64,000 nucleotides of DNA from Petrotoga mobilis SJ95 (GTDB lineage: Bacteria; Thermotogota; Thermotogae; Petrotogales; Petrotogaceae): the NCBI RefSeq assembly GCF_000018605.1, contig NC_010003.1, forward strand, positions 1,836,501 to 1,900,500, in the 5' to 3' direction. The notes below the pieces were generated by a model. The model searched no databases and was not told the DNA's origin. It worked only from the letters and a program-made list of their open reading frames with translations. The position numbers and the translations under genes are program-made. This document shows positions 1-64,000 of this stretch, piece after piece (position 1 is the stretch's first letter; every line of letters starts with the position of its first letter).

Positions 1-1152
1 TTTTAGGAATCCTCTTTCTGAAAATTGTGGTTTGTCATGAGAACCTAAAATTAGATTAAAATAATTTGGGAATTCATGAACCATACCTCTTTTTTGTCTA
101 TCTTCAGGTATGTGAGCTATGCCTAGCTCTCTTAATTCTTTCACAGATAAATTACTGACCTCTTTCCCTTGAAAATAGTACTTGCCTCTTTCTATTTTTC
201 TGAGCCCAGTTAAGGCCTCGGCGAGTTCAGACTGTCCATTTCCTGCTACTCCTGCGATCCCTAGAATCTGGTTTTTTCTAACTTCAAAGGTAATACCTCT
301 TACGGCATCTAACTTTCTATTGTCTTTTACCCATAAATTTTCAACTTTCACAAGTACTTCTCCTGGTTCTATACCTGGTCGATCTATACTTAGAACAACT
401 TCTCTTCCAACCATCATATTAGCCAATTCTTTTTCGTTTGTCTCTGAAGTTTTAACGTTACCCGTAACCTTCCCAAGTCTCATAACGGTAATATTATCGC
501 TTATCTCCAGCACTTCTTTCAATTTATGGCTAATGAAAATAATAGTCTTACCATCTTTTTTGAGACTTCTCAATATTTCAAAGAGCTCTTGAGTTTCTTG
601 GGGGGTTAAAACTGCTGTTGGTTCGTCGAGAATTAAAATGTCCGCTCCACGATAAAGTGTTTTAATTATTTCGACTCTCTGTTGCATTCCTACAGGAATA
701 TCTTCGATCTTTGCTTCTACATCTACTTTGAGTCCATACTTTCCTGACAATTCCTCAACATCTTTTTTGGCTTTTTTAAAATTAAAAATAACTCCCCTTG
801 TGGGTTCGTTTCCTAAAACAACGTTTTCCGCAACTGATAAATTTTCAACCAGCATAAAATGTTGATGAACCATGCCTATACCATTGTCTATAGCATCAGA
901 AGGGCCTTTGATATCAACTTTTTTTCCTTTTATGTAAATCTCGCCGCTTGTGGGTTGGTACAAACCATAGAGTTGATTCATCAAAGTGGTTTTTCCAGCG
1001 CCATTCTCACCGATTAGTGCATGAATCTCTCCTTTTTTTACTTTAAAGGTAACTTTATCATTTGCAACAACCCTGGGAAATATTTTAGTTATTTCATTCA
1101 TGTATACTGCATAGTCATTTAACTCTTCATGGATATTTTCTGTTTGAGGCAT
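1..1152 (-). CDS. BMP-type nucleoside/sugar ABC transporter ATP-binding protein (3' end outside window)
   Basis: Partial gene: 384 codons are present from the ATG at 1152, and the C-terminus lies beyond base 1. The start is supported by GAAAGGAGG about 7 nt upstream. The first ATPase domain has Walker A GENGAGKTT (residues 48-56), Q-loop MVHQHFM, a VGMQQRVEI signature as in RbsA/MglA-type duplicated ATPases, and Walker B LILDEP. A second, degenerate nucleotide-binding domain begins near residue 285 with GVAGNGQSE. Full-length relatives are about 500 aa. It lies downstream of the binding-protein gene in the same minus-strand operon, so it should energise nucleoside or related uptake; permease genes are expected beyond the window. 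Confidence 0.93.
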   Translation of the reverse strand, partial: MPQTENIHEELNDYAVYMNEITKIFPRVVANDKVTFKVKKGEIHALIGENGAGKTTLMNQLYGLYQPTSGEIYIKGKKVDIKGPSDAIDNGIGMVHQHFMLVENLSVAENVVLGNEPTRGVIFNFKKAKKDVEELSGKYGLKVDVEAKIEDIPVGMQQRVEIIKTLYRGADILILDEPTAVLTPQETQELFEILRSLKKDGKTIIFISHKLKEVLEISDNITVMRLGKVTGNVKTSETNEKELANMMVGREVVLSIDRPGIEPGEVLVKVENLWVKDNRKLDAVRGITFEVRKNQILGIAGVAGNGQSELAEALTGLRKIERGKYYFQGKEVSNLSVKELRELGIAHIPEDRQKRGMVHEFPNYFNLILGSHDKPQFSERGFLK

Positions 1153-1217
1153 CTGCAACCTCCTTTCAACTTCAGGAATAAAAGTTTTAACAAACTTTGA
1201 TAAATAATCTACAAAAT

Positions 1218-1238
1218 AGGCGGGATTTTATCCCGCCT
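1218..1238 (-). terminator. Perfect 9-bp stem-loop between binding-protein and ATPase genes
   Basis: AGGCGGGAT-TTT-ATCCCGCCT is a perfect inverted repeat with a 3-nt loop, 23 bp after the binding-protein stop on the minus strand. The T-tract after it (TATTTTGTAG) is weak. It is better read as a leaky terminator or mRNA 3'-end stabiliser that gives more binding protein than ATPase than as a full stop. Confidence 0.6.
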
Positions 1239-1261
1239 CATATTTGCAATAAATGAGTAAA

Positions 1262-2362
1262 TTAGAATGGAAAAACTATATTACTTGCATTAAAGGAACC
1301 TAATTCAGCTTCGCTTTGAGGGATATTGATTTTTCCTTCCTTGGCAAGTGATTGTAAATATGCCAATTCTGCTATTACTTCGTTTGGTATAAGTCCCTTG
1401 GTATATTTCATTGGAGATATTCCAACACCGTCATCGACTATACCTAAGTTGTTATGTCCAGATTGAAAATATCTTGCTGACAAAGCTGAGTTGATACCAT
1501 CAAAAGTTGCTACATCGATCTTTTTTGTGATACTAAGTAAAACATAACCAGGTGCCATATAATCTTGATCAACATCGACTCCTATTGCGAAGTAACCCTC
1601 ACCTTTTTCATAATATTTATCTATAACCTGTTGTAGAGGCGCATTTGCTGGTAAACCGTAGAAAGACATTCCTTTTTCTTTTGCAGCGTCGATGACACCA
1701 TTACCTGTTGCACCAGCGGCTGCGAAGACGATATCTGCGCCGTTGTCGTATTGAGAAAGGGTTAACTGTTTGCCCTTTGCCGGGTCTTCAAAACTGGCAG
1801 CGTACCCGATTAAAACTTGGACATTGGAACCATGGATTTGATTGTAGGCTTCAACTCCTGCTCTGTAACCTATTTCATATCTTTTGACCGGGGGTATTTC
1901 TATTCCACCAACGAAACCTATCTTACCTGTTTTGGTCATGGCAGCCGCTACGTATCCACCTAAGAAGCCTGCCTCATGTTCTTTGAAGGTGTAAAGGGCT
2001 AAATTGTTTGGGACCGTTTGACCTGGAGATGGTTCTATATCTATTCCTATGAAAAATGTATCGGGATATTGAGCGGAGATATTGAATAAGGCATCTGCCA
2101 TCATAAATCCAACTCCAATTACTACATCTCCTCTTTGAGCTGCGTTGGTTAGATTTGGAATATAATCAGTTTGTTCCTTGGAAATGATTATTTCTCCCTC
2201 AACATTTGGAAGTTGATCCATAGCCATTTGAACTCCAGCCCATGTTCCGTCGTTGAAAGACTTGTCTCCCAAACCACCCACATCAGTTACCATAATAACT
2301 TTTAAAGCGAAAGAACTTACAAACATTAAACTGATTAAACTAAGAACTAGCAACTTTTTCAT
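1262..2362 (-). CDS. BMP-family ABC transporter substrate-binding protein
   Basis: A 366-aa secreted binding protein. It has an N-terminal signal peptide (MKKLLVLSLISLMFVSSFA, likely cleavage before LKV) and no lipobox cysteine, unlike many PnrA/Med lipoproteins. The family (Bmp/PnrA/TmpC) binds nucleosides or related ligands. Typical features are the early VTDVGGLGDKSFNDG stretch, the GFMMADAL and FIGID segments, and GKIGFVGGIEIPPVKRYE in mid-protein. The ribosome site AAAGGAGG precedes the ATG. It lies 25 bp after the membrane-protein gene and upstream of the ATPase, so the three are co-transcribed. The ligand cannot be read from sequence. Confidence 0.92.
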   Translation of the reverse strand: MKKLLVLSLISLMFVSSFALKVIMVTDVGGLGDKSFNDGTWAGVQMAMDQLPNVEGEIIISKEQTDYIPNLTNAAQRGDVVIGVGFMMADALFNISAQYPDTFFIGIDIEPSPGQTVPNNLALYTFKEHEAGFLGGYVAAAMTKTGKIGFVGGIEIPPVKRYEIGYRAGVEAYNQIHGSNVQVLIGYAASFEDPAKGKQLTLSQYDNGADIVFAAAGATGNGVIDAAKEKGMSFYGLPANAPLQQVIDKYYEKGEGYFAIGVDVDQDYMAPGYVLLSITKKIDVATFDGINSALSARYFQSGHNNLGIVDDGVGISPMKYTKGLIPNEVIAELAYLQSLAKEGKINIPQSEAELGSFNASNIVFPF

Positions 2363-2387
2363 GTTTTCCTACCTCCTTTGGGTAAAT

Positions 2388-4316
2388 TTACTTGTTTTTT
2401 TGAAAGTAAAAGTTTCTAACAAACAACAGAGAAGTTAAAAGTAATAAAATTATTCCAAATATATAGTTTATAGTGTAGTCAACAGTGTGAATACTAGGAT
2501 AGCCAGTTTGGCTGAAAACCTGAAGGGGAGTTACTTGTATGAAGCTAAGAATGCTTATTATATACATAGATATTAAAGAAACAAATTTTGTGATTTTCTC
2601 TTCAAAAATGACAAGAATCGTTAAACTTAAAAAAAACAAAAGAAAGATTTTTGTACCATAAACAGTGTTATAGGCTCTTAAATTTATTTTGTCGACCTTT
2701 TCTACATCAAAAAAGGTTTTTATACTGGGTAACAAGGGATCGATTAGATCAGTAGATTGAAGGAGTTGGTTTGAAGTTTCTATGAATTTAGATTCGAATT
2801 CTGCATCAGAAAATTTTAACACATCGTTGGCTTGGACTTTTAATGCGTCTAACTCATTATAGATATTTCTTTCTGCAATTTCTGATGAATTAACAAAGTC
2901 AATAACCTCTTTTGAAAAATCAAGTGGTATACTTCGGTAATTTTGTACTTTATCAATTTTCAAGCCGTCTCTATTTGTTTGAACCGATGATCCTTGTAGG
3001 TTTGACAAAACTTGTGAGTTCAAAAGATCAGCTAAAAAAGATGAAAAAGTTGATCTATAAAAAGTGTTGACTTTTGAGTATTCGCTTCCTAAGTATGAAT
3101 TCAAACTGGATATAGTTTTATGCAATGGAGCATGTGGGTAAACAACAACATCGTTCAATAATTGAGTTTCAAAAGTGGAATTATCAAACTGAGTATTATT
3201 TTGCATCAAAAGATCGTAAGAATAATATGAGGGTACGAATAAAGTAAGCAACACCAAGAAAAAAATGGAAAAGTTTATAATTTTTTCTGTAAAATTGGTC
3301 TTTTTTCCGAAACTTTTAAAGAGCAAAACGGCTAAAAACAAAAACACAAAAGTAACTATATAACTTCCATATAGAAAGGAAGATATTGTATCTTTTATAG
3401 GATTGTAGAAGGTCAGAAGATAGACAAATTCAACTCCAAAAATACTTAAAGCTGTCACCCAAAGATACTTTCTTAAAAATAAGAAAGTTATAAGAATCAA
3501 AACAGCATAGATGATAATTCTTATAAAAGAAATATTAGTCCCAGTCTTGCCTTCCTCAATAAATATTTGAGTGACTTGTTGTACTTGGCGGTTGGTTTCA
3601 TCTATTAGCGAATTGACATAATTGTAAGAGAGCTGATCTATCGCGATTTGGAGTGGCCTTCCAGTTATACCAGATTGTACAAGCTGCTGAATTCCTTGTT
3701 CTAAACTTTCTCTATTTTCTAATATTATCTCATTAAATTCAGGATTAGCTTCCCCTTCATATATGTAAAATCTTTTATCTAAAATCTCAGCCTTAGATTC
3801 GAATCTTTCAATATTAGTGAAAGGAGCGGTATCAACAATTCCCAAAGAATATATAATAACGTTGCCAAAATAAGTTAAAGCATCATTTTCTAAAGATCTT
3901 GTATAATCTTGAACGGTTGCAAAGTAGGCTGGCATAGATCTAATCATCTCTTGTGTAATTTGTTCGCCAGAAAGATCGGATTGAACATACACTAAGAATC
4001 CCGCAAAAGCCAATTTTTCTTCAATTGTAGTTAATTGAGACTCTACATTGTCATAAATCTGAGAAAGATAAGTTTGAATATTTGTAGGTCTATCAACGTA
4101 TTCAGCACTTCCTATCATTTGAGTTCTATAAAATCTATACAATCCTAAATTGTTAAGTTCTTGGAAAAAAGAATTGAATTCTTCGTTGGAAAGATTACCA
4201 TCACTGTTGTAGGTTTGAATAAGCGATGTATAAACATCTCTAACTGCTTCAACATCGAGGGTGAAAGCTGTTAAAGAAAAAATGACTGTAATTAATAAAA
4301 TGGCTAATTTCTTCAT
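2388..4316 (-). CDS. Large polytopic membrane protein of unknown function in the BMP transporter operon
   Basis: A 642-aa protein I do not recognise. It begins with a signal peptide (MKKLAILLITVIFSLTAFT), followed by about 235 mostly polar residues, a block of about four membrane segments (roughly residues 262-375), a second polar region (about 375-555) and three C-terminal membrane segments (about 556-635). ATG has GGAGGATAGAG upstream. It is the first gene after a good promoter (4371-4399) and lies 25 bp before the binding-protein gene. Domain-membrane-domain-membrane layout suggests an extracytoplasmic partner of the transporter or an independent envelope function; I cannot choose between them. 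Confidence 0.75.
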   Translation of the reverse strand: MKKLAILLITVIFSLTAFTLDVEAVRDVYTSLIQTYNSDGNLSNEEFNSFFQELNNLGLYRFYRTQMIGSAEYVDRPTNIQTYLSQIYDNVESQLTTIEEKLAFAGFLVYVQSDLSGEQITQEMIRSMPAYFATVQDYTRSLENDALTYFGNVIIYSLGIVDTAPFTNIERFESKAEILDKRFYIYEGEANPEFNEIILENRESLEQGIQQLVQSGITGRPLQIAIDQLSYNYVNSLIDETNRQVQQVTQIFIEEGKTGTNISFIRIIIYAVLILITFLFLRKYLWVTALSIFGVEFVYLLTFYNPIKDTISSFLYGSYIVTFVFLFLAVLLFKSFGKKTNFTEKIINFSIFFLVLLTLFVPSYYSYDLLMQNNTQFDNSTFETQLLNDVVVYPHAPLHKTISSLNSYLGSEYSKVNTFYRSTFSSFLADLLNSQVLSNLQGSSVQTNRDGLKIDKVQNYRSIPLDFSKEVIDFVNSSEIAERNIYNELDALKVQANDVLKFSDAEFESKFIETSNQLLQSTDLIDPLLPSIKTFFDVEKVDKINLRAYNTVYGTKIFLLFFLSLTILVIFEEKITKFVSLISMYIISILSFIQVTPLQVFSQTGYPSIHTVDYTINYIFGIILLLLTSLLFVRNFYFQKNK

Positions 4317-4370
4317 CTCTATCCTCCAAATTATGTAATTATTTAGAACAACAAATAAATGATTGATTTT

Positions 4371-4399
4371 ATTATATCATTTTTTTTGTAGTTGTTCAA
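4371..4399 (-). promoter_or_regulatory. Sigma-70-type promoter for the BMP transporter operon
   Basis: Read on the minus strand: TTGAAC (4399-4394), 17-bp spacer, TATAAT (4376-4371). It lies about 55 bp upstream of the ATG at 4316. The rest of 4317-4592 holds only AT-rich sequence with repeated GATTA-like words and the plus-strand promoter candidate. Confidence 0.7.
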
Positions 4400-4504
4400 C
4401 CTTGGATTATCTTAATTATACTTGATTATTAGTAATTATATCCTTTTAAAAACGATTAAAGATGATTAAGAGCTTTTTCATTAAAAAATTAAGGTAATTA
4501 AATG

Positions 4505-4533
4505 TTGATTGAGAAAATCTGATGTGGTAAAAT
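4505..4533 (+). promoter_or_regulatory. Candidate promoter for the secreted propeller-like gene
   Basis: TTGATT (4505-4510), 17-bp spacer, TAAAAT (4528-4533), followed by the AAGAGGAGAG ribosome site at 4553-4562. Background is very AT-rich, so chance matches are common. Confidence 0.4.
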
Positions 4534-4568
4534 AATCCTATAAAATACTTATAAGAGGAGAGATTGAT

Positions 4569-5600
4569 ATTTCAAAAAAATTTCATTTCTTAATGGTTCT
4601 ATCTATTTTTTTGGCAGCGTCTTTATTTTCAGAATCAATTTTTTTAGAAGTCAACAATTTCAACATTGGGGAAAGAGCATTTCATATAGATTTGGGCAAA
4701 AATTACGCGATAATTGCCGATTACCAAGGTACAGCTCATTTTATAGATATCTTTACTTTAGAAAAAATTGAGTTTACACAAGCTATCTTACCTATGGGTG
4801 GAGCATTCGATGGAGAATTTTTTTATGTTATTGATAATTACAATAAAGAATTACTAAAAATCAAAAACAACAAGGTGATGCAAAAATTAATCTTAGATTC
4901 TAAACCTGTAAATATAAAACTTATAAACAACGAATTGTACATATTAGGCACAAATCCTTTTAAATTATACATTGTCGATTACAACCTGTTTATAAAAAAA
5001 TCAATGGTCCTTCCTGTGCATAGCCCGTTAATTAGAAATATAGGCAACCAAGTTTTTATACCTTTATTTGATAATTTTCAAAACAACGTGTTTTTAACCG
5101 ATTTGCTTTTTTTGATTCCTAATAATGATACTTATATTGTAAATTATAACCATATAGAACATCCTATAGATATTGTAGGATCAAATGGAATCATTTATAT
5201 GGTTTCGTATTACAATGGCAATTTGTATAGGAATGATTTCAGAAAACAGCCTAAAATAGCTCAATTTGGAAGGTACACTACAAACATTGAGATATACAAA
5301 AATAATATTGTGGGCAATTCTCTCATGGGTGGTGTTTATTACTACGATCTCTCCTCTGGTGAAACCAACGTTATTTTAGATGATGTACCAATTAGTGATA
5401 TTTCTGTTTCTCCCAATGGACAATACTTATTCGCTATCTCACATATAGAAAATAAGCTTTTTGTAATTGAGGGTACGAACGTCTATCAAACAATTGATAC
5501 CTACAATTATCCAATCGACGTTGAGTCTCCTACTGATAATGTAGTTTTGGTACTTTGTACCGATTCTTCGAAGTTGCAGGTTATAAGATACTTTGAATGA
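4569..5600 (+). CDS. Secreted beta-propeller-like repeat protein, apparent ATT start
   Basis: No ATG/GTG/TTG start fits the export signal. From the first ATG (4593) the protein starts MVLSIFLAASLF, with no positive N-region. Reading from ATT at 4569 gives SKKFHFL ahead of the hydrophobic core, a normal signal peptide, with GAGGAG ending 8 nt upstream. From there it is 343 aa. The mature part is a string of about 40-residue repeats with strand patterns such as NYAIIADYQGTAHFIDI, GEFFYVIDNYN and GQYLFAISHIENKLFVI, like YncE/NHL-type propellers. Function is unknown. It converges on, and overlaps by 20 bp, the pyruvyl-transferase-like gene. Confidence 0.7.
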   Translation: MSKKFHFLMVLSIFLAASLFSESIFLEVNNFNIGERAFHIDLGKNYAIIADYQGTAHFIDIFTLEKIEFTQAILPMGGAFDGEFFYVIDNYNKELLKIKNNKVMQKLILDSKPVNIKLINNELYILGTNPFKLYIVDYNLFIKKSMVLPVHSPLIRNIGNQVFIPLFDNFQNNVFLTDLLFLIPNNDTYIVNYNHIEHPIDIVGSNGIIYMVSYYNGNLYRNDFRKQPKIAQFGRYTTNIEIYKNNIVGNSLMGGVYYYDLSSGETNVILDDVPISDISVSPNGQYLFAISHIENKLFVIEGTNVYQTIDTYNYPIDVESPTDNVVLVLCTDSSKLQVIRYFE

Positions 5601-6606
5601 GTGTTTTAATATCAAACACCGTTTTTTGTAATTTATCTTTGTATATATCAGAAATTTCTTTGAAATCATAATTTGAAGAAACGGTGTCGTAATAGATAAA
5701 GGGTATTTCAGGAGTGCTTTTATAAAAAAAGTTGTAATCTTCCTTTATGTTTTTTAGGACTCTTCTATTCTTAACATTGTTGAAAGTTAATGTTTGCCCA
5801 GCAAAAAAGATTCCAGTTAGAGCACTGTGTAAACGATCAGATATAATTATTTTAGATTGAGAAATTTCTTTGGTTATTTTATTTGGGTCTTTAAAAGGGA
5901 ATTCAGCGGATACCTTGGTTTCTTTTCTAATGTTTTCAACTAATTCATAATTTTTTAATGTGTCTTGGGTTGCATTTATTACTAAAGTGGAAAGTGTATA
6001 ATGTTCAAAAGTTGATAAGAATTCTGTTAAAAGCTGTAAATCATGTTCTTCTTTCAAACAAACTGATATTTTGTCTGTTTTTTTATAAGTATAATTTAAA
6101 AAAGGATATGGTCCTACATCTACACCTAGAGAGATATTTTTATTGTATTTTTTTGCAAAGACATAAGATGTTTCATCTCTCAAATTAGCGTAAAGTTTTG
6201 GGTAAGAAAGGATTTTCTTTAATTTTTGGAGGCTTCGTTTTTGGTTAAAAGATCCAAAACCTTGGGATAACAGTAAGATTGTTTTATTAAATTTTTCCCC
6301 CAGGTGGGCTATATAGTAATAGTACATAAAACTTCTGTAAGATGTTTCGGATTGAAAAAGGTTTCCTCCTCCAAAAATTATAACATCACTCTCTTTTATA
6401 GTTTTACGTATTTCGTAGAAATTGAATCTTGGAACAGTGATTATTTGAAATCTATATTCTTCATCGAATTCCAACTCGTTTTCAAGAGGTAAGAATATAA
6501 TTCCATCGAATTTTATTTCATTTAATATTTGTAAGAAACTTTTTAACAATAGATCATCTCCATAGTTGCCGTACCCATAAAACCCAATTAAAAAAATTTT
6601 TTTCAT
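5581..6606 (-). CDS. csaB: Polysaccharide pyruvyl transferase family protein (CsaB-like)
   Basis: A 341-aa protein beginning KKIFLIGFYGYGNYGDDLLL, the characteristic start of the polysaccharide pyruvyl transferase family. The conserved late motif ISDRLHSALTGIFFAGQ is present near residue 255. CsaB-type enzymes ketalise cell-wall polysaccharide with pyruvate, anchoring SLH-domain S-layer or toga proteins; that role is inferred here. GGAGGAAAAAAG precedes the ATG. The 3' end overlaps the convergent propeller gene by 20 bp with no terminator between them. The exact acceptor sugar cannot be told. Confidence 0.8.
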   Translation of the reverse strand: MKKIFLIGFYGYGNYGDDLLLKSFLQILNEIKFDGIIFLPLENELEFDEEYRFQIITVPRFNFYEIRKTIKESDVIIFGGGNLFQSETSYRSFMYYYYIAHLGEKFNKTILLLSQGFGSFNQKRSLQKLKKILSYPKLYANLRDETSYVFAKKYNKNISLGVDVGPYPFLNYTYKKTDKISVCLKEEHDLQLLTEFLSTFEHYTLSTLVINATQDTLKNYELVENIRKETKVSAEFPFKDPNKITKEISQSKIIISDRLHSALTGIFFAGQTLTFNNVKNRRVLKNIKEDYNFFYKSTPEIPFIYYDTVSSNYDFKEISDIYKDKLQKTVFDIKTLIQSIL

Positions 6607-6660
6607 CTTTTTTCCTCCAAATTAATTATTTAAAAATCATTATTTAGGAAAATGTTGTTT

Positions 6661-6688
6661 TTGAAAAGAAAAATAAAATAGATAAAAT
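6661..6688 (+). promoter_or_regulatory. Candidate promoter for flgB-flgC-fliE
   Basis: TTGAAA (6661-6666), 16-bp spacer, TAAAAT (6683-6688), 18 bp before the TTG start of flgB. No sigma-28-like element was seen. The same 100-bp gap must also hold the minus-strand promoter of the pyruvyl-transferase gene. Confidence 0.45.
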
Positions 6689-6706
6689 AAAGGTGGGTGA
6701 AAATTA

Positions 6707-7108
6707 TTGTTTGATAATATCAATTTTCAGATTATTCCAAATACTATGGATGCATTATCTTTAAGGCAAAATGTGATTTCTCAAAATATAGCAAATTATG
6801 AAACACCTGGGTACAAAAGAAAGTACGTTGATTTTGAAAACGAGTTACAAAAAGCGTTGAGTGAAGATTCAGCTTTGACTCTTAAAGTGAATAGAGACCA
6901 ACACATAAATAATACCTTATCTTTAGGAAAAATTCAACCAAATATTCAAATAGATAATTCCAAATCGCTTAGAGATGACGGAAACAATGTCGACCCCGAT
7001 ATGGAATTGGTAAGAATGACTCAAAATACCTTAAAATACAACACTTTATCCAGATTGACGACCTATGCAATCCAAAGATATGAAACAGCTATTAGAGGTG
7101 GTAAATGA
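6707..7108 (+). CDS. flgB: Flagellar basal-body rod protein FlgB
   Basis: A 133-aa proximal rod protein. The N-terminal rod signature is clear: DALSLRQNVISQNIANYETPGYKRK. The C-terminus has the amphipathic heptad region MTQNTLKYNTLSRLTTYAIQRYE. Length is normal for FlgB. The start is TTG with AAAGGTGGG about 8 nt upstream. It overlaps flgC by 4 bp (ATGA), the usual flgB-flgC-fliE order. Exported by the flagellar type III apparatus to build the rod. Confidence 0.95.
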   Translation: MFDNINFQIIPNTMDALSLRQNVISQNIANYETPGYKRKYVDFENELQKALSEDSALTLKVNRDQHINNTLSLGKIQPNIQIDNSKSLRDDGNNVDPDMELVRMTQNTLKYNTLSRLTTYAIQRYETAIRGGK

Positions 7109-7527
7109 TGGATGGGTTATTTAAGGTTTTGGATATTGCTGCAAGCGGTATGACAGCAGAAAGATTTAGGTTAGACGTTATTTCTCAGAATTTGGCTAAT
7201 TCAGATACAACTAGGACAGAAGAAGGTGGACCTTACAGAAGAAAAGCAGTAATCTTTCAAGAAGCACTCAGTGAAAGTACAAATGGAGATAGGAATTTTG
7301 GCGGAGTGAAGGTCTCTTCTATAGTAGAGGATCCCTCACCTTTTAGATTAGTATATGACCCTAACCACCCCGATGCAGACGCTGAAGGATACGTTAGTTA
7401 TCCTAATGTCAATGTATTACGAGAAATGGTCGATATGATGTCTGCCCAAAGAGCTTATGAGATGAATGCAGCGGTTGTAAATTCAGCCAAAAGCATGTAC
7501 AATTCTGCCCTTGGAATAGGCAGATAA
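7105..7527 (+). CDS. flgC: Flagellar basal-body rod protein FlgC
   Basis: A 140-aa proximal rod protein. The N-terminal motif AASGMTAERFRLDVISQNLANSDT is the FlgC version of the rod signature, and the C-terminal MVDMMSAQRAYEMNAAVVNSAKSM is typical. ATGATG overlaps the end of flgB, so translation is probably coupled; the second ATG (7108) is an equally possible start. Forms the rod with FlgB, FlgF and FlgG. Confidence 0.95.
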   Translation: MMDGLFKVLDIAASGMTAERFRLDVISQNLANSDTTRTEEGGPYRRKAVIFQEALSESTNGDRNFGGVKVSSIVEDPSPFRLVYDPNHPDADAEGYVSYPNVNVLREMVDMMSAQRAYEMNAAVVNSAKSMYNSALGIGR

Positions 7528-7545
7528 GTAAGGAGGTGAGCATTG

Positions 7546-7845
7546 ATGACAGAAGGTATAAATGGAATAAATGGGATTGACCCCAATAAATTAGCTCCAG
7601 AAAAAACTAAACAAGAAGATAAAAATTTAGACTTTTCTAAATTATTAAAAGATGCAATTGAGGAAGTAAATTCAATCCAAAAGAATGCTGATAAAGTTGC
7701 AGCAGATTATGCCGCAGGCAATATAACGGATATACATCAAGTTATGATTGCTGCAGAAAAGGCTTCTCTTTCGTTACAATTAACAACAGAAGTTACAAAT
7801 AGAATCGTTGAAGCATATAAAGAAATAATGAGAATGCAGATTTAA
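7546..7845 (+). CDS. fliE: Flagellar hook-basal body complex protein FliE
   Basis: A 99-aa protein. FliE joins the MS ring to the rod. The conserved half is LDFSKLLKDAIEEVNSIQKNAD followed by DIHQVMIAAEKASLSLQLTTEVTNRIVEAYKEIMRMQ, which matches the family C-terminus. A TTG lies three bases upstream, but ATG at 7546 is better placed behind AGGAGGTG (7531-7538). It is the last gene of the flg-fli group here and is followed by a strong terminator; fliF does not follow. Confidence 0.94.
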   Translation: MTEGINGINGIDPNKLAPEKTKQEDKNLDFSKLLKDAIEEVNSIQKNADKVAADYAAGNITDIHQVMIAAEKASLSLQLTTEVTNRIVEAYKEIMRMQI

Positions 7846-7891
7846 TTATGTTTTTTCTCCCTTATAAATATTATCAATTTGATCTTTAAAT

Positions 7892-7920
7892 GGTTGGGTA
7901 TTTTTACCCAATCTTTTTGT
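7892..7920 (+). terminator. Rho-independent terminator after fliE
   Basis: Stem TTGGGTA/TACCCAA (7894-7900 with 7905-7911), extendable by a G-T and a G-C pair, loop TTTT, followed by TCTTTTTGTTTTATT. It lies about 50 bp after fliE. Confidence 0.85.
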
Positions 7921-7963
7921 TTTATTATATTTTATTAAAATTTAAAAAAAGTTGATAAAAGTT

Positions 7964-7972
7964 TGTTATAAT
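7964..7972 (+). promoter_or_regulatory. Extended -10 promoter before the small acidic protein
   Basis: TGTTATAAT (TG at 7964, TATAAT 7967-7972), a full extended -10, just after the fliE terminator and 30 bp before the ATG at 8003. The correctly spaced -35 region is only poly-A. Confidence 0.5.
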
Positions 7973-8002
7973 TTATGCATATAGTGAAAGGAGGTGATTT
8001 TT

Positions 8003-8215
8003 ATGGAAGAAATAATCAAAAGTGCAGAAAAGTACATTGAGGAAAATCCTGAAGTAGATTTAGAAAAGTTGGAAGAATTCTTAAGAGGAATCTACGATGA
8101 AAAAGACGTTGATGAGTACTTTGCTCAGATCGGTGAAATTTTATCAGCGATGGAAAATTATTATGAAGATCCTTTAGATCTATTCATTAATGATGATGAA
8201 AAAGATAATAAATAA
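8003..8215 (+). CDS. Small acidic protein of unknown function (70 aa)
   Basis: The ATG at 8003 is chosen over the GTG at 7994 because the latter lies inside the ribosome site AAAGGAGGTGA. The 70-residue product is strongly acidic (over 20 Asp/Glu) and predicted helical, with EENPEVDLEKLEEFLRGI and a C-terminal DDEKDNK. I do not recognise it. It sits 14 bp before a disrupted MFS gene and may be co-transcribed with it. Good ribosome site, promoter and codon use argue that it is real. Confidence 0.65.
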   Translation: MEEIIKSAEKYIEENPEVDLEKLEEFLRGIYDEKDVDEYFAQIGEILSAMENYYEDPLDLFINDDEKDNK

Positions 8216-8229
8216 GGGGGAGGGCAAAG

Positions 8230-9465
8230 TTGACAAAAGAAGAAAGAAGTTGGATTTTGTACGATTGGGCGAATTCCGCGTATTCAGTTGCTATAACCAC
8301 CGCACTGTTACCAATATTCTTTAAGGATTATGCCGCTGCTCACATGCCAGATTATTTATCGACTGCTTATTGGGGTTATTCATCTACTATAGCAACTTTG
8401 ATAGTGGCAATTTTGGCACCAATTTTAGGGACATTAGCTGATTATAAGGATTATAAAAAAAGGTTCTTGCTTTTCTTTCTTTTGATGGGTGTTGTGTTTA
8501 CAGCTTCTTTGTCATTGATTCAAGAAGGACAATGGTTTTTTGCCTTAGTGTTATATGTTTTATCAAGCATAGGATTCTCTGGAGCCAATGTTTTCTACGA
8601 TTCCTTTTTAACGGATGTAACTTCAAAAGAACGTATGAATTAGGTATCATCTAGCGGTTTTGGATGGGGTTATATAGGTAGTACTATACCATTTTTAATT
8701 GGACTTATTTTTATCTTGAATCCTTCATTAATCGGCCTTAAATCTACTACTGCAGCAACAAAGTTGGCATTTGTTATCACTGCAGTGTGGTGGTTTGTTT
8801 TTTCAATCCCAATCATGAAAAATGTTAAGCAAACATACTATGTAGAAAAAACGAAAACTCCAATAAAAGATTCTTTTAAAAGGCTCTCGCAATTTTTAAA
8901 GAATATGAAAGGCAACAAAAATGTTTTTCTCTTTTTATTGGCATATTTTTTCTATATAGATGGAGTGGATACAATAATAAGGATGTCTTCTTCTTACGGA
9001 CTTGATGTTGGACTTAACGCCAACGATTTGCTGGTCGCTTTTTTGGTGATACAAATAGTAGCTTTTCCGTTTGCCTTGTTGTATGGAAGATTATCCAAGA
9101 GATTTTCTACAAAAAATTTGATATATTTTGCAATTTTTGTCTATACTTTTATCACTGTTTTTGCTTTTTTCTTAGAAACCATTGTCCAATTTTGGATATT
9201 AGCTATGTTAGTAGCATCTTCTCAAGGTGGGATTCAAGCTCTTAGCAGGTCACTTTATGGTCGCATGATACCAAAGGATCGATCTGCAGAGTATTTTGGG
9301 TTCTACAATATATTTGGAAAATTTTCAGCAATTTTGGGGCCCTTTTTAGTAGGGATCTTCACACAAATTGGGAAGAGTTCTAGATGGGGAGTTGCAAGCT
9401 TGCTCTTTTTGTTTATCATTGGAGGAATACTTTTCTATTTTGTAAAAGAGCCTGAAGAAGCGTAA
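8230..9465 (+). pseudogene. UMF1-type MFS transporter split by an in-frame TAG
   Basis: One continuous frame apart from a TAG at 8641-8643. The first part (from TTG 8230) begins TKEERSWILYDWANSAYSV, the hallmark of UMF1/Atg22-like MFS proteins, and has about four membrane segments. After the stop the same frame continues [18 protein letters not shown] with eight more segments and the MFS-like KRFSTKN loop. Total would be about 411 codons, normal for the family. A single substitution restores it, so it is either a recent nonsense mutation, a sequencing error, or a read-through codon. No internal start with a good ribosome site was found right after the stop. Confidence 0.8.
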
Positions 9466-9493
9466 AATTATCGGCTAGAAAGGAGATGCAAAT

Positions 9494-9541
9494 ATGGATA
9501 GTCACGGTAGTTTCTGTGAATTTCTCGATCTACCACCGTAA
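9494..9541 (+). CDS. Possible 15-codon leader ORF before mgtE
   Basis: ATG at 9494 with AAGGAGA (9480-9486) at an ideal 7-nt distance encodes MDSHGSFCEFLDLPP, then TAA, 21 bp before the mgtE start. The coding stretch contains an inverted repeat GGTAG/CTACC (9506-9510 with 9530-9534). The acidic-plus-proline C-terminus recalls Mg-responsive leader peptides such as MgtL, in which such residues destabilise ribosomes at low Mg2+; that link is inference. Confidence 0.45.
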   Translation: MDSHGSFCEFLDLPP

Positions 9542-9562
9542 TGATTGAAAGGAGGAGTAAAA

Positions 9563-10912
9563 TTGAAGGTTGAAGTAAAAGTTGATATAAAAAAATTAAT
9601 AAACGAAAAGGAGTTTAAACTTCTAAAAGAGTTGTTAAAAGAACAAGAACCCGCAAAAATAGTAGAGATGATTGAAGAATTACCTCACGATGAAAAAATT
9701 GTTGTTTTCAGATTTTTGCCTAAAGACACCGCTGCAGAAGTTTTTTCTCAGTTAGAGAAAGATGATCAAATGGAACTACTTTCTCTTTTTAAAGAAGATA
9801 AGTTGAAAGAAATAATAGAAAATATGGAACCAGATGATAGAGCTGATCTTTTAGAAGAACTTCCTGCCAACGTAGTAAAGCGCTTACTTGCCCATCTTTC
9901 TCCTGAAGAGAGGCAAAACACTGTTATTCTTCTTAATTATCCAGAATACTCTGCAGGAAGGATAATGAACCCAAATTTTTTGGATCTCAAAGAAAGTATG
10001 ACAGTTAAAGAAGCGCTTAATCATATTAAGGATGAAGGCAATAAAAAAGAGACTATCTACACTTTGTTTGTGATAGATAACACTAGAAAATTGAAGGGGA
10101 CAGTAGAATTAAAAGATTTGATTTTTTCAGAAGAGAATGAGATTATAAAAAATATAATGAATGAAACCCCAATCTATTCAACGGTTTACGATGATGAGGA
10201 AGAAGTTGCAAGGGTCATGCAAGATTATGATCTTTTAGCTATTCCAGTAACAGATAGCGAAAAAAGACTGGTAGGGATAATAACCATTGACGATATTGTA
10301 GATGTTTTAGAAGAATCAGCCACAGAAGATATCCAAAAAATGGCAGCAGTAGGAGTAACAGAGACTTCTTATTTTCATACTTCGATTTGGGAACTTGTAA
10401 AAAGTAGAGTAATTTGGCTTGGTGCTTTACTACTTTTTGAGAGTATTGCTGTTTTTGTAATTGAAGGATTTTCAGACGTTCTACAGAAAATTACTGTATT
10501 AGCAGCATTTATGCCGACCATTAACGCCATAGGCGGAAATACTGGAAGTCAAATGTCTGCTATAGTAATTAGATCAATGGCAGTTGGAGATATTGAAGAG
10601 GATGATTTTAAAAAGGTTTTAGGAAAAGAGTTTTTTTCTGGTATAATTTTAGGTATAATTCTAGGAGTAATCATGTTTTTAAGATCAATAGTCAATACTC
10701 GAGAACCCTTAATTATGTTGAGTTTATCTTTATCTATAATTATAGTAGTTATGATTTCAAATCTTTTAGGAGCCATACTACCTTTTCTTGCCAAAAAGAT
10801 ACATTTAGATCCTGCTTTGATCTCTGGACCATTTATTTCTACTTTGATGGATATACTAAGTATGTTTTTTTATTTTTCTATTTCCGCGTTACTTCTTAAA
10901 GATTTGTTATGA
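9563..10912 (+). CDS. mgtE: Magnesium transporter MgtE
   Basis: A 449-aa Mg2+ channel/transporter. TTG at 9563 is chosen because AAAGGAGGAG lies 5-6 nt upstream; an earlier in-frame TTG (9545) overlaps that site. Domains in order: helical N domain with repeated EELP-type turns (MIEELPHDEKIVVFRFLP, LLEELPANVVKRLL; about 1-130), two CBS domains (about 135-255) that sense Mg2+, and five membrane helices from about 280, with the conserved pore stretch FMPTINAIGGNTGSQ and a late DPALISGPFISTLMD segment. Acts in the cytoplasmic membrane. A leader ORF with a hairpin precedes it, suggesting Mg-linked control. Confidence 0.95.
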   Translation: MKVEVKVDIKKLINEKEFKLLKELLKEQEPAKIVEMIEELPHDEKIVVFRFLPKDTAAEVFSQLEKDDQMELLSLFKEDKLKEIIENMEPDDRADLLEELPANVVKRLLAHLSPEERQNTVILLNYPEYSAGRIMNPNFLDLKESMTVKEALNHIKDEGNKKETIYTLFVIDNTRKLKGTVELKDLIFSEENEIIKNIMNETPIYSTVYDDEEEVARVMQDYDLLAIPVTDSEKRLVGIITIDDIVDVLEESATEDIQKMAAVGVTETSYFHTSIWELVKSRVIWLGALLLFESIAVFVIEGFSDVLQKITVLAAFMPTINAIGGNTGSQMSAIVIRSMAVGDIEEDDFKKVLGKEFFSGIILGIILGVIMFLRSIVNTREPLIMLSLSLSIIIVVMISNLLGAILPFLAKKIHLDPALISGPFISTLMDILSMFFYFSISALLLKDLL

Positions 10913-10963
10913 ATAACAAACAACAAAAAAGTGAATTAGAACTTGATGGAAGGAACTGATATA

Positions 10964-11863
10964 ATGAACGAAATGGATATTCAAGAGATCACCAAAAAAA
11001 TTAAAGAATTACCAACGCCTGATTTTATTGTACAAAGGATTATTAACATAGCCAACGATCCCGAAGCGGATATAAATGACTTGCATAATATGATCGTTCA
11101 ATCACCTGCTTTAACTGCAAAGATTTTAAGATTATCTAATTCTGCTTATTATGCACTACCAAAGAGAGTAACGAAACTTACGCAAGCGATAAATCTGCTT
11201 GGTTTCAAAACGGTTAGAAATTTAGCTTTAAGTATTTTTACTGTCGAGAATTATTTTTCCCAAGATATACCTTTTTTCAATACACAGCATTTTTGGGTTC
11301 ATTTGATCTCAACTGGCGTCGCCTCAGAACTTTTAGCAAAATATCTTAATTCCCCAGATAAAGAAGAAGCCTTTATGTGTGGTGTTCTGCATGATCTTAG
11401 TAAGGTAGTGATGGCACATATTATGCCGGATGTTTTTGAGATGGTCATTAAAGTTGCTCAACACGAAAAAATTTCTTTTTTTCAGGCGGAAAATTTGTTA
11501 TCAACTTATTCGCATCAACAGATTGGAAGGAAGCTTTTTGAAAATTGGAATATGTCAGACTTAGTCATAGAAACTGCTACATACCATGATAATCCTTTGG
11601 AGTCTAGTAATGAAGAAGCAAAAAAATTATTGTATATTGTAAATGTTGCGAATATAACTACTAATTTATATTTTTACGGCTATTCAGGATGCTTCGATAT
11701 TCCTGAGGTTGATTTAAAAATTTGGAACTTTTTGGGATTAAATTATAATAAGTATGCCAGTTATTTTGAAGAATTCAAAGATATAATTAAAAGGTCCCCT
11801 GAATTTACTAACATGAAAGAAGTGTTCGATGATCTGGAGGTGACATCTGATGGCTCAGTATAG
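10964..11863 (+). CDS. HDOD-domain signalling protein
   Basis: A 299-aa protein made of one HDOD domain (a catalytically degenerate HD-like fold). Diagnostic segments are LPTPDFIVQRIINIANDPEADI near the start, QSPALTAKILRLSNSAYY, AINLLGFKTVRNLALSI and CGVLHDLSKVVM. ATG at 10964 is favoured over TTG 10943 because GGAAGGA lies about 9 nt upstream. HDOD proteins are regulatory adaptors in motility, stress or second-messenger pathways; no output domain is attached. It overlaps rbfA by 14 bp, so it is translated with the ribosome-assembly genes. Confidence 0.85.
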   Translation: MNEMDIQEITKKIKELPTPDFIVQRIINIANDPEADINDLHNMIVQSPALTAKILRLSNSAYYALPKRVTKLTQAINLLGFKTVRNLALSIFTVENYFSQDIPFFNTQHFWVHLISTGVASELLAKYLNSPDKEEAFMCGVLHDLSKVVMAHIMPDVFEMVIKVAQHEKISFFQAENLLSTYSHQQIGRKLFENWNMSDLVIETATYHDNPLESSNEEAKKLLYIVNVANITTNLYFYGYSGCFDIPEVDLKIWNFLGLNYNKYASYFEEFKDIIKRSPEFTNMKEVFDDLEVTSDGSV

Positions 11864-12203
11864 AAGAGAAATGCTTGAGTCTGAAATGAAAAAATTAATT
11901 ACCCAAGGTTTTTCTCAATTAAAGGATCCTAGATTAAAAGACAAATTTATTGACATAAATATGGTACGTTTATCAAAAGATAAATCTTATTTAGATGTAT
12001 ATGTTTCATCTCTTGATGAAGATATTGATACCATCATTAATATTCTAAACAACGCAAAGGGTATGTTTAGAACTCTTATCGCAAAAAATATTAAAATGTT
12101 CAAGGTTCCCGAGGTAAGGTTTCATAAAGACGAAGGTATTGAAGCAAGTATTAGAATAAATAAACTAATAGAGAAAATAGAGAAAAACGAGGAAGGGAAA
12201 TGA
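11850..12203 (+). CDS. rbfA: Ribosome-binding factor A
   Basis: A 117-aa KH-fold 30S maturation factor. It starts AQYRREMLESEMKKLITQGF, then KDPRLKDKFIDINMVRLSKD, and ends in RFHKDEGIEASIRINKLIEKI, all matching the family (R-x-P-E-[LV]-x-F...D conserved tail). It starts inside the end of the HDOD gene and overlaps truB by 4 bp. The rbfA-truB-ribF string is a widespread bacterial order. Confidence 0.93.
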   Translation: MAQYRREMLESEMKKLITQGFSQLKDPRLKDKFIDINMVRLSKDKSYLDVYVSSLDEDIDTIINILNNAKGMFRTLIAKNIKMFKVPEVRFHKDEGIEASIRINKLIEKIEKNEEGK

Positions 12204-13117
12204 AAAGTGGTTTTTTAGTAATCAACAAGCCAAAGGGTATTACTTCTCATGATGTAATCAATATTCTTAGAAAAAAGTTTGGCTTACAGAAAATTGGTCA
12301 TGCTGGAACTCTAGATCCCTTTGCTACGGGAGTACTAGTTGTAGGAGTAAATAAAGCTACAAAATTGTTAGAATTTTTTCAAAACGAAAAAAAGACATAC
12401 TATGTAAAAGCTGAATTGGGAATCATCACAGATACTTTTGATATAGAAGGGAAAATACAGGAAAAGAACATAGTTACTCAGCAACACATCTCTAATTTGA
12501 AAGACATATGTTTTTCTTTTGTGGGGGAATATCTACAAGTTCCTCCTGCCTATTCAGCCAAAAAATATAAAGGTAAAAAGCTTTATGAATATGCCCGTGA
12601 AGGTAAAATAATTAATCTTCCTCCAAAAAAAGTAAAAATATATCAGCTTTCAAATTTTTCACAAGAAGGACAAGAATTTAGTTTCTTTGTAGAAGTAAGT
12701 TCGGGAACTTATATAAGATCATTAATCATGGATATAGGATATGCTTTAGGATGTGGAGCCGTTACCAAAGAACTTTGTAGAGTGAAAAGTGGTAAGTTTG
12801 AATTAAAAGATAGCATTTTGTTAGAAGAGGTTTCACTGGAAAAAATGTTAAAAATGGATGAGGCTTTAGATCTTCCTTACGTTAAGATTAATAACGGGCA
12901 ACTAGTCATTAAAGGGCAGCAAATTTATAAAGATAATGTTTTAGAATTTTCTAATTTCAATAAAAATGATTACGTTAAAATATACGACGAAAAAGAATGT
13001 TTTTTAGGAATAGGTAGGGCTGAAAAAAAATCGACATTTTTAAGAACCCTTCTTAAAGAAGAAGAAAGGAACGATAGGATAGTAAAAATATATAAAATTC
13101 TGTACGAGGTGACATAA
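12200..13117 (+). CDS. truB: tRNA pseudouridine-55 synthase TruB
   Basis: A 305-aa enzyme that makes pseudouridine 55 in the T-loop of tRNAs. Starts SGFLVINKPKGITSHDVIN; the catalytic Asp is D39 in HAGTLDPFATG. Other family blocks: YYVKAELGIITDTFD, QVPPAYSAKK, and SSGTYIRSLIMDIG. The C-terminal 60-70 residues form a PUA-like region. ATGA overlap with rbfA and 2-bp gap to ribF indicate tight coupling. Confidence 0.95.
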   Translation: MKSGFLVINKPKGITSHDVINILRKKFGLQKIGHAGTLDPFATGVLVVGVNKATKLLEFFQNEKKTYYVKAELGIITDTFDIEGKIQEKNIVTQQHISNLKDICFSFVGEYLQVPPAYSAKKYKGKKLYEYAREGKIINLPPKKVKIYQLSNFSQEGQEFSFFVEVSSGTYIRSLIMDIGYALGCGAVTKELCRVKSGKFELKDSILLEEVSLEKMLKMDEALDLPYVKINNGQLVIKGQQIYKDNVLEFSNFNKNDYVKIYDEKECFLGIGRAEKKSTFLRTLLKEEERNDRIVKIYKILYEVT

Positions 13118-13119
13118 AA

Positions 13120-14010
13120 TTGTATGCACTCACAATTGGGATCTTTGATGGTGTACACAAGGGCCATCAGTATATATTGAAAAACACTCTCCAACTCGCG
13201 AATAACTTAAGGTTTGAACCCTTGGTTTTGATGTTCAGATACCCTCCTGAAAAGCATCTAGGAGGGTTTGAAGGTCTCATTCTACCTAGTTGGCGAAGGA
13301 AACAAATTTGCGAAGATATTGGATTTAAAGTTGAAGTTAAAGATTTAGAAGAAGTATGGGGATTACCCCATGAACAATATCTTGAGGAATTGATGAAAAA
13401 AGGAGTAAAAGCAATAGTTTGTGGTGAAGATTTTACTTTTGGGAAAAATGCATTAGGCAATGTAGAATATTTACAAGCTGTTAGTCAAAGCAAAGGATTA
13501 GTAGTCAAAGTGCTGAAAGATTTAAAAAGTCAAGGAAACAGGGTTAGTTCTTCAGCTATAAAAAGAGAGTTAAAATTAGGTAATATTAAGACAGCAAATG
13601 GAATGCTTGGAAGGCCATGGACTCTTGAAGGTACAGTCTATGAAGATAGACATGTAGGATTTAAGCTTGGATTTCCAACTGCAAATATTAACGTTTGGGA
13701 AAAAGAGGAGATCTTATTGCCAAAATTTGGTGTTTACATTGTGAAAGGATATGTAAGAGGTCGATCGGGTTTTTTGTGGGGCCTAATGAACGTTGGCTTA
13801 AGACCAACTTTTGATGAATACAAAAAGACTCCAAAAGTTGAAGTCTATTTTTTGGATTTTTTTGGTGATCTATATGGTGATTATATAGTTTTAGAAGTAA
13901 TAGATTTTTTACGAGATGAAGTAAAATTTGATAATGAACAAGAATTAATTGGCGCTATGGAAAAAGATGAAGACCAAGCTAGAAAGATCATACAGAAGCA
14001 TTATATATAG
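13120..14010 (+). CDS. ribF: Bifunctional riboflavin kinase/FAD synthetase
   Basis: A 296-aa enzyme converting riboflavin to FMN and FAD. The N-terminal adenylyltransferase domain has ALTIGIFDGVHKGHQYILK (HxGH nucleotide-binding motif) and ends with SSSAIKRELKLGNI. The C-terminal flavokinase domain has GFPTANINVWEKE and GVYIVKG, with NVGLRPTF, the standard kinase motifs. The start is TTG, 2 bp after the truB stop, downstream of GTACGAGGTGACAT. Length is typical. Confidence 0.95.
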   Translation: MYALTIGIFDGVHKGHQYILKNTLQLANNLRFEPLVLMFRYPPEKHLGGFEGLILPSWRRKQICEDIGFKVEVKDLEEVWGLPHEQYLEELMKKGVKAIVCGEDFTFGKNALGNVEYLQAVSQSKGLVVKVLKDLKSQGNRVSSSAIKRELKLGNIKTANGMLGRPWTLEGTVYEDRHVGFKLGFPTANINVWEKEEILLPKFGVYIVKGYVRGRSGFLWGLMNVGLRPTFDEYKKTPKVEVYFLDFFGDLYGDYIVLEVIDFLRDEVKFDNEQELIGAMEKDEDQARKIIQKHYI

Positions 14011-14027
14011 AAGGGAGATGAAACGTT

Positions 14028-15782
14028 TTGTCTAGATGGGATTTAACATTTTTTTATTCCTCACCCGAAGACTCACAAATTAAAGAAGATTTCGAAGAAA
14101 GCTTAAGGCAAATCAAAAAATTATATCAACAGTACTATGACAAACTGTCGAACCCTTCGCTGACTCCCCACGAATTGAAGAACTTTTTCCAAGAGTTTGA
14201 GAAAGTTTTAAAAATGCATAATTTTACTTACCAGTATTGTCACTTGCTTTATGATTCCAACACCCAAGACGAAACTGCTCAAAAACTCTATGCGATGGCT
14301 AAAGATTACGATTCAAAAATAGAAATGGAATCATCATTTTGGAAGCCGAGGTTATTGAAGCAAAATGAAAAAAAGCTTAACGAATTGATGTATGCCGAGG
14401 AATTGAAAGATTACACCCATGTGCTTCAAAAGCTTATTAAATCAAAAAGCCATATATTGAGTGAAGATGCTGAAAAGGTGTTAGCCGCTATGTACAACTC
14501 ATCACGGGGAGGCTTTGAAGAATTATATGGTCGGTTAACAAGTTCTTATACTTTCAAGTTAGAGATCGATGGTGAACTTAAAGAATTAACCGATCCGCAA
14601 GTAAGGAGTTTAAGAAGAAAACCTGATGTAAATTTAAGACGACAAGCAATGAAAGAATTCTTTAAAAAGTACGACGAAGATAGCCTCCTATTCGAAAAAA
14701 TATACAATTCTATCGTAAAAAATTACGACACAGAGGCTAGTTTGAGGAATTACAAAGAGCCGATTTCTATGAGAAACTTTAACAACGAAGTTGAAGATGA
14801 AATTGTGGAAACCGTTATAAAGGTCACAACTGACAGGACGCCCATGGTTCACCAATATTACAGATGGAAAGGTAAAAGGTTAGGGATAGAACAAACTCTT
14901 GCCGATATCTATGCGCCTTTGGCAAAAGTACAAAAAGAATATACTTTTGAAGAGGCACAGAAGATTGTTTTAGATTCGTATTACGAGTTCGATGAAGAAA
15001 TTGGAGAAATTGCAGAGTCTTTCTTTAAAGAAAAAAGAATAGATTCTGAAATAAGAAAAGGTAAAAGAGGAGGAGCATACACATCTTACGCACTTCCTAA
15101 TAGAAAACCTTTTATTTTATTAAATTTTACTGGGACCCTTGCCGATGTGAGTACTTTAGCACATGAGTTGGGACATGGGATACATGGGACTTTAGCCTCA
15201 GACCAAAACATTTGGAATTATCACCCTCCTTTAACGATGGCAGAAGTTGCATCTGTGTTTGGTGAGATGTTGGTGATTGATAAAATACTACCCACCCTTT
15301 CAGAAGCGGAAAGAACGGCTTACCTGTCATCGAATGTTGAAGGAATGTTTTCGACGATGTTCAGACAAAATATGATTGCTAGATTTGAAATATCATCTCA
15401 CAATTTGATAGAACAAAATGGAAGTGCTAATTGGAAAGAACTTGCAGAACTGTATAAGAAAGAATTAGAAATTATGTTTGGTGATTCAGTAATAATACCA
15501 CAAGAGTATTATTATGAATGGGCAAGCATACCTCATATCTTTAGAACACCTTTTTACGTTTATGCATACAATTTTGCTAATTTATTAGTTATAGCTTTAT
15601 ACCAACAATACAAAGTCGAAGGAAAATCTTTTGCACCAAAATACAAAGAGTTGCTTAGAAGTGGTGCAAAAGATTCCCCGAAAGAATTGTTGAAAAAAAT
15701 TGGGATTGATATCTCAAACCAAGATTTTTGGGAAAAAGGTTTCGAGTTTATAGAAAGGGAATTTATCAATAAATTAGATTGA
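14028..15782 (+). CDS. pepF: Oligoendopeptidase F family metallopeptidase
   Basis: A 584-aa M3-family zinc peptidase, cytoplasmic. The catalytic motif is HELGHGIH with zinc ligands H379 and H383 and catalytic E380, followed by the third ligand in the downstream AEVASVFGEM segment. Other family features are KGKRGGAYTSYALPNRKPFILLN-type sequence before the active site (about residues 345-365) and AYNFANLLVIALYQQY near the end. Start TTG with AAGGGAGATG upstream. It probably cleaves short peptides in protein turnover or peptide nutrition. Confidence 0.93.
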   Translation: MSRWDLTFFYSSPEDSQIKEDFEESLRQIKKLYQQYYDKLSNPSLTPHELKNFFQEFEKVLKMHNFTYQYCHLLYDSNTQDETAQKLYAMAKDYDSKIEMESSFWKPRLLKQNEKKLNELMYAEELKDYTHVLQKLIKSKSHILSEDAEKVLAAMYNSSRGGFEELYGRLTSSYTFKLEIDGELKELTDPQVRSLRRKPDVNLRRQAMKEFFKKYDEDSLLFEKIYNSIVKNYDTEASLRNYKEPISMRNFNNEVEDEIVETVIKVTTDRTPMVHQYYRWKGKRLGIEQTLADIYAPLAKVQKEYTFEEAQKIVLDSYYEFDEEIGEIAESFFKEKRIDSEIRKGKRGGAYTSYALPNRKPFILLNFTGTLADVSTLAHELGHGIHGTLASDQNIWNYHPPLTMAEVASVFGEMLVIDKILPTLSEAERTAYLSSNVEGMFSTMFRQNMIARFEISSHNLIEQNGSANWKELAELYKKELEIMFGDSVIIPQEYYYEWASIPHIFRTPFYVYAYNFANLLVIALYQQYKVEGKSFAPKYKELLRSGAKDSPKELLKKIGIDISNQDFWEKGFEFIEREFINKLD

Positions 15783-15844
15783 AGTAAAATAGAGACATTC
15801 AACACATTTTTAAATAATGTATTTAATCCGAGGGAGAATTTATC

Positions 15845-18502
15845 TTGGTTCCTAAAATTATTATAACTACGCATAAAAATGCCGATTTTGATGGGTTTGC
15901 CGGATGTGTGGCTGCATCATTAATATATGAAGACTCTATTATTGTGCTCGAAGGAGAGCCTCAGCAAAATCTTAAGGAATTTTTGAATATATACGATATT
16001 CCATACGAAAAAGAGAATAATTTTATAAAAGAGTATCAAGAAGAAATAAAAAACCGCAATTTCGAAAAAGTTGTGATTGTGGATACTGCTGATATCAATA
16101 GAATCCCTGATTTTATAAAATCGCTCGTTGAACAGGGAACAGAAGTTGATATATATGATCATCATCCGGAGTTAAAGGAGCAAAATATCACTGGTAATAA
16201 TTATTCTAAAGAAGTAGGAAGCGCCACAACGTTAATTGTTCAAAAATTATTAGAAACCAAAATAGTTCTTCCTGATACCTATGAAACTCTTTTTTTAATA
16301 GCAATCCATGAAGATACTGGAAACTATGTTTATTCTACAACGACGCCTCTAGATCATCAAATTTCTGCAGAGCTATTAAAAGGCGGTGCTAGGATAGAAG
16401 AGGTAGAAGAGTTTGTTTCGTTAGAAATGACAAAAGAGCAAAAAGAACTTTTTGACAAACTCTATAACAATGTACAAGAGCTTACCTTGGAGGAAGTAAC
16501 AATACAGATTACTTATTCTGAGATCGACAAATTTATAGGTGGGTTAAACGTTATAACCCACAAATTGTTTGAGACTCTAACTCCAGATGTTTTGTTTGTT
16601 GTTGTAAAAATGGGTAAAAGCATTCATATAGTTGCAAGATCAAGGATTGAAGAAATAGATTTAAATAAAATTCTATCTTTATTTGGCGGTGGAGGTCATA
16701 AAAAAGCTGGTTCAGCCAAAACAAAAGCTCTTGGGATACAAGAGGTCATTAACAAGATTAAAAAAGAGTTAAAATCTTCTTTTGTCCCAGTTTTAAAAGC
16801 AAAGCATATTATGTCATCTCCCGTCAGAACCATATTATCATTTGAAACAGTGGAAATAGCTCATGAATTGATGTTTCAAACAGGGCATTCAGGCCTTCCT
16901 GTAATATCTGACAATAAATTAGTGGGTATTGTAACTAAAAAAGACATAGAAAAAGCAATGAAACATGGTTTAAAAAATGCCCCTGTTAAAGCTATAATGA
17001 GCACTAACTTAAAGGTTGTTGATGTAGAAACTTCGTTGACTCAAGTAAGAAGGATCATGGCAGAAGCAGACATTGGAAGGATTCCCGTTTTAAAAGATGG
17101 AATACTTGTTGGCATAATAACTAGAACTGATCTTTTAAGGGCTACTAACGGAGTTTTTAATTTTTCACTTAGCCCAATATTAGAAGAAAAGTATAAATCG
17201 CAAAATCTAAAAGAAGAAATGGAAAAAATTCTACCGATATCTATTCTTAATCTTCTAAAACTTATTGGCCTGTATGGGAATGAGTTGGGGTTAAACGTAT
17301 ATGTAGTAGGAGGATTTGTCAGGGATCTTTTGCTAGCAATTAACTCTAAATCAAACGGTACAAAGTCAATACCCTACGATATAGATGTAGTAGTGGAAGG
17401 GGATGGTTTGTTATTTGGTAAATATGTTGCTAAACAATTAAGGGCAAAATATGTTGAACACCCCAAATTTCACACCTGCTCAATTTTTTATAGAAATGGG
17501 GAAAATAAGATAATAAGGATTGATATTGCAACTGCCCGAACAGAATATTACGAAGAAGCAGGAGAACTTCCCAAGGTTGAATTATCAACTATTAAAAAAG
17601 ATTTATATAGAAGGGATTTCTCTATAAACGCCATGGCAATAAAAATTAATTCGGGTTCCTTTGGAATACTGATGGATTTTTTTAATTGTAAAAAAGATCT
17701 TGAAGAAGGCAAGATAAGAATACTTTACCCACTTTCTTTTATCGAAGATCCTACTAGAATATTGAGAGCTATAAGGTTTGAACAAAGATTTGGTTTTGAA
17801 ATTGAGCCTAACACCTTAACAAAATTAGAAGAAGCTGTAGAAAATGGATATTTAGAAAAAGTCACTGGAATGAGGATAAGAGAGGAATTAGAAAAAATAC
17901 TAGAAGAGCCCCAACCTATGAAAGCAATAAAAAGAATGGGTAAACTGAAAATTATTCTTCACTTGTTCGAAAAAACTTACTACTCTCCTACACTAGAAAA
18001 AGATTTAGAAAAACTTTTTGATGTTAGGGAATACTTTAAGGCAAACTTACCAAATTATTTGAATAAAGTCAGACTATTCCACATAGTATTATGCGTTCTA
18101 CTGCAATACACTCCAGAAGAATCTCTAAAGAAAATTACTGAAAGATATGGACTACCGAAAGATTTTATTAAGAATTTAATCCAAGTAAAAAATGTATTTA
18201 ATGAAATTTCTATAGATTTAAATGACAAAGAAAAAACATCAAAATTGTCTTATTTCTATGAAAAAACCAACGGTTTTCAAAATGAACAATTAATTTTTTT
18301 AGCTGTAAAACTTCCAGAAGAATTATTAGCAAAATACTATGAATATTTAAGAAAAATTGAGAAACTAAAACTCTCCATTACGGGGAAAGATTTATTAAAG
18401 AAAGGCTATGAAGGTGTTCAAATTAAAACAAAATTGGAAGAAATAAAGAAAAAACTCTTGAATGGCGAAATACAACCTGGCGAAGAAAAAAATTTGATAT
18501 AA
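15845..18502 (+). CDS. cca: DHH-CBS-CBS-tRNA nucleotidyltransferase (CCA/A-adding enzyme)
   Basis: An 885-aa multidomain protein. Residues 1-310 are a DHH/DHHA1 phosphoesterase module (NADFDGFAG, DTADINRIP, IYDHHPE, FGGGGHKKAGSA). About 315-440 are two CBS domains. From about 485 there is a class II nucleotidyltransferase head with VVGGFVRDLLL, the metal-binding PYDIDVVVEG and RRDFSINAMAI, followed by the RNA-binding body (IEDPTRILRAIRFEQRFGF). Fused enzymes of this design are known in Aquificota and Thermotogota, where they add all or part of the CCA end. TTG start behind GAGGGAGA. The DHH part may act in 3'-end or nano-RNA repair; that is inference. Confidence 0.88.
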   Translation: MVPKIIITTHKNADFDGFAGCVAASLIYEDSIIVLEGEPQQNLKEFLNIYDIPYEKENNFIKEYQEEIKNRNFEKVVIVDTADINRIPDFIKSLVEQGTEVDIYDHHPELKEQNITGNNYSKEVGSATTLIVQKLLETKIVLPDTYETLFLIAIHEDTGNYVYSTTTPLDHQISAELLKGGARIEEVEEFVSLEMTKEQKELFDKLYNNVQELTLEEVTIQITYSEIDKFIGGLNVITHKLFETLTPDVLFVVVKMGKSIHIVARSRIEEIDLNKILSLFGGGGHKKAGSAKTKALGIQEVINKIKKELKSSFVPVLKAKHIMSSPVRTILSFETVEIAHELMFQTGHSGLPVISDNKLVGIVTKKDIEKAMKHGLKNAPVKAIMSTNLKVVDVETSLTQVRRIMAEADIGRIPVLKDGILVGIITRTDLLRATNGVFNFSLSPILEEKYKSQNLKEEMEKILPISILNLLKLIGLYGNELGLNVYVVGGFVRDLLLAINSKSNGTKSIPYDIDVVVEGDGLLFGKYVAKQLRAKYVEHPKFHTCSIFYRNGENKIIRIDIATARTEYYEEAGELPKVELSTIKKDLYRRDFSINAMAIKINSGSFGILMDFFNCKKDLEEGKIRILYPLSFIEDPTRILRAIRFEQRFGFEIEPNTLTKLEEAVENGYLEKVTGMRIREELEKILEEPQPMKAIKRMGKLKIILHLFEKTYYSPTLEKDLEKLFDVREYFKANLPNYLNKVRLFHIVLCVLLQYTPEESLKKITERYGLPKDFIKNLIQVKNVFNEISIDLNDKEKTSKLSYFYEKTNGFQNEQLIFLAVKLPEELLAKYYEYLRKIEKLKLSITGKDLLKKGYEGVQIKTKLEEIKKKLLNGEIQPGEEKNLI

Positions 18503-18504
18503 AT

Positions 18505-18533
18505 TTGACAACTCAGTTTTTTTATGTTATAAT
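18505..18533 (+). promoter_or_regulatory. Perfect-consensus promoter of the arginine operon
   Basis: TTGACA (18505-18510), exactly 17 bp, TATAAT (18528-18533), with an extended -10 TG at 18525-18526. It starts 3 bp after the upstream stop codon. Predicted transcription start is near 18540, giving a leader of about 260 nt before argJ. Confidence 0.9.
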
Positions 18534-18567
18534 CCCTAAAATTTAACGGAAGGAGATTTTTAAATTT

Positions 18568-18678
18568 ATGACTAATTGTGAAAAAAATTTCACTTCATAT
18601 AATCAAATGAATTTAAATAACGATAGGAGGCGCCCATGTAGCCGGTGGATCATAAGCACCGGTAATGGGTGCTTATGA
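18568..18678 (+). CDS. Putative 36-codon leader peptide with clustered Arg codons
   Basis: ATG at 18568 follows AAGGAGA (18550-18556) and reads through to TGA at 18676. Codons 20-22 are AGG-AGG-CGC (Arg-Arg-Arg) and codon 26 is CGG (Arg); there are no other Arg codons. The peptide centre is NNDRRRPCSRW. It lies between the promoter and the terminator of an arginine-synthesis operon, the position of an attenuation leader. The ribosome site is 11 nt from ATG, slightly long. The AGGAGG could instead be an internal Shine-Dalgarno sequence. Confidence 0.55.
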   Translation: MTNCEKNFTSYNQMNLNNDRRRPCSRWIISTGNGCL

Positions 18679-18728
18679 GGTTGGAGATGGTTACTCTCCT
18701 AATTTAGTTTTAATCCATGCGGCTACAT
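18636..18728 (+). promoter_or_regulatory. Structured arg leader RNA with antiterminator helix
   Basis: ATGTAGCCG (18636-18644) is perfectly complementary to CGGCTACAT (18720-18728), which is the 5' arm of the terminator. The closed region holds a perfect 10-bp hairpin (651-660 with 668-677, loop GGTAATG) and a 5-bp hairpin (683-687 with 695-699, loop TGGTTAC; all +18000). The two 7-nt loops can pair GTAA:TTAC. An alternative hairpin CCGGTG/CACCGG (18642-18647 with 18657-18662) excludes both the long helix and the 10-bp hairpin. This is the form of a transcription attenuator or riboswitch. Confidence 0.7.
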
Positions 18729-18754
18729 CTTTTAAGATGTGGCCGTTTTTTTTT
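18720..18754 (+). terminator. Leader terminator (attenuator) before argJ
   Basis: Twelve-pair stem CGGCTACATCTT (18720-18731) with AAGATGTGGCCG (18734-18745), one G-T wobble, followed by nine T residues (18746-18754). It lies 46 bp upstream of argJ with no stop-gene before it, so it can only regulate the arg operon. Confidence 0.9.
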
Positions 18755-18800
18755 AGAATTTCTAAAGTCGGTGAGTCAAAAAATAGAGGGAGGTTAGTTT

Positions 18801-20027
18801 ATGGAAAGTACAGAAATTATGCAAGAAGATATTGTTTTACCTTTGGGTTTTAAAGTCTGGGGAATTCATTGTGGAATCAAGAAGTCCAAAAAAGATTTAG
18901 GATTGATATACTCAGAAAAAAAGGCAAATGCATCAGCTGTTTTCACAACGAACAAAGTTAAAGCGGCTCCAGTTATTTTGAGTATGGAGAACATTAAGGA
19001 TAACGAAATACAAGCTGTTATTGTGAATAGTGGTAACGCAAACGCTTGCACTGGTGTAAAAGGATATTCAGATGCGATAAGCATGGCAGAAAAAACCGCT
19101 CAGATCTTAAATTTAAAGTCAGAAGATGTATTTGTAAGTTCAACAGGTGTTATAGGTGTTCCATTGCCAATTGAAAAAATTTTAAACGGCATAGAATCAT
19201 TTGAAAAAAATATTGATTTAACAAATGATGATCTTTTAAGTTTCGCACAGGCGATAATGACTACAGATACCTTCCCAAAAATTAATTCTACACAAGTTGT
19301 GATTGGGGGTAAAAAGATAACATTAACCGGGGTTGCCAAAGGTTCAGGTATGATTCATCCCAATATGGCTACAATGTTGTCTTTCATCATGACAGATGCA
19401 AACATTTCTAAATCTGCTTTGAATAAGGCCTTAAAGCACTCTGTAGATAATTCTTTTAATTTAATAACGGTTGATGGTGACACAAGTACCAACGATACGG
19501 TGCTTATTCTGGCAAATAAGCAAGCAAAAAACGAAGAAATTACAGAAGATTCTTCTGAATACAATTTATTTCAAAAAGCTCTTTATGAAGTAGTTGAAAA
19601 TTTAGCTAAAAAAATCGTTATGGATGGGGAAGGAGCTACTAAATTTTTCGAGGTACAAGTAAAAAATGCTAAGACGAAAGAAGATGCTAAATTGATCTCA
19701 AGGTCTATAGCCAAGTCTAATTTAGTCAAAACAGCAATTCATGGAGAGGATGCTAATTGGGGAAGAGTGCTGGCAGCCGCTGGTTATTCAGGTGGAAACT
19801 TTGATCCTGATAAGGTAGATGTCTGGTTTCAAAGTTGTGTGGGAAAGATTCAACTTTGTCAAGATGGTCATTTTATAGATTTTAACGAAGTTAAAGCAAA
19901 AGAAATTCTAGGTAAGAAAGAATTAAAAATTATTGTAGATTTAAAAGATGGTGAAGAGAGTGCTATTTCTTGGGGATGTGATCTTAGTTACAAATATGTA
20001 GAAATAAATGGAGGGTACAGAACATGA
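18801..20027 (+). CDS. argJ: Bifunctional ornithine acetyltransferase/N-acetylglutamate synthase ArgJ
   Basis: A 408-aa ArgJ, which transfers acetyl from N-acetylornithine to glutamate (and may also use acetyl-CoA). The self-cleavage motif KGSGMIHPNMATML puts the nucleophile at Thr191, giving alpha and beta chains. Other marks are AVFTTNKVKAAPV, VNSGNANACTG, VDGDTSTNDTVLI and GEDANWGRVLAAAGYSG. ATG with GAGGGAGG upstream. First gene of the operon, immediately after the attenuator. Presence of argJ with no argA or argE here indicates the acetyl-recycling route. Confidence 0.96.
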   Translation: MESTEIMQEDIVLPLGFKVWGIHCGIKKSKKDLGLIYSEKKANASAVFTTNKVKAAPVILSMENIKDNEIQAVIVNSGNANACTGVKGYSDAISMAEKTAQILNLKSEDVFVSSTGVIGVPLPIEKILNGIESFEKNIDLTNDDLLSFAQAIMTTDTFPKINSTQVVIGGKKITLTGVAKGSGMIHPNMATMLSFIMTDANISKSALNKALKHSVDNSFNLITVDGDTSTNDTVLILANKQAKNEEITEDSSEYNLFQKALYEVVENLAKKIVMDGEGATKFFEVQVKNAKTKEDAKLISRSIAKSNLVKTAIHGEDANWGRVLAAAGYSGGNFDPDKVDVWFQSCVGKIQLCQDGHFIDFNEVKAKEILGKKELKIIVDLKDGEESAISWGCDLSYKYVEINGGYRT

Positions 20028-20923
20028 TAAAAGTTGAAAAGTTCTCTGATGAGATATCTAAAGCGGAAGTTTTGGTTGAAGCATTACCCTACATAAAAAA
20101 ATTTGCGGGAAGTATAGCTGTTATTAAGTTTGGTGGTAACGCTATGAAAGATCCACAAATTAAATCGATGGTCGCAGAAGATATCGTACTTATGAAATAT
20201 GTTGGGCTAAATCCTGTTATCGTTCATGGTGGGGGACCAGATATCAATAAAATGCTTGCGAGTTTAAATATAGAAACAAAATTTGTAAATGGATTAAGGG
20301 TAACCGATGAAAAAGTTATGGAAATAGTAGAGATGGTGTTGGTTGGTAAGATAAATAAAGAGATTACATCGTTGATAAATAAAACTGGGGGAAAGGCTGT
20401 TGGATTAAGTGGGAAAGATGCAAATTTATTGTTGGCAGAAAAAGATTTGTCCCAAGGGGATTTGGGTTACGTTGGTAAGGTAGTGAATGTAAATAGGGAA
20501 GTAATTTTGAATTTAATTGAAAAAGATTATATCCCTGTCATCGCACCTTGTGCAATTGGAAGAGATTGGAAAACTTATAACGTTAATGCCGACATAGCGG
20601 CAGGTAAAATTGCTTCCTCTTTGAACGCGGATAAATTTGTTTTATTGACTGATGTGGAAGGCGTTTTAAAAAACAAAGAAGATGAAGAAAGTGTGATTTC
20701 AAGACTGTCATATCGAGAAGCAAAAGACTTATTGAATTCTCAATTTATCACTGGCGGTATGATTCCTAAGTTAAAATGTTGTATCCAAGCCTTAGAAGAT
20801 GGAGTAAAAAGGGCACATATAATAGATGGAAGAATTCCCCATGCCTTACTTTTAGAAATCTACACAGACAAAGGTGTGGGAACAATGATAGCGAAGGAGG
20901 TATACGATAATGATAATCTCTGA
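20024..20923 (+). CDS. argB: N-acetylglutamate kinase
   Basis: A 299-aa amino-acid kinase catalysing the second step of arginine synthesis. Conserved KFGGNAMKD (Lys for phosphoryl transfer), VHGGGPDIN, NGLRVTDEKVMEIVEMVL and the C-terminal FITGGMIPKLKCCIQAL. It has an N-terminal extension of about 25 residues (KVEKFSDEISKAEVLVEALPYI) typical of the arginine-sensitive hexameric NAGKs, so feedback inhibition by arginine is likely. Starts in the ATGA overlap with argJ and overlaps argD by 14 bp. Confidence 0.96.
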   Translation: MIKVEKFSDEISKAEVLVEALPYIKKFAGSIAVIKFGGNAMKDPQIKSMVAEDIVLMKYVGLNPVIVHGGGPDINKMLASLNIETKFVNGLRVTDEKVMEIVEMVLVGKINKEITSLINKTGGKAVGLSGKDANLLLAEKDLSQGDLGYVGKVVNVNREVILNLIEKDYIPVIAPCAIGRDWKTYNVNADIAAGKIASSLNADKFVLLTDVEGVLKNKEDEESVISRLSYREAKDLLNSQFITGGMIPKLKCCIQALEDGVKRAHIIDGRIPHALLLEIYTDKGVGTMIAKEVYDNDNL

Positions 20924-22094
20924 AGATAAAAAGTATGTAATGAATACTTACTCAAGATTTCCAATAACTTTGGTACAAGGGAAAGGTACAAAGGTGTGGG
21001 ATGAAAACGGTAAAGAATACTTAGATTTTGTTGCTGGGATCGCTGTCAATGTTTTGGGCCATTCTCACCCCGTAATTGTAGAAGCAGTGAAATCTCAAGT
21101 TGACAAATTAGTTCATGTTTCTAACCTCTATTGGAATGGTAATCAAGTACAGTTAGCCAAGATGATTTGTGAAAAATCTTTTGGGAAAAGTGCCTTTTTT
21201 TGCAACAGTGGAACAGAAGCGAACGAAGCTGCGATTAAGTTAGCAAGAAAATATGGAAACACTAAATACAATGGGCGAAGGTACAAAATCATCACCGCAA
21301 AGAACTCATTTCATGGAAGAACCTACGGTGCATTGACGGCAACAGCCCAGCCAAAATATCACAAGAATTTCGAACCTCTATTGGAAGGATTTGAAAGCGT
21401 AGAGTACAACGATATAAATTCACTAAAGTCGGCTGTTGATAAAAATACATGTGCTGTAATGTTGGAGGTTATCCAAGGTGAAGGGGGAATAAACGAAGCA
21501 AAAAATGAATATCTTCAACAAGTTAGAAAACTTTGTGATGAGAACGACCTTCTTTTGATTTTTGACGAAGTCCAAACAGGGATAGGAAGAACTGGAAAAC
21601 TTTTTGCCTATGAACATTCTGGAGTGGTACCCGATGTGATGACCCTTGCAAAAGCCTTAGGTGGTGGTTTCCCTATCGGTGTGCTTGTTGTGAATGAAAA
21701 AGCTGACGTATTTACACCAGGGGATCATGGATCAACATTTGGTGGGAACCCGTTAGCCTGTGCAGTTGGCATGGCTGTGATGAAAAACGTTGCACAAGAA
21801 TCTTTTCTGAATATGGTGAAAGAAAATGGTGAATTTTTCAAAAATCAATTATTAGCAATGAAGGAAAAACATTCAATAATTGACAAAGTTAAGGGAAAAG
21901 GTTTGATGATCGGAGTCAAGTTAGACATAGAAGATGGCAGTGATATAGTAAAAAAAGCTATGGAAAAAGGACTTTTGATAAATCTTTTAAATCACAATGT
22001 TTTAAGATTCGTCCCTCCTCTTATAATCACAAAAGAAGAGATAGCCAAGGGTATGAATATTCTCGAAGAAGTTTTTTTAGAAATGGGGTATTAA
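20910..22094 (+). CDS. argD: Acetylornithine aminotransferase
   Basis: A 394-aa class III PLP aminotransferase. Features: NSGTEANEAAIKLARK, NSFHGRTYGALTATAQ, the PLP-binding FDEVQTGIGRTGK and the Schiff-base Lys in TLAKALGGGFPIG (near residue 247). GGNPLACAVG follows. It converts N-acetylglutamate semialdehyde to N-acetylornithine, and related enzymes also act on succinyl-diaminopimelate in lysine synthesis. The GAAGGAGG ribosome site lies inside the end of argB. Confidence 0.95.
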   Translation: MIISEDKKYVMNTYSRFPITLVQGKGTKVWDENGKEYLDFVAGIAVNVLGHSHPVIVEAVKSQVDKLVHVSNLYWNGNQVQLAKMICEKSFGKSAFFCNSGTEANEAAIKLARKYGNTKYNGRRYKIITAKNSFHGRTYGALTATAQPKYHKNFEPLLEGFESVEYNDINSLKSAVDKNTCAVMLEVIQGEGGINEAKNEYLQQVRKLCDENDLLLIFDEVQTGIGRTGKLFAYEHSGVVPDVMTLAKALGGGFPIGVLVVNEKADVFTPGDHGSTFGGNPLACAVGMAVMKNVAQESFLNMVKENGEFFKNQLLAMKEKHSIIDKVKGKGLMIGVKLDIEDGSDIVKKAMEKGLLINLLNHNVLRFVPPLIITKEEIAKGMNILEEVFLEMGY

Positions 22095-22095
22095 G

Positions 22096-23139
22096 ATGAA
22101 AGGATTTATAAAGTTAAATGATTCTACCATTTTTGAAGGAGAAATTATCAGTAAAAAAGATTTTGGACAAGGCGAAGTTGTCTTTAACACGTCTATGACT
22201 GGATACGAGGAATCAATAACGGATCCATCTTATGCAGGAGAAATACTGGTAATGACCTATCCATTGATAGGAAATTATGGTGTAAATTTAGAGAATTTAC
22301 AGTCAAAAAGACCCCCCATCAAAGGTTTGATAGTTAAAGATTACTGTCAATTTCCCTCTCATCACACATCTCAGTATTCACTTTTAGATTATTTAGACCA
22401 ACATGAAGTACCTATTTTAAGTAAAGTAGATACGAGGGCCCTTACGAAAAAGTTAAGAATAGAAGGTAGTATGAATGGTGTGATAACCACCGAGAAGGAT
22501 TTTGAAGTTCCAACTTCTGATGAGAATTTACTTGATAGTGTTTCAACAAAGGAAATTTATAGAATTCAAGGGAACGGTCCAAAAGTAGCCCTGATAGATT
22601 TAGGAGTTAAGAAAAATATAGTGAACCAGCTCAAATCTGAAGGATACGATATTTATGTTTTTCCATATAACAGTACTAAAAATGATGTAGATAAGGTTCA
22701 ACCAGATTTAGTATTATTCTCCAACGGTCCCGGTGATCCAAAAAAGGCAAAAGAAGCCATACTTTTAGCTAAAGAGTTTATAGGTGAGAAACCACTTTTT
22801 GGGATTTGTTTGGGTCATCAAATAATCTCTTTGGCGTTAGGTTTTAACACTGTAAAAATGAAATTTGGTCACCGAGGTACCAACCATCCTGTGATGAATT
22901 TGTTGAACAATAAATGTTATATCACTTCTCAAAACCACGGTTATATGGTTGAAAAAGAGTCAGTGAAAAACAAAGATGTAATAATTACCTACATCAATTT
23001 GAATGATCAAAGTATCGAGGGAATCATGCACAAAAAGTATCCCATTTTTACTGTCCAATTTCATCCAGAAGGTGGTCCTGGGGTTCACGATACAACTTTT
23101 ATTTTTAGAAAAATCAAAGATTTAATCAATAGAAACTAA
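22096..23139 (+). CDS. carA: Carbamoyl-phosphate synthase small (glutaminase) subunit
   Basis: A 347-aa glutamine amidotransferase subunit. N-terminal domain with [22 protein letters not shown]-terminal class I glutaminase with the nucleophile Cys238 in GICLGHQ and the His-Glu pair in [11 protein letters not shown]. It hydrolyses glutamine and delivers ammonia to CarB. One base after argD and 25 bp before carB. Placed in the arginine operon rather than a pyrimidine operon. Confidence 0.96.
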
Positions 23140-23164
23140 GAGCATACTTCCGGGGAGGTCAACA

Positions 23165-26100
23165 ATGCCAAAAAAACGTGAAATAAAAAATGTTTTAGTT
23201 ATAGGTTCTGGACCAATAATAATAGGTCAAGCAGCAGAATTCGATTATTCAGGAACCCAAGCTTGTAAATCTTTAAAAGAAGAAGGATGTAAAGTAATAT
23301 TGGTAAACAACAATCCTGCAACTATTATGACTGATACAGAAATAGCAGATGTAGTTTATATGGAAAACCTTGAAATGGATACTTTAATTTCCATTATAGA
23401 AAAAGAAAAACCGGATGGGATTTTAGGAACACTTGGAGGACAAACAGCCTTAAATCTAATTATCCAATTAAAGGATAGTGGAATTATCGATAAATACGAT
23501 ATTCAAGAATTGGGAACATCGGTTGAATCCATAAAAATAGCAGAAAGTAGAGAATTATTTAAAAGAAAAATGCAAGAAATTGAAGAACCTATCGCTGAAA
23601 GCCTCACGGTGTCGACAGTATCCGAAGCCATAAATTTTGCTAACAAAGTTGGGTATCCTTTGATAATACGCCCAGCATACACTTTAGGAGGAACAGGTGG
23701 TGGATTTGCTTACAACGAAGAGGAGTTAATAGAATTTGTAGAGAATGGGTTGAAAAAGAGCATGATGAAAGAGGTCTTAATAGAAAGATCCTTATTGGGT
23801 TGGAAAGAGATCGAATACGAATTGGTTAGGGATTCTTTTGATAATTGCATCACCGTATGTAATATGGAAAATTTTGATCCTGTAGGAATTCACACCGGAG
23901 ATAGTATAGTTGTTGCACCTTCTCAAACGTTGACAGATCAAGAACATCAAATGTTAAGGGACTCATCCATTAAGATAATAAAAGCTTTAAAGATAGAAGG
24001 TGCTTGCAATATTCAATTTGCCCTCAATCCTTATAACGAAGAATATCGAGTTATTGAAGTGAATCCTCGTTTGAGTAGATCCAGTGCCTTAGCGTCCAAA
24101 GCAACGGGGTATCCTATAGCAAAAATTGCTACAAAAATCGCAATAGGATTTTCTTTGGATGAGATAAAAAATCCCGTTACTGGAAAAACAACAGCTTTTT
24201 TTGAACCATCTTTAGATTATGTTGTCACAAAGATCCCCCGCTGGCCTTTTGATAAGTTTTATCAAGCTGATAAAAAGATAGGTACACAAATGAAATCCAC
24301 TGGTGAAACGATGGCTATTGGACGTACCTTTGAAAGTTCTTTATTAAAGGCGGTACGCTCTCTTGATATGAAAATTAAAGGCTTGAGAATTAAAGAGGTT
24401 CAAAAAGAGAGCGATGAAGAATTAGTAGAACATTTACAAATTCCGAACGAAAAAAGATTGTTTCATATTGCCGAAGCACTTAGAAGAGGTTATAAGGTTT
24501 TTGATATTCATAGATTAACCTTCATAGACGAATGGTTTTTAGAAAAAATAAAAAACATCGTCGATTTTGAAAATACTATTAGATTCTCCCAATTGAATTA
24601 CGACCTATTACTTGAAGCAAAGGGTCTTGGCTTTTCAGACCAAGAAATATCTGAATTAAACGGGTTACAAGAAGATCAAGTTAGAGAATTGAGAAAAACC
24701 TATGCTATTACTCCGTCATACAAAATGGTTGACACATGTGCAGCGGAGTTTGATTCAGTAACACAATATCTCTACTCAACTTATGGTGAAGAGGACGAAA
24801 TAGAGGTTCACAAGGACATAAAAAAAGTCATAGTTATAGGTGGAGGACCGATAAGGATCGGACAAGGGGTGGAGTTTGATTATTGTACAGTTAAAGCTCT
24901 ATGGGCATTAAAAGAAAAATGTATCAAATCAATCATCATAAACAACAATCCTGAAACCGTCAGTACAGATTTTGATACAGGTGATAGATTGTACTTCGAA
25001 CCCCTTACTCAAGAAGATGTTTTGAATATCATAGAAAAAGAAGATCCAATGGGGACAATGGTCATGTTTGGAGGGCAAACAGCTTTAAATCTAGGTGAAG
25101 AACTTGAAAGACATGGAATCAAAATCTTGGGAACATCATATGAGCATATTGATTTGTGTGAAGATAGAAAAAGATTTTCACTGTTGCTAAAAGAGTTGGA
25201 GATCAATCAGCCTCGTGGTGGGTACGTTACTTCATTTGATGAAGCTAGAGAAATTGCTAAGCGTTTAGGGTTTCCTCTTTTAGTTAGACCCTCTTATGTG
25301 ATTGGAGGACAATCTATTGAAAAGGTTAATTCCGAAGATGAATTATTCGAGTACTTATCACATGCTTTAGACTTATCACCCAATAGACCAGTTCTAATAG
25401 ATGAATACATAGAAGGAGTAGAAGTTGAAGTTGATGCCGTCTCTGATGGAGAAAATGTATTAATTCCTGGAATAATGGAACATATTGAAAAAGCGGGAAT
25501 TCATTCAGGTGACAGTTTTGCCGTATTTCCTGCCAAAACCTTGTCAGAATTAGAAGAGAAAGAAATTGTGAGATACGTTGAAAAAATATCCAAAGCGGTG
25601 AAAGTTAAGGGTTTAATAAACATTCAATTTATCGTGAAAGAGGGAAAAGTTTACGTTATTGAAGTGAATCCTAGGGCTTCAAGAACGGTTCCGATAATCA
25701 GTAAAGTAACAGGAATTCCAATGATAAAACTGGCAGTTGAAATTGCGTTAGGTAATAACTTGAAAGAACTTGGGTATTATGAACCTTTTTATCTAAAAAT
25801 CCCATATACGGTGGTTAAAGCGCCAATATTTTCATTAGAAAAATTGCCAGGTGTTGAAGTTGCCTTAGGTGCAGAGATGAAATCTACAGGGGAAACTCTT
25901 GGCATCGATTTCGACTATCATAATGCGATGTATAAGGCTTTTAAAAGTGCTCATTTGGATGTTCCTTCTACGGGTAATGTACTATTATCATTTCCAGAAA
26001 AAGAAGTGAGTGGAAGTAAAAGTTTTGTTAAATATCTTCAAAGCTGTGGATACGAATTGTGGGGAACTACTGGGACAGCAGAAGCCTTCAAATTGATGGA

Positions 26101-27655
26101 TATTACAATAAAAGAGATAGATCACCAAAAATCATTAGAGTTAGTAAAGAAAGGTTATTTTTCAATGGTTATTAATTTACCTACAAAAGGTAAAAACGTA
26201 TCCAACTTTGGATTCAAATTAAGAAGAACGTCTTTAGAAAACGGCATTCCTCTATTTACAGCATTGGAAACAGCTCAAAAATCAATTGAAGCAACAAAGA
26301 ATTGCAAAATCGGAAAAAATAATGTACAGTCCTTGAACGAATACGTAGGTTATTATCATAATCTACAAAAAAATTTTCAAATATCAAAAAGAGGTGATTT
26401 ATTTATGAAAACCGGGGAAAAGGTAGTATTGGCATATTCAGGAGGGTTAGATACATCTGTAATCATACCATGGTTAAAAGAAAAGTATAATTGTGAAATT
26501 ATTGCAGTATGTATTGATGTAGGTCAAGGAGAAGAAACACATGTTATCGAGAAAAAAGCTCTTTCAAGTGGTGCAAGTAAGGTTTACGTAGAAGATGTTG
26601 TGGAAGAATTTGTAACCGATTATATTTTTCCCACCTTAAAAGCTGGAGCAATCTACGAGGGTAAATACTTGTTGGGAACATCCTTTGCAAGACCTCTAAT
26701 GGCAAAAAAACTAGTTGAGATTGCCCAAAAAGAAGGTGCAAATGTTATTGCTCATGGTTGTACGGGTAAAGGTAACGATCAAGTAAGATTTGAAGTATCT
26801 ATTAAGGCATTAGATCCTTCTATAAAAATTATTGCTCCTTGGAGAATATGGGAAATTAAGTCTAGGGAGGAAGAAATTGCCTATGCCCAAAAGAAGGGAA
26901 TTCCAATATCTATAACCAAAGAAAAAATATACAGTGTAGATAAAAATATATGGCATATAAGCCATGAAGGCGGAGATTTAGAGGATCCTTGGAATGAACC
27001 TAAAGCTGAGTTATTCGATATGGTTACTCCACCCGAAAAAGCACCCGATGTTGCTGAATATGTAACCATAGAATTTGAAAAAGGGATTCCAGTGAAGATA
27101 AACGAAGAAGACCTTTCTCCCGTAGAGTTGATAAAGAAAGCCAATGAAATTGCATCAATAAATGGTGTGGGGATTGCAGATATCGTAGAAAATCGATTAG
27201 TTGGAATGAAATCAAGAGGTGTGTATGAAACTCCAGGTGGAACATTACTATATACTGCACACAAAGAACTGGAAAGCTTGGTACTTGACAAAGAAACGTC
27301 AAGATTCAAAGATTTAGTGGCACAAAAGTATGCGGATCTTGTTTATAATGGATTGTGGTTCTCTCAGTTGAAGGAGAGTTTAGATGCTTTTGTAGATGAA
27401 ACACAGAAGGTGGTTACCGGTGTTGTGAAATTGAAACTTTACAAGGGAAATATTATAACTGCAGGATTAAGTTCACCATATTCCTTATACAACGAAGAGT
27501 TAGCTACATTTGGAGAAGATAAAATTTACGACCAAAAGGATGCAGAAGGTTTTATAAACTTGTTTGGACTACCTTTGAAGATGAGAGCTTATCAGATGAA
27601 GCATTTTGTTGAAAATCAAAAATACGACAAAACGACTGTAGGAGGAGAACAATGA
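23165..27655 (+). CDS. carB: Carbamoyl-phosphate synthase large subunit fused in frame to argininosuccinate synthase
   Basis: One uninterrupted 1496-codon frame. Residues 1-1060 are a complete CarB: two ATP-grasp halves (first from [21 protein letters not shown]; second from [20 protein letters not shown] near residue 555), oligomerisation region, and a C-terminal MGS-like domain (about 945-1060). A 20-residue linker follows, then a complete ArgG from residue 1081 ([11 protein letters not shown]). CarB and ArgG normally end and start separately. The linker still encodes a ribosome site and ATG for argG, so the cell may make CarB-ArgG, free ArgG, or both. Sequencing error removing a stop cannot be excluded. 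Confidence 0.9.
26405..27655 (+). CDS. argG: Argininosuccinate synthase (3' part of the carB frame, with its own start signals)
   Basis: From ATG 26405 the product is 416 aa, the normal ArgG size. The PP-loop ATP site is [20 protein letters not shown]; later blocks are [41 protein letters not shown] and [13 protein letters not shown]. It condenses citrulline and aspartate. AGAGGTGA (26390-26397) lies 7 nt before the ATG, so internal initiation is likely even though the upstream carB frame has no stop. It overlaps argH by 4 bp. No ornithine carbamoyltransferase gene (argF) is present here. Confidence 0.88.
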
Positions 27656-28977
27656 AATTATGGGGAGGTCGGTTTAAAGAAAAAATTGCAGAAGACATGG
27701 AAATATTTAATTCGTCAATAAATGTTGATATCAGATTATTGCCCTACGATATAGAAGCGTCATTAGCCCATGCGGAAGGGTTGAAAAAGGCAAAAATTAT
27801 TTCTGAAGAAGAGTTTGAACAAATTGAAAGGGCGTTAAGAGAAATAAAAGAAGAAAAATTTGAAGAGATTCCAAAGGTAGAAGATGTGCACACATTGGTA
27901 GAGCAAATGTTGGTTGAAAAGATAGGGGATGTGGGCAAAAAGATTCATACAGCAAGAAGTAGGAACGATCAAATAGCAACAGATGAAAGGATGTACTTAC
28001 GAAATGAAATATTCAAAATTATAGATTTATTAGAACAATTGAATGTCGTTTTAGTGGAACTTTCAAAAAAATACAAAAACAAAATTATGCCCGGTTACAC
28101 ACATATGCAAAGAGCTCAACCTATCACATTTTCTCATCATTTGTTGGCATACGTAGAGATGTTTAAAAGGGATATAGATCGGTTGAAAGATTCTTTGAAA
28201 AGAGTGAATGTTTCGGTTTTAGGTTCAGGAGCATTAGCTGGGACATCGTACGATATAGATAGAACATATGTAGCTTCGTTGTTGGGCTTTAATGAGGTTT
28301 CACTAAACAGTATTGACGGAGTAAGCGATAGGGATTTCATCGTTGAATTTTTATCAATAGCTTCTTTGATAATGATGCATTTGAGTAGATTTTCTGAGGA
28401 GATAGTACTTTGGTCTAGCCAAGAGTTCAATTTTGTTGAACTGAGCGATGAATATTCGACTGGAAGTAGTATAATGCCACAAAAGAAAAATCCAGACTCT
28501 GCTGAATTAATCAGGGGTAAAACGGGTAGGGTATATGGAAATTTGCTTAGCCTTTTAACAACTATGAAAGGTTTACCCCTTGCGTATAACAAAGATATGC
28601 AAGAAGATAAAGAACCACTGTTTGATACAGTTGATACATTAAAAGTTTGTTTAAAGGTATTTATAGGTATGTTGAAAACGATGAGTGTGAACGAAGAAAA
28701 AATGAAACAGGCAGTAAAATTTGGTTATCTCAATGCAACGGATTTGGCAGATTATTTGGTCAAAAAAGGGATCCCTTTTAGAAACGCTCACGATATAGTT
28801 GGAAAATTAGTTGCGTACGCTATAACAAAAAAAGTTCCAATAGAAGAGTTGAATATTTCAGAATTTAAAAATTTTTGTCAGTCGATAGATGAGGATGTAT
28901 ATGAAGTTTTAAACATAAAAAATATTCTAAAAAGCCGTAAAACAATTGGGGCAGCCAGATGGGAGGAAGATGTATGA
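27652..28977 (+). CDS. argH: Argininosuccinate lyase
   Basis: A 441-aa member of the fumarase/aspartase superfamily, cleaving argininosuccinate to arginine and fumarate. Start KLWGGRFKE; substrate-binding [11 protein letters not shown] and [16 protein letters not shown]; signature loop [12 protein letters not shown] with the catalytic Ser. C-terminal region is of ordinary length, with no fused acetyltransferase. Overlaps argG by 4 bp and argC by 4 bp. Confidence 0.96.
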
Positions 28978-30011
28978 ATGTAGGTATACTTGGTGCAACA
29001 GGATACACAGGTATTGAATTAATCAGAATTCTTTCTAAACACCCAAATGCTAAAATAACTTATCTGTCATCAAAACACTTTGAATCCCAATTAATTTCGG
29101 AAGTTTATCCAGGTCTCGACGGATATTGTGATCTGATATTAGAGGGTGATGATTTCAAAAAAGCGGTTGCTACTTGCGATATTATATTTTCAACTTTACC
29201 TCACGAACTAACTTTCGAAATCGGTAAGATGGTAGTGGATGCAGGTAAGAGATTGATAGATCTAGGTTCAGCGTTTCGTTTCGATGACTTTAATGTTTTC
29301 AAAAATTGGTATGGTTCAAATGATGACATAGAATACGATAAATTTAACAAAGTTTACGGATTAACTGAGTTAAATAGGGAAAAGATTAAAAATGCACAAA
29401 TTGTGGGCAATCCAGGTTGTTATCCAACTAGTGTGATTTTGGCACTTGCCCCTGTTTTAAAAAATAGAGTTGTGACAGATAAAAACATAATTATTGACAG
29501 TAAATCTGGGGTATCGGGTGCAGGTCATGAACCTAAATTTAGTAACCTATATTCAGAATGTAATGAAAATACTAAACCGTATAACGTGGCTAAACATAGA
29601 CATATTCCAGAAATAGAGCAGGAGTTATCAAAGATAATGCAAGAAGAGGTAAAAATTGTTTTCACCCCACATCTTGTTCCTATGACAAGAGGAATTTTAA
29701 GTACGATTTATTGTAATTTGAAATCAGATATAACCCTAAAAGAAGTCTACGATCTTTACCAAGAATTTTATAAAAACGATTATTTTATAAAAATTCTTAA
29801 ACCTCGAAAGTATCCATCTACTAAAAGTGTTGCTGGCTCTAATTTCTGTCAAATAGGCTTTGAAATGGACGAACATACAAATACTTTGATAATCATGTCT
29901 GTGATTGATAATTTAATGAAAGGAGCCAGTGGCCAGGCGGTACAAAATATGAATTTAATGTTTGGACTGCCTGAAAATAAAGGCCTTGATATTATAAGAA
30001 TCTTTCCATGA
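28974..30011 (+). CDS. argC: N-acetyl-gamma-glutamyl-phosphate reductase
   Basis: A 345-aa NADP-dependent reductase. ATG 28974 is preferred over 28959 because GGGAGGA lies between them. Start [20 protein letters not shown] is the Rossmann motif; the catalytic Cys is in [26 protein letters not shown] and the histidine-containing [11 protein letters not shown] follow. Unusually argC is last in the operon rather than first. No terminator hairpin is visible after it; the next promoter starts 2 bp after the stop. Confidence 0.96.
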
Positions 30012-30013
30012 AC

Positions 30014-30042
30014 TTGATATTTTTTTGAAATTAATGTATAAT
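30014..30042 (+). promoter_or_regulatory. Promoter for the homocitrate-synthase-like operon
   Basis: TTGATA (30014-30019), 17-bp spacer, TATAAT (30037-30042). Predicted start near 30049 gives a leader of about 110 nt before the GTG start at 30158. Confidence 0.7.
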
Positions 30043-30100
30043 TAAGAAAAATTTAAGGACCTTGATGTAAGTCTAGAGTTACAATAGAAACAAAAATTGA

Positions 30101-30157
30101 AAGGAGGGAGGGTACGATTCTTCTAAATCTAATGGAAAGAAGAACGTACAAAAGAAC
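30101..30157 (+). promoter_or_regulatory. Shine-Dalgarno separated from the start by a 12-bp hairpin
   Basis: AAGGAGGGAG (30101-30110) is 47 nt from the GTG start, far too distant when linear. Between them lies a hairpin pairing 30112-30124 with 30138-30149 (12 pairs, one bulged A, 13-nt loop). Folding it leaves 9-10 nt between SD and GTG, a normal distance. A 9-codon ORF ([12 protein letters not shown] 30132) in the loop and 3' arm ends in TGA overlapping the GTG. Confidence 0.55.
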
Positions 30158-31312
30158 GTGAGTAACGTGTATATAGTTGATACAACTTTAAGAGATGGCG
30201 AGCAAACTGCCGGGGTAGTATTTGCCAATGAAGAAAAGGTCCAAATAGCGAAGATGTTAGCAGAGTTAGGGGTTTATCAGATCGAAGCCGGGATTCCCAC
30301 GATGGGTGGAGATGAAAAGGAAGCCATAAAAAAGATAAGTAAATTAGACTTAGGTGTATCAATTATGGGCTGGAATAGAGCAGTTATAAAGGATGTTGAA
30401 GAATCTATTGATTGTGGGGTTGATGCTGTTGCCATTTCTATTTCCACTTCAGATATTCACATCAAACATAAATTAAAGAAAGATAGGGATTGGGTATTAA
30501 AAAGCATGGTAGATGCCACAAAATTTGCCAAAAAACACAATTTGTACGTGTCTGTAAACGCTGAAGATGCCTCTAGAACTGATATGGATTTTCTTATAAA
30601 GTTTGCCAAAGAGGCTAAAGAGGCAGGAGCGGATAGGTTAAGATACTGTGACACCGTTGGCATGATGGAACCATTTTCCATCTACGAACATATCAGAAGA
30701 ATAATAGACGAAGTTGGTATAAATGTTGAAATGCATACTCACAACGATTTTGGCTTAGCTACAGCTAATACATTGGCAGGAATAAGAGCGGGTGCTAAGT
30801 ACGCAGGTGTTACGGTAAATGGGTTAGGAGAAAGAGCAGGTAATGCAGCTTTAGAGGAAGTGGTGATGGCTCTTAAATACATTTACAAAAATGATTTGGG
30901 AATAAAAACTCACTTACTAAAAGAAGTTTGTGAATACGTTGCTAAGGCGTCAGGAAGAGTTCTTCCTTTATCAAAAACAATCGTAGGCCATAATGTTTTT
31001 GCTCACGAGTCTGGCATTCATACAGACGGTGTATTAAAGGACTCCAAAACATATGAATCCTTCACTCCTGAAGAAGTAGGATTACAAAGACAAATACTTA
31101 TTGGAAAACATTCCGGGAGGAACGCAATTATTGCAAAATTCAAAGAATACGAAATAGATTTAACTCCTGAAGAAGGAGAAGAGATTTTAAAAAGGGTAAG
31201 ATCCCTATCTGTTCAACTCAAAAGAAGCTTATTCGATAAAGAGTTAATCTATCTTTACAACGAAATGAGGGAGGAAAAGATAAAGGATGTCAACTTACAA
31301 AACAATATCTGA
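30158..31312 (+). CDS. NifV/homocitrate synthase-like acyltransferase (possible Re-citrate synthase)
   Basis: A 384-aa DRE-TIM metallolyase. Metal-site motif [13 protein letters not shown] at the start, [35 protein letters not shown] and [18 protein letters not shown] are closest in style to NifV/homocitrate synthases rather than LeuA, and the regulatory C-terminal LeuA domain is absent. It condenses acetyl-CoA with a 2-oxo acid. Alternatives are homocitrate synthase (2-oxoglutarate) and Re-citrate synthase (oxaloacetate). The downstream enzymes favour the second. GTG start 30158 or 30167. Confidence 0.8.
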
Positions 31313-32546
31313 AAAGATATTCAGTGATCATTTGGGAAGAGATGTTGAAGCGGGGGAAATAGTCATAGTTGATGTTGATTTCATGATGGGGCAAGATGGA
31401 ACCACTCCATTAGCTATTAAGACGTTTGAAAATGTTGGAGCTAAAAAGGTTGCCTACCCTGAAAAAGTAGCCTTTGTAATAGACCACAACGCTCCCAGTC
31501 CAAGTGAAAAGGTTTCTGCGTTACATAAATTGATGAGAGATTTTAGTAGCAATTACGGTACCAAGTTTTACGATATCGGTGAGGGCATATGTCATCAACT
31601 AATGCCCGAAAAAGGGCATGCCCTACCTGGACAGATCGTAATAGGGGCTGATTCTCACACGTGTACTTATGGGGCCCTTAATTGTTTCTCAACGGGTGTC
31701 GGTTCAACAGATTTGGCTATTGCTATGGCGAGTGGTAAGTTATGGTTTAAGGTACCACAAAGTATAAAAATTGTTTTAGAAGGTTCTCTTTCAAAAGGTA
31801 TTTATTCTAAGGACGTTGCGTTGTATGTTATAAAGAATATGACCGCCAATGGAGCAACTTACAAGGCTGTAGAGTTTGAGGGCCCAGTTATTGATAATTT
31901 ATCGGTTGAGGCAAGATTTACCATTTCTAATATGTCAGTGGAAATGGGAGCCAAAGTCGGTTTGATGAAACTTGATGAAAAAGCTGAAAATTGGATAAAA
32001 GAAAGAACTGATAAACCATTTAAAAGTTACGAATCAGACGAAGGTGCAAATTATGAAAAGATATACAAATTTGATGTCAGCGATTTGGAACCTCAAGTTG
32101 CCAAACCCCATGCCGTTGATAATGTTAGTCCAATTAGTGAAGTTGAAGGTATTCCTATACATCAAGGTTTGTTAGGTACGTGCACTAACGGAAGAATTGA
32201 AGATCTAAGAATAGCTGCGAATATCTTAAAAGGCAGAAAAATCCATAAGGGTGTTAGACTTATTGTGGCTCCTGCATCTAAAGATACTTTATTAAAAGCT
32301 ATGAATGAGGGAATAATTCAAACTTTAATTCAAGCTGGAGCTACGGTAGTTGCCCCAGGCTGTGGGCCTTGTGTGGGTACACATAATGGAGTACCTTCAG
32401 ATGGCGAGAATGTAATTTCTACAGCAAATAGAAACTTCAAAGGAAGAATGGGAAACAACAAAGCTTTCATCTATTTGGGATCACCTGCCACAGTGGCAGC
32501 TTCTTGTATTGAGGGAAAAATAGCGGATCCCCGAAAATATTTGTGA
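31287..32546 (+). CDS. Aconitase/isopropylmalate dehydratase family, large subunit
   Basis: A 419-aa Fe-S hydratase subunit of the LeuC/HacA type. [4Fe-4S] ligands are in GTCTNGRIED and PGCGPCVGTH. Other marks: MGQDGTTPLAIKTF, GADSHTCTYGALNCFSTG and MGNNKAFIYLGSPATVAAS. It works with the small subunit 30 bp downstream to isomerise a 2- to 3-hydroxy tricarboxylate. Overlaps the synthase gene by 26 bp. Substrate could be citrate, homocitrate or isopropylmalate; the operon context makes isopropylmalate least likely. Confidence 0.85.
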   Translation: MSTYKTISEKIFSDHLGRDVEAGEIVIVDVDFMMGQDGTTPLAIKTFENVGAKKVAYPEKVAFVIDHNAPSPSEKVSALHKLMRDFSSNYGTKFYDIGEGICHQLMPEKGHALPGQIVIGADSHTCTYGALNCFSTGVGSTDLAIAMASGKLWFKVPQSIKIVLEGSLSKGIYSKDVALYVIKNMTANGATYKAVEFEGPVIDNLSVEARFTISNMSVEMGAKVGLMKLDEKAENWIKERTDKPFKSYESDEGANYEKIYKFDVSDLEPQVAKPHAVDNVSPISEVEGIPIHQGLLGTCTNGRIEDLRIAANILKGRKIHKGVRLIVAPASKDTLLKAMNEGIIQTLIQAGATVVAPGCGPCVGTHNGVPSDGENVISTANRNFKGRMGNNKAFIYLGSPATVAASCIEGKIADPRKYL

Positions 32547-32576
32547 AAGTTAATTTTTAGAACGGGAGGATAAATA

Positions 32577-33080
32577 ATGGAATTAAAAGGTTATTCTCAT
32601 AAATTTGGTGATGATGTGAACACCGACTACATTATTTCTGGAAAATACAAATTCAATACCATCGATATGGATGAATTATCTGTTCATTTGATGGAGGATC
32701 TAAGGCCAAATTTTTATAATGAAATCAAAAAAGGTGATTTCATTGTTGCAGGAGAAAATTTTGGTTGTGGTTCTTCTAGGGAACAAGCTCCTTTAGTGAT
32801 AAAACATGCTGGTATAAGTGCTGTTATAGCAACATCTTTCGCCAGAATATTTTATAGAAATTCCATAAATATTGGCTTACCTTTAGTTGAAGTTCCAACT
32901 GATAATATAGAAGAAGGTGATTTATTGACTGTTGATCTAGAAAAAGGTGTAGTTAAGAATCTTACCAAAGATGAAATTTTGAAGATTAAATCTCTCCCCA
33001 AAGTGATGCTAAAGATTTTACAAAGTGGGGGTTTGGTTAATTATTACAAAAAATATGGTACTTTAGAATTAATGGAATAG
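32577..33080 (+). CDS. Aconitase/isopropylmalate dehydratase family, small subunit
   Basis: A 167-aa LeuD/HacB-type swivel domain. Conserved [14 protein letters not shown] at the start, [15 protein letters not shown] and [18 protein letters not shown]. The loop that fixes substrate specificity in this family reads [12 protein letters not shown], not the YLRT/YLVV types that I know, so I leave the substrate open. ATG after GGGAGGATAA. Forms a heterodimer with the large subunit. Confidence 0.85.
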
Positions 33081-33091
33081 TAGGTGATTTT

Positions 33092-34087
33092 ATGTATACA
33101 GTTACTTTGATTCCGGGTGATGGAATAGGTCCAGAAATAACCTCTGTAGTGGTAGAGATTTTTGAACATTTGAAAGCTCCTATTAGTTGGGATTTAGTGG
33201 AAGCTGGAGAGAAGGTAATTGAAAAATATGGAACTCCACTGCCTGATTATGTGATCGATTCGATTAGGAAAAATAAAGTAGCCTTGAAAGGTCCTATAAC
33301 TACGCCGATAGGCAAAGGATTTAGAAGTGTGAACGTTACACTAAGAGAACGGTTCAATTTATATGCAAATTTAAGGCCTGTTAAAAGTTTAGAGGGTCTC
33401 AATACTAAGTACAATAATGTCGATTTGGTTGTAGTGAGAGAAAATACCGAATGTTTGTATAAAGGGATTGAGTATAAGATTGACGATACAGCTTGTGCCG
33501 TCAGAGTTATAACAAAAAGCGCAAGTGAAAAGATCGCATATTTTGCATTTAATTATGCAAAGGAAAATAAAAGAAAGAAAGTCACAGCTGTTCATAAGGC
33601 TAACATTCTAAAGATTACAGATGGCTTATTTTTGGAAGCTATTAGAAAAGTAGCAAATGAATATCCTGAAATAGAGTACGAAGAAAAGATCATTGACAAT
33701 ATGTCAATGCAGTTGGTGTTGAATCCTGAAAAATTTGATGTAGTTGTAGCCCCAAATTTGTACGGAGATATCCTTTCCGATTTAGCTGCAGGTTTAATAG
33801 GAGGATTGGGTCTTGCTCCAGCTGCTAATATTGGTGAGGATACTGCTATCTTTGAGGCAGTCCATGGGAGTGCTCCGGATATAGCTAATAAAGGTATAGC
33901 AAACCCGATCGCCTTATTAAGCTCATCCATTATGTTGTTAGATTATTTAAAGCTGAACGAGTTAGCAAAAAAACTCGAAAACGCTATTTCCTCAACAGTT
34001 AAAGATATAGATAGTTTAACCCCGGATTTAGGTGGAAAAGGTAACATAGAGTCTATAAAAAATAAAATTATTTCATTTTTGAATTGA
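33092..34087 (+). CDS. NAD-dependent isocitrate/homoisocitrate dehydrogenase-like enzyme
   Basis: A 331-aa beta-decarboxylating dehydrogenase. The substrate loop reads FRSVNVTLRERFNLYANLRP. The Ser-x-Asn-x-x-x-Arg pattern is that of isocitrate dehydrogenases (the E. coli Ser113 region), whereas isopropylmalate dehydrogenases lack this Ser. VRENTECLYKGIEY, VTAVHKANILKITDGLF and NLYGDILSDLAAGLIGGLG are also strikingly like mitochondrial NAD-IDH subunits. Predicted product is 2-oxoglutarate (or 2-oxoadipate). ATG after TAGGTGATTTT. Confidence 0.83.
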   Translation: MYTVTLIPGDGIGPEITSVVVEIFEHLKAPISWDLVEAGEKVIEKYGTPLPDYVIDSIRKNKVALKGPITTPIGKGFRSVNVTLRERFNLYANLRPVKSLEGLNTKYNNVDLVVVRENTECLYKGIEYKIDDTACAVRVITKSASEKIAYFAFNYAKENKRKKVTAVHKANILKITDGLFLEAIRKVANEYPEIEYEEKIIDNMSMQLVLNPEKFDVVVAPNLYGDILSDLAAGLIGGLGLAPAANIGEDTAIFEAVHGSAPDIANKGIANPIALLSSSIMLLDYLKLNELAKKLENAISSTVKDIDSLTPDLGGKGNIESIKNKIISFLN

Positions 34088-34103
34088 ATGGTTGGTGATT
34101 TTT

Positions 34104-35270
34104 TTGAAAGATAGAATTTATAAGATAGTTATAAAGGTTGGTAGTAGTTCAATAGCCGATGAGAATGGAATAAATGTTGGTAAGATGAATAAAATCGTCG
34201 AGCAAGTGACTGAATTAAAGTTTAAAAGAAAAAAAGATATAATTATTGTTTCATCAGGAGCTATTGCCGCTGGCAAAAGTGAGTTAGGTTACCGTTATAA
34301 ACCTTATTCTGTTTCTGAAAAGCAGGCTTGTGCAGCAGTTGGTCAAGGTGTGTTGATCTCTAAATATCGTGATCTTTTTGCAGTTAAAAATATTAAAGTG
34401 GCTCAAATACTTTTAACGGCTGACGATTTTTCTAATCGTCAGCGTTATTTAAATGCATACAATACGATGAATGCACTTTTAGAAAATGATGTAGTACCTA
34501 TTGTAAATGAAAACGATACAGTAACGACAGATGAAATTAAATTAGGCGATAATGATGTTTTGTCTGCTCAAGTTGCAAGCTTGTTGGAAGCAGACTTATT
34601 GATCATTCTCTCGGATATTCCAGGATTATTAAAAAATTTAGGGAACCCGAAATCGCTGATTAATATTGTTGAAGAAGTTACCCCCGAGCTTGAAAATCTT
34701 GCCAACGGAAAGAGTGGCAAACTTGGTACTGGAGGAATGAGTTCAAAATTAAAAGCAGCAAAGATTTCCAATGCTTCAGGAATACCTTTAACAATTCTCC
34801 CATCTTACGAAGAGGGTATCATCACAAAAGCTGTTGATAATATTGAAAATACGAAGTTCAACATTGGTACAACCTTTTTACCTAAAGATAAAAAGATGAG
34901 CAAAAGGAAAAGGTGGATTCAGTTCAGCTTAAAGCCAAAAGGAGAATTGATTGTGGATAATGGAGCTCGCGAGGCACTTTTAAAAGGAAAAAGTTTGTTA
35001 GCGGTAGGAATTGTAAGTTTAACAGGAAATTTTTCCATCGGAGATCTGGTGATAGTCTCCAATAAAAAAGGAGAAAATATCGGAAGGGGTTTGGTAAACT
35101 ATTCATCAAAGGAATTGAAAGAAATAATTGGTAAGAAAACCAATGAAATTCTTACGTTCAAAGACAACGTTGGTCCTGAAGAAGTAATACACAGGGATAA
35201 TTTAGTTATAATGGAGGCAACGGAGGGATTTGAACCCTCGAATAACGGTTTTGCAGACCGCCGCCTTTGA
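34104..35270 (+). CDS. proB: Glutamate 5-kinase
   Basis: A 388-aa kinase for the first step of proline synthesis. TTG 34104 gives KDRIYKIVIKVGSSSIAD directly behind GGTTGGTGA. Amino-acid-kinase domain motifs: SSGAIAAGKSELGY, NENDTVTTDEIKLGDND, GTGGMSSKLKAAK; a PUA domain follows from about residue 275 (RWIQFSLKPKGELIVDNGA). The family normally stops near EEVIHRDNLVI. Here the frame continues for about 20 codons through the antisense strand of tRNA-Cys before TGA, giving an artificial-looking tail. Probably draws glutamate from the preceding three-enzyme route. Confidence 0.92.
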   Translation: MKDRIYKIVIKVGSSSIADENGINVGKMNKIVEQVTELKFKRKKDIIIVSSGAIAAGKSELGYRYKPYSVSEKQACAAVGQGVLISKYRDLFAVKNIKVAQILLTADDFSNRQRYLNAYNTMNALLENDVVPIVNENDTVTTDEIKLGDNDVLSAQVASLLEADLLIILSDIPGLLKNLGNPKSLINIVEEVTPELENLANGKSGKLGTGGMSSKLKAAKISNASGIPLTILPSYEEGIITKAVDNIENTKFNIGTTFLPKDKKMSKRKRWIQFSLKPKGELIVDNGAREALLKGKSLLAVGIVSLTGNFSIGDLVIVSNKKGENIGRGLVNYSSKELKEIIGKKTNEILTFKDNVGPEEVIHRDNLVIMEATEGFEPSNNGFADRRL

Positions 35271-35288
35271 CCCCTTGGCTACGTTGCC
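35212..35288 (-). tRNA. tRNA-Cys (anticodon GCA)
   Basis: Cloverleaf on the minus strand: acceptor GGCAACG/CGTTGCC, anticodon loop CTGCAAA with stem GCGGT/ACCGT, T arm GAGGG-TTCAAAT-CCCTC, discriminator T and encoded CCA. Its 3' 59 bases lie under the end of proB on the other strand. It is the second gene of an Asp-Cys pair. Confidence 0.95.
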
Positions 35289-35292
35289 AAAT

Positions 35293-35369
35293 TGGCGGGG
35301 ACGACGGGACTCGAACCCGCGGCCACCGGTGTGACAGACCGGCATGATAACCAACTTCACCACGTCCCC
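35293..35369 (-). tRNA. tRNA-Asp (anticodon GTC)
   Basis: Cloverleaf on the minus strand: acceptor GGGGACG/CGTCCCC, anticodon loop CTGTCAC with stem GCCGGT/ACCGGT-type pairing, T arm GCGGG-TTCGAGT-CCCGT, discriminator G and encoded CCA. Four bases separate it from tRNA-Cys, so the two are one transcript. Confidence 0.95.
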
Positions 35370-35384
35370 TTCAACTTCAAGTGT

Positions 35385-35413
35385 ATTTTATCATATAATT
35401 CTTATTTTGTCTA
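35385..35413 (-). promoter_or_regulatory. Promoter for the tRNA-Asp/tRNA-Cys pair
   Basis: On the minus strand: TAGACA (35413-35408), 17-bp spacer, TAAAAT (35390-35385), ending 15 bp before the tRNA-Asp 5' end. It sits just after the trigger-factor stop codon. Confidence 0.6.
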
Positions 35414-35420
35414 GTCTATT

Positions 35421-36749
35421 CTATTCTTCGCTTGCTTCATCATCAGTGATGACTTCTTCTTTTTGTTCTTCGTTTGGGGTTACATTTTCACCTTCAAACT
35501 CTTCTTTTGATATTTCAACTATTTGTACTTTCTCTTTGATGAATTGGGCAACTTTTTCTCTTAATTTGTTCCACAGGATTTCATTTGATAGTTCGGGATT
35601 TGAGCTTATTATTTCCTGAGCGCGAGAGAAAGGTAAACCATACATAGTTGAGAAGTTCTTAATTTCTTGAGATAACTCCTCATTTCCTACTTTTATGTTG
35701 TTTTCTAAAGATATTTTTTCGATGACAACCATCTCTTTAATCCAATTTAAAGCACTCTTTTTGATTTCTTCTCTCAATTTATTTTCATCATTTTCAAATT
35801 TTTTTAAGTTTTCTTCGTATTTATCCTTGCTTTTTAGGTCGTTTATTGTCGAGTCAATATAATAATTTATGCTTTCTTCAGATATATCAATATCAACATA
35901 ATTGGGTAACTCAGATAAGATATAGTTAATCACAAATTCATCCTGCCAATTTTTAACAGCTTCTTCTCCTTCTTTTTTCAGCATCTCTTTCAGGTCGTTC
36001 AATGTTTCTACTTCAATATTCAACTCTTTGGCGAAATTATCGTTCAATTCTGGAAGTCTTCTTGTATAAGCTTGTGCGATTCGCACTTTTTGAACCAATT
36101 TTTTGCCCTGGTCTTCTTTTTCTAATTCAAATTCGTTCCCGGATTTTTTCCCGAGAAGGTTTTTAACCAGCTCTCTTTCGTCATTTTCTCTTACTACTAT
36201 TTCTTCTTCTTCATTGGACTTGATTATTTCACCGTTTTCGTCTACTAAATCATAATTAATTCTTACATAATCTCCATATTGTATTGGTTCTTCTTTTGGA
36301 TCTAATATTGCGTTGCTCTCCAGTAAATCATTCAATCTTCTTTGAACAAAGTCTTCAACCACTTCTTTAGATTCAGGGATTTTAACCGTTATATTTTCAA
36401 ATTCTGTTTTTGTAATTTCAGGATAGGTGTGAAGTAAAACTTCAAATTCTATGTGTTCCTCATCTTGAGCTTTTGATTCAACAATAATTGGGAAGAGTAA
36501 ATTTTCTTCTTCTCTGATTTTGTGATCTAGCTCATGTTCGGCTTCTTCTAACAACATATTATTGAAATCGGGACCTAAACGCAACTTAATAACCTGTTTG
36601 GGGACTTTACCCTTTCTAAATCCTTCAAAGGTGTAATGCTGGTTAATTTCTCGAACGATTTGATCTTCTATTTTTTCAATTTCATCTTTAGAAAATTTGA
36701 TAAGGTATTTCTTAACATTTTTGTCTTGACTAAGTAAAGTTTTTTCCAT
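35421..36749 (-). CDS. tig: Trigger factor (ribosome-associated chaperone)
   Basis: A 442-aa protein. ATG 36749 is chosen because AGGAGGAAGAATC precedes it; the in-frame ATG 18 codons earlier has no such site. The ribosome-docking loop is FEGFRKGKVPKQVIK (the GFRxGxxP signature). The middle FKBP-like domain (about 150-235) keeps YGDYVRINYDLVDENGE and GKKSGNEFELE but lacks the usual GxxIPGFE core, so peptidyl-prolyl isomerase activity is doubtful. The rest is the helical arm-and-body region; the acidic tail ends DDEASEE. Confidence 0.92.
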   Translation of the reverse strand: MEKTLLSQDKNVKKYLIKFSKDEIEKIEDQIVREINQHYTFEGFRKGKVPKQVIKLRLGPDFNNMLLEEAEHELDHKIREEENLLFPIIVESKAQDEEHIEFEVLLHTYPEITKTEFENITVKIPESKEVVEDFVQRRLNDLLESNAILDPKEEPIQYGDYVRINYDLVDENGEIIKSNEEEEIVVRENDERELVKNLLGKKSGNEFELEKEDQGKKLVQKVRIAQAYTRRLPELNDNFAKELNIEVETLNDLKEMLKKEGEEAVKNWQDEFVINYILSELPNYVDIDISEESINYYIDSTINDLKSKDKYEENLKKFENDENKLREEIKKSALNWIKEMVVIEKISLENNIKVGNEELSQEIKNFSTMYGLPFSRAQEIISSNPELSNEILWNKLREKVAQFIKEKVQIVEISKEEFEGENVTPNEEQKEEVITDDEASEE

Positions 36750-36898
36750 GATTCTTCCTCCTAATTTTGAGAAGTTTTCATCAAAGTTCAAAGTATTATA
36801 CAATGAAAGAGAGGGAATTTGGTTAATTAAACGTCAATTTTTGTTTTTATAGTGTAAACATTTTTCATAACTCAACTTTTTATTTGTATAATATTTTT

Positions 36899-36928
36899 TT
36901 GGAAATTCTAATTTATTTGTGATACAAT
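36899..36928 (+). promoter_or_regulatory. Promoter for the WecG/TagA-type glycosyltransferase
   Basis: TTGGAA (36899-36904), 18-bp spacer, TACAAT (36923-36928) with an extended TG at 36920-36921. It is 36 bp before the TTG start at 36964. Confidence 0.5.
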
Positions 36929-36963
36929 ATTTCGACTCGAAATAGTATTTAGAGGTGAAAGTA

Positions 36964-37680
36964 TTGATTGGACAGTTCCTTTTGAAAGATATTCCAATGA
37001 TTTATGGCAGTCAAAATGATATTTATTCTTTTATCGAAGAACAAATAGGAAAAGAGAAGCTTTGGATAGTTACTTTAAATGCGTTGATGTATATGGAATA
37101 TTTAAAAGGTAACGATTATTCTAAAGCCATTAGTAAAGCATCTTTTTCTATTCCCGATGGAGTGGGGATTGTCAAATTACTCAAAAAGAAAGGAATTGAG
37201 ACGGAAAGGTGTCCCGGTATAGATACAATGAAGTATTTGTTAGAATTGTCTCAAATAAGTAATTATAGAATATTTTTACTGGGATCACAAGAGGATGTGG
37301 TTAAACAAGCATCTCAAGTAATTGAGAAAGAATTCAAGGTAAATATAGTTGGTTATCACCATGGATATTTTGATGCAAATGCTGAAGGAGAGGTAGTTCG
37401 AAAAATTAACGATAGTAAAGCGGATCTTCTTTTTGTAGGGATGGGAATTCCAAAACAGGAATCCTTTATTTTTCGAAACTATGAAACGTTACAAGCTAAG
37501 CTTATGATGGGGGTTGGTGGTAGCTTTGACGTATTTGCTGGAATAACAAAAAGGGCTCCTCTTTTCTTTCAAAAACTTGGATTAGAATGGTTGTATAGAA
37601 TGTTTGAAGAGCCCCACCGATTCAAAAAATTACCCGATTTATTTAAATTTTATATGAATTTGTATAGAAATAAAGATTAA
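36964..37680 (+). CDS. WecG/TagA/CpsF family glycosyltransferase (GT26)
   Basis: A 238-aa enzyme. TTG 36964 is preferred over GTG 36955 because AGAGGTGA would otherwise overlap the start. Family blocks: WIVTLNALMYMEYLK, SIPDGVGIVKLLKKKG, RCPGIDTMKYLL, IFLLGSQEDVVKQA, LLFVGMGIPKQESFI and GGSFDVFAGITKRAPLF, ending in the typical LEWLYRMFEEPHRFKKL. These enzymes add N-acetylmannosamine-type sugars to a lipid-linked carrier in wall or capsule polymer synthesis. Its stop directly abuts the stop of the convergent gene. Confidence 0.9.
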   Translation: MIGQFLLKDIPMIYGSQNDIYSFIEEQIGKEKLWIVTLNALMYMEYLKGNDYSKAISKASFSIPDGVGIVKLLKKKGIETERCPGIDTMKYLLELSQISNYRIFLLGSQEDVVKQASQVIEKEFKVNIVGYHHGYFDANAEGEVVRKINDSKADLLFVGMGIPKQESFIFRNYETLQAKLMMGVGGSFDVFAGITKRAPLFFQKLGLEWLYRMFEEPHRFKKLPDLFKFYMNLYRNKD

Positions 37681-38622
37681 TTATATAAATTCAACATTTA
37701 GACGTGAAATCTCTGAGGAAATATTCAGATAACAAGTGTAAGATGCCTCTGAGAAATTATCAGAAATATAAGTTCCATCTTCTCTTTGGTACATTCGTTC
37801 AAAATTTTTGAAGTTCAAATCTCCAACATGGTTCAATACTAAAGCGACATCCCCAGGCAATTTTATGTTTATCGCTGAAACTTCAGAGTCTACATCAACT
37901 GTGGTGTTATCCTTCTGAGAAGGTATCAAGGTGATTTTAGATGCGGTAGATTTGATTCTTACTTCTCTTGTTTTAATTTGTCTTAAATCAAAAAAAGCTA
38001 CACTAACGTTCAGCTTCGCACGATAATTATAATTAATATTCTCATTTAAATATACAGTTATCTTTGCCCGTTCAGGTACTTTTACGTTGGATACTTTCAA
38101 CTTGTTCAAAATATGGACTTTAGAAGAGTCATATTCTTGTTTAAAAGAATATATATCATTATCAATTACAGCTTTTACTTTTACAGGTGTCTCTATCTTA
38201 GAAGAGTCAATAGTTACAGAGCTCCAGTCTACATCTGTTGATAAATCAAGTGTGTCACCTATAAATTTAGGAGGAAGATTTTCAGATATGATCGATTTGT
38301 TAATCTTTAAGTGGGGCTTTCTAATATGGAACAGCCCTTTAAATCCAGCAGCAATAATATAAGATGCGATCATCAATAAAACCAGTTCCCAAAAATTTAA
38401 TGAAGTGGGGAACAAATCAAATGTGTCTAGCAACAGTATTATTCCAAATATTAGACTTCCTAAAGTTCCTAAATTTCTCTTTTTGAAAAAATTTAATCCG
38501 TATCCAAGAAAAATCAATGTAAAAAAGAATTCTAACAAGTTAAAACTAACTAAGAATTCGTTGAGAATAACTGATAAAACAATTAAAATACCTAATGCGA
38601 CTAATATTATTCTTCCTAGCAT
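37681..38622 (-). CDS. LiaF/toast-rack-like membrane protein
   Basis: A 313-aa protein. The first 105 residues form four membrane segments (LGRIILVALGILIVLSVIL; LLEFFFTLIFLGYGL; LGSLIFGIILLLDTF; LVLLMIASYIIAAGF). The rest is a beta-rich domain with repeated SxIxIxxxxD-type strands (TASKITLIPSQKDNTTVDV, SEVSAINIKLPGDVALVL) as in LiaF C-terminal/toast-rack proteins. The ATG overlaps the end of the DUF4097 gene. With that protein and the DUF2089 regulator it forms a three-gene minus-strand operon, presumably sensing the envelope. Family assignment is by pattern. Confidence 0.7.
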   Translation of the reverse strand: MLGRIILVALGILIVLSVILNEFLVSFNLLEFFFTLIFLGYGLNFFKKRNLGTLGSLIFGIILLLDTFDLFPTSLNFWELVLLMIASYIIAAGFKGLFHIRKPHLKINKSIISENLPPKFIGDTLDLSTDVDWSSVTIDSSKIETPVKVKAVIDNDIYSFKQEYDSSKVHILNKLKVSNVKVPERAKITVYLNENINYNYRAKLNVSVAFFDLRQIKTREVRIKSTASKITLIPSQKDNTTVDVDSEVSAINIKLPGDVALVLNHVGDLNFKNFERMYQREDGTYISDNFSEASYTCYLNISSEISRLNVEFI

Positions 38623-38624
38623 TA

Positions 38625-39734
38625 TTACTCCCCCCTGTCCTTTAAAAATTTATCTGCAAGTTCTTCAGAGTAACCCAACTCTTTTAAAAGTTCTATTGCA
38701 AATGAACGTGATATTTTTCTCTCTTTTAATAAGGACAAAATCTTTTTTTCTTCAATAGTTAAGAATTCATCGTCTTGCGAAACATCTTCACCTTTTTCTT
38801 CTTCCTGCCAATCTATGCTTTTCCCCTGAATTTCTACTCCTCTAATACTAATATCTCCTGTCAGCACATTAATTTTTAAAACTCTTTTCTTTGGCATAGT
38901 AGAAGAATCATTATTTTGAACTAAATCGACGTTTGATCTTATAGATGATGAAAATCTGTGTATTGGAGCTTCTAAATAAATTTTCTCTTTTCCTTGAACT
39001 ATTAGATCTATGTCACCGGAAGCAGTGTTTACGGTACAGTAAAAATCTTTATCTAGGGAATCTACGGAGATATCACCGCTCGCTGATTTAAAATTTGCTA
39101 CTTTCACGATTGAATTTTTTATTGAGACATCACCGGAAGCCATACTTAACTTAAGATTTTCAATTTTAGAGTTTTGAATTAGAACATCGCCACTAGCCAT
39201 GCTAAAATCACCATATGATATGTTTAGGTTGTGAATTTCAAAATCTCCCGAAGCTCCTTTTAAAATTAATTCATCCATCTCACTGTTACTTAAGTCGATA
39301 CTTACATCCCCAGACCCGGTATCCACCCTTAAAGATTTCAAAGTTTTAGTTTGATTAGATCCTCTAATATCCACATCTCCTGATCGAGTTTTGATCGTTA
39401 AATTGTATAAGTTGGTAGAATCCAAGTCTGTTTCTATATCAGCTGAAGATAAGTCTAACGATATATTGTTAACTTGATCTCCTATGTACAAATTAATAGG
39501 TACTTCATGGAACATTCTAGAGAAAGAAAAGAACTTTGATAAGAAATCACCTTTTTCATAATCTATATCGATTGATACACTTGTACGATCTGATCCCCAG
39601 CTAGTTTCTACGTTGATGTCTTGATCTGCGTATTCGAGATATGTTGTTTCACCGTGGCAAATTTTTATTCTTCCATGAAAGTTTCGTGCCTTTATTTTTA
39701 TCACTTTTACAACATTCAAATCAATCTTTTGCAT
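38625..39734 (-). CDS. DUF4097-type beta-strand repeat protein with C-terminal helical domain
   Basis: A 369-aa protein with no signal peptide or membrane segment. From about residue 95 to 250 it repeats a SxSGDVxI unit many times (TRSGDVDIRG, TGSGDVSIDL, GASGDFEIHN, MASGDVLIQN, MASGDVSIKN, SASGDISVDS, TASGDIDLIV), forming a beta-solenoid as in DUF4097. The last 45 residues (LTIEEKKILSLLKERKISR...) look like a SHOCT/UBA-type helical tail. AAAGGAGTGA precedes the ATG. Middle gene of the operon. Function unknown; relatives accompany envelope-stress regulators. Confidence 0.75.
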   Translation of the reverse strand: MQKIDLNVVKVIKIKARNFHGRIKICHGETTYLEYADQDINVETSWGSDRTSVSIDIDYEKGDFLSKFFSFSRMFHEVPINLYIGDQVNNISLDLSSADIETDLDSTNLYNLTIKTRSGDVDIRGSNQTKTLKSLRVDTGSGDVSIDLSNSEMDELILKGASGDFEIHNLNISYGDFSMASGDVLIQNSKIENLKLSMASGDVSIKNSIVKVANFKSASGDISVDSLDKDFYCTVNTASGDIDLIVQGKEKIYLEAPIHRFSSSIRSNVDLVQNNDSSTMPKKRVLKINVLTGDISIRGVEIQGKSIDWQEEEKGEDVSQDDEFLTIEEKKILSLLKERKISRSFAIELLKELGYSEELADKFLKDRGE

Positions 39735-39750
39735 TAAAAATCACTCCTTT

Positions 39751-40125
39751 TTATTTTTTGTACTTTTTTAATAATTCTTTTGCTTCTTCAGGGGTAATTT
39801 CTCCTTTTTCAATTTTTTCAAGAATTTCAAGTGTTTTTTCTCTACTTTCAATGTTTTCAGACTCGTATCCCATCGCTGTGGCGACTTCTTCTAATCTTGC
39901 TTTTGCCGTAGGATAAGAGATTCCAAGCTCTTTTTGTAATTCCGATAAATTTCCTCTAACCTTGATAAAAATCTTCAAAAAATTTAATTGTTGGTTTGTT
40001 AATTGAGCAAATTCCTCTAATTCAAAGTTACCAGTTATTTCAGTTCCACATTCTTCACATCGATATTTTACGATATTTAACTTCCCTCCACAAACAGGGC
40101 ATTTGGATAAGCGGTATTTAGGCAT
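39751..40125 (-). CDS. DUF2089-family regulator: zinc ribbon plus helix-turn-helix
   Basis: A 124-aa protein. Zinc ribbon CPVCGG...CEECG (residues 9-28), then an HTH region (LSELQKELGISYPTAKARLEEV, about 60-85), then a short helical tail EKGEITPEEAKELLKKYKK like that of the DUF4097 neighbour. It is the first gene of the operon behind a perfect-consensus promoter and AGGAGGT, and probably regulates its own operon. Known family members are uncharacterised DNA-binding proteins. Confidence 0.8.
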   Translation of the reverse strand: MPKYRLSKCPVCGGKLNIVKYRCEECGTEITGNFELEEFAQLTNQQLNFLKIFIKVRGNLSELQKELGISYPTAKARLEEVATAMGYESENIESREKTLEILEKIEKGEITPEEAKELLKKYKK

Positions 40126-40197
40126 ATTAGGACCTCCTATTATTATTTTTTATGTTTTTTATGATATTTTGATAGTCTTTCTCGTTATTTTGAAAAA

Positions 40198-40226
40198 ATT
40201 ATAACATAAAACTTTAAAATTGTCAA
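40198..40226 (-). promoter_or_regulatory. Perfect-consensus promoter of the DUF2089-DUF4097-LiaF operon
   Basis: On the minus strand: TTGACA (40226-40221), 17-bp spacer, TATAAT (40203-40198) with extended TGT before the -10. About 70 bp upstream of the ATG at 40125. Confidence 0.88.
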
Positions 40227-40313
40227 CTTTTAATAAAAAAATTTTTATTTTCTAAATAAAAAAATTAAACTTAATGGTTTCTAATATAAATTTTAAAAAA
40301 AGGGATAGGTATT

Positions 40314-40334
40314 TGATATAATCGATGATATAAT
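40314..40334 (+). promoter_or_regulatory. Two tandem extended -10 elements
   Basis: TGATATAAT occurs twice, with TATAAT at 40317-40322 and 40329-40334, exactly 12 bp apart. Neither has a recognisable -35. They precede the GH13 gene, with an AT-rich divergent region to the left. Confidence 0.45.
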
Positions 40335-40389
40335 ACTTATTAGAATAATCGGGATGCAAAGAAAAATTTCACTTCGAGGAGGTCCAATC

Positions 40390-41670
40390 GTGGCAATAGA
40401 TTCACCAAGTTGGTTAAAAAGTTCTATAATTTATGAAGTTTTTGTTAGAAATTATGGAAATGCTGGAACCTTCAACGATATATATAACGATATTGAACGT
40501 ATTAAGGCTTTGGGAGCAGATATACTTTGGTTTATGCCTTTTTATCCCATCGGAAAAGTTGGTAGAAAAGGTACACATGGGAGTCCCTATTCAATAAAAG
40601 ATTACGAAGAAATATCGAAAGAAATTGGTAATAAGAGGGATTTTAAAAGATTAATAGACAAAGCACATGATAACGGATTAAAAATAATGATCGATATTGT
40701 TTTCAATCACACCGCTATTGATTCGAAGCTAGCTGAAACACATCCTGAATGGTTTATGAAAGATCAAAACGGAAAATTAACTAGAAAGGTAGAAGATTGG
40801 AACGACGTTTACGATTTGGATTATGATAATTTAGATTTATGGGATTATCTAATAAATGTTTTAGATGGTTGGATTGATCTTGGTGTAGATGCTTTTAGAT
40901 GTGATGTCGCTTCGCTAGTGCCTTTAGAGTTTTGGAAAAAATCTAGAGAACTGTTGAATCAAAAAAAGGAAATTATCTGGTTGGCTGAAACACTTGACCC
41001 GAAATTTATTCATGATCTCAGAACTAAAGGGTACGATGTTCACTCGGACTCTGAGGTATATCAAGCTTTTGACCTTACATACGATTACGATGGCTTCTAT
41101 TATCTAAGGAGCTATTTTTCTGGAGAGAAAGATTTGAAGCATTTTTTTGAACATGTTTTTTTGCAGGAAACTATATTCCCAAAAAATTCTCTTAAGTTGC
41201 GTTTTTTAGAAAATCATGATAATCCTAGAATAGCATCCGTTTTAGAGGGAAAAAATAAGATTAAAAATTGGACTGTTTTATATAATCTTTTGCCAGGGGC
41301 ATCTTTAATATATGCAGGCCAAGAATTAATGATGGAAAAACTGCCTAACCTTTTTGAGAAAGATTCAATCAAATGGGACAAAGGTGATTATGAATTTTTA
41401 AGTTTTTTCAAAAAAATCATTAAATTGACTAAAGAGATTAAATCTACTTGTAATCAATTCTCTCTTTGCGAGTTATCTGAGGGTATAGTAATGATAAAAT
41501 GGAATGGAGAAGAGGAGGAATACATTACCATTTTGAATTTGGAAGATAGACACGGAAAAATACCAGTAGATTTTAATTTATATGGAACAGACCTTATAAC
41601 GAATGAAACTGTTTCAATACAAAACTACTTTGTGATCAGCAAGTTACCTATGATTATAAAAGTCAGGTAA
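40390..41670 (+). CDS. GH13 alpha-amylase family glycoside hydrolase, cytoplasmic
   Basis: A 426-aa protein from GTG 40390; an ATG 12 codons upstream (40354) is in frame, but CGAGGAGGT (40375-40383) lies between and fits the GTG. The (beta/alpha)8 barrel has all four regions: IDIVFNHTA, DAFRCDVA (nucleophile Asp), WLAETL (acid/base Glu) and ENHDNPR (transition-state Asp). No signal peptide, so it acts on internalised maltodextrin or glycogen-type substrates or another alpha-glucoside. Specificity cannot be fixed. Confidence 0.9.
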   Translation: MAIDSPSWLKSSIIYEVFVRNYGNAGTFNDIYNDIERIKALGADILWFMPFYPIGKVGRKGTHGSPYSIKDYEEISKEIGNKRDFKRLIDKAHDNGLKIMIDIVFNHTAIDSKLAETHPEWFMKDQNGKLTRKVEDWNDVYDLDYDNLDLWDYLINVLDGWIDLGVDAFRCDVASLVPLEFWKKSRELLNQKKEIIWLAETLDPKFIHDLRTKGYDVHSDSEVYQAFDLTYDYDGFYYLRSYFSGEKDLKHFFEHVFLQETIFPKNSLKLRFLENHDNPRIASVLEGKNKIKNWTVLYNLLPGASLIYAGQELMMEKLPNLFEKDSIKWDKGDYEFLSFFKKIIKLTKEIKSTCNQFSLCELSEGIVMIKWNGEEEEYITILNLEDRHGKIPVDFNLYGTDLITNETVSIQNYFVISKLPMIIKVR

Positions 41671-41721
41671 AACAGCTAATAATTCAAATAAACCTTTGAT
41701 TGATTTAATGGAGGTAGATGA

Positions 41722-42636
41722 ATGGGAATTTTTGAAAAGTTCAAAAATGGTTTAAGTAAGGCGAGAAACACCGTATTTAAAAATATCAAAACTATTTTTT
41801 CTGGTAAAGTTCTCGACGATGATGTTTTGGAAGAATTGGAAGAGATTTTAATAATGTCTGATATGGGTGTTGAAGTTTCTCATAAAATTTTGGAAGAGTT
41901 AAAAAGTAGGTATAAAAGTAATAATTCTCACAATGACCCGCTATTATTATTGAGGGATATTCTAGTGGAAAATTTACAGAAAGACGAAGTAGTTAGTGAT
42001 TTTCAACAAAAACCCTATGTAATACTCATTGTTGGAGTAAACGGTAGCGGTAAAACGACAACTGCTGCCAAATTAGCAAAGATGTATTCTAAACAAGGTA
42101 AAGAAGTTGTTTTAGCTGCTGCAGACACATTTAGGGCAGCAGCAATCGAACAACTCAAAGAGTGGGGTAATAGGTTAAATACCACCGTGATAGCTCACCA
42201 AAAAGGTTCAGATGCCGCCGCTGTTGTGTATGACGCAATAACACATGCAAAGTCAAGAGGCAAAGATGTCGTGTTAGTGGACACCGCTGGGCGTTTACAT
42301 ACAAAAAGCAATTTAATGGATGAATTGAAAAAAATAAGGCGTGTGGTTGAAAGAGAAGTCCCAGGAGCTCCGCATGAAACTCTGTTAGTTCTAGATGGAA
42401 CGACTGGTCAAAACGGGATTTCACAGGCTAAGGCTTTTAAGGAGGCTATAGACATAACGGGTATAGTTGTAACTAAATTAGATGGAACCGCCAAAGGGGG
42501 AATAGCTTTCGCTATAAACCATGAACTCAATATCCCAATAAAATTGGTGGGATTTGGAGAAAAAGAAGACGATTTACAAATTTTCGATCCGGTTTCTTAT
42601 TGCAATGCTTTATTAGGGGTTGACGAAGTAATATGA
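41722..42636 (+). CDS. ftsY: Signal recognition particle receptor FtsY
   Basis: A 304-aa SRP GTPase of the short form, lacking a long acidic A domain. N domain starts MGIFEKFKNGLSKARNTVF; G domain has G1 GVNGSGKTTTAAKLA, the AADTFRAAAIEQL box, G3 DTAGRLHTK and G4 TKLDGTAKGG. It docks SRP-ribosome complexes to the membrane. ATG after TGGAGGTAG; overlaps the next gene by 4 bp. Confidence 0.96.
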   Translation: MGIFEKFKNGLSKARNTVFKNIKTIFSGKVLDDDVLEELEEILIMSDMGVEVSHKILEELKSRYKSNNSHNDPLLLLRDILVENLQKDEVVSDFQQKPYVILIVGVNGSGKTTTAAKLAKMYSKQGKEVVLAAADTFRAAAIEQLKEWGNRLNTTVIAHQKGSDAAAVVYDAITHAKSRGKDVVLVDTAGRLHTKSNLMDELKKIRRVVEREVPGAPHETLLVLDGTTGQNGISQAKAFKEAIDITGIVVTKLDGTAKGGIAFAINHELNIPIKLVGFGEKEDDLQIFDPVSYCNALLGVDEVI

Positions 42637-43295
42637 AAGATTTTATTAGAGATTTTGCAGTCTGCCCAATATGTCAAAAAGAATTTTCTTTTGATAAAGT
42701 GGCCTCTACATCTATAAAGGTAAGTTCTTATGATCTCGATTTAAAACCTGAATATAGAGATGTTAATGTATCTCTGTATTCTTTGATTACCTGTCCCAAT
42801 TGTAACTTTACTTTTCAAGAAAAAGATAAAGATTATATATATGAGTACTTAAATTCTCAAAATATTGAACAGGTTAAGTTGTTTTTGAGTAAGATAAATA
42901 AATTATCTCTTCCTGAAGTAGATAATTCTTCTTCAAAGTCTCACGAGTTTTATGCAACTCAACTTATGATAGCAGCCAATATTTACGCAATTTTGGGACT
43001 ACCCAGTGAAGTAGTAAAAATTTTAATAAAATTCGCTTGGTATTATCGTGAACAAAATGAAGAAGAAAAGGAGTTAGGAATACTTTACTATTGTGGAAAG
43101 ATAATTGAAAAGAACTATGAAACATTTTCAGAAGAAGATTATATATTTTCTTTGTTCTATCTGGGATATATAAACTATAGATTAAATAATAGAAAAGAAG
43201 CGGCGAATTTGTTTGATTATTTGGTGAAAAATTATAATAATCCTACAAATCCGTATTTAAAAGCTGCGAAATTTCTAAGGGGTGAATTAAAGTGA
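42633..43295 (+). CDS. DUF2225 family protein with zinc-binding cysteines
   Basis: A 220-aa protein. The N-terminal third has two CxxC pairs (CPICQKEFSF and CPNCNFTF) separated by about 40 residues, as in DUF2225. The C-terminal part is helical with TPR-like repeats (AWYYREQNEEEKELGILYYCGK; FYLGYINYRLNNRKEAANLFDYLV). Function unknown. It sits between ftsY and a lipoprotein gene, with 4-bp overlaps on both sides. Confidence 0.75.
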   Translation: MKDFIRDFAVCPICQKEFSFDKVASTSIKVSSYDLDLKPEYRDVNVSLYSLITCPNCNFTFQEKDKDYIYEYLNSQNIEQVKLFLSKINKLSLPEVDNSSSKSHEFYATQLMIAANIYAILGLPSEVVKILIKFAWYYREQNEEEKELGILYYCGKIIEKNYETFSEEDYIFSLFYLGYINYRLNNRKEAANLFDYLVKNYNNPTNPYLKAAKFLRGELK

Positions 43296-45085
43296 GGAAA
43301 TTTTTTGGGATTTTTCTAATAGGTTTGGTATTTTTTCTATCGGGATGTACGGTTTTTCAACCTGCCTCTCAAGAAATTACTTTGCCAAGCGAAGACTTAG
43401 TGGCAATTCAAAATCAGTTGGATACTTTAAACGAGCGTTTAACTCAAATGGAAGAAAAATTTAATACTTTATCTGACGAAATTTATCAAATTTCAAAGAA
43501 TAACAGTTATGCTTTTGATATGACAAAAAGCTTAAAAGATCAGTACACCAATATCGATAGCAGAGTGGTAACCTTGGAAAATTATCTATACGAAGGGCGA
43601 AGCTCTGAATCTATTGATAAACTTTTAGATTTGGATCAAAGAGTTCAAAGCTTAGAGAATCAAATTAACAATCTCTCTCTACAAAAGGTAAATAATTTTA
43701 CAAACACTGATTTGGATCAAAGAGTATCTCAATTGGAAATTCAGATTTCAGAATTACAAAATGTTGTGAATAATATTCCTAAGAATGACCAAACAATCCT
43801 CTTAGATACGGTGAGTTCACTAACGGAAAAGGTTAATAATTTGGAGAAAAGTTTTCAAAACTCTGAATTTTACTTTTTGGAAAATGGAAATATAAAAGAA
43901 CTTGTGCAACAAGAGGTAGATAAACTCAATTTAGAAAAATATGTTGAAAATATAGTTGATTATAAAACTGAAGAGACCGTTTCAAAATTTTATTATCAAA
44001 ATCAGAGCGAAGATATACTGAATATTAAATCTTTAGAAAATACAGTTGCTTCTTTAGATAAGGAAGTTGAAAATTTAAAATATGACCTTCAGAAGGTTAT
44101 TACTCAACCATCAAATTCATTAAACGAAAAATATCTGGGTCAAATACAAAATATTGAATTGAAGATAGATGAACTTTATAGATCTGTGGGGGATGCAGAA
44201 GTAAGTTATTTGTTTGAGAATTCAAACGAAGTAAGGTATCAAGTGAAATCAGGGGATACTCTAATTAGTATTTCAAACGCATTTAAATTAGGAAATAATG
44301 GTGTTCAAATTATCCTGCAAGCCAACAATTTACAATCCACAAATATTAAAGTAGGACAAGAATTAATCATACCAGTGAACAATATTGAAGAGTATATTAG
44401 ATGGCCATTTTCTAAAACATCACTCTCCGAGTATGAAAAAATTGTTGTACGTTTTGGAGAAAGGAATGCTGCAGGAATTTCTAGTGGGATAGGAGTTTTG
44501 GTTCAAACCGAACAAGTTTATCCAGTTCTACCTGGTAGGGTAATTGAGACCGGAAAGTTAGCAAATAACAATTGGTATATAAAAATCGATCACGGAAATG
44601 CTATTATAAGCGTCATAGGGAATATAAAAACACCATATGTTGATGAAGGTAAATGGGTTGATTCTAATACTTCGTTAGGAATTGCTAACGCAGGGAGTAT
44701 TGTAACAGTTGAATTGTGGAAGAATGGTGAACCTAGAGACCCATTGAAACTTTTCTACGACATGATTGGAGAATTCCAGGCAACGTACTACACAGAATGG
44801 GATGACAAACTTGTCTATTCTCCAACTTTTAGGCTAACAAAGTCTGGAGAAAAACCAACATCGTATAAAACAATTGCAGCAGATCCTGATGTCTTGCCTT
44901 TAGGAACCATAGTTTATATACCTGAATTATCGGATCTTCCCAATAACGGTTATTTTGAGGTTCAAGATACGGGAGCTAAGGTATTGGGTAATAAAATTGA
45001 TATATATGTAAACGATGTGAGATTAGCTAATAATAGTTTACAGAATCTAACTATATATGTAGTTGGTAGAAAATCAAATGTATAA
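43292..45085 (+). CDS. Lipoprotein with coiled coil, LysM, degenerate M23 and 3D domains
   Basis: A 597-aa protein. Lipobox LSGC (Cys19) after a short signal peptide. About residues 30-300 are coiled coil. A LysM peptidoglycan-binding module follows (VRYQVKSGDTLISISNAF...VGQELIIPV, about 310-365). Next is a peptidase M23-like fold in which the catalytic HxxxD and HxH histidines are absent (IDHGNAIISVIGNI, VTVELWKNG). The C-terminus is a 3D/double-psi barrel domain (ADPDVLPLGTIVYIP, VQDTGAKVLGNKIDIYV). Probably an outer-envelope scaffold or wall-remodelling factor. GTG start in a GTGA overlap. Confidence 0.85.
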   Translation: MRKFFGIFLIGLVFFLSGCTVFQPASQEITLPSEDLVAIQNQLDTLNERLTQMEEKFNTLSDEIYQISKNNSYAFDMTKSLKDQYTNIDSRVVTLENYLYEGRSSESIDKLLDLDQRVQSLENQINNLSLQKVNNFTNTDLDQRVSQLEIQISELQNVVNNIPKNDQTILLDTVSSLTEKVNNLEKSFQNSEFYFLENGNIKELVQQEVDKLNLEKYVENIVDYKTEETVSKFYYQNQSEDILNIKSLENTVASLDKEVENLKYDLQKVITQPSNSLNEKYLGQIQNIELKIDELYRSVGDAEVSYLFENSNEVRYQVKSGDTLISISNAFKLGNNGVQIILQANNLQSTNIKVGQELIIPVNNIEEYIRWPFSKTSLSEYEKIVVRFGERNAAGISSGIGVLVQTEQVYPVLPGRVIETGKLANNNWYIKIDHGNAIISVIGNIKTPYVDEGKWVDSNTSLGIANAGSIVTVELWKNGEPRDPLKLFYDMIGEFQATYYTEWDDKLVYSPTFRLTKSGEKPTSYKTIAADPDVLPLGTIVYIPELSDLPNNGYFEVQDTGAKVLGNKIDIYVNDVRLANNSLQNLTIYVVGRKSNV

Positions 45086-45174
45086 GAATTATAAAGTTAG
45101 TAAATCTATTAGAAGCTTATCTAAAGGGTGTTAATTAATTGAGGAAACGTTTATCTTAAAAGGAGGAATTAAAT

Positions 45175-45645
45175 ATGTCTCTTACTGTTAAAAGCAGTTA
45201 TGCTTTAAGAGCTTTGTTTGAATTAGCTGTATTAGCCGAAGATGAAGGAAAAGAGAAAGTACCTATCAGCGAATTATCAGAAAGGCAAAACATACCAAAA
45301 GATTTTCTTGAAAAGATATTTATAGAATTACGTGATGCGGGAATAGTTAAATCTGTTAGAGGTAAATTTGGAGGATATGCTTTGGCAAAAAATCCAAAAG
45401 ATTTACGTTTGAGTGAAATTATTCAAGTCTTAGATAAACCACTTCAATCTTTTGATTGTATTGTTGGCGAATGTTCGTTGGAAATAGAGTGTGCCGTTGA
45501 ATTTGTATGGAAAAGGGTTAATAATTCTATTATGTTAGAGCTGAGTAAAATGACTTTGCAAGATATAATCGATTACGGAAGAAAAATTGCCAAGATCAAG
45601 ATCGCTGAAAATGAAGGAGGTAGATTAAAAAAATTAAATGTCTAA
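45175..45645 (+). CDS. Rrf2-family transcriptional regulator (IscR-like)
   Basis: A 156-aa regulator. Winged HTH: SLTVKSSYALRALFELA, PISELSERQNIPKDFLEKIF, VRGKFGGYALAK. Three cysteines in FDCIVGECSLEIECAVEF (C-x4-C-x5-C) match the Fe-S ligand region of IscR-type members. AAAAGGAGGAATTAAAT precedes the ATG. It overlaps mnmA by 8 bp. Rrf2 genes usually adjoin iscS, which supplies sulfur to MnmA; here iscS is not next to it. Confidence 0.88.
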   Translation: MSLTVKSSYALRALFELAVLAEDEGKEKVPISELSERQNIPKDFLEKIFIELRDAGIVKSVRGKFGGYALAKNPKDLRLSEIIQVLDKPLQSFDCIVGECSLEIECAVEFVWKRVNNSIMLELSKMTLQDIIDYGRKIAKIKIAENEGGRLKKLNV

Positions 45646-46741
45646 TAAAAAAGTATTAATGCTTATGAGTGGTGGGGTAGATAGCTCTGTCGCTGCCTAT
45701 CTTTTGAAAGAACAAAATTATCACGTTATAGGGCTTCATTTCAAAACTGTAAGCGATGTTGTTTTCTCATTGATCCCAGAAAAAAAGAAGGTTTGTTGTA
45801 GCCCTTCAGATACACAAGATGCACTAAAAATTGCTGATAAGTTAGATCTTGATGATTTTCAGATTGTTGATATAAAAAAGGAATTTAAAGAAAAAATAAT
45901 CGATTATTTCATAAAAACATATAAAGAAGGTAAAACGCCAAACCCTTGCATGTTATGCAACAGGTTTTTTAAATTTGGGAAGGCTTTAGAAATTGCACAT
46001 AGCTATGGCGCAGATTGGGTTTCCAGCGGTCATTATTTAATAAAAGAGTATTCTAACAAGTATTCTACCTATATTATTAAAAAAGGTGTTGATCAATACA
46101 AAGATCAATCATATTTTTTATCTTATATAGACAAAAATACTCTTCCCAAATTGCACTTTCCATTGGGAAATATGTATAAAGTTGAAATCAGGGATATAGC
46201 CAACAAAATAGGCTTAAGTGTGGCAAATAAACCTGACAGTCAAGAGTTGTGTTTTATTCCTGATAATGATTATAGAAGATTTCTAAAAGAAAATGGAGTT
46301 ACTACAGAAGAAGGAAAAGTTTACGATTTAGAAGGAAACGAAATAGGAACACACACAGGATACATGAATTACACTATTGGTCAGCGTTCTGGAATAAGCT
46401 ACTATAAAAACGCAAATGTAAAACTGCATGTTTATAAAATATTTCCTCAAAAGAATGTTCTCATAGTTGCTCCTACTGAAGAAATGTATTCTAAAGAACT
46501 AATTGTACAAAATGTCAACTTTTTTGTAGATTTCAAAGAAATAGAAGGCTTTTGTAGAGTTCGCAAAAAAAGTGAGGAAAAGCCCGCAGTTGTTAAAAAA
46601 ATTGCAGATCATACTTTAAAAGTAAGTTTTAAAGAGCCTATATTTGCCGTTACTCCTGGACAATTTGCAACAATTTATGATGAAAGCGGTGTTGTTTTGG
46701 CTTCCGGTGTAATCAATATTAAAGAAATGGGGGAAGTTTGA
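45638..46741 (+). CDS. mnmA: tRNA-specific 2-thiouridylase MnmA
   Basis: A 367-aa PP-loop enzyme that thiolates U34 of Lys/Glu/Gln tRNAs. PP-loop VLMLMSGGVDSSVAAYLL; NPCMLCNRFFKFG holds the catalytic Cys; second Cys in DSQELCFIPD; GQRSGISYY and the C-terminal barrel GQFATIYDESGVVLASG complete the fold. ATG follows GGAGGTAG inside the end of the Rrf2 gene. Confidence 0.95.
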   Translation: MSNKKVLMLMSGGVDSSVAAYLLKEQNYHVIGLHFKTVSDVVFSLIPEKKKVCCSPSDTQDALKIADKLDLDDFQIVDIKKEFKEKIIDYFIKTYKEGKTPNPCMLCNRFFKFGKALEIAHSYGADWVSSGHYLIKEYSNKYSTYIIKKGVDQYKDQSYFLSYIDKNTLPKLHFPLGNMYKVEIRDIANKIGLSVANKPDSQELCFIPDNDYRRFLKENGVTTEEGKVYDLEGNEIGTHTGYMNYTIGQRSGISYYKNANVKLHVYKIFPQKNVLIVAPTEEMYSKELIVQNVNFFVDFKEIEGFCRVRKKSEEKPAVVKKIADHTLKVSFKEPIFAVTPGQFATIYDESGVVLASGVINIKEMGEV

Positions 46742-46743
46742 TA

Positions 46744-47232
46744 ATGGGAATTAGGGACGCAGCTTATCCAGGAAGTTTCGATCCAATAACCTTTGGACAC
46801 GTTAATATAGTGAAAAGATCGATTGAAAGATTTGACAATCTGTATGTTGTTGTTGTGAATAATCCGAACAAAAAGTATTTGTTTTCTCTCCAAGAAAGGA
46901 TTGAAATGGTAAAAAAAGATTTAGAGGATATACCAAATGTTATTGTTGAATCTTTTGACGGTCTGTTGGTAAATTACCTAAAAGAGAAAAAAATTTATAA
47001 TTTAATAAGAGGCTTAAGAGCGGTCAGTGATTACGAGTATGAACTTCAAATGGCAAACGCGAATCATATGCTTTTTCCTCAGTTAGAAATTTTTTTTCTC
47101 ATGGCTGATACTGATTTCTCTTATATTTCTTCATCTATGATAAAAGAAATTGCATCTTACAACGGAGATGTTAGTAAGTGGGTTTCTAAGTTCGTCGAAT
47201 TGAAGTTAAAAGAAAAACTATTAAAAAAATAG
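46744..47232 (+). CDS. coaD: Phosphopantetheine adenylyltransferase
   Basis: A 162-aa enzyme for the penultimate step of coenzyme A synthesis. AAYPGSFDPITFGHVNIVKR carries the HxGH-type motif (here T-x-G-H), and LIRGLRAVSDYEYELQMANAN and YISSSMIKEIASY are typical. ATG 46744 is preferred over TTG 46738 since GGGGGAAG ends 7 nt upstream. The gene begins 2 bp after the mnmA stop. Confidence 0.94.
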   Translation: MGIRDAAYPGSFDPITFGHVNIVKRSIERFDNLYVVVVNNPNKKYLFSLQERIEMVKKDLEDIPNVIVESFDGLLVNYLKEKKIYNLIRGLRAVSDYEYELQMANANHMLFPQLEIFFLMADTDFSYISSSMIKEIASYNGDVSKWVSKFVELKLKEKLLKK

Positions 47233-47274
47233 TAATAAAACAATAATTTTCTTATTTTAATATTCAATTAATTG

Positions 47275-47283
47275 TGTTAAAAT
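47275..47283 (+). promoter_or_regulatory. Extended -10 promoter candidate for tsf
   Basis: TGTTAAAAT (TG 47275, TAAAAT 47278-47283) in the 132-bp gap before tsf. No good -35; background is AT-rich. Confidence 0.4.
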
Positions 47284-47364
47284 AAATTAGTTTTAGCCAA
47301 CGGTTGAGATTTCAAATACTCAAATTTATTAAACATTAATAATAAGCATTAGGAGGTATTATAA

Positions 47365-47958
47365 GTGGACGTATCAATTGAAAAGATAAAGAATCTTAGA
47401 GCTTCAACAGGGGCAGGAATGTTAGATTGTAAAAATGCTTTGGAAGAGGCTGATGGAGATATAGATAAAGCCGTAGAAATCCTGAGAAAGAAAGGTGCCA
47501 TAAAAGCTGCTAAAAAAGCCGGAAGAGTCACCAACGAAGGTATCGTGTATTCTTATATTCATCATAATGAAAAGATAGGTGTTCTTCTATTATTAGGATG
47601 TGAAACTGATTTTGTGGCAAGGACTGAGGATTTCCACGATTTAGCTAAAAAGATTTCTTTACAAATTGCTTCGATGAATCCAAAATGGATTTCAAGGGAA
47701 GATGTACCTCAAGAAATTATCGATAAAGAAAAAGAAATTTACCTTGAAGAGTTAAAAAATTCCAACAAGCCTGAGAATATTAAAGAACAAATTGTAGAAA
47801 ACAAATTAGGAAAATTCTACAGTGAAAATTGTCTTCTTGAACAAGAATATGTTTTTGGAGAAGGGGAAAGTATCAAAGACATTATTGATTCGATGATTGC
47901 TAAGGTAGGAGAAAATATAACAGTGGATAAATTTGCAAGATTTGCAATTGGTGAATGA
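47365..47958 (+). CDS. tsf: Elongation factor Ts
   Basis: A 197-aa nucleotide-exchange factor for EF-Tu, of the short form found in Thermotogota and Thermus. N-terminal UBA module IKNLRASTGAGMLDCKNALEEADGDIDKA-type sequence, then the core with LLGCETDFVARTEDF. GTG start after TTAGGAGGTATT. Usually the gene follows rpsB; here coaD precedes it and pyrH follows after a terminator, without frr. Confidence 0.95.
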   Translation: MDVSIEKIKNLRASTGAGMLDCKNALEEADGDIDKAVEILRKKGAIKAAKKAGRVTNEGIVYSYIHHNEKIGVLLLLGCETDFVARTEDFHDLAKKISLQIASMNPKWISREDVPQEIIDKEKEIYLEELKNSNKPENIKEQIVENKLGKFYSENCLLEQEYVFGEGESIKDIIDSMIAKVGENITVDKFARFAIGE

Positions 47959-47959
47959 T

Positions 47960-47990
47960 AAAAAGGTGGAGTCTTCCGCCTTTTTGCTTT
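47960..47990 (+). terminator. Terminator after tsf
   Basis: Stem AAAAAGGTGGA (47960-47970) with TCCGCCTTTTT (47975-47985), one G-T pair, loop GTCT, then GCTTTATT. It begins 2 bp after the tsf stop. Confidence 0.8.
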
Positions 47991-48056
47991 ATTTATGGAG
48001 TATAAAATTTTTCTTTCAACTATAAGGCTGCATGCTCTTATTTAAAAGGAGGCCCT

Positions 48057-48755
48057 ATGTACAAAAGAGTACTATTAAAATTAAGTGGGGAAGCTTTGAG
48101 TGGTGAAAGTGAAAAAGGATTTTCTGAACAAATGTTAACATATCTGGTGAACGAGATCAAGAAAATCCACAGTTTAAATATAAAATTGGGTATAGTTACA
48201 GGAGCTGGCAATATTTTTAGGGGGAAAGAGCTGAAAGATTTCCAAATTCAAATGGCAGATCAATTAGGGATGTTGGGCACCGTCATTAATTCACTCTATC
48301 TTAAAAATCTCTTCGAAAAGAATGGTTTGAAAAGTATTATAGTTTCTCCAATTGTTAATTTACCCTCTGTATTGCCACTTAAATACGATTTTATTGAACA
48401 ATATTTTGAAGCTGGTTATATTGTCTTATTTGGTGGAGGAACATCAAACCCTTTGTTCACTACTGATACCGCTGCCGCATTGAGGGCGATAGAAATGAAT
48501 GCAGATATACTTGTAAAAGCTACCAAGGTTGATGGGATATACGATAAAGATCCAAAATTATTCGAAGATGCCAAAAAATACAATAATATAACGTATGAAC
48601 AAGCGATTAAAGAGCAAATAAAAGTTATGGATACAGAGGCTTTTTCAATATGTGAAAAAAATAATCTTTCAATATTGATTATCAATTTTTTCAAAGAAGG
48701 AAGCTTGCTTAAAGCTGTTGAAGGAGAGAATATAGGTACAAAAGTCGATCACTAA
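48057..48755 (+). CDS. pyrH: UMP kinase
   Basis: A 232-aa amino-acid-kinase-fold enzyme that phosphorylates UMP. KRVLLKLSGEALSG at the start, VTGAGNIFRGKEL, ADQLGMLGTVINSLYL, FGGGTSNPLFTTDTAAALRAIEM, and DGIYDKDPKL are the standard motifs. ATG follows AAAAGGAGGCCCT. It is separated from tsf by a terminator; no clear promoter was found in the 98-bp gap. Confidence 0.95.
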   Translation: MYKRVLLKLSGEALSGESEKGFSEQMLTYLVNEIKKIHSLNIKLGIVTGAGNIFRGKELKDFQIQMADQLGMLGTVINSLYLKNLFEKNGLKSIIVSPIVNLPSVLPLKYDFIEQYFEAGYIVLFGGGTSNPLFTTDTAAALRAIEMNADILVKATKVDGIYDKDPKLFEDAKKYNNITYEQAIKEQIKVMDTEAFSICEKNNLSILIINFFKEGSLLKAVEGENIGTKVDH

Positions 48756-48833
48756 CAAATTCTTCTTCAAGCATGAGTTCTATTCGAGGTTTAACGAAAT
48801 ATTAAATAATAAATTTCTGGAGGTGTTTTTTAG

Positions 48834-50132
<1,299 letters not shown>

Positions 50133-50149
50133 TAAATATTCAATTAACT

Positions 50150-50187
50150 AAAAAAAACCGGTGATTTATTATTTCACCGGTTTTTTT
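50150..50187. terminator. Bidirectional terminator between eno and the convergent operon
   Basis: ACCGGTGA (50157-50164) pairs with TCACCGGT (50174-50181), flanked by seven or more A residues on the left and T residues on the right, so it works on both strands. It lies 17 bp after eno and about 43 bp beyond the stop of the minus-strand gene. Confidence 0.9.
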
Positions 50188-50229
50188 AATAGATATATTT
50201 GTTATAATACTTGAACGAAATTAATTTTA

Positions 50230-51300
50230 TCATACAAAATCAATCCTTTTCACTAAATAATCTTTTTCCTCCAATTTTTCTATGAGATACTGGGTTTTCA
50301 ATTTAAAATACGCAGAGTTATTCTCCAATTCAAAACTTATATAAATTTCCTTCTCAAAACTTTGTATATTTGCATCTATAACCCCAAAGTTATTAGTCAA
50401 AAGAATTAAATTCAACTTTTGGTTCATTGCCTCTTGCTGGTAATTTTTTGAATTGTTTTGATATTCTCTATCAATTGCTAAAAATATAGGCATCCCAAAG
50501 ATAGAAAAAAACATCAGTGGTGTTTTTATTTCTAAGCTAAGATTTTTAATAGTTAGGTAAGAATTTAATGTTTTATCCACTATGTTATGTTTTATAGAAG
50601 TTTTGGATTCATATTTATTAAGTAAACTATTCTTATCTTCTTCCTGCAAGGTTAATAATTCTTTCATTAATCTTATCTCATTCTTAGAGAAAAAATCTAA
50701 ATTATCCTTTTTAGAAATATAGGCTCTTATCATATCAACAATTTTGACCGCAGAGTGAGAAGGTGATAAAACGGAGTTTAAGTTATCTTTAAAAGATTTT
50801 AGAAGTGAATTTACTATTTTTTCGGTTAGTTTTTTAAAAGAAGTAAACTCGTGGGGTTCTAAATTATCAAATTTTAATTTTTTTAATTGTTCGTTTAAAG
50901 TTCGAGAAAACTCTGCGAGCCATACCGACGCTTTAATATTTTGGGTTTCAGTGAAGTTAGGAGATTTAAGGTTAACGGCATCAATATTTTTAAAGTTTGG
51001 AAATTTCAAACTTAATTTTATGCTGTCTTTTGATGCCTCCCCCAAATATTTCATCTTAATTGGAGCATCCATATTATGTGTTTTATCTTGAAAAGTTAAA
51101 TTTACCCTAACACCTGTTTGAAAATTTTGAGTGCTTTGATTTTCTAGAAGGAAAAGAAAATTTCTAACTCCAACTACAACTAAATTATTCTTAGAATAGA
51201 GAACTGTTCCTACGAATCTATTAATATTATTTTTTTTAGCGTAATCGTATAAAAAGGAATTATTTTGAGAAAGGATTAAACTCAACAAATTGTCATACAT
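50230..51300 (-). CDS. Hypothetical protein, possibly FliK-like
   Basis: A 356-aa protein with no signal peptide or membrane segment. The N-terminal part has a small beta domain (VGTVLYSKNNLVVVGVRNFLFLL...GVRVNLTF). The centre is helical. The last 80 residues (KLNLILLTNNFGVIDANIQSF, YISFELENNSAYFKLKTQYLIEKL) resemble the hook-length-control C-terminal fold of FliK-type proteins in layout. That is a weak pattern match; no flagellar gene adjoins it. Last gene of a three-gene minus operon, 9 bp after the HTH gene. Confidence 0.55.
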   Translation of the reverse strand: MYDNLLSLILSQNNSFLYDYAKKNNINRFVGTVLYSKNNLVVVGVRNFLFLLENQSTQNFQTGVRVNLTFQDKTHNMDAPIKMKYLGEASKDSIKLSLKFPNFKNIDAVNLKSPNFTETQNIKASVWLAEFSRTLNEQLKKLKFDNLEPHEFTSFKKLTEKIVNSLLKSFKDNLNSVLSPSHSAVKIVDMIRAYISKKDNLDFFSKNEIRLMKELLTLQEEDKNSLLNKYESKTSIKHNIVDKTLNSYLTIKNLSLEIKTPLMFFSIFGMPIFLAIDREYQNNSKNYQQEAMNQKLNLILLTNNFGVIDANIQSFEKEIYISFELENNSAYFKLKTQYLIEKLEEKDYLVKRIDFV

Positions 51301-51309
51301 TTTTATTAC

Positions 51310-51819
51310 CTACTCTTCAAGATCATCAAACAAACCCATTTCCAAAGATTTTTTAACAGATTTATACCGTTTGATTTTTGAAGTAACCAACTTCTCCGAA
51401 GTAAGCAATTTCTCTTTCATCATTATGTATCTAACTTTATTGGGGGCAGTGAAGTACCAGTTGTTAAAAGACGAAGAATATTCAGGCACGTTTATTTTGT
51501 ATTTTGTTCCGATTACCGCTCTTGACTCTATTTTTTCTATAGCTTTAATTTTTTTAAAATAAGTAATTGCATTTTGTGTTCTTCCAATGCTAATGTTCAA
51601 ATTTGAAGCTATTTCACGCACACTGGTATGGGTAACTGTATGATCGTATCCAAGTCCGTAGCTCATGTTGTACAAGTATAAATATACCTTTGCAAAAGAC
51701 GACGGGGTTAGTTGCAAAATATACATAAGTACCTTTTCTGGTATTTGAATAAAAGGTCTTACAGGTCGATATTCAAACAAATTTACGTTAGTATCTTTTT
51801 CCCCTCTCGTTCTAGGCAT
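51310..51819 (-). CDS. Helix-turn-helix DNA-binding protein of unknown role
   Basis: A 169-aa protein from ATG 51819 (PRTRGEKDTNVN); GGGAGGAAAAAAGCTA precedes it, and an earlier in-frame ATG is part of that site. The central region reads LTPSSFAKVYLYLYNMSYG then HTSVREIASNLNISIGRTQNAITYFKKI, a winged-HTH arrangement like the N-terminal domain of DnaD or phage replication proteins. The C-terminus is basic then acidic (GLFDDLEE). Start overlaps the upstream stop (TAATG). Possibly the regulator of its own operon. Confidence 0.65.
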   Translation of the reverse strand: MPRTRGEKDTNVNLFEYRPVRPFIQIPEKVLMYILQLTPSSFAKVYLYLYNMSYGLGYDHTVTHTSVREIASNLNISIGRTQNAITYFKKIKAIEKIESRAVIGTKYKINVPEYSSSFNNWYFTAPNKVRYIMMKEKLLTSEKLVTSKIKRYKSVKKSLEMGLFDDLEE

Positions 51820-52142
51820 TAGCTTTTTTCCTCCCATTCTTCTTTACCTATAATTTCCGCGTTTTCTAAGGTGTATTCTTTTAATTTATAATTCCTATCG
51901 AAAGTGGCAGAAAGGTGTATTCTGTTAAAACATTTTGAGCCAATATATTCTTTATTTATTTTGTACTCCCCTGTATCGTAATCCGTAATAAAATCGTAGC
52001 CTTTTCTAAGATAACTTCTAAATTTCTCTCCACATTTTGAACATTTGAAATATATAACTAATGCATTTTTTTCATCGTAAAAAACATTGTTATTAGAGGT
52101 TTTTGAATTATCTGACTTATTTCTTTTAAAAAAGTTAAACAT
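51819..52142 (-). CDS. Small protein with a CxxC zinc site, unknown function
   Basis: A 107-aa protein: basic, Asn/Ser-rich start (FNFFKRNKSDNSKTSNNN), then IYFKCSKCGEKFRSYLRKGYDF with one CxxC, a third Cys in GSKCFNRIHLSATFDRNYK, and an acidic tail. It resembles uncharacterised zinc-site proteins; I do not recognise a named family. First gene of the operon with AAAAGGAGGACAG upstream, and translationally coupled to the HTH gene. Confidence 0.65.
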   Translation of the reverse strand: MFNFFKRNKSDNSKTSNNNVFYDEKNALVIYFKCSKCGEKFRSYLRKGYDFITDYDTGEYKINKEYIGSKCFNRIHLSATFDRNYKLKEYTLENAEIIGKEEWEEKS

Positions 52143-52198
52143 TACGACTGTCCTCCTTTTCGAACAATTAAATTATTTTTAAAACTGTACAATTACTT

Positions 52199-52243
52199 CT
52201 CAATCTATATTGAGATTATATCATAATTTATACGTTAAGTTAA
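52199..52243 (-). promoter_or_regulatory. Promoter with adjoining palindrome for the zinc-site/HTH operon
   Basis: Minus strand: TTAACT (52243-52238), 17-bp spacer, TATAAT (52220-52215) with extended TGA. Directly next to the -10, at the expected start site, is CTCAAT-ctat-ATTGAG (52199-52214), a perfect 6-bp-arm palindrome placed like a repressor operator. Confidence 0.6.
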
Positions 52244-52323
52244 ATATATCAGATTATGGGGAATTATAAAAAAATAACAGGAAGTAAAAACGATTAAACC
52301 CATTAATCTATAAAAAACTTTAC

Positions 52324-52352
52324 TTGCGAATAAAGCAAAACTAAAGTATAAT
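52324..52352 (+). promoter_or_regulatory. Promoter for the purine permease gene
   Basis: TTGCGA (52324-52329), 17-bp spacer, TATAAT (52347-52352), 54 bp before the ATG at 52406. Confidence 0.6.
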
Positions 52353-52405
52353 TAAAGTTAATGTTTAAGTAAAAATCCTATTCATTTTCAAAGGGGTGAT
52401 TATTA

Positions 52406-53764
52406 ATGGGAGATAGCACAGAAAAGACTACGGAAGAAGAAAAAGGAACAGAAGTTTTATACAAACTTGAAGACAAACCTCCGTTTTATGCAACGGTTGT
52501 TCTGAGTATTCAGCACATGTTAGCTATGTTCGTTGGTATCATTACTCCACCTTTGATAATCGCGGGGGTAGTGGGCTTGGATCCTCTAGAAACGGGATAT
52601 TTCGTCAGCATGGCTTTGATTATTTCCGGGGTAACTACTTTTTTTCAAGTAAAACAATTAGGACCTTTTGGTAGCGGTCTATTAGCAGTACAAGGGACAA
52701 GTTTTACATTTGTTCCTATGGCGATTGTCGCTGCAAACTTAGGGGGGTTACCTTTAGTCTTAGGTATGGCACTTATTACGTCCCCGGTTGAGATGATTTT
52801 GAGTCGGTTTTTAGCTCAAACTCGCAAGATATTCCCTCCTGTAGTTTCTGGTACAGTTGTAATGTTAATAGGTTTAGGGTTGATAGAAACAGCCATAACC
52901 GACATTGGTGGAGGAGTTGGAGCTATTGATTTTGGGAATGTGCAAAATTTAGCCATAGCTTTGTTCGTATTAATAATCATAGTGATTGCAAATATATATG
53001 GCAAAGGCATCATAAAAGCTGGGGCGGTGGCTATTGGTTTAGTTGCAGGATATCTGGTTGCAATACCGTTGGGTATGGTGGATTTTGCTCCGATTGTAGA
53101 AGCTGGATGGGTAACAGTCCCTATCCCATTTAAATATGGGCTATCATTTAATTGGGCACTTATCATTCCTTGGATTTTAGCATATATTATTACTACAATT
53201 GAAACAGTAGGTGATTTGACAGCTATTGCTGAAGTTAGTGGCGAACCAATTGAAGGCAAAATTCACGATGAAAGATTAAAAAGAGGAGTTTTATTGGACG
53301 GTGTAGGGAGTGCTTTAGCAGCTGTTTTTAATACTCTTCCTAACACAACTTTCAGTCAAAATACTGGAGTTATTCAATTTAGTAAAATTTCTAGTCGAGT
53401 CGTTGGCTACGGTGTGGCAATTGTTTTGATACTATTAGGTGTCTTTCCTAAAATTGGTGCTTTAGTAAGCGTTATGCCTAAACCTGTTTTAGGAGGTGCT
53501 ACTATAGCTCTCTTTGGAATGGTAGCGATGGCAGGTATGAAAATTGCAACAAAAGGTGGACTAAGCGATAAAAAAATGTTTATATTAGCTTTTTCTTTAG
53601 CTTTGGGATTGGGAGTTACATTTAGGCCCGACATAGTGAACCAATTACCAGAATGGATGGCTGTTGTCTTTTCTTCTAACATTACTGTTGGATTTTTAAC
53701 CGCTTTTATTTTAAACCTTTTGATACCAGAACCAAAAAAGGAAAAGAATGGATATAAAGCCTAA
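52406..53764 (+). CDS. NCS2 family xanthine/uracil-type permease
   Basis: A 452-aa membrane transporter with about 14 helices. It begins PPFYATVVLSIQHMLAMFVG, with GSGLLAVQGTSFTFVP (first-half motif), TIETVGDLTAIAEVSGEP in TM8 and the family signature FSQNTGVIQFSKISSR. The substrate-site Glu/Asp residues in ETVGDLTA fit purine (xanthine or urate) rather than uracil transport, as does the neighbouring catabolic cluster. AAAGGGGTGAT precedes the ATG. It has its own promoter and is separated from the enzymes by a 255-bp control region. Confidence 0.88.
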   Translation: MGDSTEKTTEEEKGTEVLYKLEDKPPFYATVVLSIQHMLAMFVGIITPPLIIAGVVGLDPLETGYFVSMALIISGVTTFFQVKQLGPFGSGLLAVQGTSFTFVPMAIVAANLGGLPLVLGMALITSPVEMILSRFLAQTRKIFPPVVSGTVVMLIGLGLIETAITDIGGGVGAIDFGNVQNLAIALFVLIIIVIANIYGKGIIKAGAVAIGLVAGYLVAIPLGMVDFAPIVEAGWVTVPIPFKYGLSFNWALIIPWILAYIITTIETVGDLTAIAEVSGEPIEGKIHDERLKRGVLLDGVGSALAAVFNTLPNTTFSQNTGVIQFSKISSRVVGYGVAIVLILLGVFPKIGALVSVMPKPVLGGATIALFGMVAMAGMKIATKGGLSDKKMFILAFSLALGLGVTFRPDIVNQLPEWMAVVFSSNITVGFLTAFILNLLIPEPKKEKNGYKA

Positions 53765-53782
53765 GTTTACTTATTGCCACTT

Positions 53783-53804
53783 ATGAATAAAGTTGATTAT
53801 TCAT
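53783..53804. repeat. Inverted repeat after the permease gene
   Basis: ATGAATAA-agttga-TTATTCAT: perfect 8-bp arms, 6-nt spacer, 18 bp after the permease stop. No T-tract follows, so an operator or an RNA 3' stem is as likely as a terminator. Confidence 0.5.
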
Positions 53805-53848
53805 GATTATTCCCGTTTATTGTTCTTTATAGACAACTAAAAAAGATT

Positions 53849-53876
53849 AATTTGATTTATCAATGAAAATCAAATT
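53849..53876. promoter_or_regulatory. Palindromic operator candidate before the purine/ureide operon
   Basis: AATTTGATTT-atcaatga-AAATCAAATT: perfect 10-bp arms, 8-nt spacer. Its right arm reaches the -35 position of the TATAAT at 53899-53904, the usual place of a repressor or activator site. Confidence 0.55.
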
Positions 53877-53898
53877 TTATTATTTGGTCAAAAAGATG

Positions 53899-53904
53899 TA
53901 TAAT
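53899..53904 (+). promoter_or_regulatory. -10 element of the purine/ureide operon
   Basis: TATAAT (53899-53904) preceded directly by TG. The -35 at proper spacing is poor (TTTATT), consistent with a promoter that needs an activator. Confidence 0.45.
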
Positions 53905-53920
53905 AATAACTTAACGAAGA

Positions 53921-53964
53921 AAAAAGGCTTTGATCTTGAAAGTACATCACTGTGAAGCCTTTTT
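53921..53964 (+). promoter_or_regulatory. Leader stem-loop/attenuator candidate before the PLP genes
   Basis: AAAAAGGCTT (53921-53930) pairs with AAGCCTTTTT (53955-53964) around a 24-nt region that itself can form TGAT/ATCA. The 3' arm ends in TTTTT then GATT, like an intrinsic terminator. It lies after the putative start site and 56 bp before the first enzyme gene. Confidence 0.5.
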
Positions 53965-54020
53965 GATTCCAAGTATGAGAACATATCTAAAAAATATTTA
54001 AAAGACCTAGGAGGAATAAG

Positions 54021-55487
54021 ATGATAGATTTTACTATGGACAAAGAGGTACTCGAAAAAGCAGTAGAAAGGGCTATAGAGAATAATATTATTATACCTAC
54101 CTTTGCACAGATGCGAGATCCAGCTTTGATTCCTGATAAAATCAAACAACAGCTAAAAAATATAGGTTTATGGGATGTTAATTCATACAACTTATTTAGA
54201 ATTACATGGAAAAACGAACCAGTTCCAAAAGGTGGTTTATATGGTGATGTAAATTACTTTGAGTTACCATCTGAATTAACGGGCGTTAAAGCTCGAATCG
54301 TGGCATTGGTAGGTAAATGGTTCCCAACCGGCTCCCACAAGGTTGGTGCCACCTTTGGGTGCCTTGTACCAAGGCTTGTAACCGGTCAATTTGATCCTAC
54401 TACTCAAAAAGCCGTTTGGCCTTCAACAGGAAATTATTGTCGCGGAGGAGCTTATAACGCCCAGCTTTTAGGATGTGAATCCATAGCTATATTGCCTGAA
54501 GGTATGAGTAGAGAAAGATTCGAATGGTTATCAAAAGTTGCGGGGGAAGTAATAGGAACACCCGGAAGTGAGAGTAACGTAAAAGAGATATTCGATAAAT
54601 GTAATGAATTAAAGTCTACTCACGACAATATTGTTATTTTCAACCAGTTTGATGAAATGGGCAATCGTTTGTGGCATTATGTAGTTACCGGGCCTGCTAT
54701 GGAAGAGGTGCTGCAAAAAATTATGGGGGAAAAAGACAGATTGGCAGGAACCGTCCTCACTTCAGGATCTTCTGGAACGTTGGGTTCAGGAGAATATTTA
54801 AAATCTAAGTACCCAAATAGTAAATTAGCTGTCTCAGAGGCACTGCAGTGTCCCACTTTATTATACAACGGATTTGGTGCCCATCGAATTGAGGGCATAG
54901 GAGATAAACATGTGCCTTGGATTCATAACGTTAAAAATACCGATATGGTTATGGCAATAGATGACAATGATGCTATGAATTTAATAAGGCTTTTCAACGA
55001 ACCTGAAGGGAAAGACTTTTTAAGAAAACAGGGAGTCTCTTCGTCGATAGTAAATAATTTATCTTTACTGGGAATCTCTTCTATTGCAAATGTTCTTTCT
55101 GCTATAAAATTTGCCAAATACTACGAATTAACAGATAAAGATGTTGTGATGACCGTATTCACTGATTCAATGGAATTATACGATTCTAGGCTTAAAGAGT
55201 TACAAGAGCAAAAAGGTAAATATTCTGAACAGCAGGCTGCTGTAGATTTTGAGAAGCATCTAATGGGGGTAAAAACAGACTTTATTCAGGAACTGAGTTA
55301 TTATGATAAAAAAAGAATACACAATTTAAAATACTATACTTGGATAGAACAGCAGGGTAAAGAATTAGAAGAATTGAACGAGCAATGGTACAACGATGAA
55401 AAATATTGGGGTAATGCCTTTGAAATTGCAGACAAAATCGATCAATTAATAAATGAATTTAACAAAAAAACGGGATTATTAGGCTAA
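54021..55487 (+). CDS. PLP-dependent lyase-type enzyme, fold type II, of the purine/ureide cluster
   Basis: A 488-aa enzyme. WFPTGSHKVGATFGCLVP resembles the Schiff-base Lys motif (S-x-K) of threonine-synthase/tryptophan-synthase-beta relatives, and TSGSSGTLGSGEYL supplies a glycine-rich phosphate-binding loop. Unusual for the superfamily are the long N-terminal (about 95 residues) and helical C-terminal (about 90 residues) extensions. No specific reaction is assigned. Position beside YgeW/YgeY-like genes suggests elimination or cleavage of a diamino acid made from purines, the job of YgeX elsewhere. ATG behind TAGGAGGAATAAG. Confidence 0.7.
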   Translation: MIDFTMDKEVLEKAVERAIENNIIIPTFAQMRDPALIPDKIKQQLKNIGLWDVNSYNLFRITWKNEPVPKGGLYGDVNYFELPSELTGVKARIVALVGKWFPTGSHKVGATFGCLVPRLVTGQFDPTTQKAVWPSTGNYCRGGAYNAQLLGCESIAILPEGMSRERFEWLSKVAGEVIGTPGSESNVKEIFDKCNELKSTHDNIVIFNQFDEMGNRLWHYVVTGPAMEEVLQKIMGEKDRLAGTVLTSGSSGTLGSGEYLKSKYPNSKLAVSEALQCPTLLYNGFGAHRIEGIGDKHVPWIHNVKNTDMVMAIDDNDAMNLIRLFNEPEGKDFLRKQGVSSSIVNNLSLLGISSIANVLSAIKFAKYYELTDKDVVMTVFTDSMELYDSRLKELQEQKGKYSEQQAAVDFEKHLMGVKTDFIQELSYYDKKRIHNLKYYTWIEQQGKELEELNEQWYNDEKYWGNAFEIADKIDQLINEFNKKTGLLG

Positions 55488-55503
55488 ATTGGAGGGGAGA
55501 AAA

Positions 55504-56754
55504 CTGAAATATGTAAAAGATTTGGTTTGTATTTCTTGTGGGGAAAAATACGAAGCTTCACCAACACAATATCTTTGCCCAAAATGTGGAGAAAAAGGTA
55601 TTTTAGATGTTGAATACGATTACGAAAAGATAAAAAAAGATTGGAATAAGCAAGATTTAAAAGCAAATCCTGATCCATCTATATGGAGATATTCACCACT
55701 CTTACCTATAGAACCTAACACCCCTAAACCCCCTTTGAAGATTGGAGGCACACCTTTATACAAAAGTGATGTTATGGCGAAACTGTTAGGTATAGAAACC
55801 CTTTACATTAAAGATGATGGTTTAAATCCAACAGGATCTTTGAAAGATAGGGCTTCAGCTATAGCTGTTGTAAAAGCACAAGAGGCAGGCATGAACATCG
55901 TTGCCTGCGCTTCTACTGGGAACGCTGCCTCTTCGTTGGCGGGGAACATAGCATCTATGGGAAATGAAATGAAGGCTGTTATTTTTGTTCCCTCGCGAGC
56001 CCCAATTGGAAAAGTTACTCAGCTATTGGTTTTTGGAGCTTTAGTTTTATCAGTAAAGGGGTCTTATGAAGAAACTTTTTATCTATCACAACAAGCTATT
56101 GATAAGTGGGGCTGGTATAACAGAAACGCTGCGATAAACCCCTACTTAGTTGAAGGTAAAAAAACTTCTTCAATTGAAATCGCTGAACAATTAAATTGGG
56201 AAATGGTTGATTGGTTAGTTTACTCCGTGGGTGATGGCTGCACAATAGCAGGTGCTTGGAAAGGTATGTATGATTTAAAACAAATAGGATTCATCGATAA
56301 ACTACCAAGGCTATTAGGGGTGCAATCTGAAGGCTGTGCGCCAATTACTCAGGCATTTAAAAGCGATACAGATCTTGTTCCAGTTCCCGAAAATACCATC
56401 GCTGATAGCATTGCTGTTGGAAAACCTCGAAATTATATAAAAGCTATTAAAGCAGTTAAAGATTCAAATGGTGATATGATCAATGTAACAGATGATGAAA
56501 TACTAAATATGATAAAAATTTTAGGAAAGAATACTGGCATTTTTGGTGAACCTGCAGGAGTTGCAGGAGTGGCTGGTATAAAAAAAGCTGTTGAAAACGG
56601 CATAATCAAACCTTCTGAAAGTGTTGCGGTTGTTGTTACTGGGAACGGTCTGAAAGATATTAAAAATGCTGAAAAAGCAACGGGCGCTCCTTTGTCTTTA
56701 GATCCGAATTTAAATGAATTATCTCAACTATTAGAAAAATATAATTTTAAATAA
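55504..56754 (+). CDS. Threonine synthase-like PLP enzyme with zinc ribbon; apparent CTG start
   Basis: A 416-aa protein. N-terminal CxxC...CxxC zinc ribbon (LVCISCGEKY, YLCPKCGEKG), then the fold type II domain: NPTGSLKDRASAIAV (Schiff-base Lys), ACASTGNAASSLAGN, and VGDGCTIAGAWKGM (phosphate loop). The only TTG near the start (55489) overlaps the ribosome site GGAGGGGAG, so CTG 55504 is the better start. Second PLP enzyme in tandem, 16 bp after the first. Could be a true threonine synthase, but its setting argues for a role in the ureide pathway. Confidence 0.75.
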   Translation: MKYVKDLVCISCGEKYEASPTQYLCPKCGEKGILDVEYDYEKIKKDWNKQDLKANPDPSIWRYSPLLPIEPNTPKPPLKIGGTPLYKSDVMAKLLGIETLYIKDDGLNPTGSLKDRASAIAVVKAQEAGMNIVACASTGNAASSLAGNIASMGNEMKAVIFVPSRAPIGKVTQLLVFGALVLSVKGSYEETFYLSQQAIDKWGWYNRNAAINPYLVEGKKTSSIEIAEQLNWEMVDWLVYSVGDGCTIAGAWKGMYDLKQIGFIDKLPRLLGVQSEGCAPITQAFKSDTDLVPVPENTIADSIAVGKPRNYIKAIKAVKDSNGDMINVTDDEILNMIKILGKNTGIFGEPAGVAGVAGIKKAVENGIIKPSESVAVVVTGNGLKDIKNAEKATGAPLSLDPNLNELSQLLEKYNFK

Positions 56755-56847
56755 CTTATTAAATAGTTGAACGAGATTTATTTCTATCATAAAAAAAACA
56801 GCAATAAGCAATAAAACTATCAGATAAAAGGGGGTTCATTAAAATAT

Positions 56848-58050
56848 ATGAATTACCAACAAATACTATCAAAAGCCAAGGAATACAAAAAAGACATGAC
56901 CAGATTTCTTAGGGACATGATTGCTATTCCAAGTGAAAGTGGAAATGAAAAAGATGTTATTTTAAGAATTAAAGAAGAGATGGAAAAAGTTGGTTTTGAC
57001 AGAATAGATATTGATCCAATGGGGAACATTTTAGGTTACATTGGCCACGGAAAACACTTAATAGCTATGGATGCTCATATAGATACAGTAGGTATTGGAG
57101 ATATAAATTTATGGAATTACGATCCTTATAAAGGTTACGAAGACGATGAAATTATCGTTGGGAGAGGAGCTAGTGATCAAGAAGGTGGAATGGCTTCTAT
57201 GGTTTACGGAGCTAGGATTATAAAAGATTTAGATTTATTTGACGATTATACGCTTCTAATTACTGGAACAGTTCAAGAAGAAGATTGTGAGGGACTTTGT
57301 TGGCAATACATAATTGAAGAAGATAAAATCAAACCCGAATTTGTCGTTATTACCGAACCAACTTCGTGTAATATATATAGAGGCCAACGTGGGCGGATGG
57401 AAATAAAAGTTTCTACGCATGGTGTTAGTTGCCACGGTTCAGCACCTGAAAGAGGAGACAATGCTATTTATAAAATGGCGGATATTGTTAAAGAGTTACC
57501 AGTACTACATACTTGTTTAAAAAATGATGATTTTTTAGGAAAAGGTAGCTTGACAGTTTCCGAAATTTTCTTCTCTTCTCCTTCTAGATGTGCGGTTGCA
57601 GATGGTTGTTCTATATCCATAGATAGGAGATTGACTTGGGGAGAAAGTTGGAACGATGCTTTAAAAGAGATTAAAAATTTACCTTCATCCGAGAAACATA
57701 ACGCTGATGTGGAACTTTACACCTATGAAAAACCATCCTACACGGGATTAATATATCCAACACAAGCATATTTCCCAGCTTGGGTATTACCAGAAGATCA
57801 TCCTGCTTGTAAAACTCTCAAAGAAGCGTATCAAAACTTATTTGAGAAAAAACCGTTGGTAGACAAGTGGACTTTTTCCACCAATGGTGTTTCCATAATG
57901 GGAAGATATGGAATACCTTGTATTGGATTTGGTCCTGGCCATGAAGATCAAGCACATGCTCCCAACGAAAAAACATGGAAAAGTGAATTGGTGAAGGCCG
58001 CTGCAATGTATGCATGCATACCTAAGTTGTATACTCAAAAATACTTGTAA
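56848..58050 (+). CDS. YgeY-type M20 family metallohydrolase
   Basis: A 400-aa member of the M20/ArgE-DapE family. Metal-site blocks: [39 protein letters not shown] and [15 protein letters not shown]. The sequence style is that of YgeY, linked in comparative genomics to molybdenum-hydroxylase purine catabolism and sometimes to selenium metabolism. Probable amidohydrolase on an N-carbamoyl or ureido intermediate. The ATG is about 13 nt from AAAGGGGG, longer than usual. It has a 93-bp gap before it without a clear promoter. Confidence 0.85.
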
Positions 58051-58064
58051 AAGGAAGGATTACG

Positions 58065-59420
58065 GTGTTAATCAAAAACGGTATCGTAGTTACTGCCACA
58101 AAAACTGAAAAAAAAGACATTAGAATATTGGACGAAAAGATAAAACAAATAGAATCTAACTTAACTCCTTTTATGGATGAAGAGGTAATAGATGCAAGCG
58201 GAAAGTATGTTTTCCCTGGAATTATAGATAGTCATACTCATTTTAGTTTGCACGCTAGAGGTACAACCAGTATAGATGACTTCTACTGGGGAGGGCGATC
58301 AGCTGCTTTAGGTGGAGTAACTACACACATAGATTTTGCTGATATGGAAGCTACGTCTTTGATGAAAGGATTAGAAAATAGATTAGAAGAAACTAGAGAT
58401 TCCGTGATTGATTTTCATTTTCATATAGTTATTAACAACAACTTCAACCCACTTAAGCAAAATCATCAGCTTAGAGAGATTAGAGATTTTGGAATATCTA
58501 GTTTAAAAGCATTCACTACCTACAAAAATATATATATGCTGTCTTCTGACAAATGGGAACCTTTATTTAAGGCAGCTGGAGATAATGACTTAATAGTAGC
58601 TGTTCATGCTGAAGATAATGAAATTATCGAAAAAAATATTGTGAAATTCCAAAAAGAAAATAAATTAGATGCTCAATATCATCCAGATATTAGACCAAGT
58701 GAAGCTGAGCAAAAGGCAGTTAAAAAAATTTGTGAGATTGCTCATAAAACTAATGCTTCGCTATACATAGTACATCTTTCATCTGAAAAAGGTTATCAGG
58801 TAGTTAAAGAGTATAAAAATCTAAAAAATTTTAAATTGTATGTTGAAACCACACCTCACTATCTCTTATTAACAAGAGAATTATTAAAAGGTCCTAAAGC
58901 CAGTTTTTATTTTATGACTCCTCCATTGAGAGAAAGTCAAGATAACGAAGCTTTGTGGGAAGGAATTCAAAAAGGCTTGATAGACGTAATTGCCACAGAC
59001 CACTGCGCTTACAATGCAGAGCAAAAATCAATGGGTAAAAATTCATTGGATATATTTCCTGGTATTCCTGGAGTGGAAACACTTCTTGCTTTGACATATA
59101 CATATGGGGTAAATAAAGGTTTAATTTCTATAAACAGGTTGGTTGAACTCCTTTCCACTAATCCAGCAAAAATTTTCAAACTGTATCCACAAAAAGGAAC
59201 AATAGCTATAGATTCTGACGCTGATTTAGTTATTTTCGATCCAAATTTAAAGGAAGTATTAAATAGTTCTAACACTCATTCGAAGGCAGCATACACTCCT
59301 TTTGAAGGATTTGAAGTGGAAGGACTTCCCATAACAACCATTTTAAGAGGAAAAGTAATCGTAAAAGATAGAAATTTCCTAGGAGAAAAAGGTTTTGGAA
59401 GGTTTATAAAAGCTATATAA
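58065..59420 (+). CDS. Dihydropyrimidinase/hydantoinase-like cyclic amidohydrolase
   Basis: A 451-aa amidohydrolase (HyuA type). LIKNGIVVTA at the start; metal ligands in GIIDSHTHF; the carboxylated Lys in SSLKAFTTYKN (near residue 150); VHAEDNEII and VHLSSEKGY; the last metal Asp in VIATDHCAYNAEQK. It opens cyclic ureides such as dihydropyrimidines, hydantoins or a purine-derived ring. GTG start after AAAGGAAGGATTAC, 14 bp after the hydrolase gene. Confidence 0.88.
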   Translation: MLIKNGIVVTATKTEKKDIRILDEKIKQIESNLTPFMDEEVIDASGKYVFPGIIDSHTHFSLHARGTTSIDDFYWGGRSAALGGVTTHIDFADMEATSLMKGLENRLEETRDSVIDFHFHIVINNNFNPLKQNHQLREIRDFGISSLKAFTTYKNIYMLSSDKWEPLFKAAGDNDLIVAVHAEDNEIIEKNIVKFQKENKLDAQYHPDIRPSEAEQKAVKKICEIAHKTNASLYIVHLSSEKGYQVVKEYKNLKNFKLYVETTPHYLLLTRELLKGPKASFYFMTPPLRESQDNEALWEGIQKGLIDVIATDHCAYNAEQKSMGKNSLDIFPGIPGVETLLALTYTYGVNKGLISINRLVELLSTNPAKIFKLYPQKGTIAIDSDADLVIFDPNLKEVLNSSNTHSKAAYTPFEGFEVEGLPITTILRGKVIVKDRNFLGEKGFGRFIKAI

Positions 59421-59439
59421 TTATATTGGAGGAGATAAG

Positions 59440-60450
59440 ATGAATACACTTTTTAGGGGAAAGGATTTTATAACTACACAAGAATGGAGTAAAGAAGAAT
59501 TAGAAACTGTTTTTGAATTATCTAATGAGCTTAAAATGAGGTTTGCATTAGGAGAACCTACGGATCATTTGTTAAGATCAAAAACTATCTTTATGATGTT
59601 TTTCGAACAATCTACACGAACTCGAAATTCTATAGAAGCTGGCATCACTCAACTGGGGGGACATGCTCATGATCTGACCCCGGATAAGATGCAACTTTCT
59701 CATGGTGAATCCGCAAAGGATACTGCTATTGTCTTGAGTCGATTCGGTCATGCCATAGCGATAAGAAACTGTTTCTTTGGAATTGGTAACAATTACATGA
59801 GAGAGGTTGCAAAATATGCGGATGTACCTGTTATTAACCTTCAAGATGATTTCTACCATCCTCTACAAGGTTTAGCGGATTTGATGACAATAAAAGAAAA
59901 ATGTGGTAATGATCTTAGAAATATTAAAGTCACTATATCTTGGGCTTATGCAACATCCCATGCAAAACCTTTGTCTGTACCTCAAACGCAAGCATTACTA
60001 TTTACAAGATATGGAATGGACGTAACTATCGCTCACCCAAAAGAATTTCCACTTATGCCTGAACTCATGAAACAAGCAAAACAAAACGCAGAAAAACATG
60101 GTGGAAGTTTAAAGTTCACAAACGATATGGATGAGGCTTTCGATGGAGCCCAAATTGTAATTCCAAAGAATTGGGGTGGATTTTTAGGAGTTGAAGATCC
60201 TGATACAGATGAAGGTAAAAAACAGATGAAGGAAAATCTTGAAAAACACAAAGATTGGATCTGTGATGAAAGAAGAATGTCTTTAGCCGATAAAGATGTC
60301 CTTTATATGCACGCGATGCCCGCAGACAGAGGCAAAGAAGTAACTGATTCTGTTATAGATGGTCCTCATTCTATAATATATGATGAAGCGGAAAATCGTT
60401 TACATACAGCAAAAGCAATCATGGCTTTGACTATGGGAGGAAGGCCTTGA
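59440..60450 (+). CDS. YgeW-like knotted carbamoyltransferase
   Basis: A 336-aa aspartate/ornithine carbamoyltransferase-family protein. Carbamoyl-phosphate loop EQSTRTRNSIEAG (S-T-R-T-R), LSHGESAKDTAIVLSRFGHA, DDFYHPLQGLADLMTI (H-P-x-Q), and the C-terminal MHAMPADRGKEV of YgeW-type enzymes, shorter than the about 396-aa E. coli YgeW. It is predicted to phosphorolyse a carbamoylated intermediate, yielding carbamoyl phosphate for ATP. It could be mistaken for ArgF, which is absent from the arginine operon in this window. GGAGGAGATAAG precedes ATG. Confidence 0.87.
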   Translation: MNTLFRGKDFITTQEWSKEELETVFELSNELKMRFALGEPTDHLLRSKTIFMMFFEQSTRTRNSIEAGITQLGGHAHDLTPDKMQLSHGESAKDTAIVLSRFGHAIAIRNCFFGIGNNYMREVAKYADVPVINLQDDFYHPLQGLADLMTIKEKCGNDLRNIKVTISWAYATSHAKPLSVPQTQALLFTRYGMDVTIAHPKEFPLMPELMKQAKQNAEKHGGSLKFTNDMDEAFDGAQIVIPKNWGGFLGVEDPDTDEGKKQMKENLEKHKDWICDERRMSLADKDVLYMHAMPADRGKEVTDSVIDGPHSIIYDEAENRLHTAKAIMALTMGGRP

Positions 60451-60473
60451 TCATTATTTGGAGGTGAACAATC

Positions 60474-62762
60474 ATTTTTAAAACTGTTAATCAACCAAAA
60501 AAGAGAATAGACGCATACGAAAAGGTTACTGGAAAAGCTAAATTTGCAGATGATCTAGAATTTCCAAATATGTTGTATGCGAAGGTTCTGAGAACTAAGT
60601 ATCCTTCGGCGAAAATATTGAACATAAACTTAGATGAAGCCGAAAAAATTCCTGGGGTAAAAGCAATTATTACCGCAAAAGATATACCAAATAACGAATT
60701 TGGTGTTATTATCCCAGACCAACAAGTTTTAGCTAAAGAAAGGACTTATTTCATAGGTGATGGAATAGCCTTGGTCGCTGCAGAAACTCCTGAGACAGCA
60801 AAAAAAGCGGTTGAAAGTATAAAAGTAGAATACATGGAGCTCCCTGGAATTTTTGATCCATTAGAGTCTAGAAATGCACCAACTATCCATGAAGATAAAG
60901 ATAATAATCAGGTCATTCACCATAAACTTAGAAAAGGCGATGTAGAAGAAGGATTTAAAAGATCTGATGTAATTTTGGAAAGAGAGTATCAAACCCAATT
61001 TGTTGAGCATGCATATTTAGAACCTGAGGTTGTAATTGCCGTTCCTTATGAAAACAACAGTGTGGTTACTATATATGGGTCTATACAAAACCCTTTTGCT
61101 TGTCGTAACGCAGTTGCCTCTGTTCTTAAAATCGGATTCAACCAAGTTAGAATAGTTCAAAATCACATAGGAGGTTCGTTTGGTGGTAAAGATGAAGTAA
61201 TTTCTTCTATGGCTGCTCGAGCTGCTGTTCTAGCTTTGAAAACGAATAGACCTGTAAAATTAAAAAATACTAGGGAAGAATCAATTATCGAAAGTTATAA
61301 AAGGCATCCTTACAAACTGAAATACAAAGTCGGAGCAACAAAAGATGGCCAGTTACTGGCTATGGAAATTGAGGCAATCGCGGACAGCGGAGCTTACGCC
61401 TGCCAAACTCCATTTGTTACCTGGAGGTCTGTGGTTCAAGCTACTGGTCCTTATGAAATTCCAAACGTTAAGACAGATACTTTTGGATACTATACCAACA
61501 ATGTATACACTGGAGCCATGCGTGGATACGGTTCTCCTCAAGTTATATTTGCCAATGAATCTCTAATGGATGAATTAGCTCAAGAACTTGGGATGAATCC
61601 CTTGGAACTTAGATTGAAAAATATTTTTCACGATAATTCTGTAACAGCAAGTGGCCAAAAACTTGATAATCACAAAGTCAGTCTCGGAGAAGTGATTAAA
61701 AAGGCTACCGATTCGATCAATTTTTTAGAGAAATACAAAGAATACAGTAAGGAACAAAAAGGTGATAAACGGAAAGGAATAGGAATGGCTATAAGTTATA
61801 GAGGCTGTAGTTTAGGAGCAGAAGCTGTGGATGCCGCTGGTGTCATATTATCCATACAAAAAGATGGAACATTATATTTCTATAGTGGTTTGGCTGAAAA
61901 CGGACAAGGTCTTAAAACAGCCTTCTCTCAAATTGTAGCCGAGGAATTAGGAATAGATATTGAAAAGATCAACTTTATGGTCGTTGATACTTTGATATCT
62001 CCAGATAGCGGTTCTACGGTGGCTTCTCGTGCGACATTGGTTGGTGGGAATGCAACGCTAGATGCCGCTAAAAAGCTCAAGAAGAAATTAACTGATTTTC
62101 TTATAGAAAAATATAATTTATCCCACAAAGAATTAATATTTAAAGACAATTCGATTTATACTCCAAATCAAATAAAATTAATGTCTTTCGATGAAGCTGT
62201 TTCCAGTGCATACAACTCTGGCGTCTTTTTATCTTCATATGGTTGGTACAAATCACCTGAGATAAGTTGGGATGAAGAAACAGGGCAAGGGAGACCCTAT
62301 TTTACATATGTTTATGGATGTCAGATAGCAGAAGTTGAAGTTGATATCAGCACTGGTGAGATAAAAGTTTTGAAAATGGTAGCTGCTCATGATGTTGGAA
62401 GAGCTATCAATCCTGCAAGCGTTCTTGGACAATTTTATGGTGGGATATCAATGGGCCTTGGATACGGAATCATGGAAGAGTTGGATACAGACGAGGGATA
62501 CATCAACAACACCAATTTTGACGAATATTTGATACCCACAGTAAAAGATATGCCAGATATAACTCCCATTATAGTTGAAAACCCTGATCCTAGTGGGCCT
62601 TACGGAGCAAAATCCGTAGGAGAGCCCACCTTAGAATTAGGTGCTGCTGCTATAGCTAACGCTGTTGCCCAAGCAACAGGAAAAAGAATAAGATCCTTGC
62701 CCATAAACTTAGAGAAAATTGTTGTAGGTCATTCTTTGAAAAAAGGAAGGAAGAAAAGATGA
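60474..62762 (+). CDS. xdhA: Xanthine dehydrogenase-type molybdenum-binding subunit; apparent ATT start
   Basis: From ATT 60474 the product is 762 aa, the family size. The first ATG (60570) would cut off the conserved start RIDAYEKVTGKAKFADDLE. An in-frame TGA at 60465 and the absence of any ATG/GTG/TTG before 60570 leave ATT (or ATC 60471), 6 nt after GGAGGTGA. Mo-cofactor motifs: GGSFGGKDE, AMRGYGSPQ, ENGQGLKTAF, and GAKSVGEP with the catalytic Glu. It hydroxylates purines or similar heterocycles. It overlaps the FAD-subunit gene by 4 bp. Confidence 0.9.
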   Translation: MFKTVNQPKKRIDAYEKVTGKAKFADDLEFPNMLYAKVLRTKYPSAKILNINLDEAEKIPGVKAIITAKDIPNNEFGVIIPDQQVLAKERTYFIGDGIALVAAETPETAKKAVESIKVEYMELPGIFDPLESRNAPTIHEDKDNNQVIHHKLRKGDVEEGFKRSDVILEREYQTQFVEHAYLEPEVVIAVPYENNSVVTIYGSIQNPFACRNAVASVLKIGFNQVRIVQNHIGGSFGGKDEVISSMAARAAVLALKTNRPVKLKNTREESIIESYKRHPYKLKYKVGATKDGQLLAMEIEAIADSGAYACQTPFVTWRSVVQATGPYEIPNVKTDTFGYYTNNVYTGAMRGYGSPQVIFANESLMDELAQELGMNPLELRLKNIFHDNSVTASGQKLDNHKVSLGEVIKKATDSINFLEKYKEYSKEQKGDKRKGIGMAISYRGCSLGAEAVDAAGVILSIQKDGTLYFYSGLAENGQGLKTAFSQIVAEELGIDIEKINFMVVDTLISPDSGSTVASRATLVGGNATLDAAKKLKKKLTDFLIEKYNLSHKELIFKDNSIYTPNQIKLMSFDEAVSSAYNSGVFLSSYGWYKSPEISWDEETGQGRPYFTYVYGCQIAEVEVDISTGEIKVLKMVAAHDVGRAINPASVLGQFYGGISMGLGYGIMEELDTDEGYINNTNFDEYLIPTVKDMPDITPIIVENPDPSGPYGAKSVGEPTLELGAAAIANAVAQATGKRIRSLPINLEKIVVGHSLKKGRKKR

Positions 62763-63637
62763 TTGAATATGATTTTTTAATTGCTAAAGATGTTGATTCT
62801 GCTTTAGAATATTTGCATAAATATGAAAATATAAAGGTATTAGCTGGTGGAACTGATATACTGGTAGATATACATAAAGAAAGTCCAAGATTAGAAAAAT
62901 TTGATTATATATTGGATATTTCTAATATCAAAGGTCTTCAATATATAGATGAAATGGAAGATAACGTCGAGTTGGGAGCTTTGTGTACACATACAATGTT
63001 AATCCAATCAAACGTTATCAACAAATATTTCCCATTTCTCGTAACTGCAGCAAAAAGTATAGGCTCCGTACAGATAAGAAACAGAGGTACCGTTGGAGGA
63101 AATATATCTAATGCGTCTCCAGCAGCTGATTTAATTCCTCCTTTGATGGCGTTAGACTCTAAGATAGAGCTAAGTTCTATAAATGGGAAAAGGCATGTGC
63201 CCTTAGATCAGTATATTGTAGGACCTTACAAGACCAGTAAAAATCAAGATGAACTTGTAACTAAAATAATAATTCCAAAACTAGATGAAAATTATCGTTT
63301 TAGTTTTCAAAAAATTGGAAGAAGAAGAGCTTTGAATATAGCAAGACTAAACTTAGCTGTCGTTGCAAAAATAAATGAACAAGACTCAAAAATTGAAGAT
63401 ATAAGAATAGTGCCAGGTTCTGCAACACCTTTTCCGATAAGATTTAAGAATATAGAAGGGGAAATACTAAATCAAAAAGCTAGTCAATTAAATTTGGAAG
63501 AGTTAGCAAAAAAAATAGGTGACGAAATGGTAAAAATAACTGGCGAAAGATGGTCTACTCCCTACAAAAAACCTGCCTTAGGTGCTATTTTCAAAAAGGC
63601 TATCATGGAGGTTACAAACTCAAGCGAAAAATTATGA
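62759..63637 (+). CDS. xdhB: Xanthine dehydrogenase-type FAD-binding subunit
   Basis: A 292-aa subunit of the CO-dehydrogenase/xanthine-dehydrogenase FAD family. FAD motifs VLAGGTDILVDIHKE and IRNRGTVGGNISNASPAADLIPPL are clear. YRFSFQKIGRRRALNIARLN and ERWSTPYKKPALG follow. It takes electrons from the Mo subunit through a 2Fe-2S subunit, whose gene is not in the window. ATGA overlap with the Mo subunit. Confidence 0.93.
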   Translation: MIEYDFLIAKDVDSALEYLHKYENIKVLAGGTDILVDIHKESPRLEKFDYILDISNIKGLQYIDEMEDNVELGALCTHTMLIQSNVINKYFPFLVTAAKSIGSVQIRNRGTVGGNISNASPAADLIPPLMALDSKIELSSINGKRHVPLDQYIVGPYKTSKNQDELVTKIIIPKLDENYRFSFQKIGRRRALNIARLNLAVVAKINEQDSKIEDIRIVPGSATPFPIRFKNIEGEILNQKASQLNLEELAKKIGDEMVKITGERWSTPYKKPALGAIFKKAIMEVTNSSEKL

Positions 63638-63663
63638 TTTTGGTAAAGTGAGGTGTAACACAT

Positions 63664-64000
63664 ATGAACGAAGACATTCTAAAAGCAATAGATAAAGCTC
63701 TTAAAGAAGGACCTGAAGGGGTTTTGTGTACAGTCGTTGAAGAAAAGGGATCTACTCCTCGCAGTATGGGAGCCAAAATGTGGGTTAGTGCAGACGGCAG
63801 TACAATTGGAACCATAGGAGGAGGCATAGTCGAACACCATGTAATCGATGAAGCTCTCAATTTACTTAAAAACAAAGCTCAAGTTCTTCTATATAGGGAA
63901 TCGCTCAACACAAAAGAAGCTGGAGATGAAGGTGCCATCTGTGGGGGAAGCTTGGGAGTGTTTCTAGAAGTGATAGGGCAGAATCGTGAAGTTGTTATTT
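63664..64000 (+). CDS. XdhC/CoxI family molybdenum-hydroxylase maturation factor (5' part)
   Basis: The first 112 codons of a gene running past the window end. ATG 63664 follows GTGAGGTGTAACACAT. Sequence begins NEDILKAIDKALKEGPEGVLC; GSTPRSMGAKMWVSADG, GTIGGGIVEHHVIDEA and GAICGGSLGVFLEVI are the XdhC/CoxI signatures. XdhC binds molybdenum cofactor and inserts its sulfurated form into xanthine dehydrogenase. The 26-bp gap places it in the same operon. Confidence 0.92.
   Translation, partial: MNEDILKAIDKALKEGPEGVLCTVVEEKGSTPRSMGAKMWVSADGSTIGTIGGGIVEHHVIDEALNLLKNKAQVLLYRESLNTKEAGDEGAICGGSLGVFLEVIGQNREVVI

Follow-up and report, generated by a model that had tools for sequence, protein, structure and literature searches.

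Transcription attenuation by a translated leader peptide is textbook biology. The trp, his, leu, thr, ilv and phe attenuators of enterobacteria each have a short open reading frame (ORF) with cognate control codons and a terminator before the first gene; a competing antiterminator can form instead, and the position of the ribosome decides between the two. Arginine T-boxes act on arginine genes at the RNA level in response to the charging of Arg-tRNA, binding the tRNA directly by means of a specifier loop and a T-box sequence. In Thermotoga, the genes of this pathway are controlled by the protein repressor ArgR, acting at ARG boxes. Upstream peptides linked to arginine metabolism are found in SpeFL and the fungal arginine attenuator peptide, in which a metabolite is sensed through peptide-dependent arrest of the ribosome. 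In a 2013 survey of RNA regulators, the only attenuator specificities listed are those for His, Leu, Thr, Trp, Ile/Val and Phe, and leader-peptide attenuators are proposed to have arisen in gamma-proteobacteria (PMC3766115); arginine is listed as T-box-controlled elsewhere in a study of actinobacteria (PMC1262725). No arginine leader-peptide attenuator in Thermotogota was found in the open-access literature, subscription papers lying outside the scope.

The argJ leader of Petrotoga mobilis SJ95 lies in a 64,000-nucleotide stretch of DNA, hereafter the window (Table 1). It shares its layout with the enterobacterial attenuators and is very probably an arginine-specific, ribosome-mediated transcription attenuator, that is, a known mechanism with a new specificity and in a new setting. 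Unlike those systems, it carries arginine codons, belongs to the phylum Thermotogota and matches no Rfam attenuator family. The arrangement of its arms also appears to differ: the predicted partner of the control-codon arm is a third arm and not the antiterminator arm itself, which is hidden by being enclosed within the resulting helix.

Table 1. Features of the argJ leader, numbered from the first letter of the window
Feature	Coordinates (strand)	Basis or remarks
Sigma-70-type promoter, TTGACA-17-TATAAT	18505..18533 (+)	Read directly; -35 TTGACA 18505-18510, 17-nt spacer, -10 TATAAT 18528-18533
Shine-Dalgarno sequence AAGGAG of leader ORF	18550..18555 (+)	12 nt before ATG
Leader ORF, peptide MTNCEKNFTSYNQMNLNNDRRRPCSRWIISTGNGCL	18568..18678 (+)	In frame with Arg block in 9/9 argJ leaders; 36 codons, ATG 18568, TGA 18676
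Control codons AGG AGG CGC (Arg-Arg-Arg)	18625..18633 (+)	Conserved in argJ leaders
Arm A, overlaps control codons, pairs with D	18628..18637 (+)	Two pairs changed on both sides; arm-swap test
Arm B, antiterminator 5' arm ATGTAGCCGGTGGAT	18636..18650 (+)	Covariation; folding; arm-swap test
C:D hairpin	18651..18677 (+)	18651-18660 with 18668-18677; one pair changed on both sides; masked folding
Arm D, pairs with A (sequestered) or, shifted, with C	18665..18674 (+)	Covariation; arm-swap test
Spacer hairpin E	18680..18704 (+)	Structure without sequence retained in most relatives
Arm F, pairs with B (antiterminator) or terminator 3' arm	18713..18728 (+)	Folding; covariation; arm-swap test
Intrinsic terminator	18719..18754 (+)	Hairpin 18719-18746 (12 pairs) and nine T's 18746-18754
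argJ, first gene of argJ-argB-argD-carA-carB/argG-argH-argC	18801..20027 (+)	NCBIfam equivalog matches

By its matches to NCBIfam models, the operon downstream of the leader is one of arginine biosynthesis. Within it, a single open frame (23165-27655, 1496 amino acids) spans carB and argG, comprising CarB, a similar linker and ArgG. Four species of the genus (G000, the source genome, G013, G014 and G015) have this frame open; G016 and more distant relatives do not. It may be read as a recent CarB-ArgG fusion or a read-through pair.

Direct reading bears out much of what the first-pass annotation described: the perfect promoter, the terminator with its run of T's just before argJ, and three pairing words, ATGTAGCCG at 18636, CGGCTACAT at 18720 and ATGTGGCCG at 18737. 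It had overlooked the leader ORF with its AGG AGG CGC codons, the A:D/B:C helix (18628-18674) and the alternative C:D hairpin. The leader folds more stably than dinucleotide shuffles of itself (z = -5.83, with none of 200 shuffles as good), as does its core (z = -4.24, one of 200 as good).

argJ is present in nine of 21 genomes of the family, and the same nine carry the leader. Run against 103 genomes of the phylum, a covariance model built on these nine argJ leaders matched more weakly, though over its full length, before argG in seven of them; reading of upstream argG regions added two more leaders (G058 and G065), bringing the argG leaders to nine genomes from three other families. Some weak model matches (L079, L084, L085 and L179) are not attenuator-like by eye. 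The terminator lies between the leader ORF and the first gene and is present in 18/18 leaders, and a TTGACA/TATAAT-like promoter also precedes the leaders of relatives. When the terminator arms were sought in 84,980 species genomes, only four exact matches emerged, three in Thermotogota and one, probably by chance, in Cypionkella.

Arginine accounts for 2.9% of codons here, and AGG and CGC for 22% and 2.8% of arginine codons; the leader ORF contains three in a row and a fourth, CGG, at 18643-18645, where it extends into the RNA switch. The ORF varies in length and N-terminus among the nine argJ leaders and in each of them leads, in frame, to N-N-[DN]-R-R-R-x-x-S-R-W. Most argG leader peptides have [IV]-R-R-x-x-x-R-W-V or R-R-R-x-x-x-R at the C-terminus, that of G062 deviating with R-K-R-T-I-C-R, and their arginine codons are CGT-AGA-CGT, CGG-AGA-CGG, AGA-CGG, AGG-CGG or AGG-CGA. 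As arginine is kept while the codons move between AGN and CGN, the comparison argues for selection acting on the meaning of the codons. A Shine-Dalgarno sequence and an ORF in frame with the arginine block were found in 13 of the 14 argJ and argG leaders tested. Such an ORF arises in shuffled upstream DNA in 0.2-9.6% of cases per leader across the 14, and in 2-13 of 1000 shuffles per leader for the argJ leaders. The 12-nucleotide spacing between Shine-Dalgarno sequence and start codon is long, which counts against the attenuator reading. The conserved arginine-codon ORF strongly supports translation-based attenuation, one of two possibilities raised in the first-pass annotation. A start-stop minigene, AGGAGG-CGCCC-ATG-TAG (18625-18641), was also considered and was rejected: G017 has AAG in place of its ATG, and neither G002 nor G003 retains the ATG-TAG.

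Two alternative structures are conserved among the argJ leaders. In the sequestered form, A pairs with D and, inside that helix, part of arm B (GCCGGTG, 18641-18647) pairs with CACCGGT (18657-18663), hiding B; in the antiterminated form, B pairs with F. Across the argJ alignment of nine leaders, 98.1% of cells are paired in the sequestered form, with two pairs changed on both sides, and 96.5% in the antiterminated form, with three; control helices slid by 1-3 columns pair in 27-46%. That only 2-3 pairs are changed on both sides among the 8 distinct sequences counts against the attenuator reading. The comparison of argJ upstream regions, which had been proposed as a check, reveals compensatory changes in A:D, B:F and C:D, and these, together with conservation, support the earlier proposal that the 5' word competes with a terminator arm. 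In an arm-swap test, arms were re-paired between 11 representative argJ and argG leaders, a design that controls in part for relatedness. The native A:D and B:F pairings were stronger than 5000 of 5000 re-pairings, and the native terminator arms stronger than all but 18 of 5000; A:D pairing was weak in G022, G039 and G062. When A is masked in folding, the C:D hairpin forms and B is left free. On this evidence the antiterminator appears to exclude the terminator and to be governed by the arm overlapping the control codons.

It is attractive to ask whether so strongly conserved a structure, lying upstream of a biosynthetic operon and equipped with terminator and antiterminator, might be a riboswitch that binds arginine, ornithine or a similar ligand, with the A:D/B:C/E structure as aptamer. 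This was the other possibility that had been raised. Sequence conservation, however, falls on the switching arms and the control codons, whilst hairpin E and its loop vary freely; comparison of the leaders did not reveal a conserved unpaired core for a ligand, and the arginine ORF is retained with swapped codons. An Rfam search of the leader gave no match at gathering score, the best hits below threshold falling far under the cut-offs, in line with the earlier remark that no named riboswitch class could be recognized. A ligand-binding switch is therefore highly improbable. As had been noted, there are two loops of 7 nt that carry GTAA and TTAC, but the second is TGGTTAT in close relatives and unrelated in diverged ones, and the proposed GTAA:TTAC loop-loop contact was rejected as not conserved. 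The sole Rfam matches in the window are two adjacent tRNA genes (35215-35369, - strand).

Arginine T-boxes exist in other bacteria (PMC1262725), and the leader ORF contains a palindrome, GTGAAAAAAATTTCAC (18579-18594), that resembles an ArgR box and is partly kept in close relatives. Control by a T-box or other tRNA-binding element, or by ArgR at the palindrome, is nevertheless extremely unlikely. The Rfam T-box model gives no match in the leader, where an ORF would be read in place of direct tRNA binding. ArgR (PF01316 above cut-off) is absent from all 18 genomes with the arginine attenuator, the source genome included, and the palindrome was accordingly rejected as an ArgR box. The eight genomes in which ArgR was detected all belong to family f10; the Thermotoga maritima control also gave a match. 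The 33 genomes that contain argG divide into 18 with the attenuator, eight where ArgR is present and argG has no attenuator, six without either and one in which a contig end interrupts the region; these numbers track clades and are not independent. The repressor is confined to genomes whose argG is not preceded by the attenuator.

For the attenuator, the following sequence of events can be inferred. The leader ORF would be translated by a ribosome which, when Arg-tRNA is ample, would pass Arg-Arg-Arg and allow A to pair with D. Arm B would then lie inside this helix, retained by the inner B:C hairpin; F would pair with the terminator 3' arm and transcription would end at the run of T's. When Arg-tRNA is short, the ribosome would stall at AGG-AGG-CGC and cover A; D would pair with C instead, freeing B to pair with F. 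With B:F formed the terminator could not form, and argJBD-carAB-argGHC would be read.

Folding at equilibrium always favours the terminator in the full-length RNA, and therefore such a switch must be kinetic. Masked equilibrium folding and mean accessibility of B were both tried and discarded, as neither separated the ribosome states. A home-made and rough co-transcriptional model, with assumed footprint and rates, was applied to seven argJ leaders. Untranslated RNA, or RNA with a ribosome at the stop codon, gave antiterminator values of 0-0.08 and mostly A:D plus terminator, G016 with a ribosome at the stop codon being the weakest case. With a ribosome stalled at the first arginine codon, modelled as covering the RNA up to 9 nt past that codon, B:F reached 0.68-1.0 at the time F emerges. 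Placing the second or third arginine codon in the A site mostly weakened the antiterminator, and the same model gave mixed results on the argG leaders; both points tell against the attenuator reading.

A second RNA model, built on lysine-type leaders and searched alongside the argJ model, matches the window leader with E = 4.3e-05 over 7 kb and 0.0187 over the whole genome. Matches of the two models lie across the phylum. Leaders with lysine codons (NKKQVKYSPGG, NKKYVKCPPGG and KKHHVKYPPGG) stand before lysC, dapF and genes for amino-acid permeases and binding proteins, and leaders with histidine runs (EIHHHN and IHHHHR) precede HisZ-like genes; such lysine and histidine leaders, built on similar RNA, speak for the attenuator reading. 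VVLI leaders are found before amidohydrolase-like genes and RHHSRCGL before binding-protein and permease genes, the names of genes downstream of the non-arginine leaders coming from reading of translations and not from a family search. The shared marks are an antiterminator arm near CCGGTGG and a terminator near GGCCACATC-GATGTGGCC. Arginine leaders translate the arm CCGGTGG as R-W and lysine leaders, using another frame, as P-G-G, which indicates that RNA arm and control codons are conserved separately.

This reading of the arm bears on a further possibility, that the leader encodes an arrest peptide sensing free arginine in the ribosome tunnel, in the manner of the fungal arginine attenuator peptide or the ornithine-sensing SpeFL. 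The recurrence of R-R-R-x-x-x-R-W in argJ and argG leaders would fit such a peptide. As lysine leaders read the same arm in another frame, however, it is the RNA and not the peptide that explains conservation of R-W; the N-termini vary, and only the arginine codon block appears conserved as peptide. An arrest peptide is thus very unlikely, and attenuation through codon reading is the preferred explanation.

Common descent of the arginine, lysine and histidine leaders is likely. It is reasonably probable, though far from assured, that Thermotogota possess one homologous attenuator chassis in which control codons have been exchanged (Arg, Lys, His and perhaps others), its targets being arginine operons where ArgR is absent, and lysine or histidine genes elsewhere in the phylum. 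If true, a codon-reading RNA would control the arginine operons of many members of a distant phylum, in genomes lacking ArgR, and a change of a few codons would seem to have adapted the same RNA frame to several amino acids. Neither the arginine nor the lysine specificity is in the survey catalogue (PMC3766115). The series of leaders is natural material for asking how the specificity of a regulator changes, and the covariance model can be used in annotating leaders.

L065, L076, L081, L153, L067 and L149, the leaders with lysine codons upstream of lysC, dapF and transporter genes, come from one family; lysine riboswitches have been reported in most Thermotogales (2013 survey, PMC3766115). Six histidine-run leaders (L165, L168, L169, L173, L174 and L180, with IHHHHR or EHHHHC) stand with a similar terminator before HisZ-like genes in genomes of the ArgR-bearing family, and such leaders are apparently histidine attenuators. 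Two others, L177 and L178, have the leader peptide NNQPEPKVWP and a similar terminator before a citrate-synthase-like gene.
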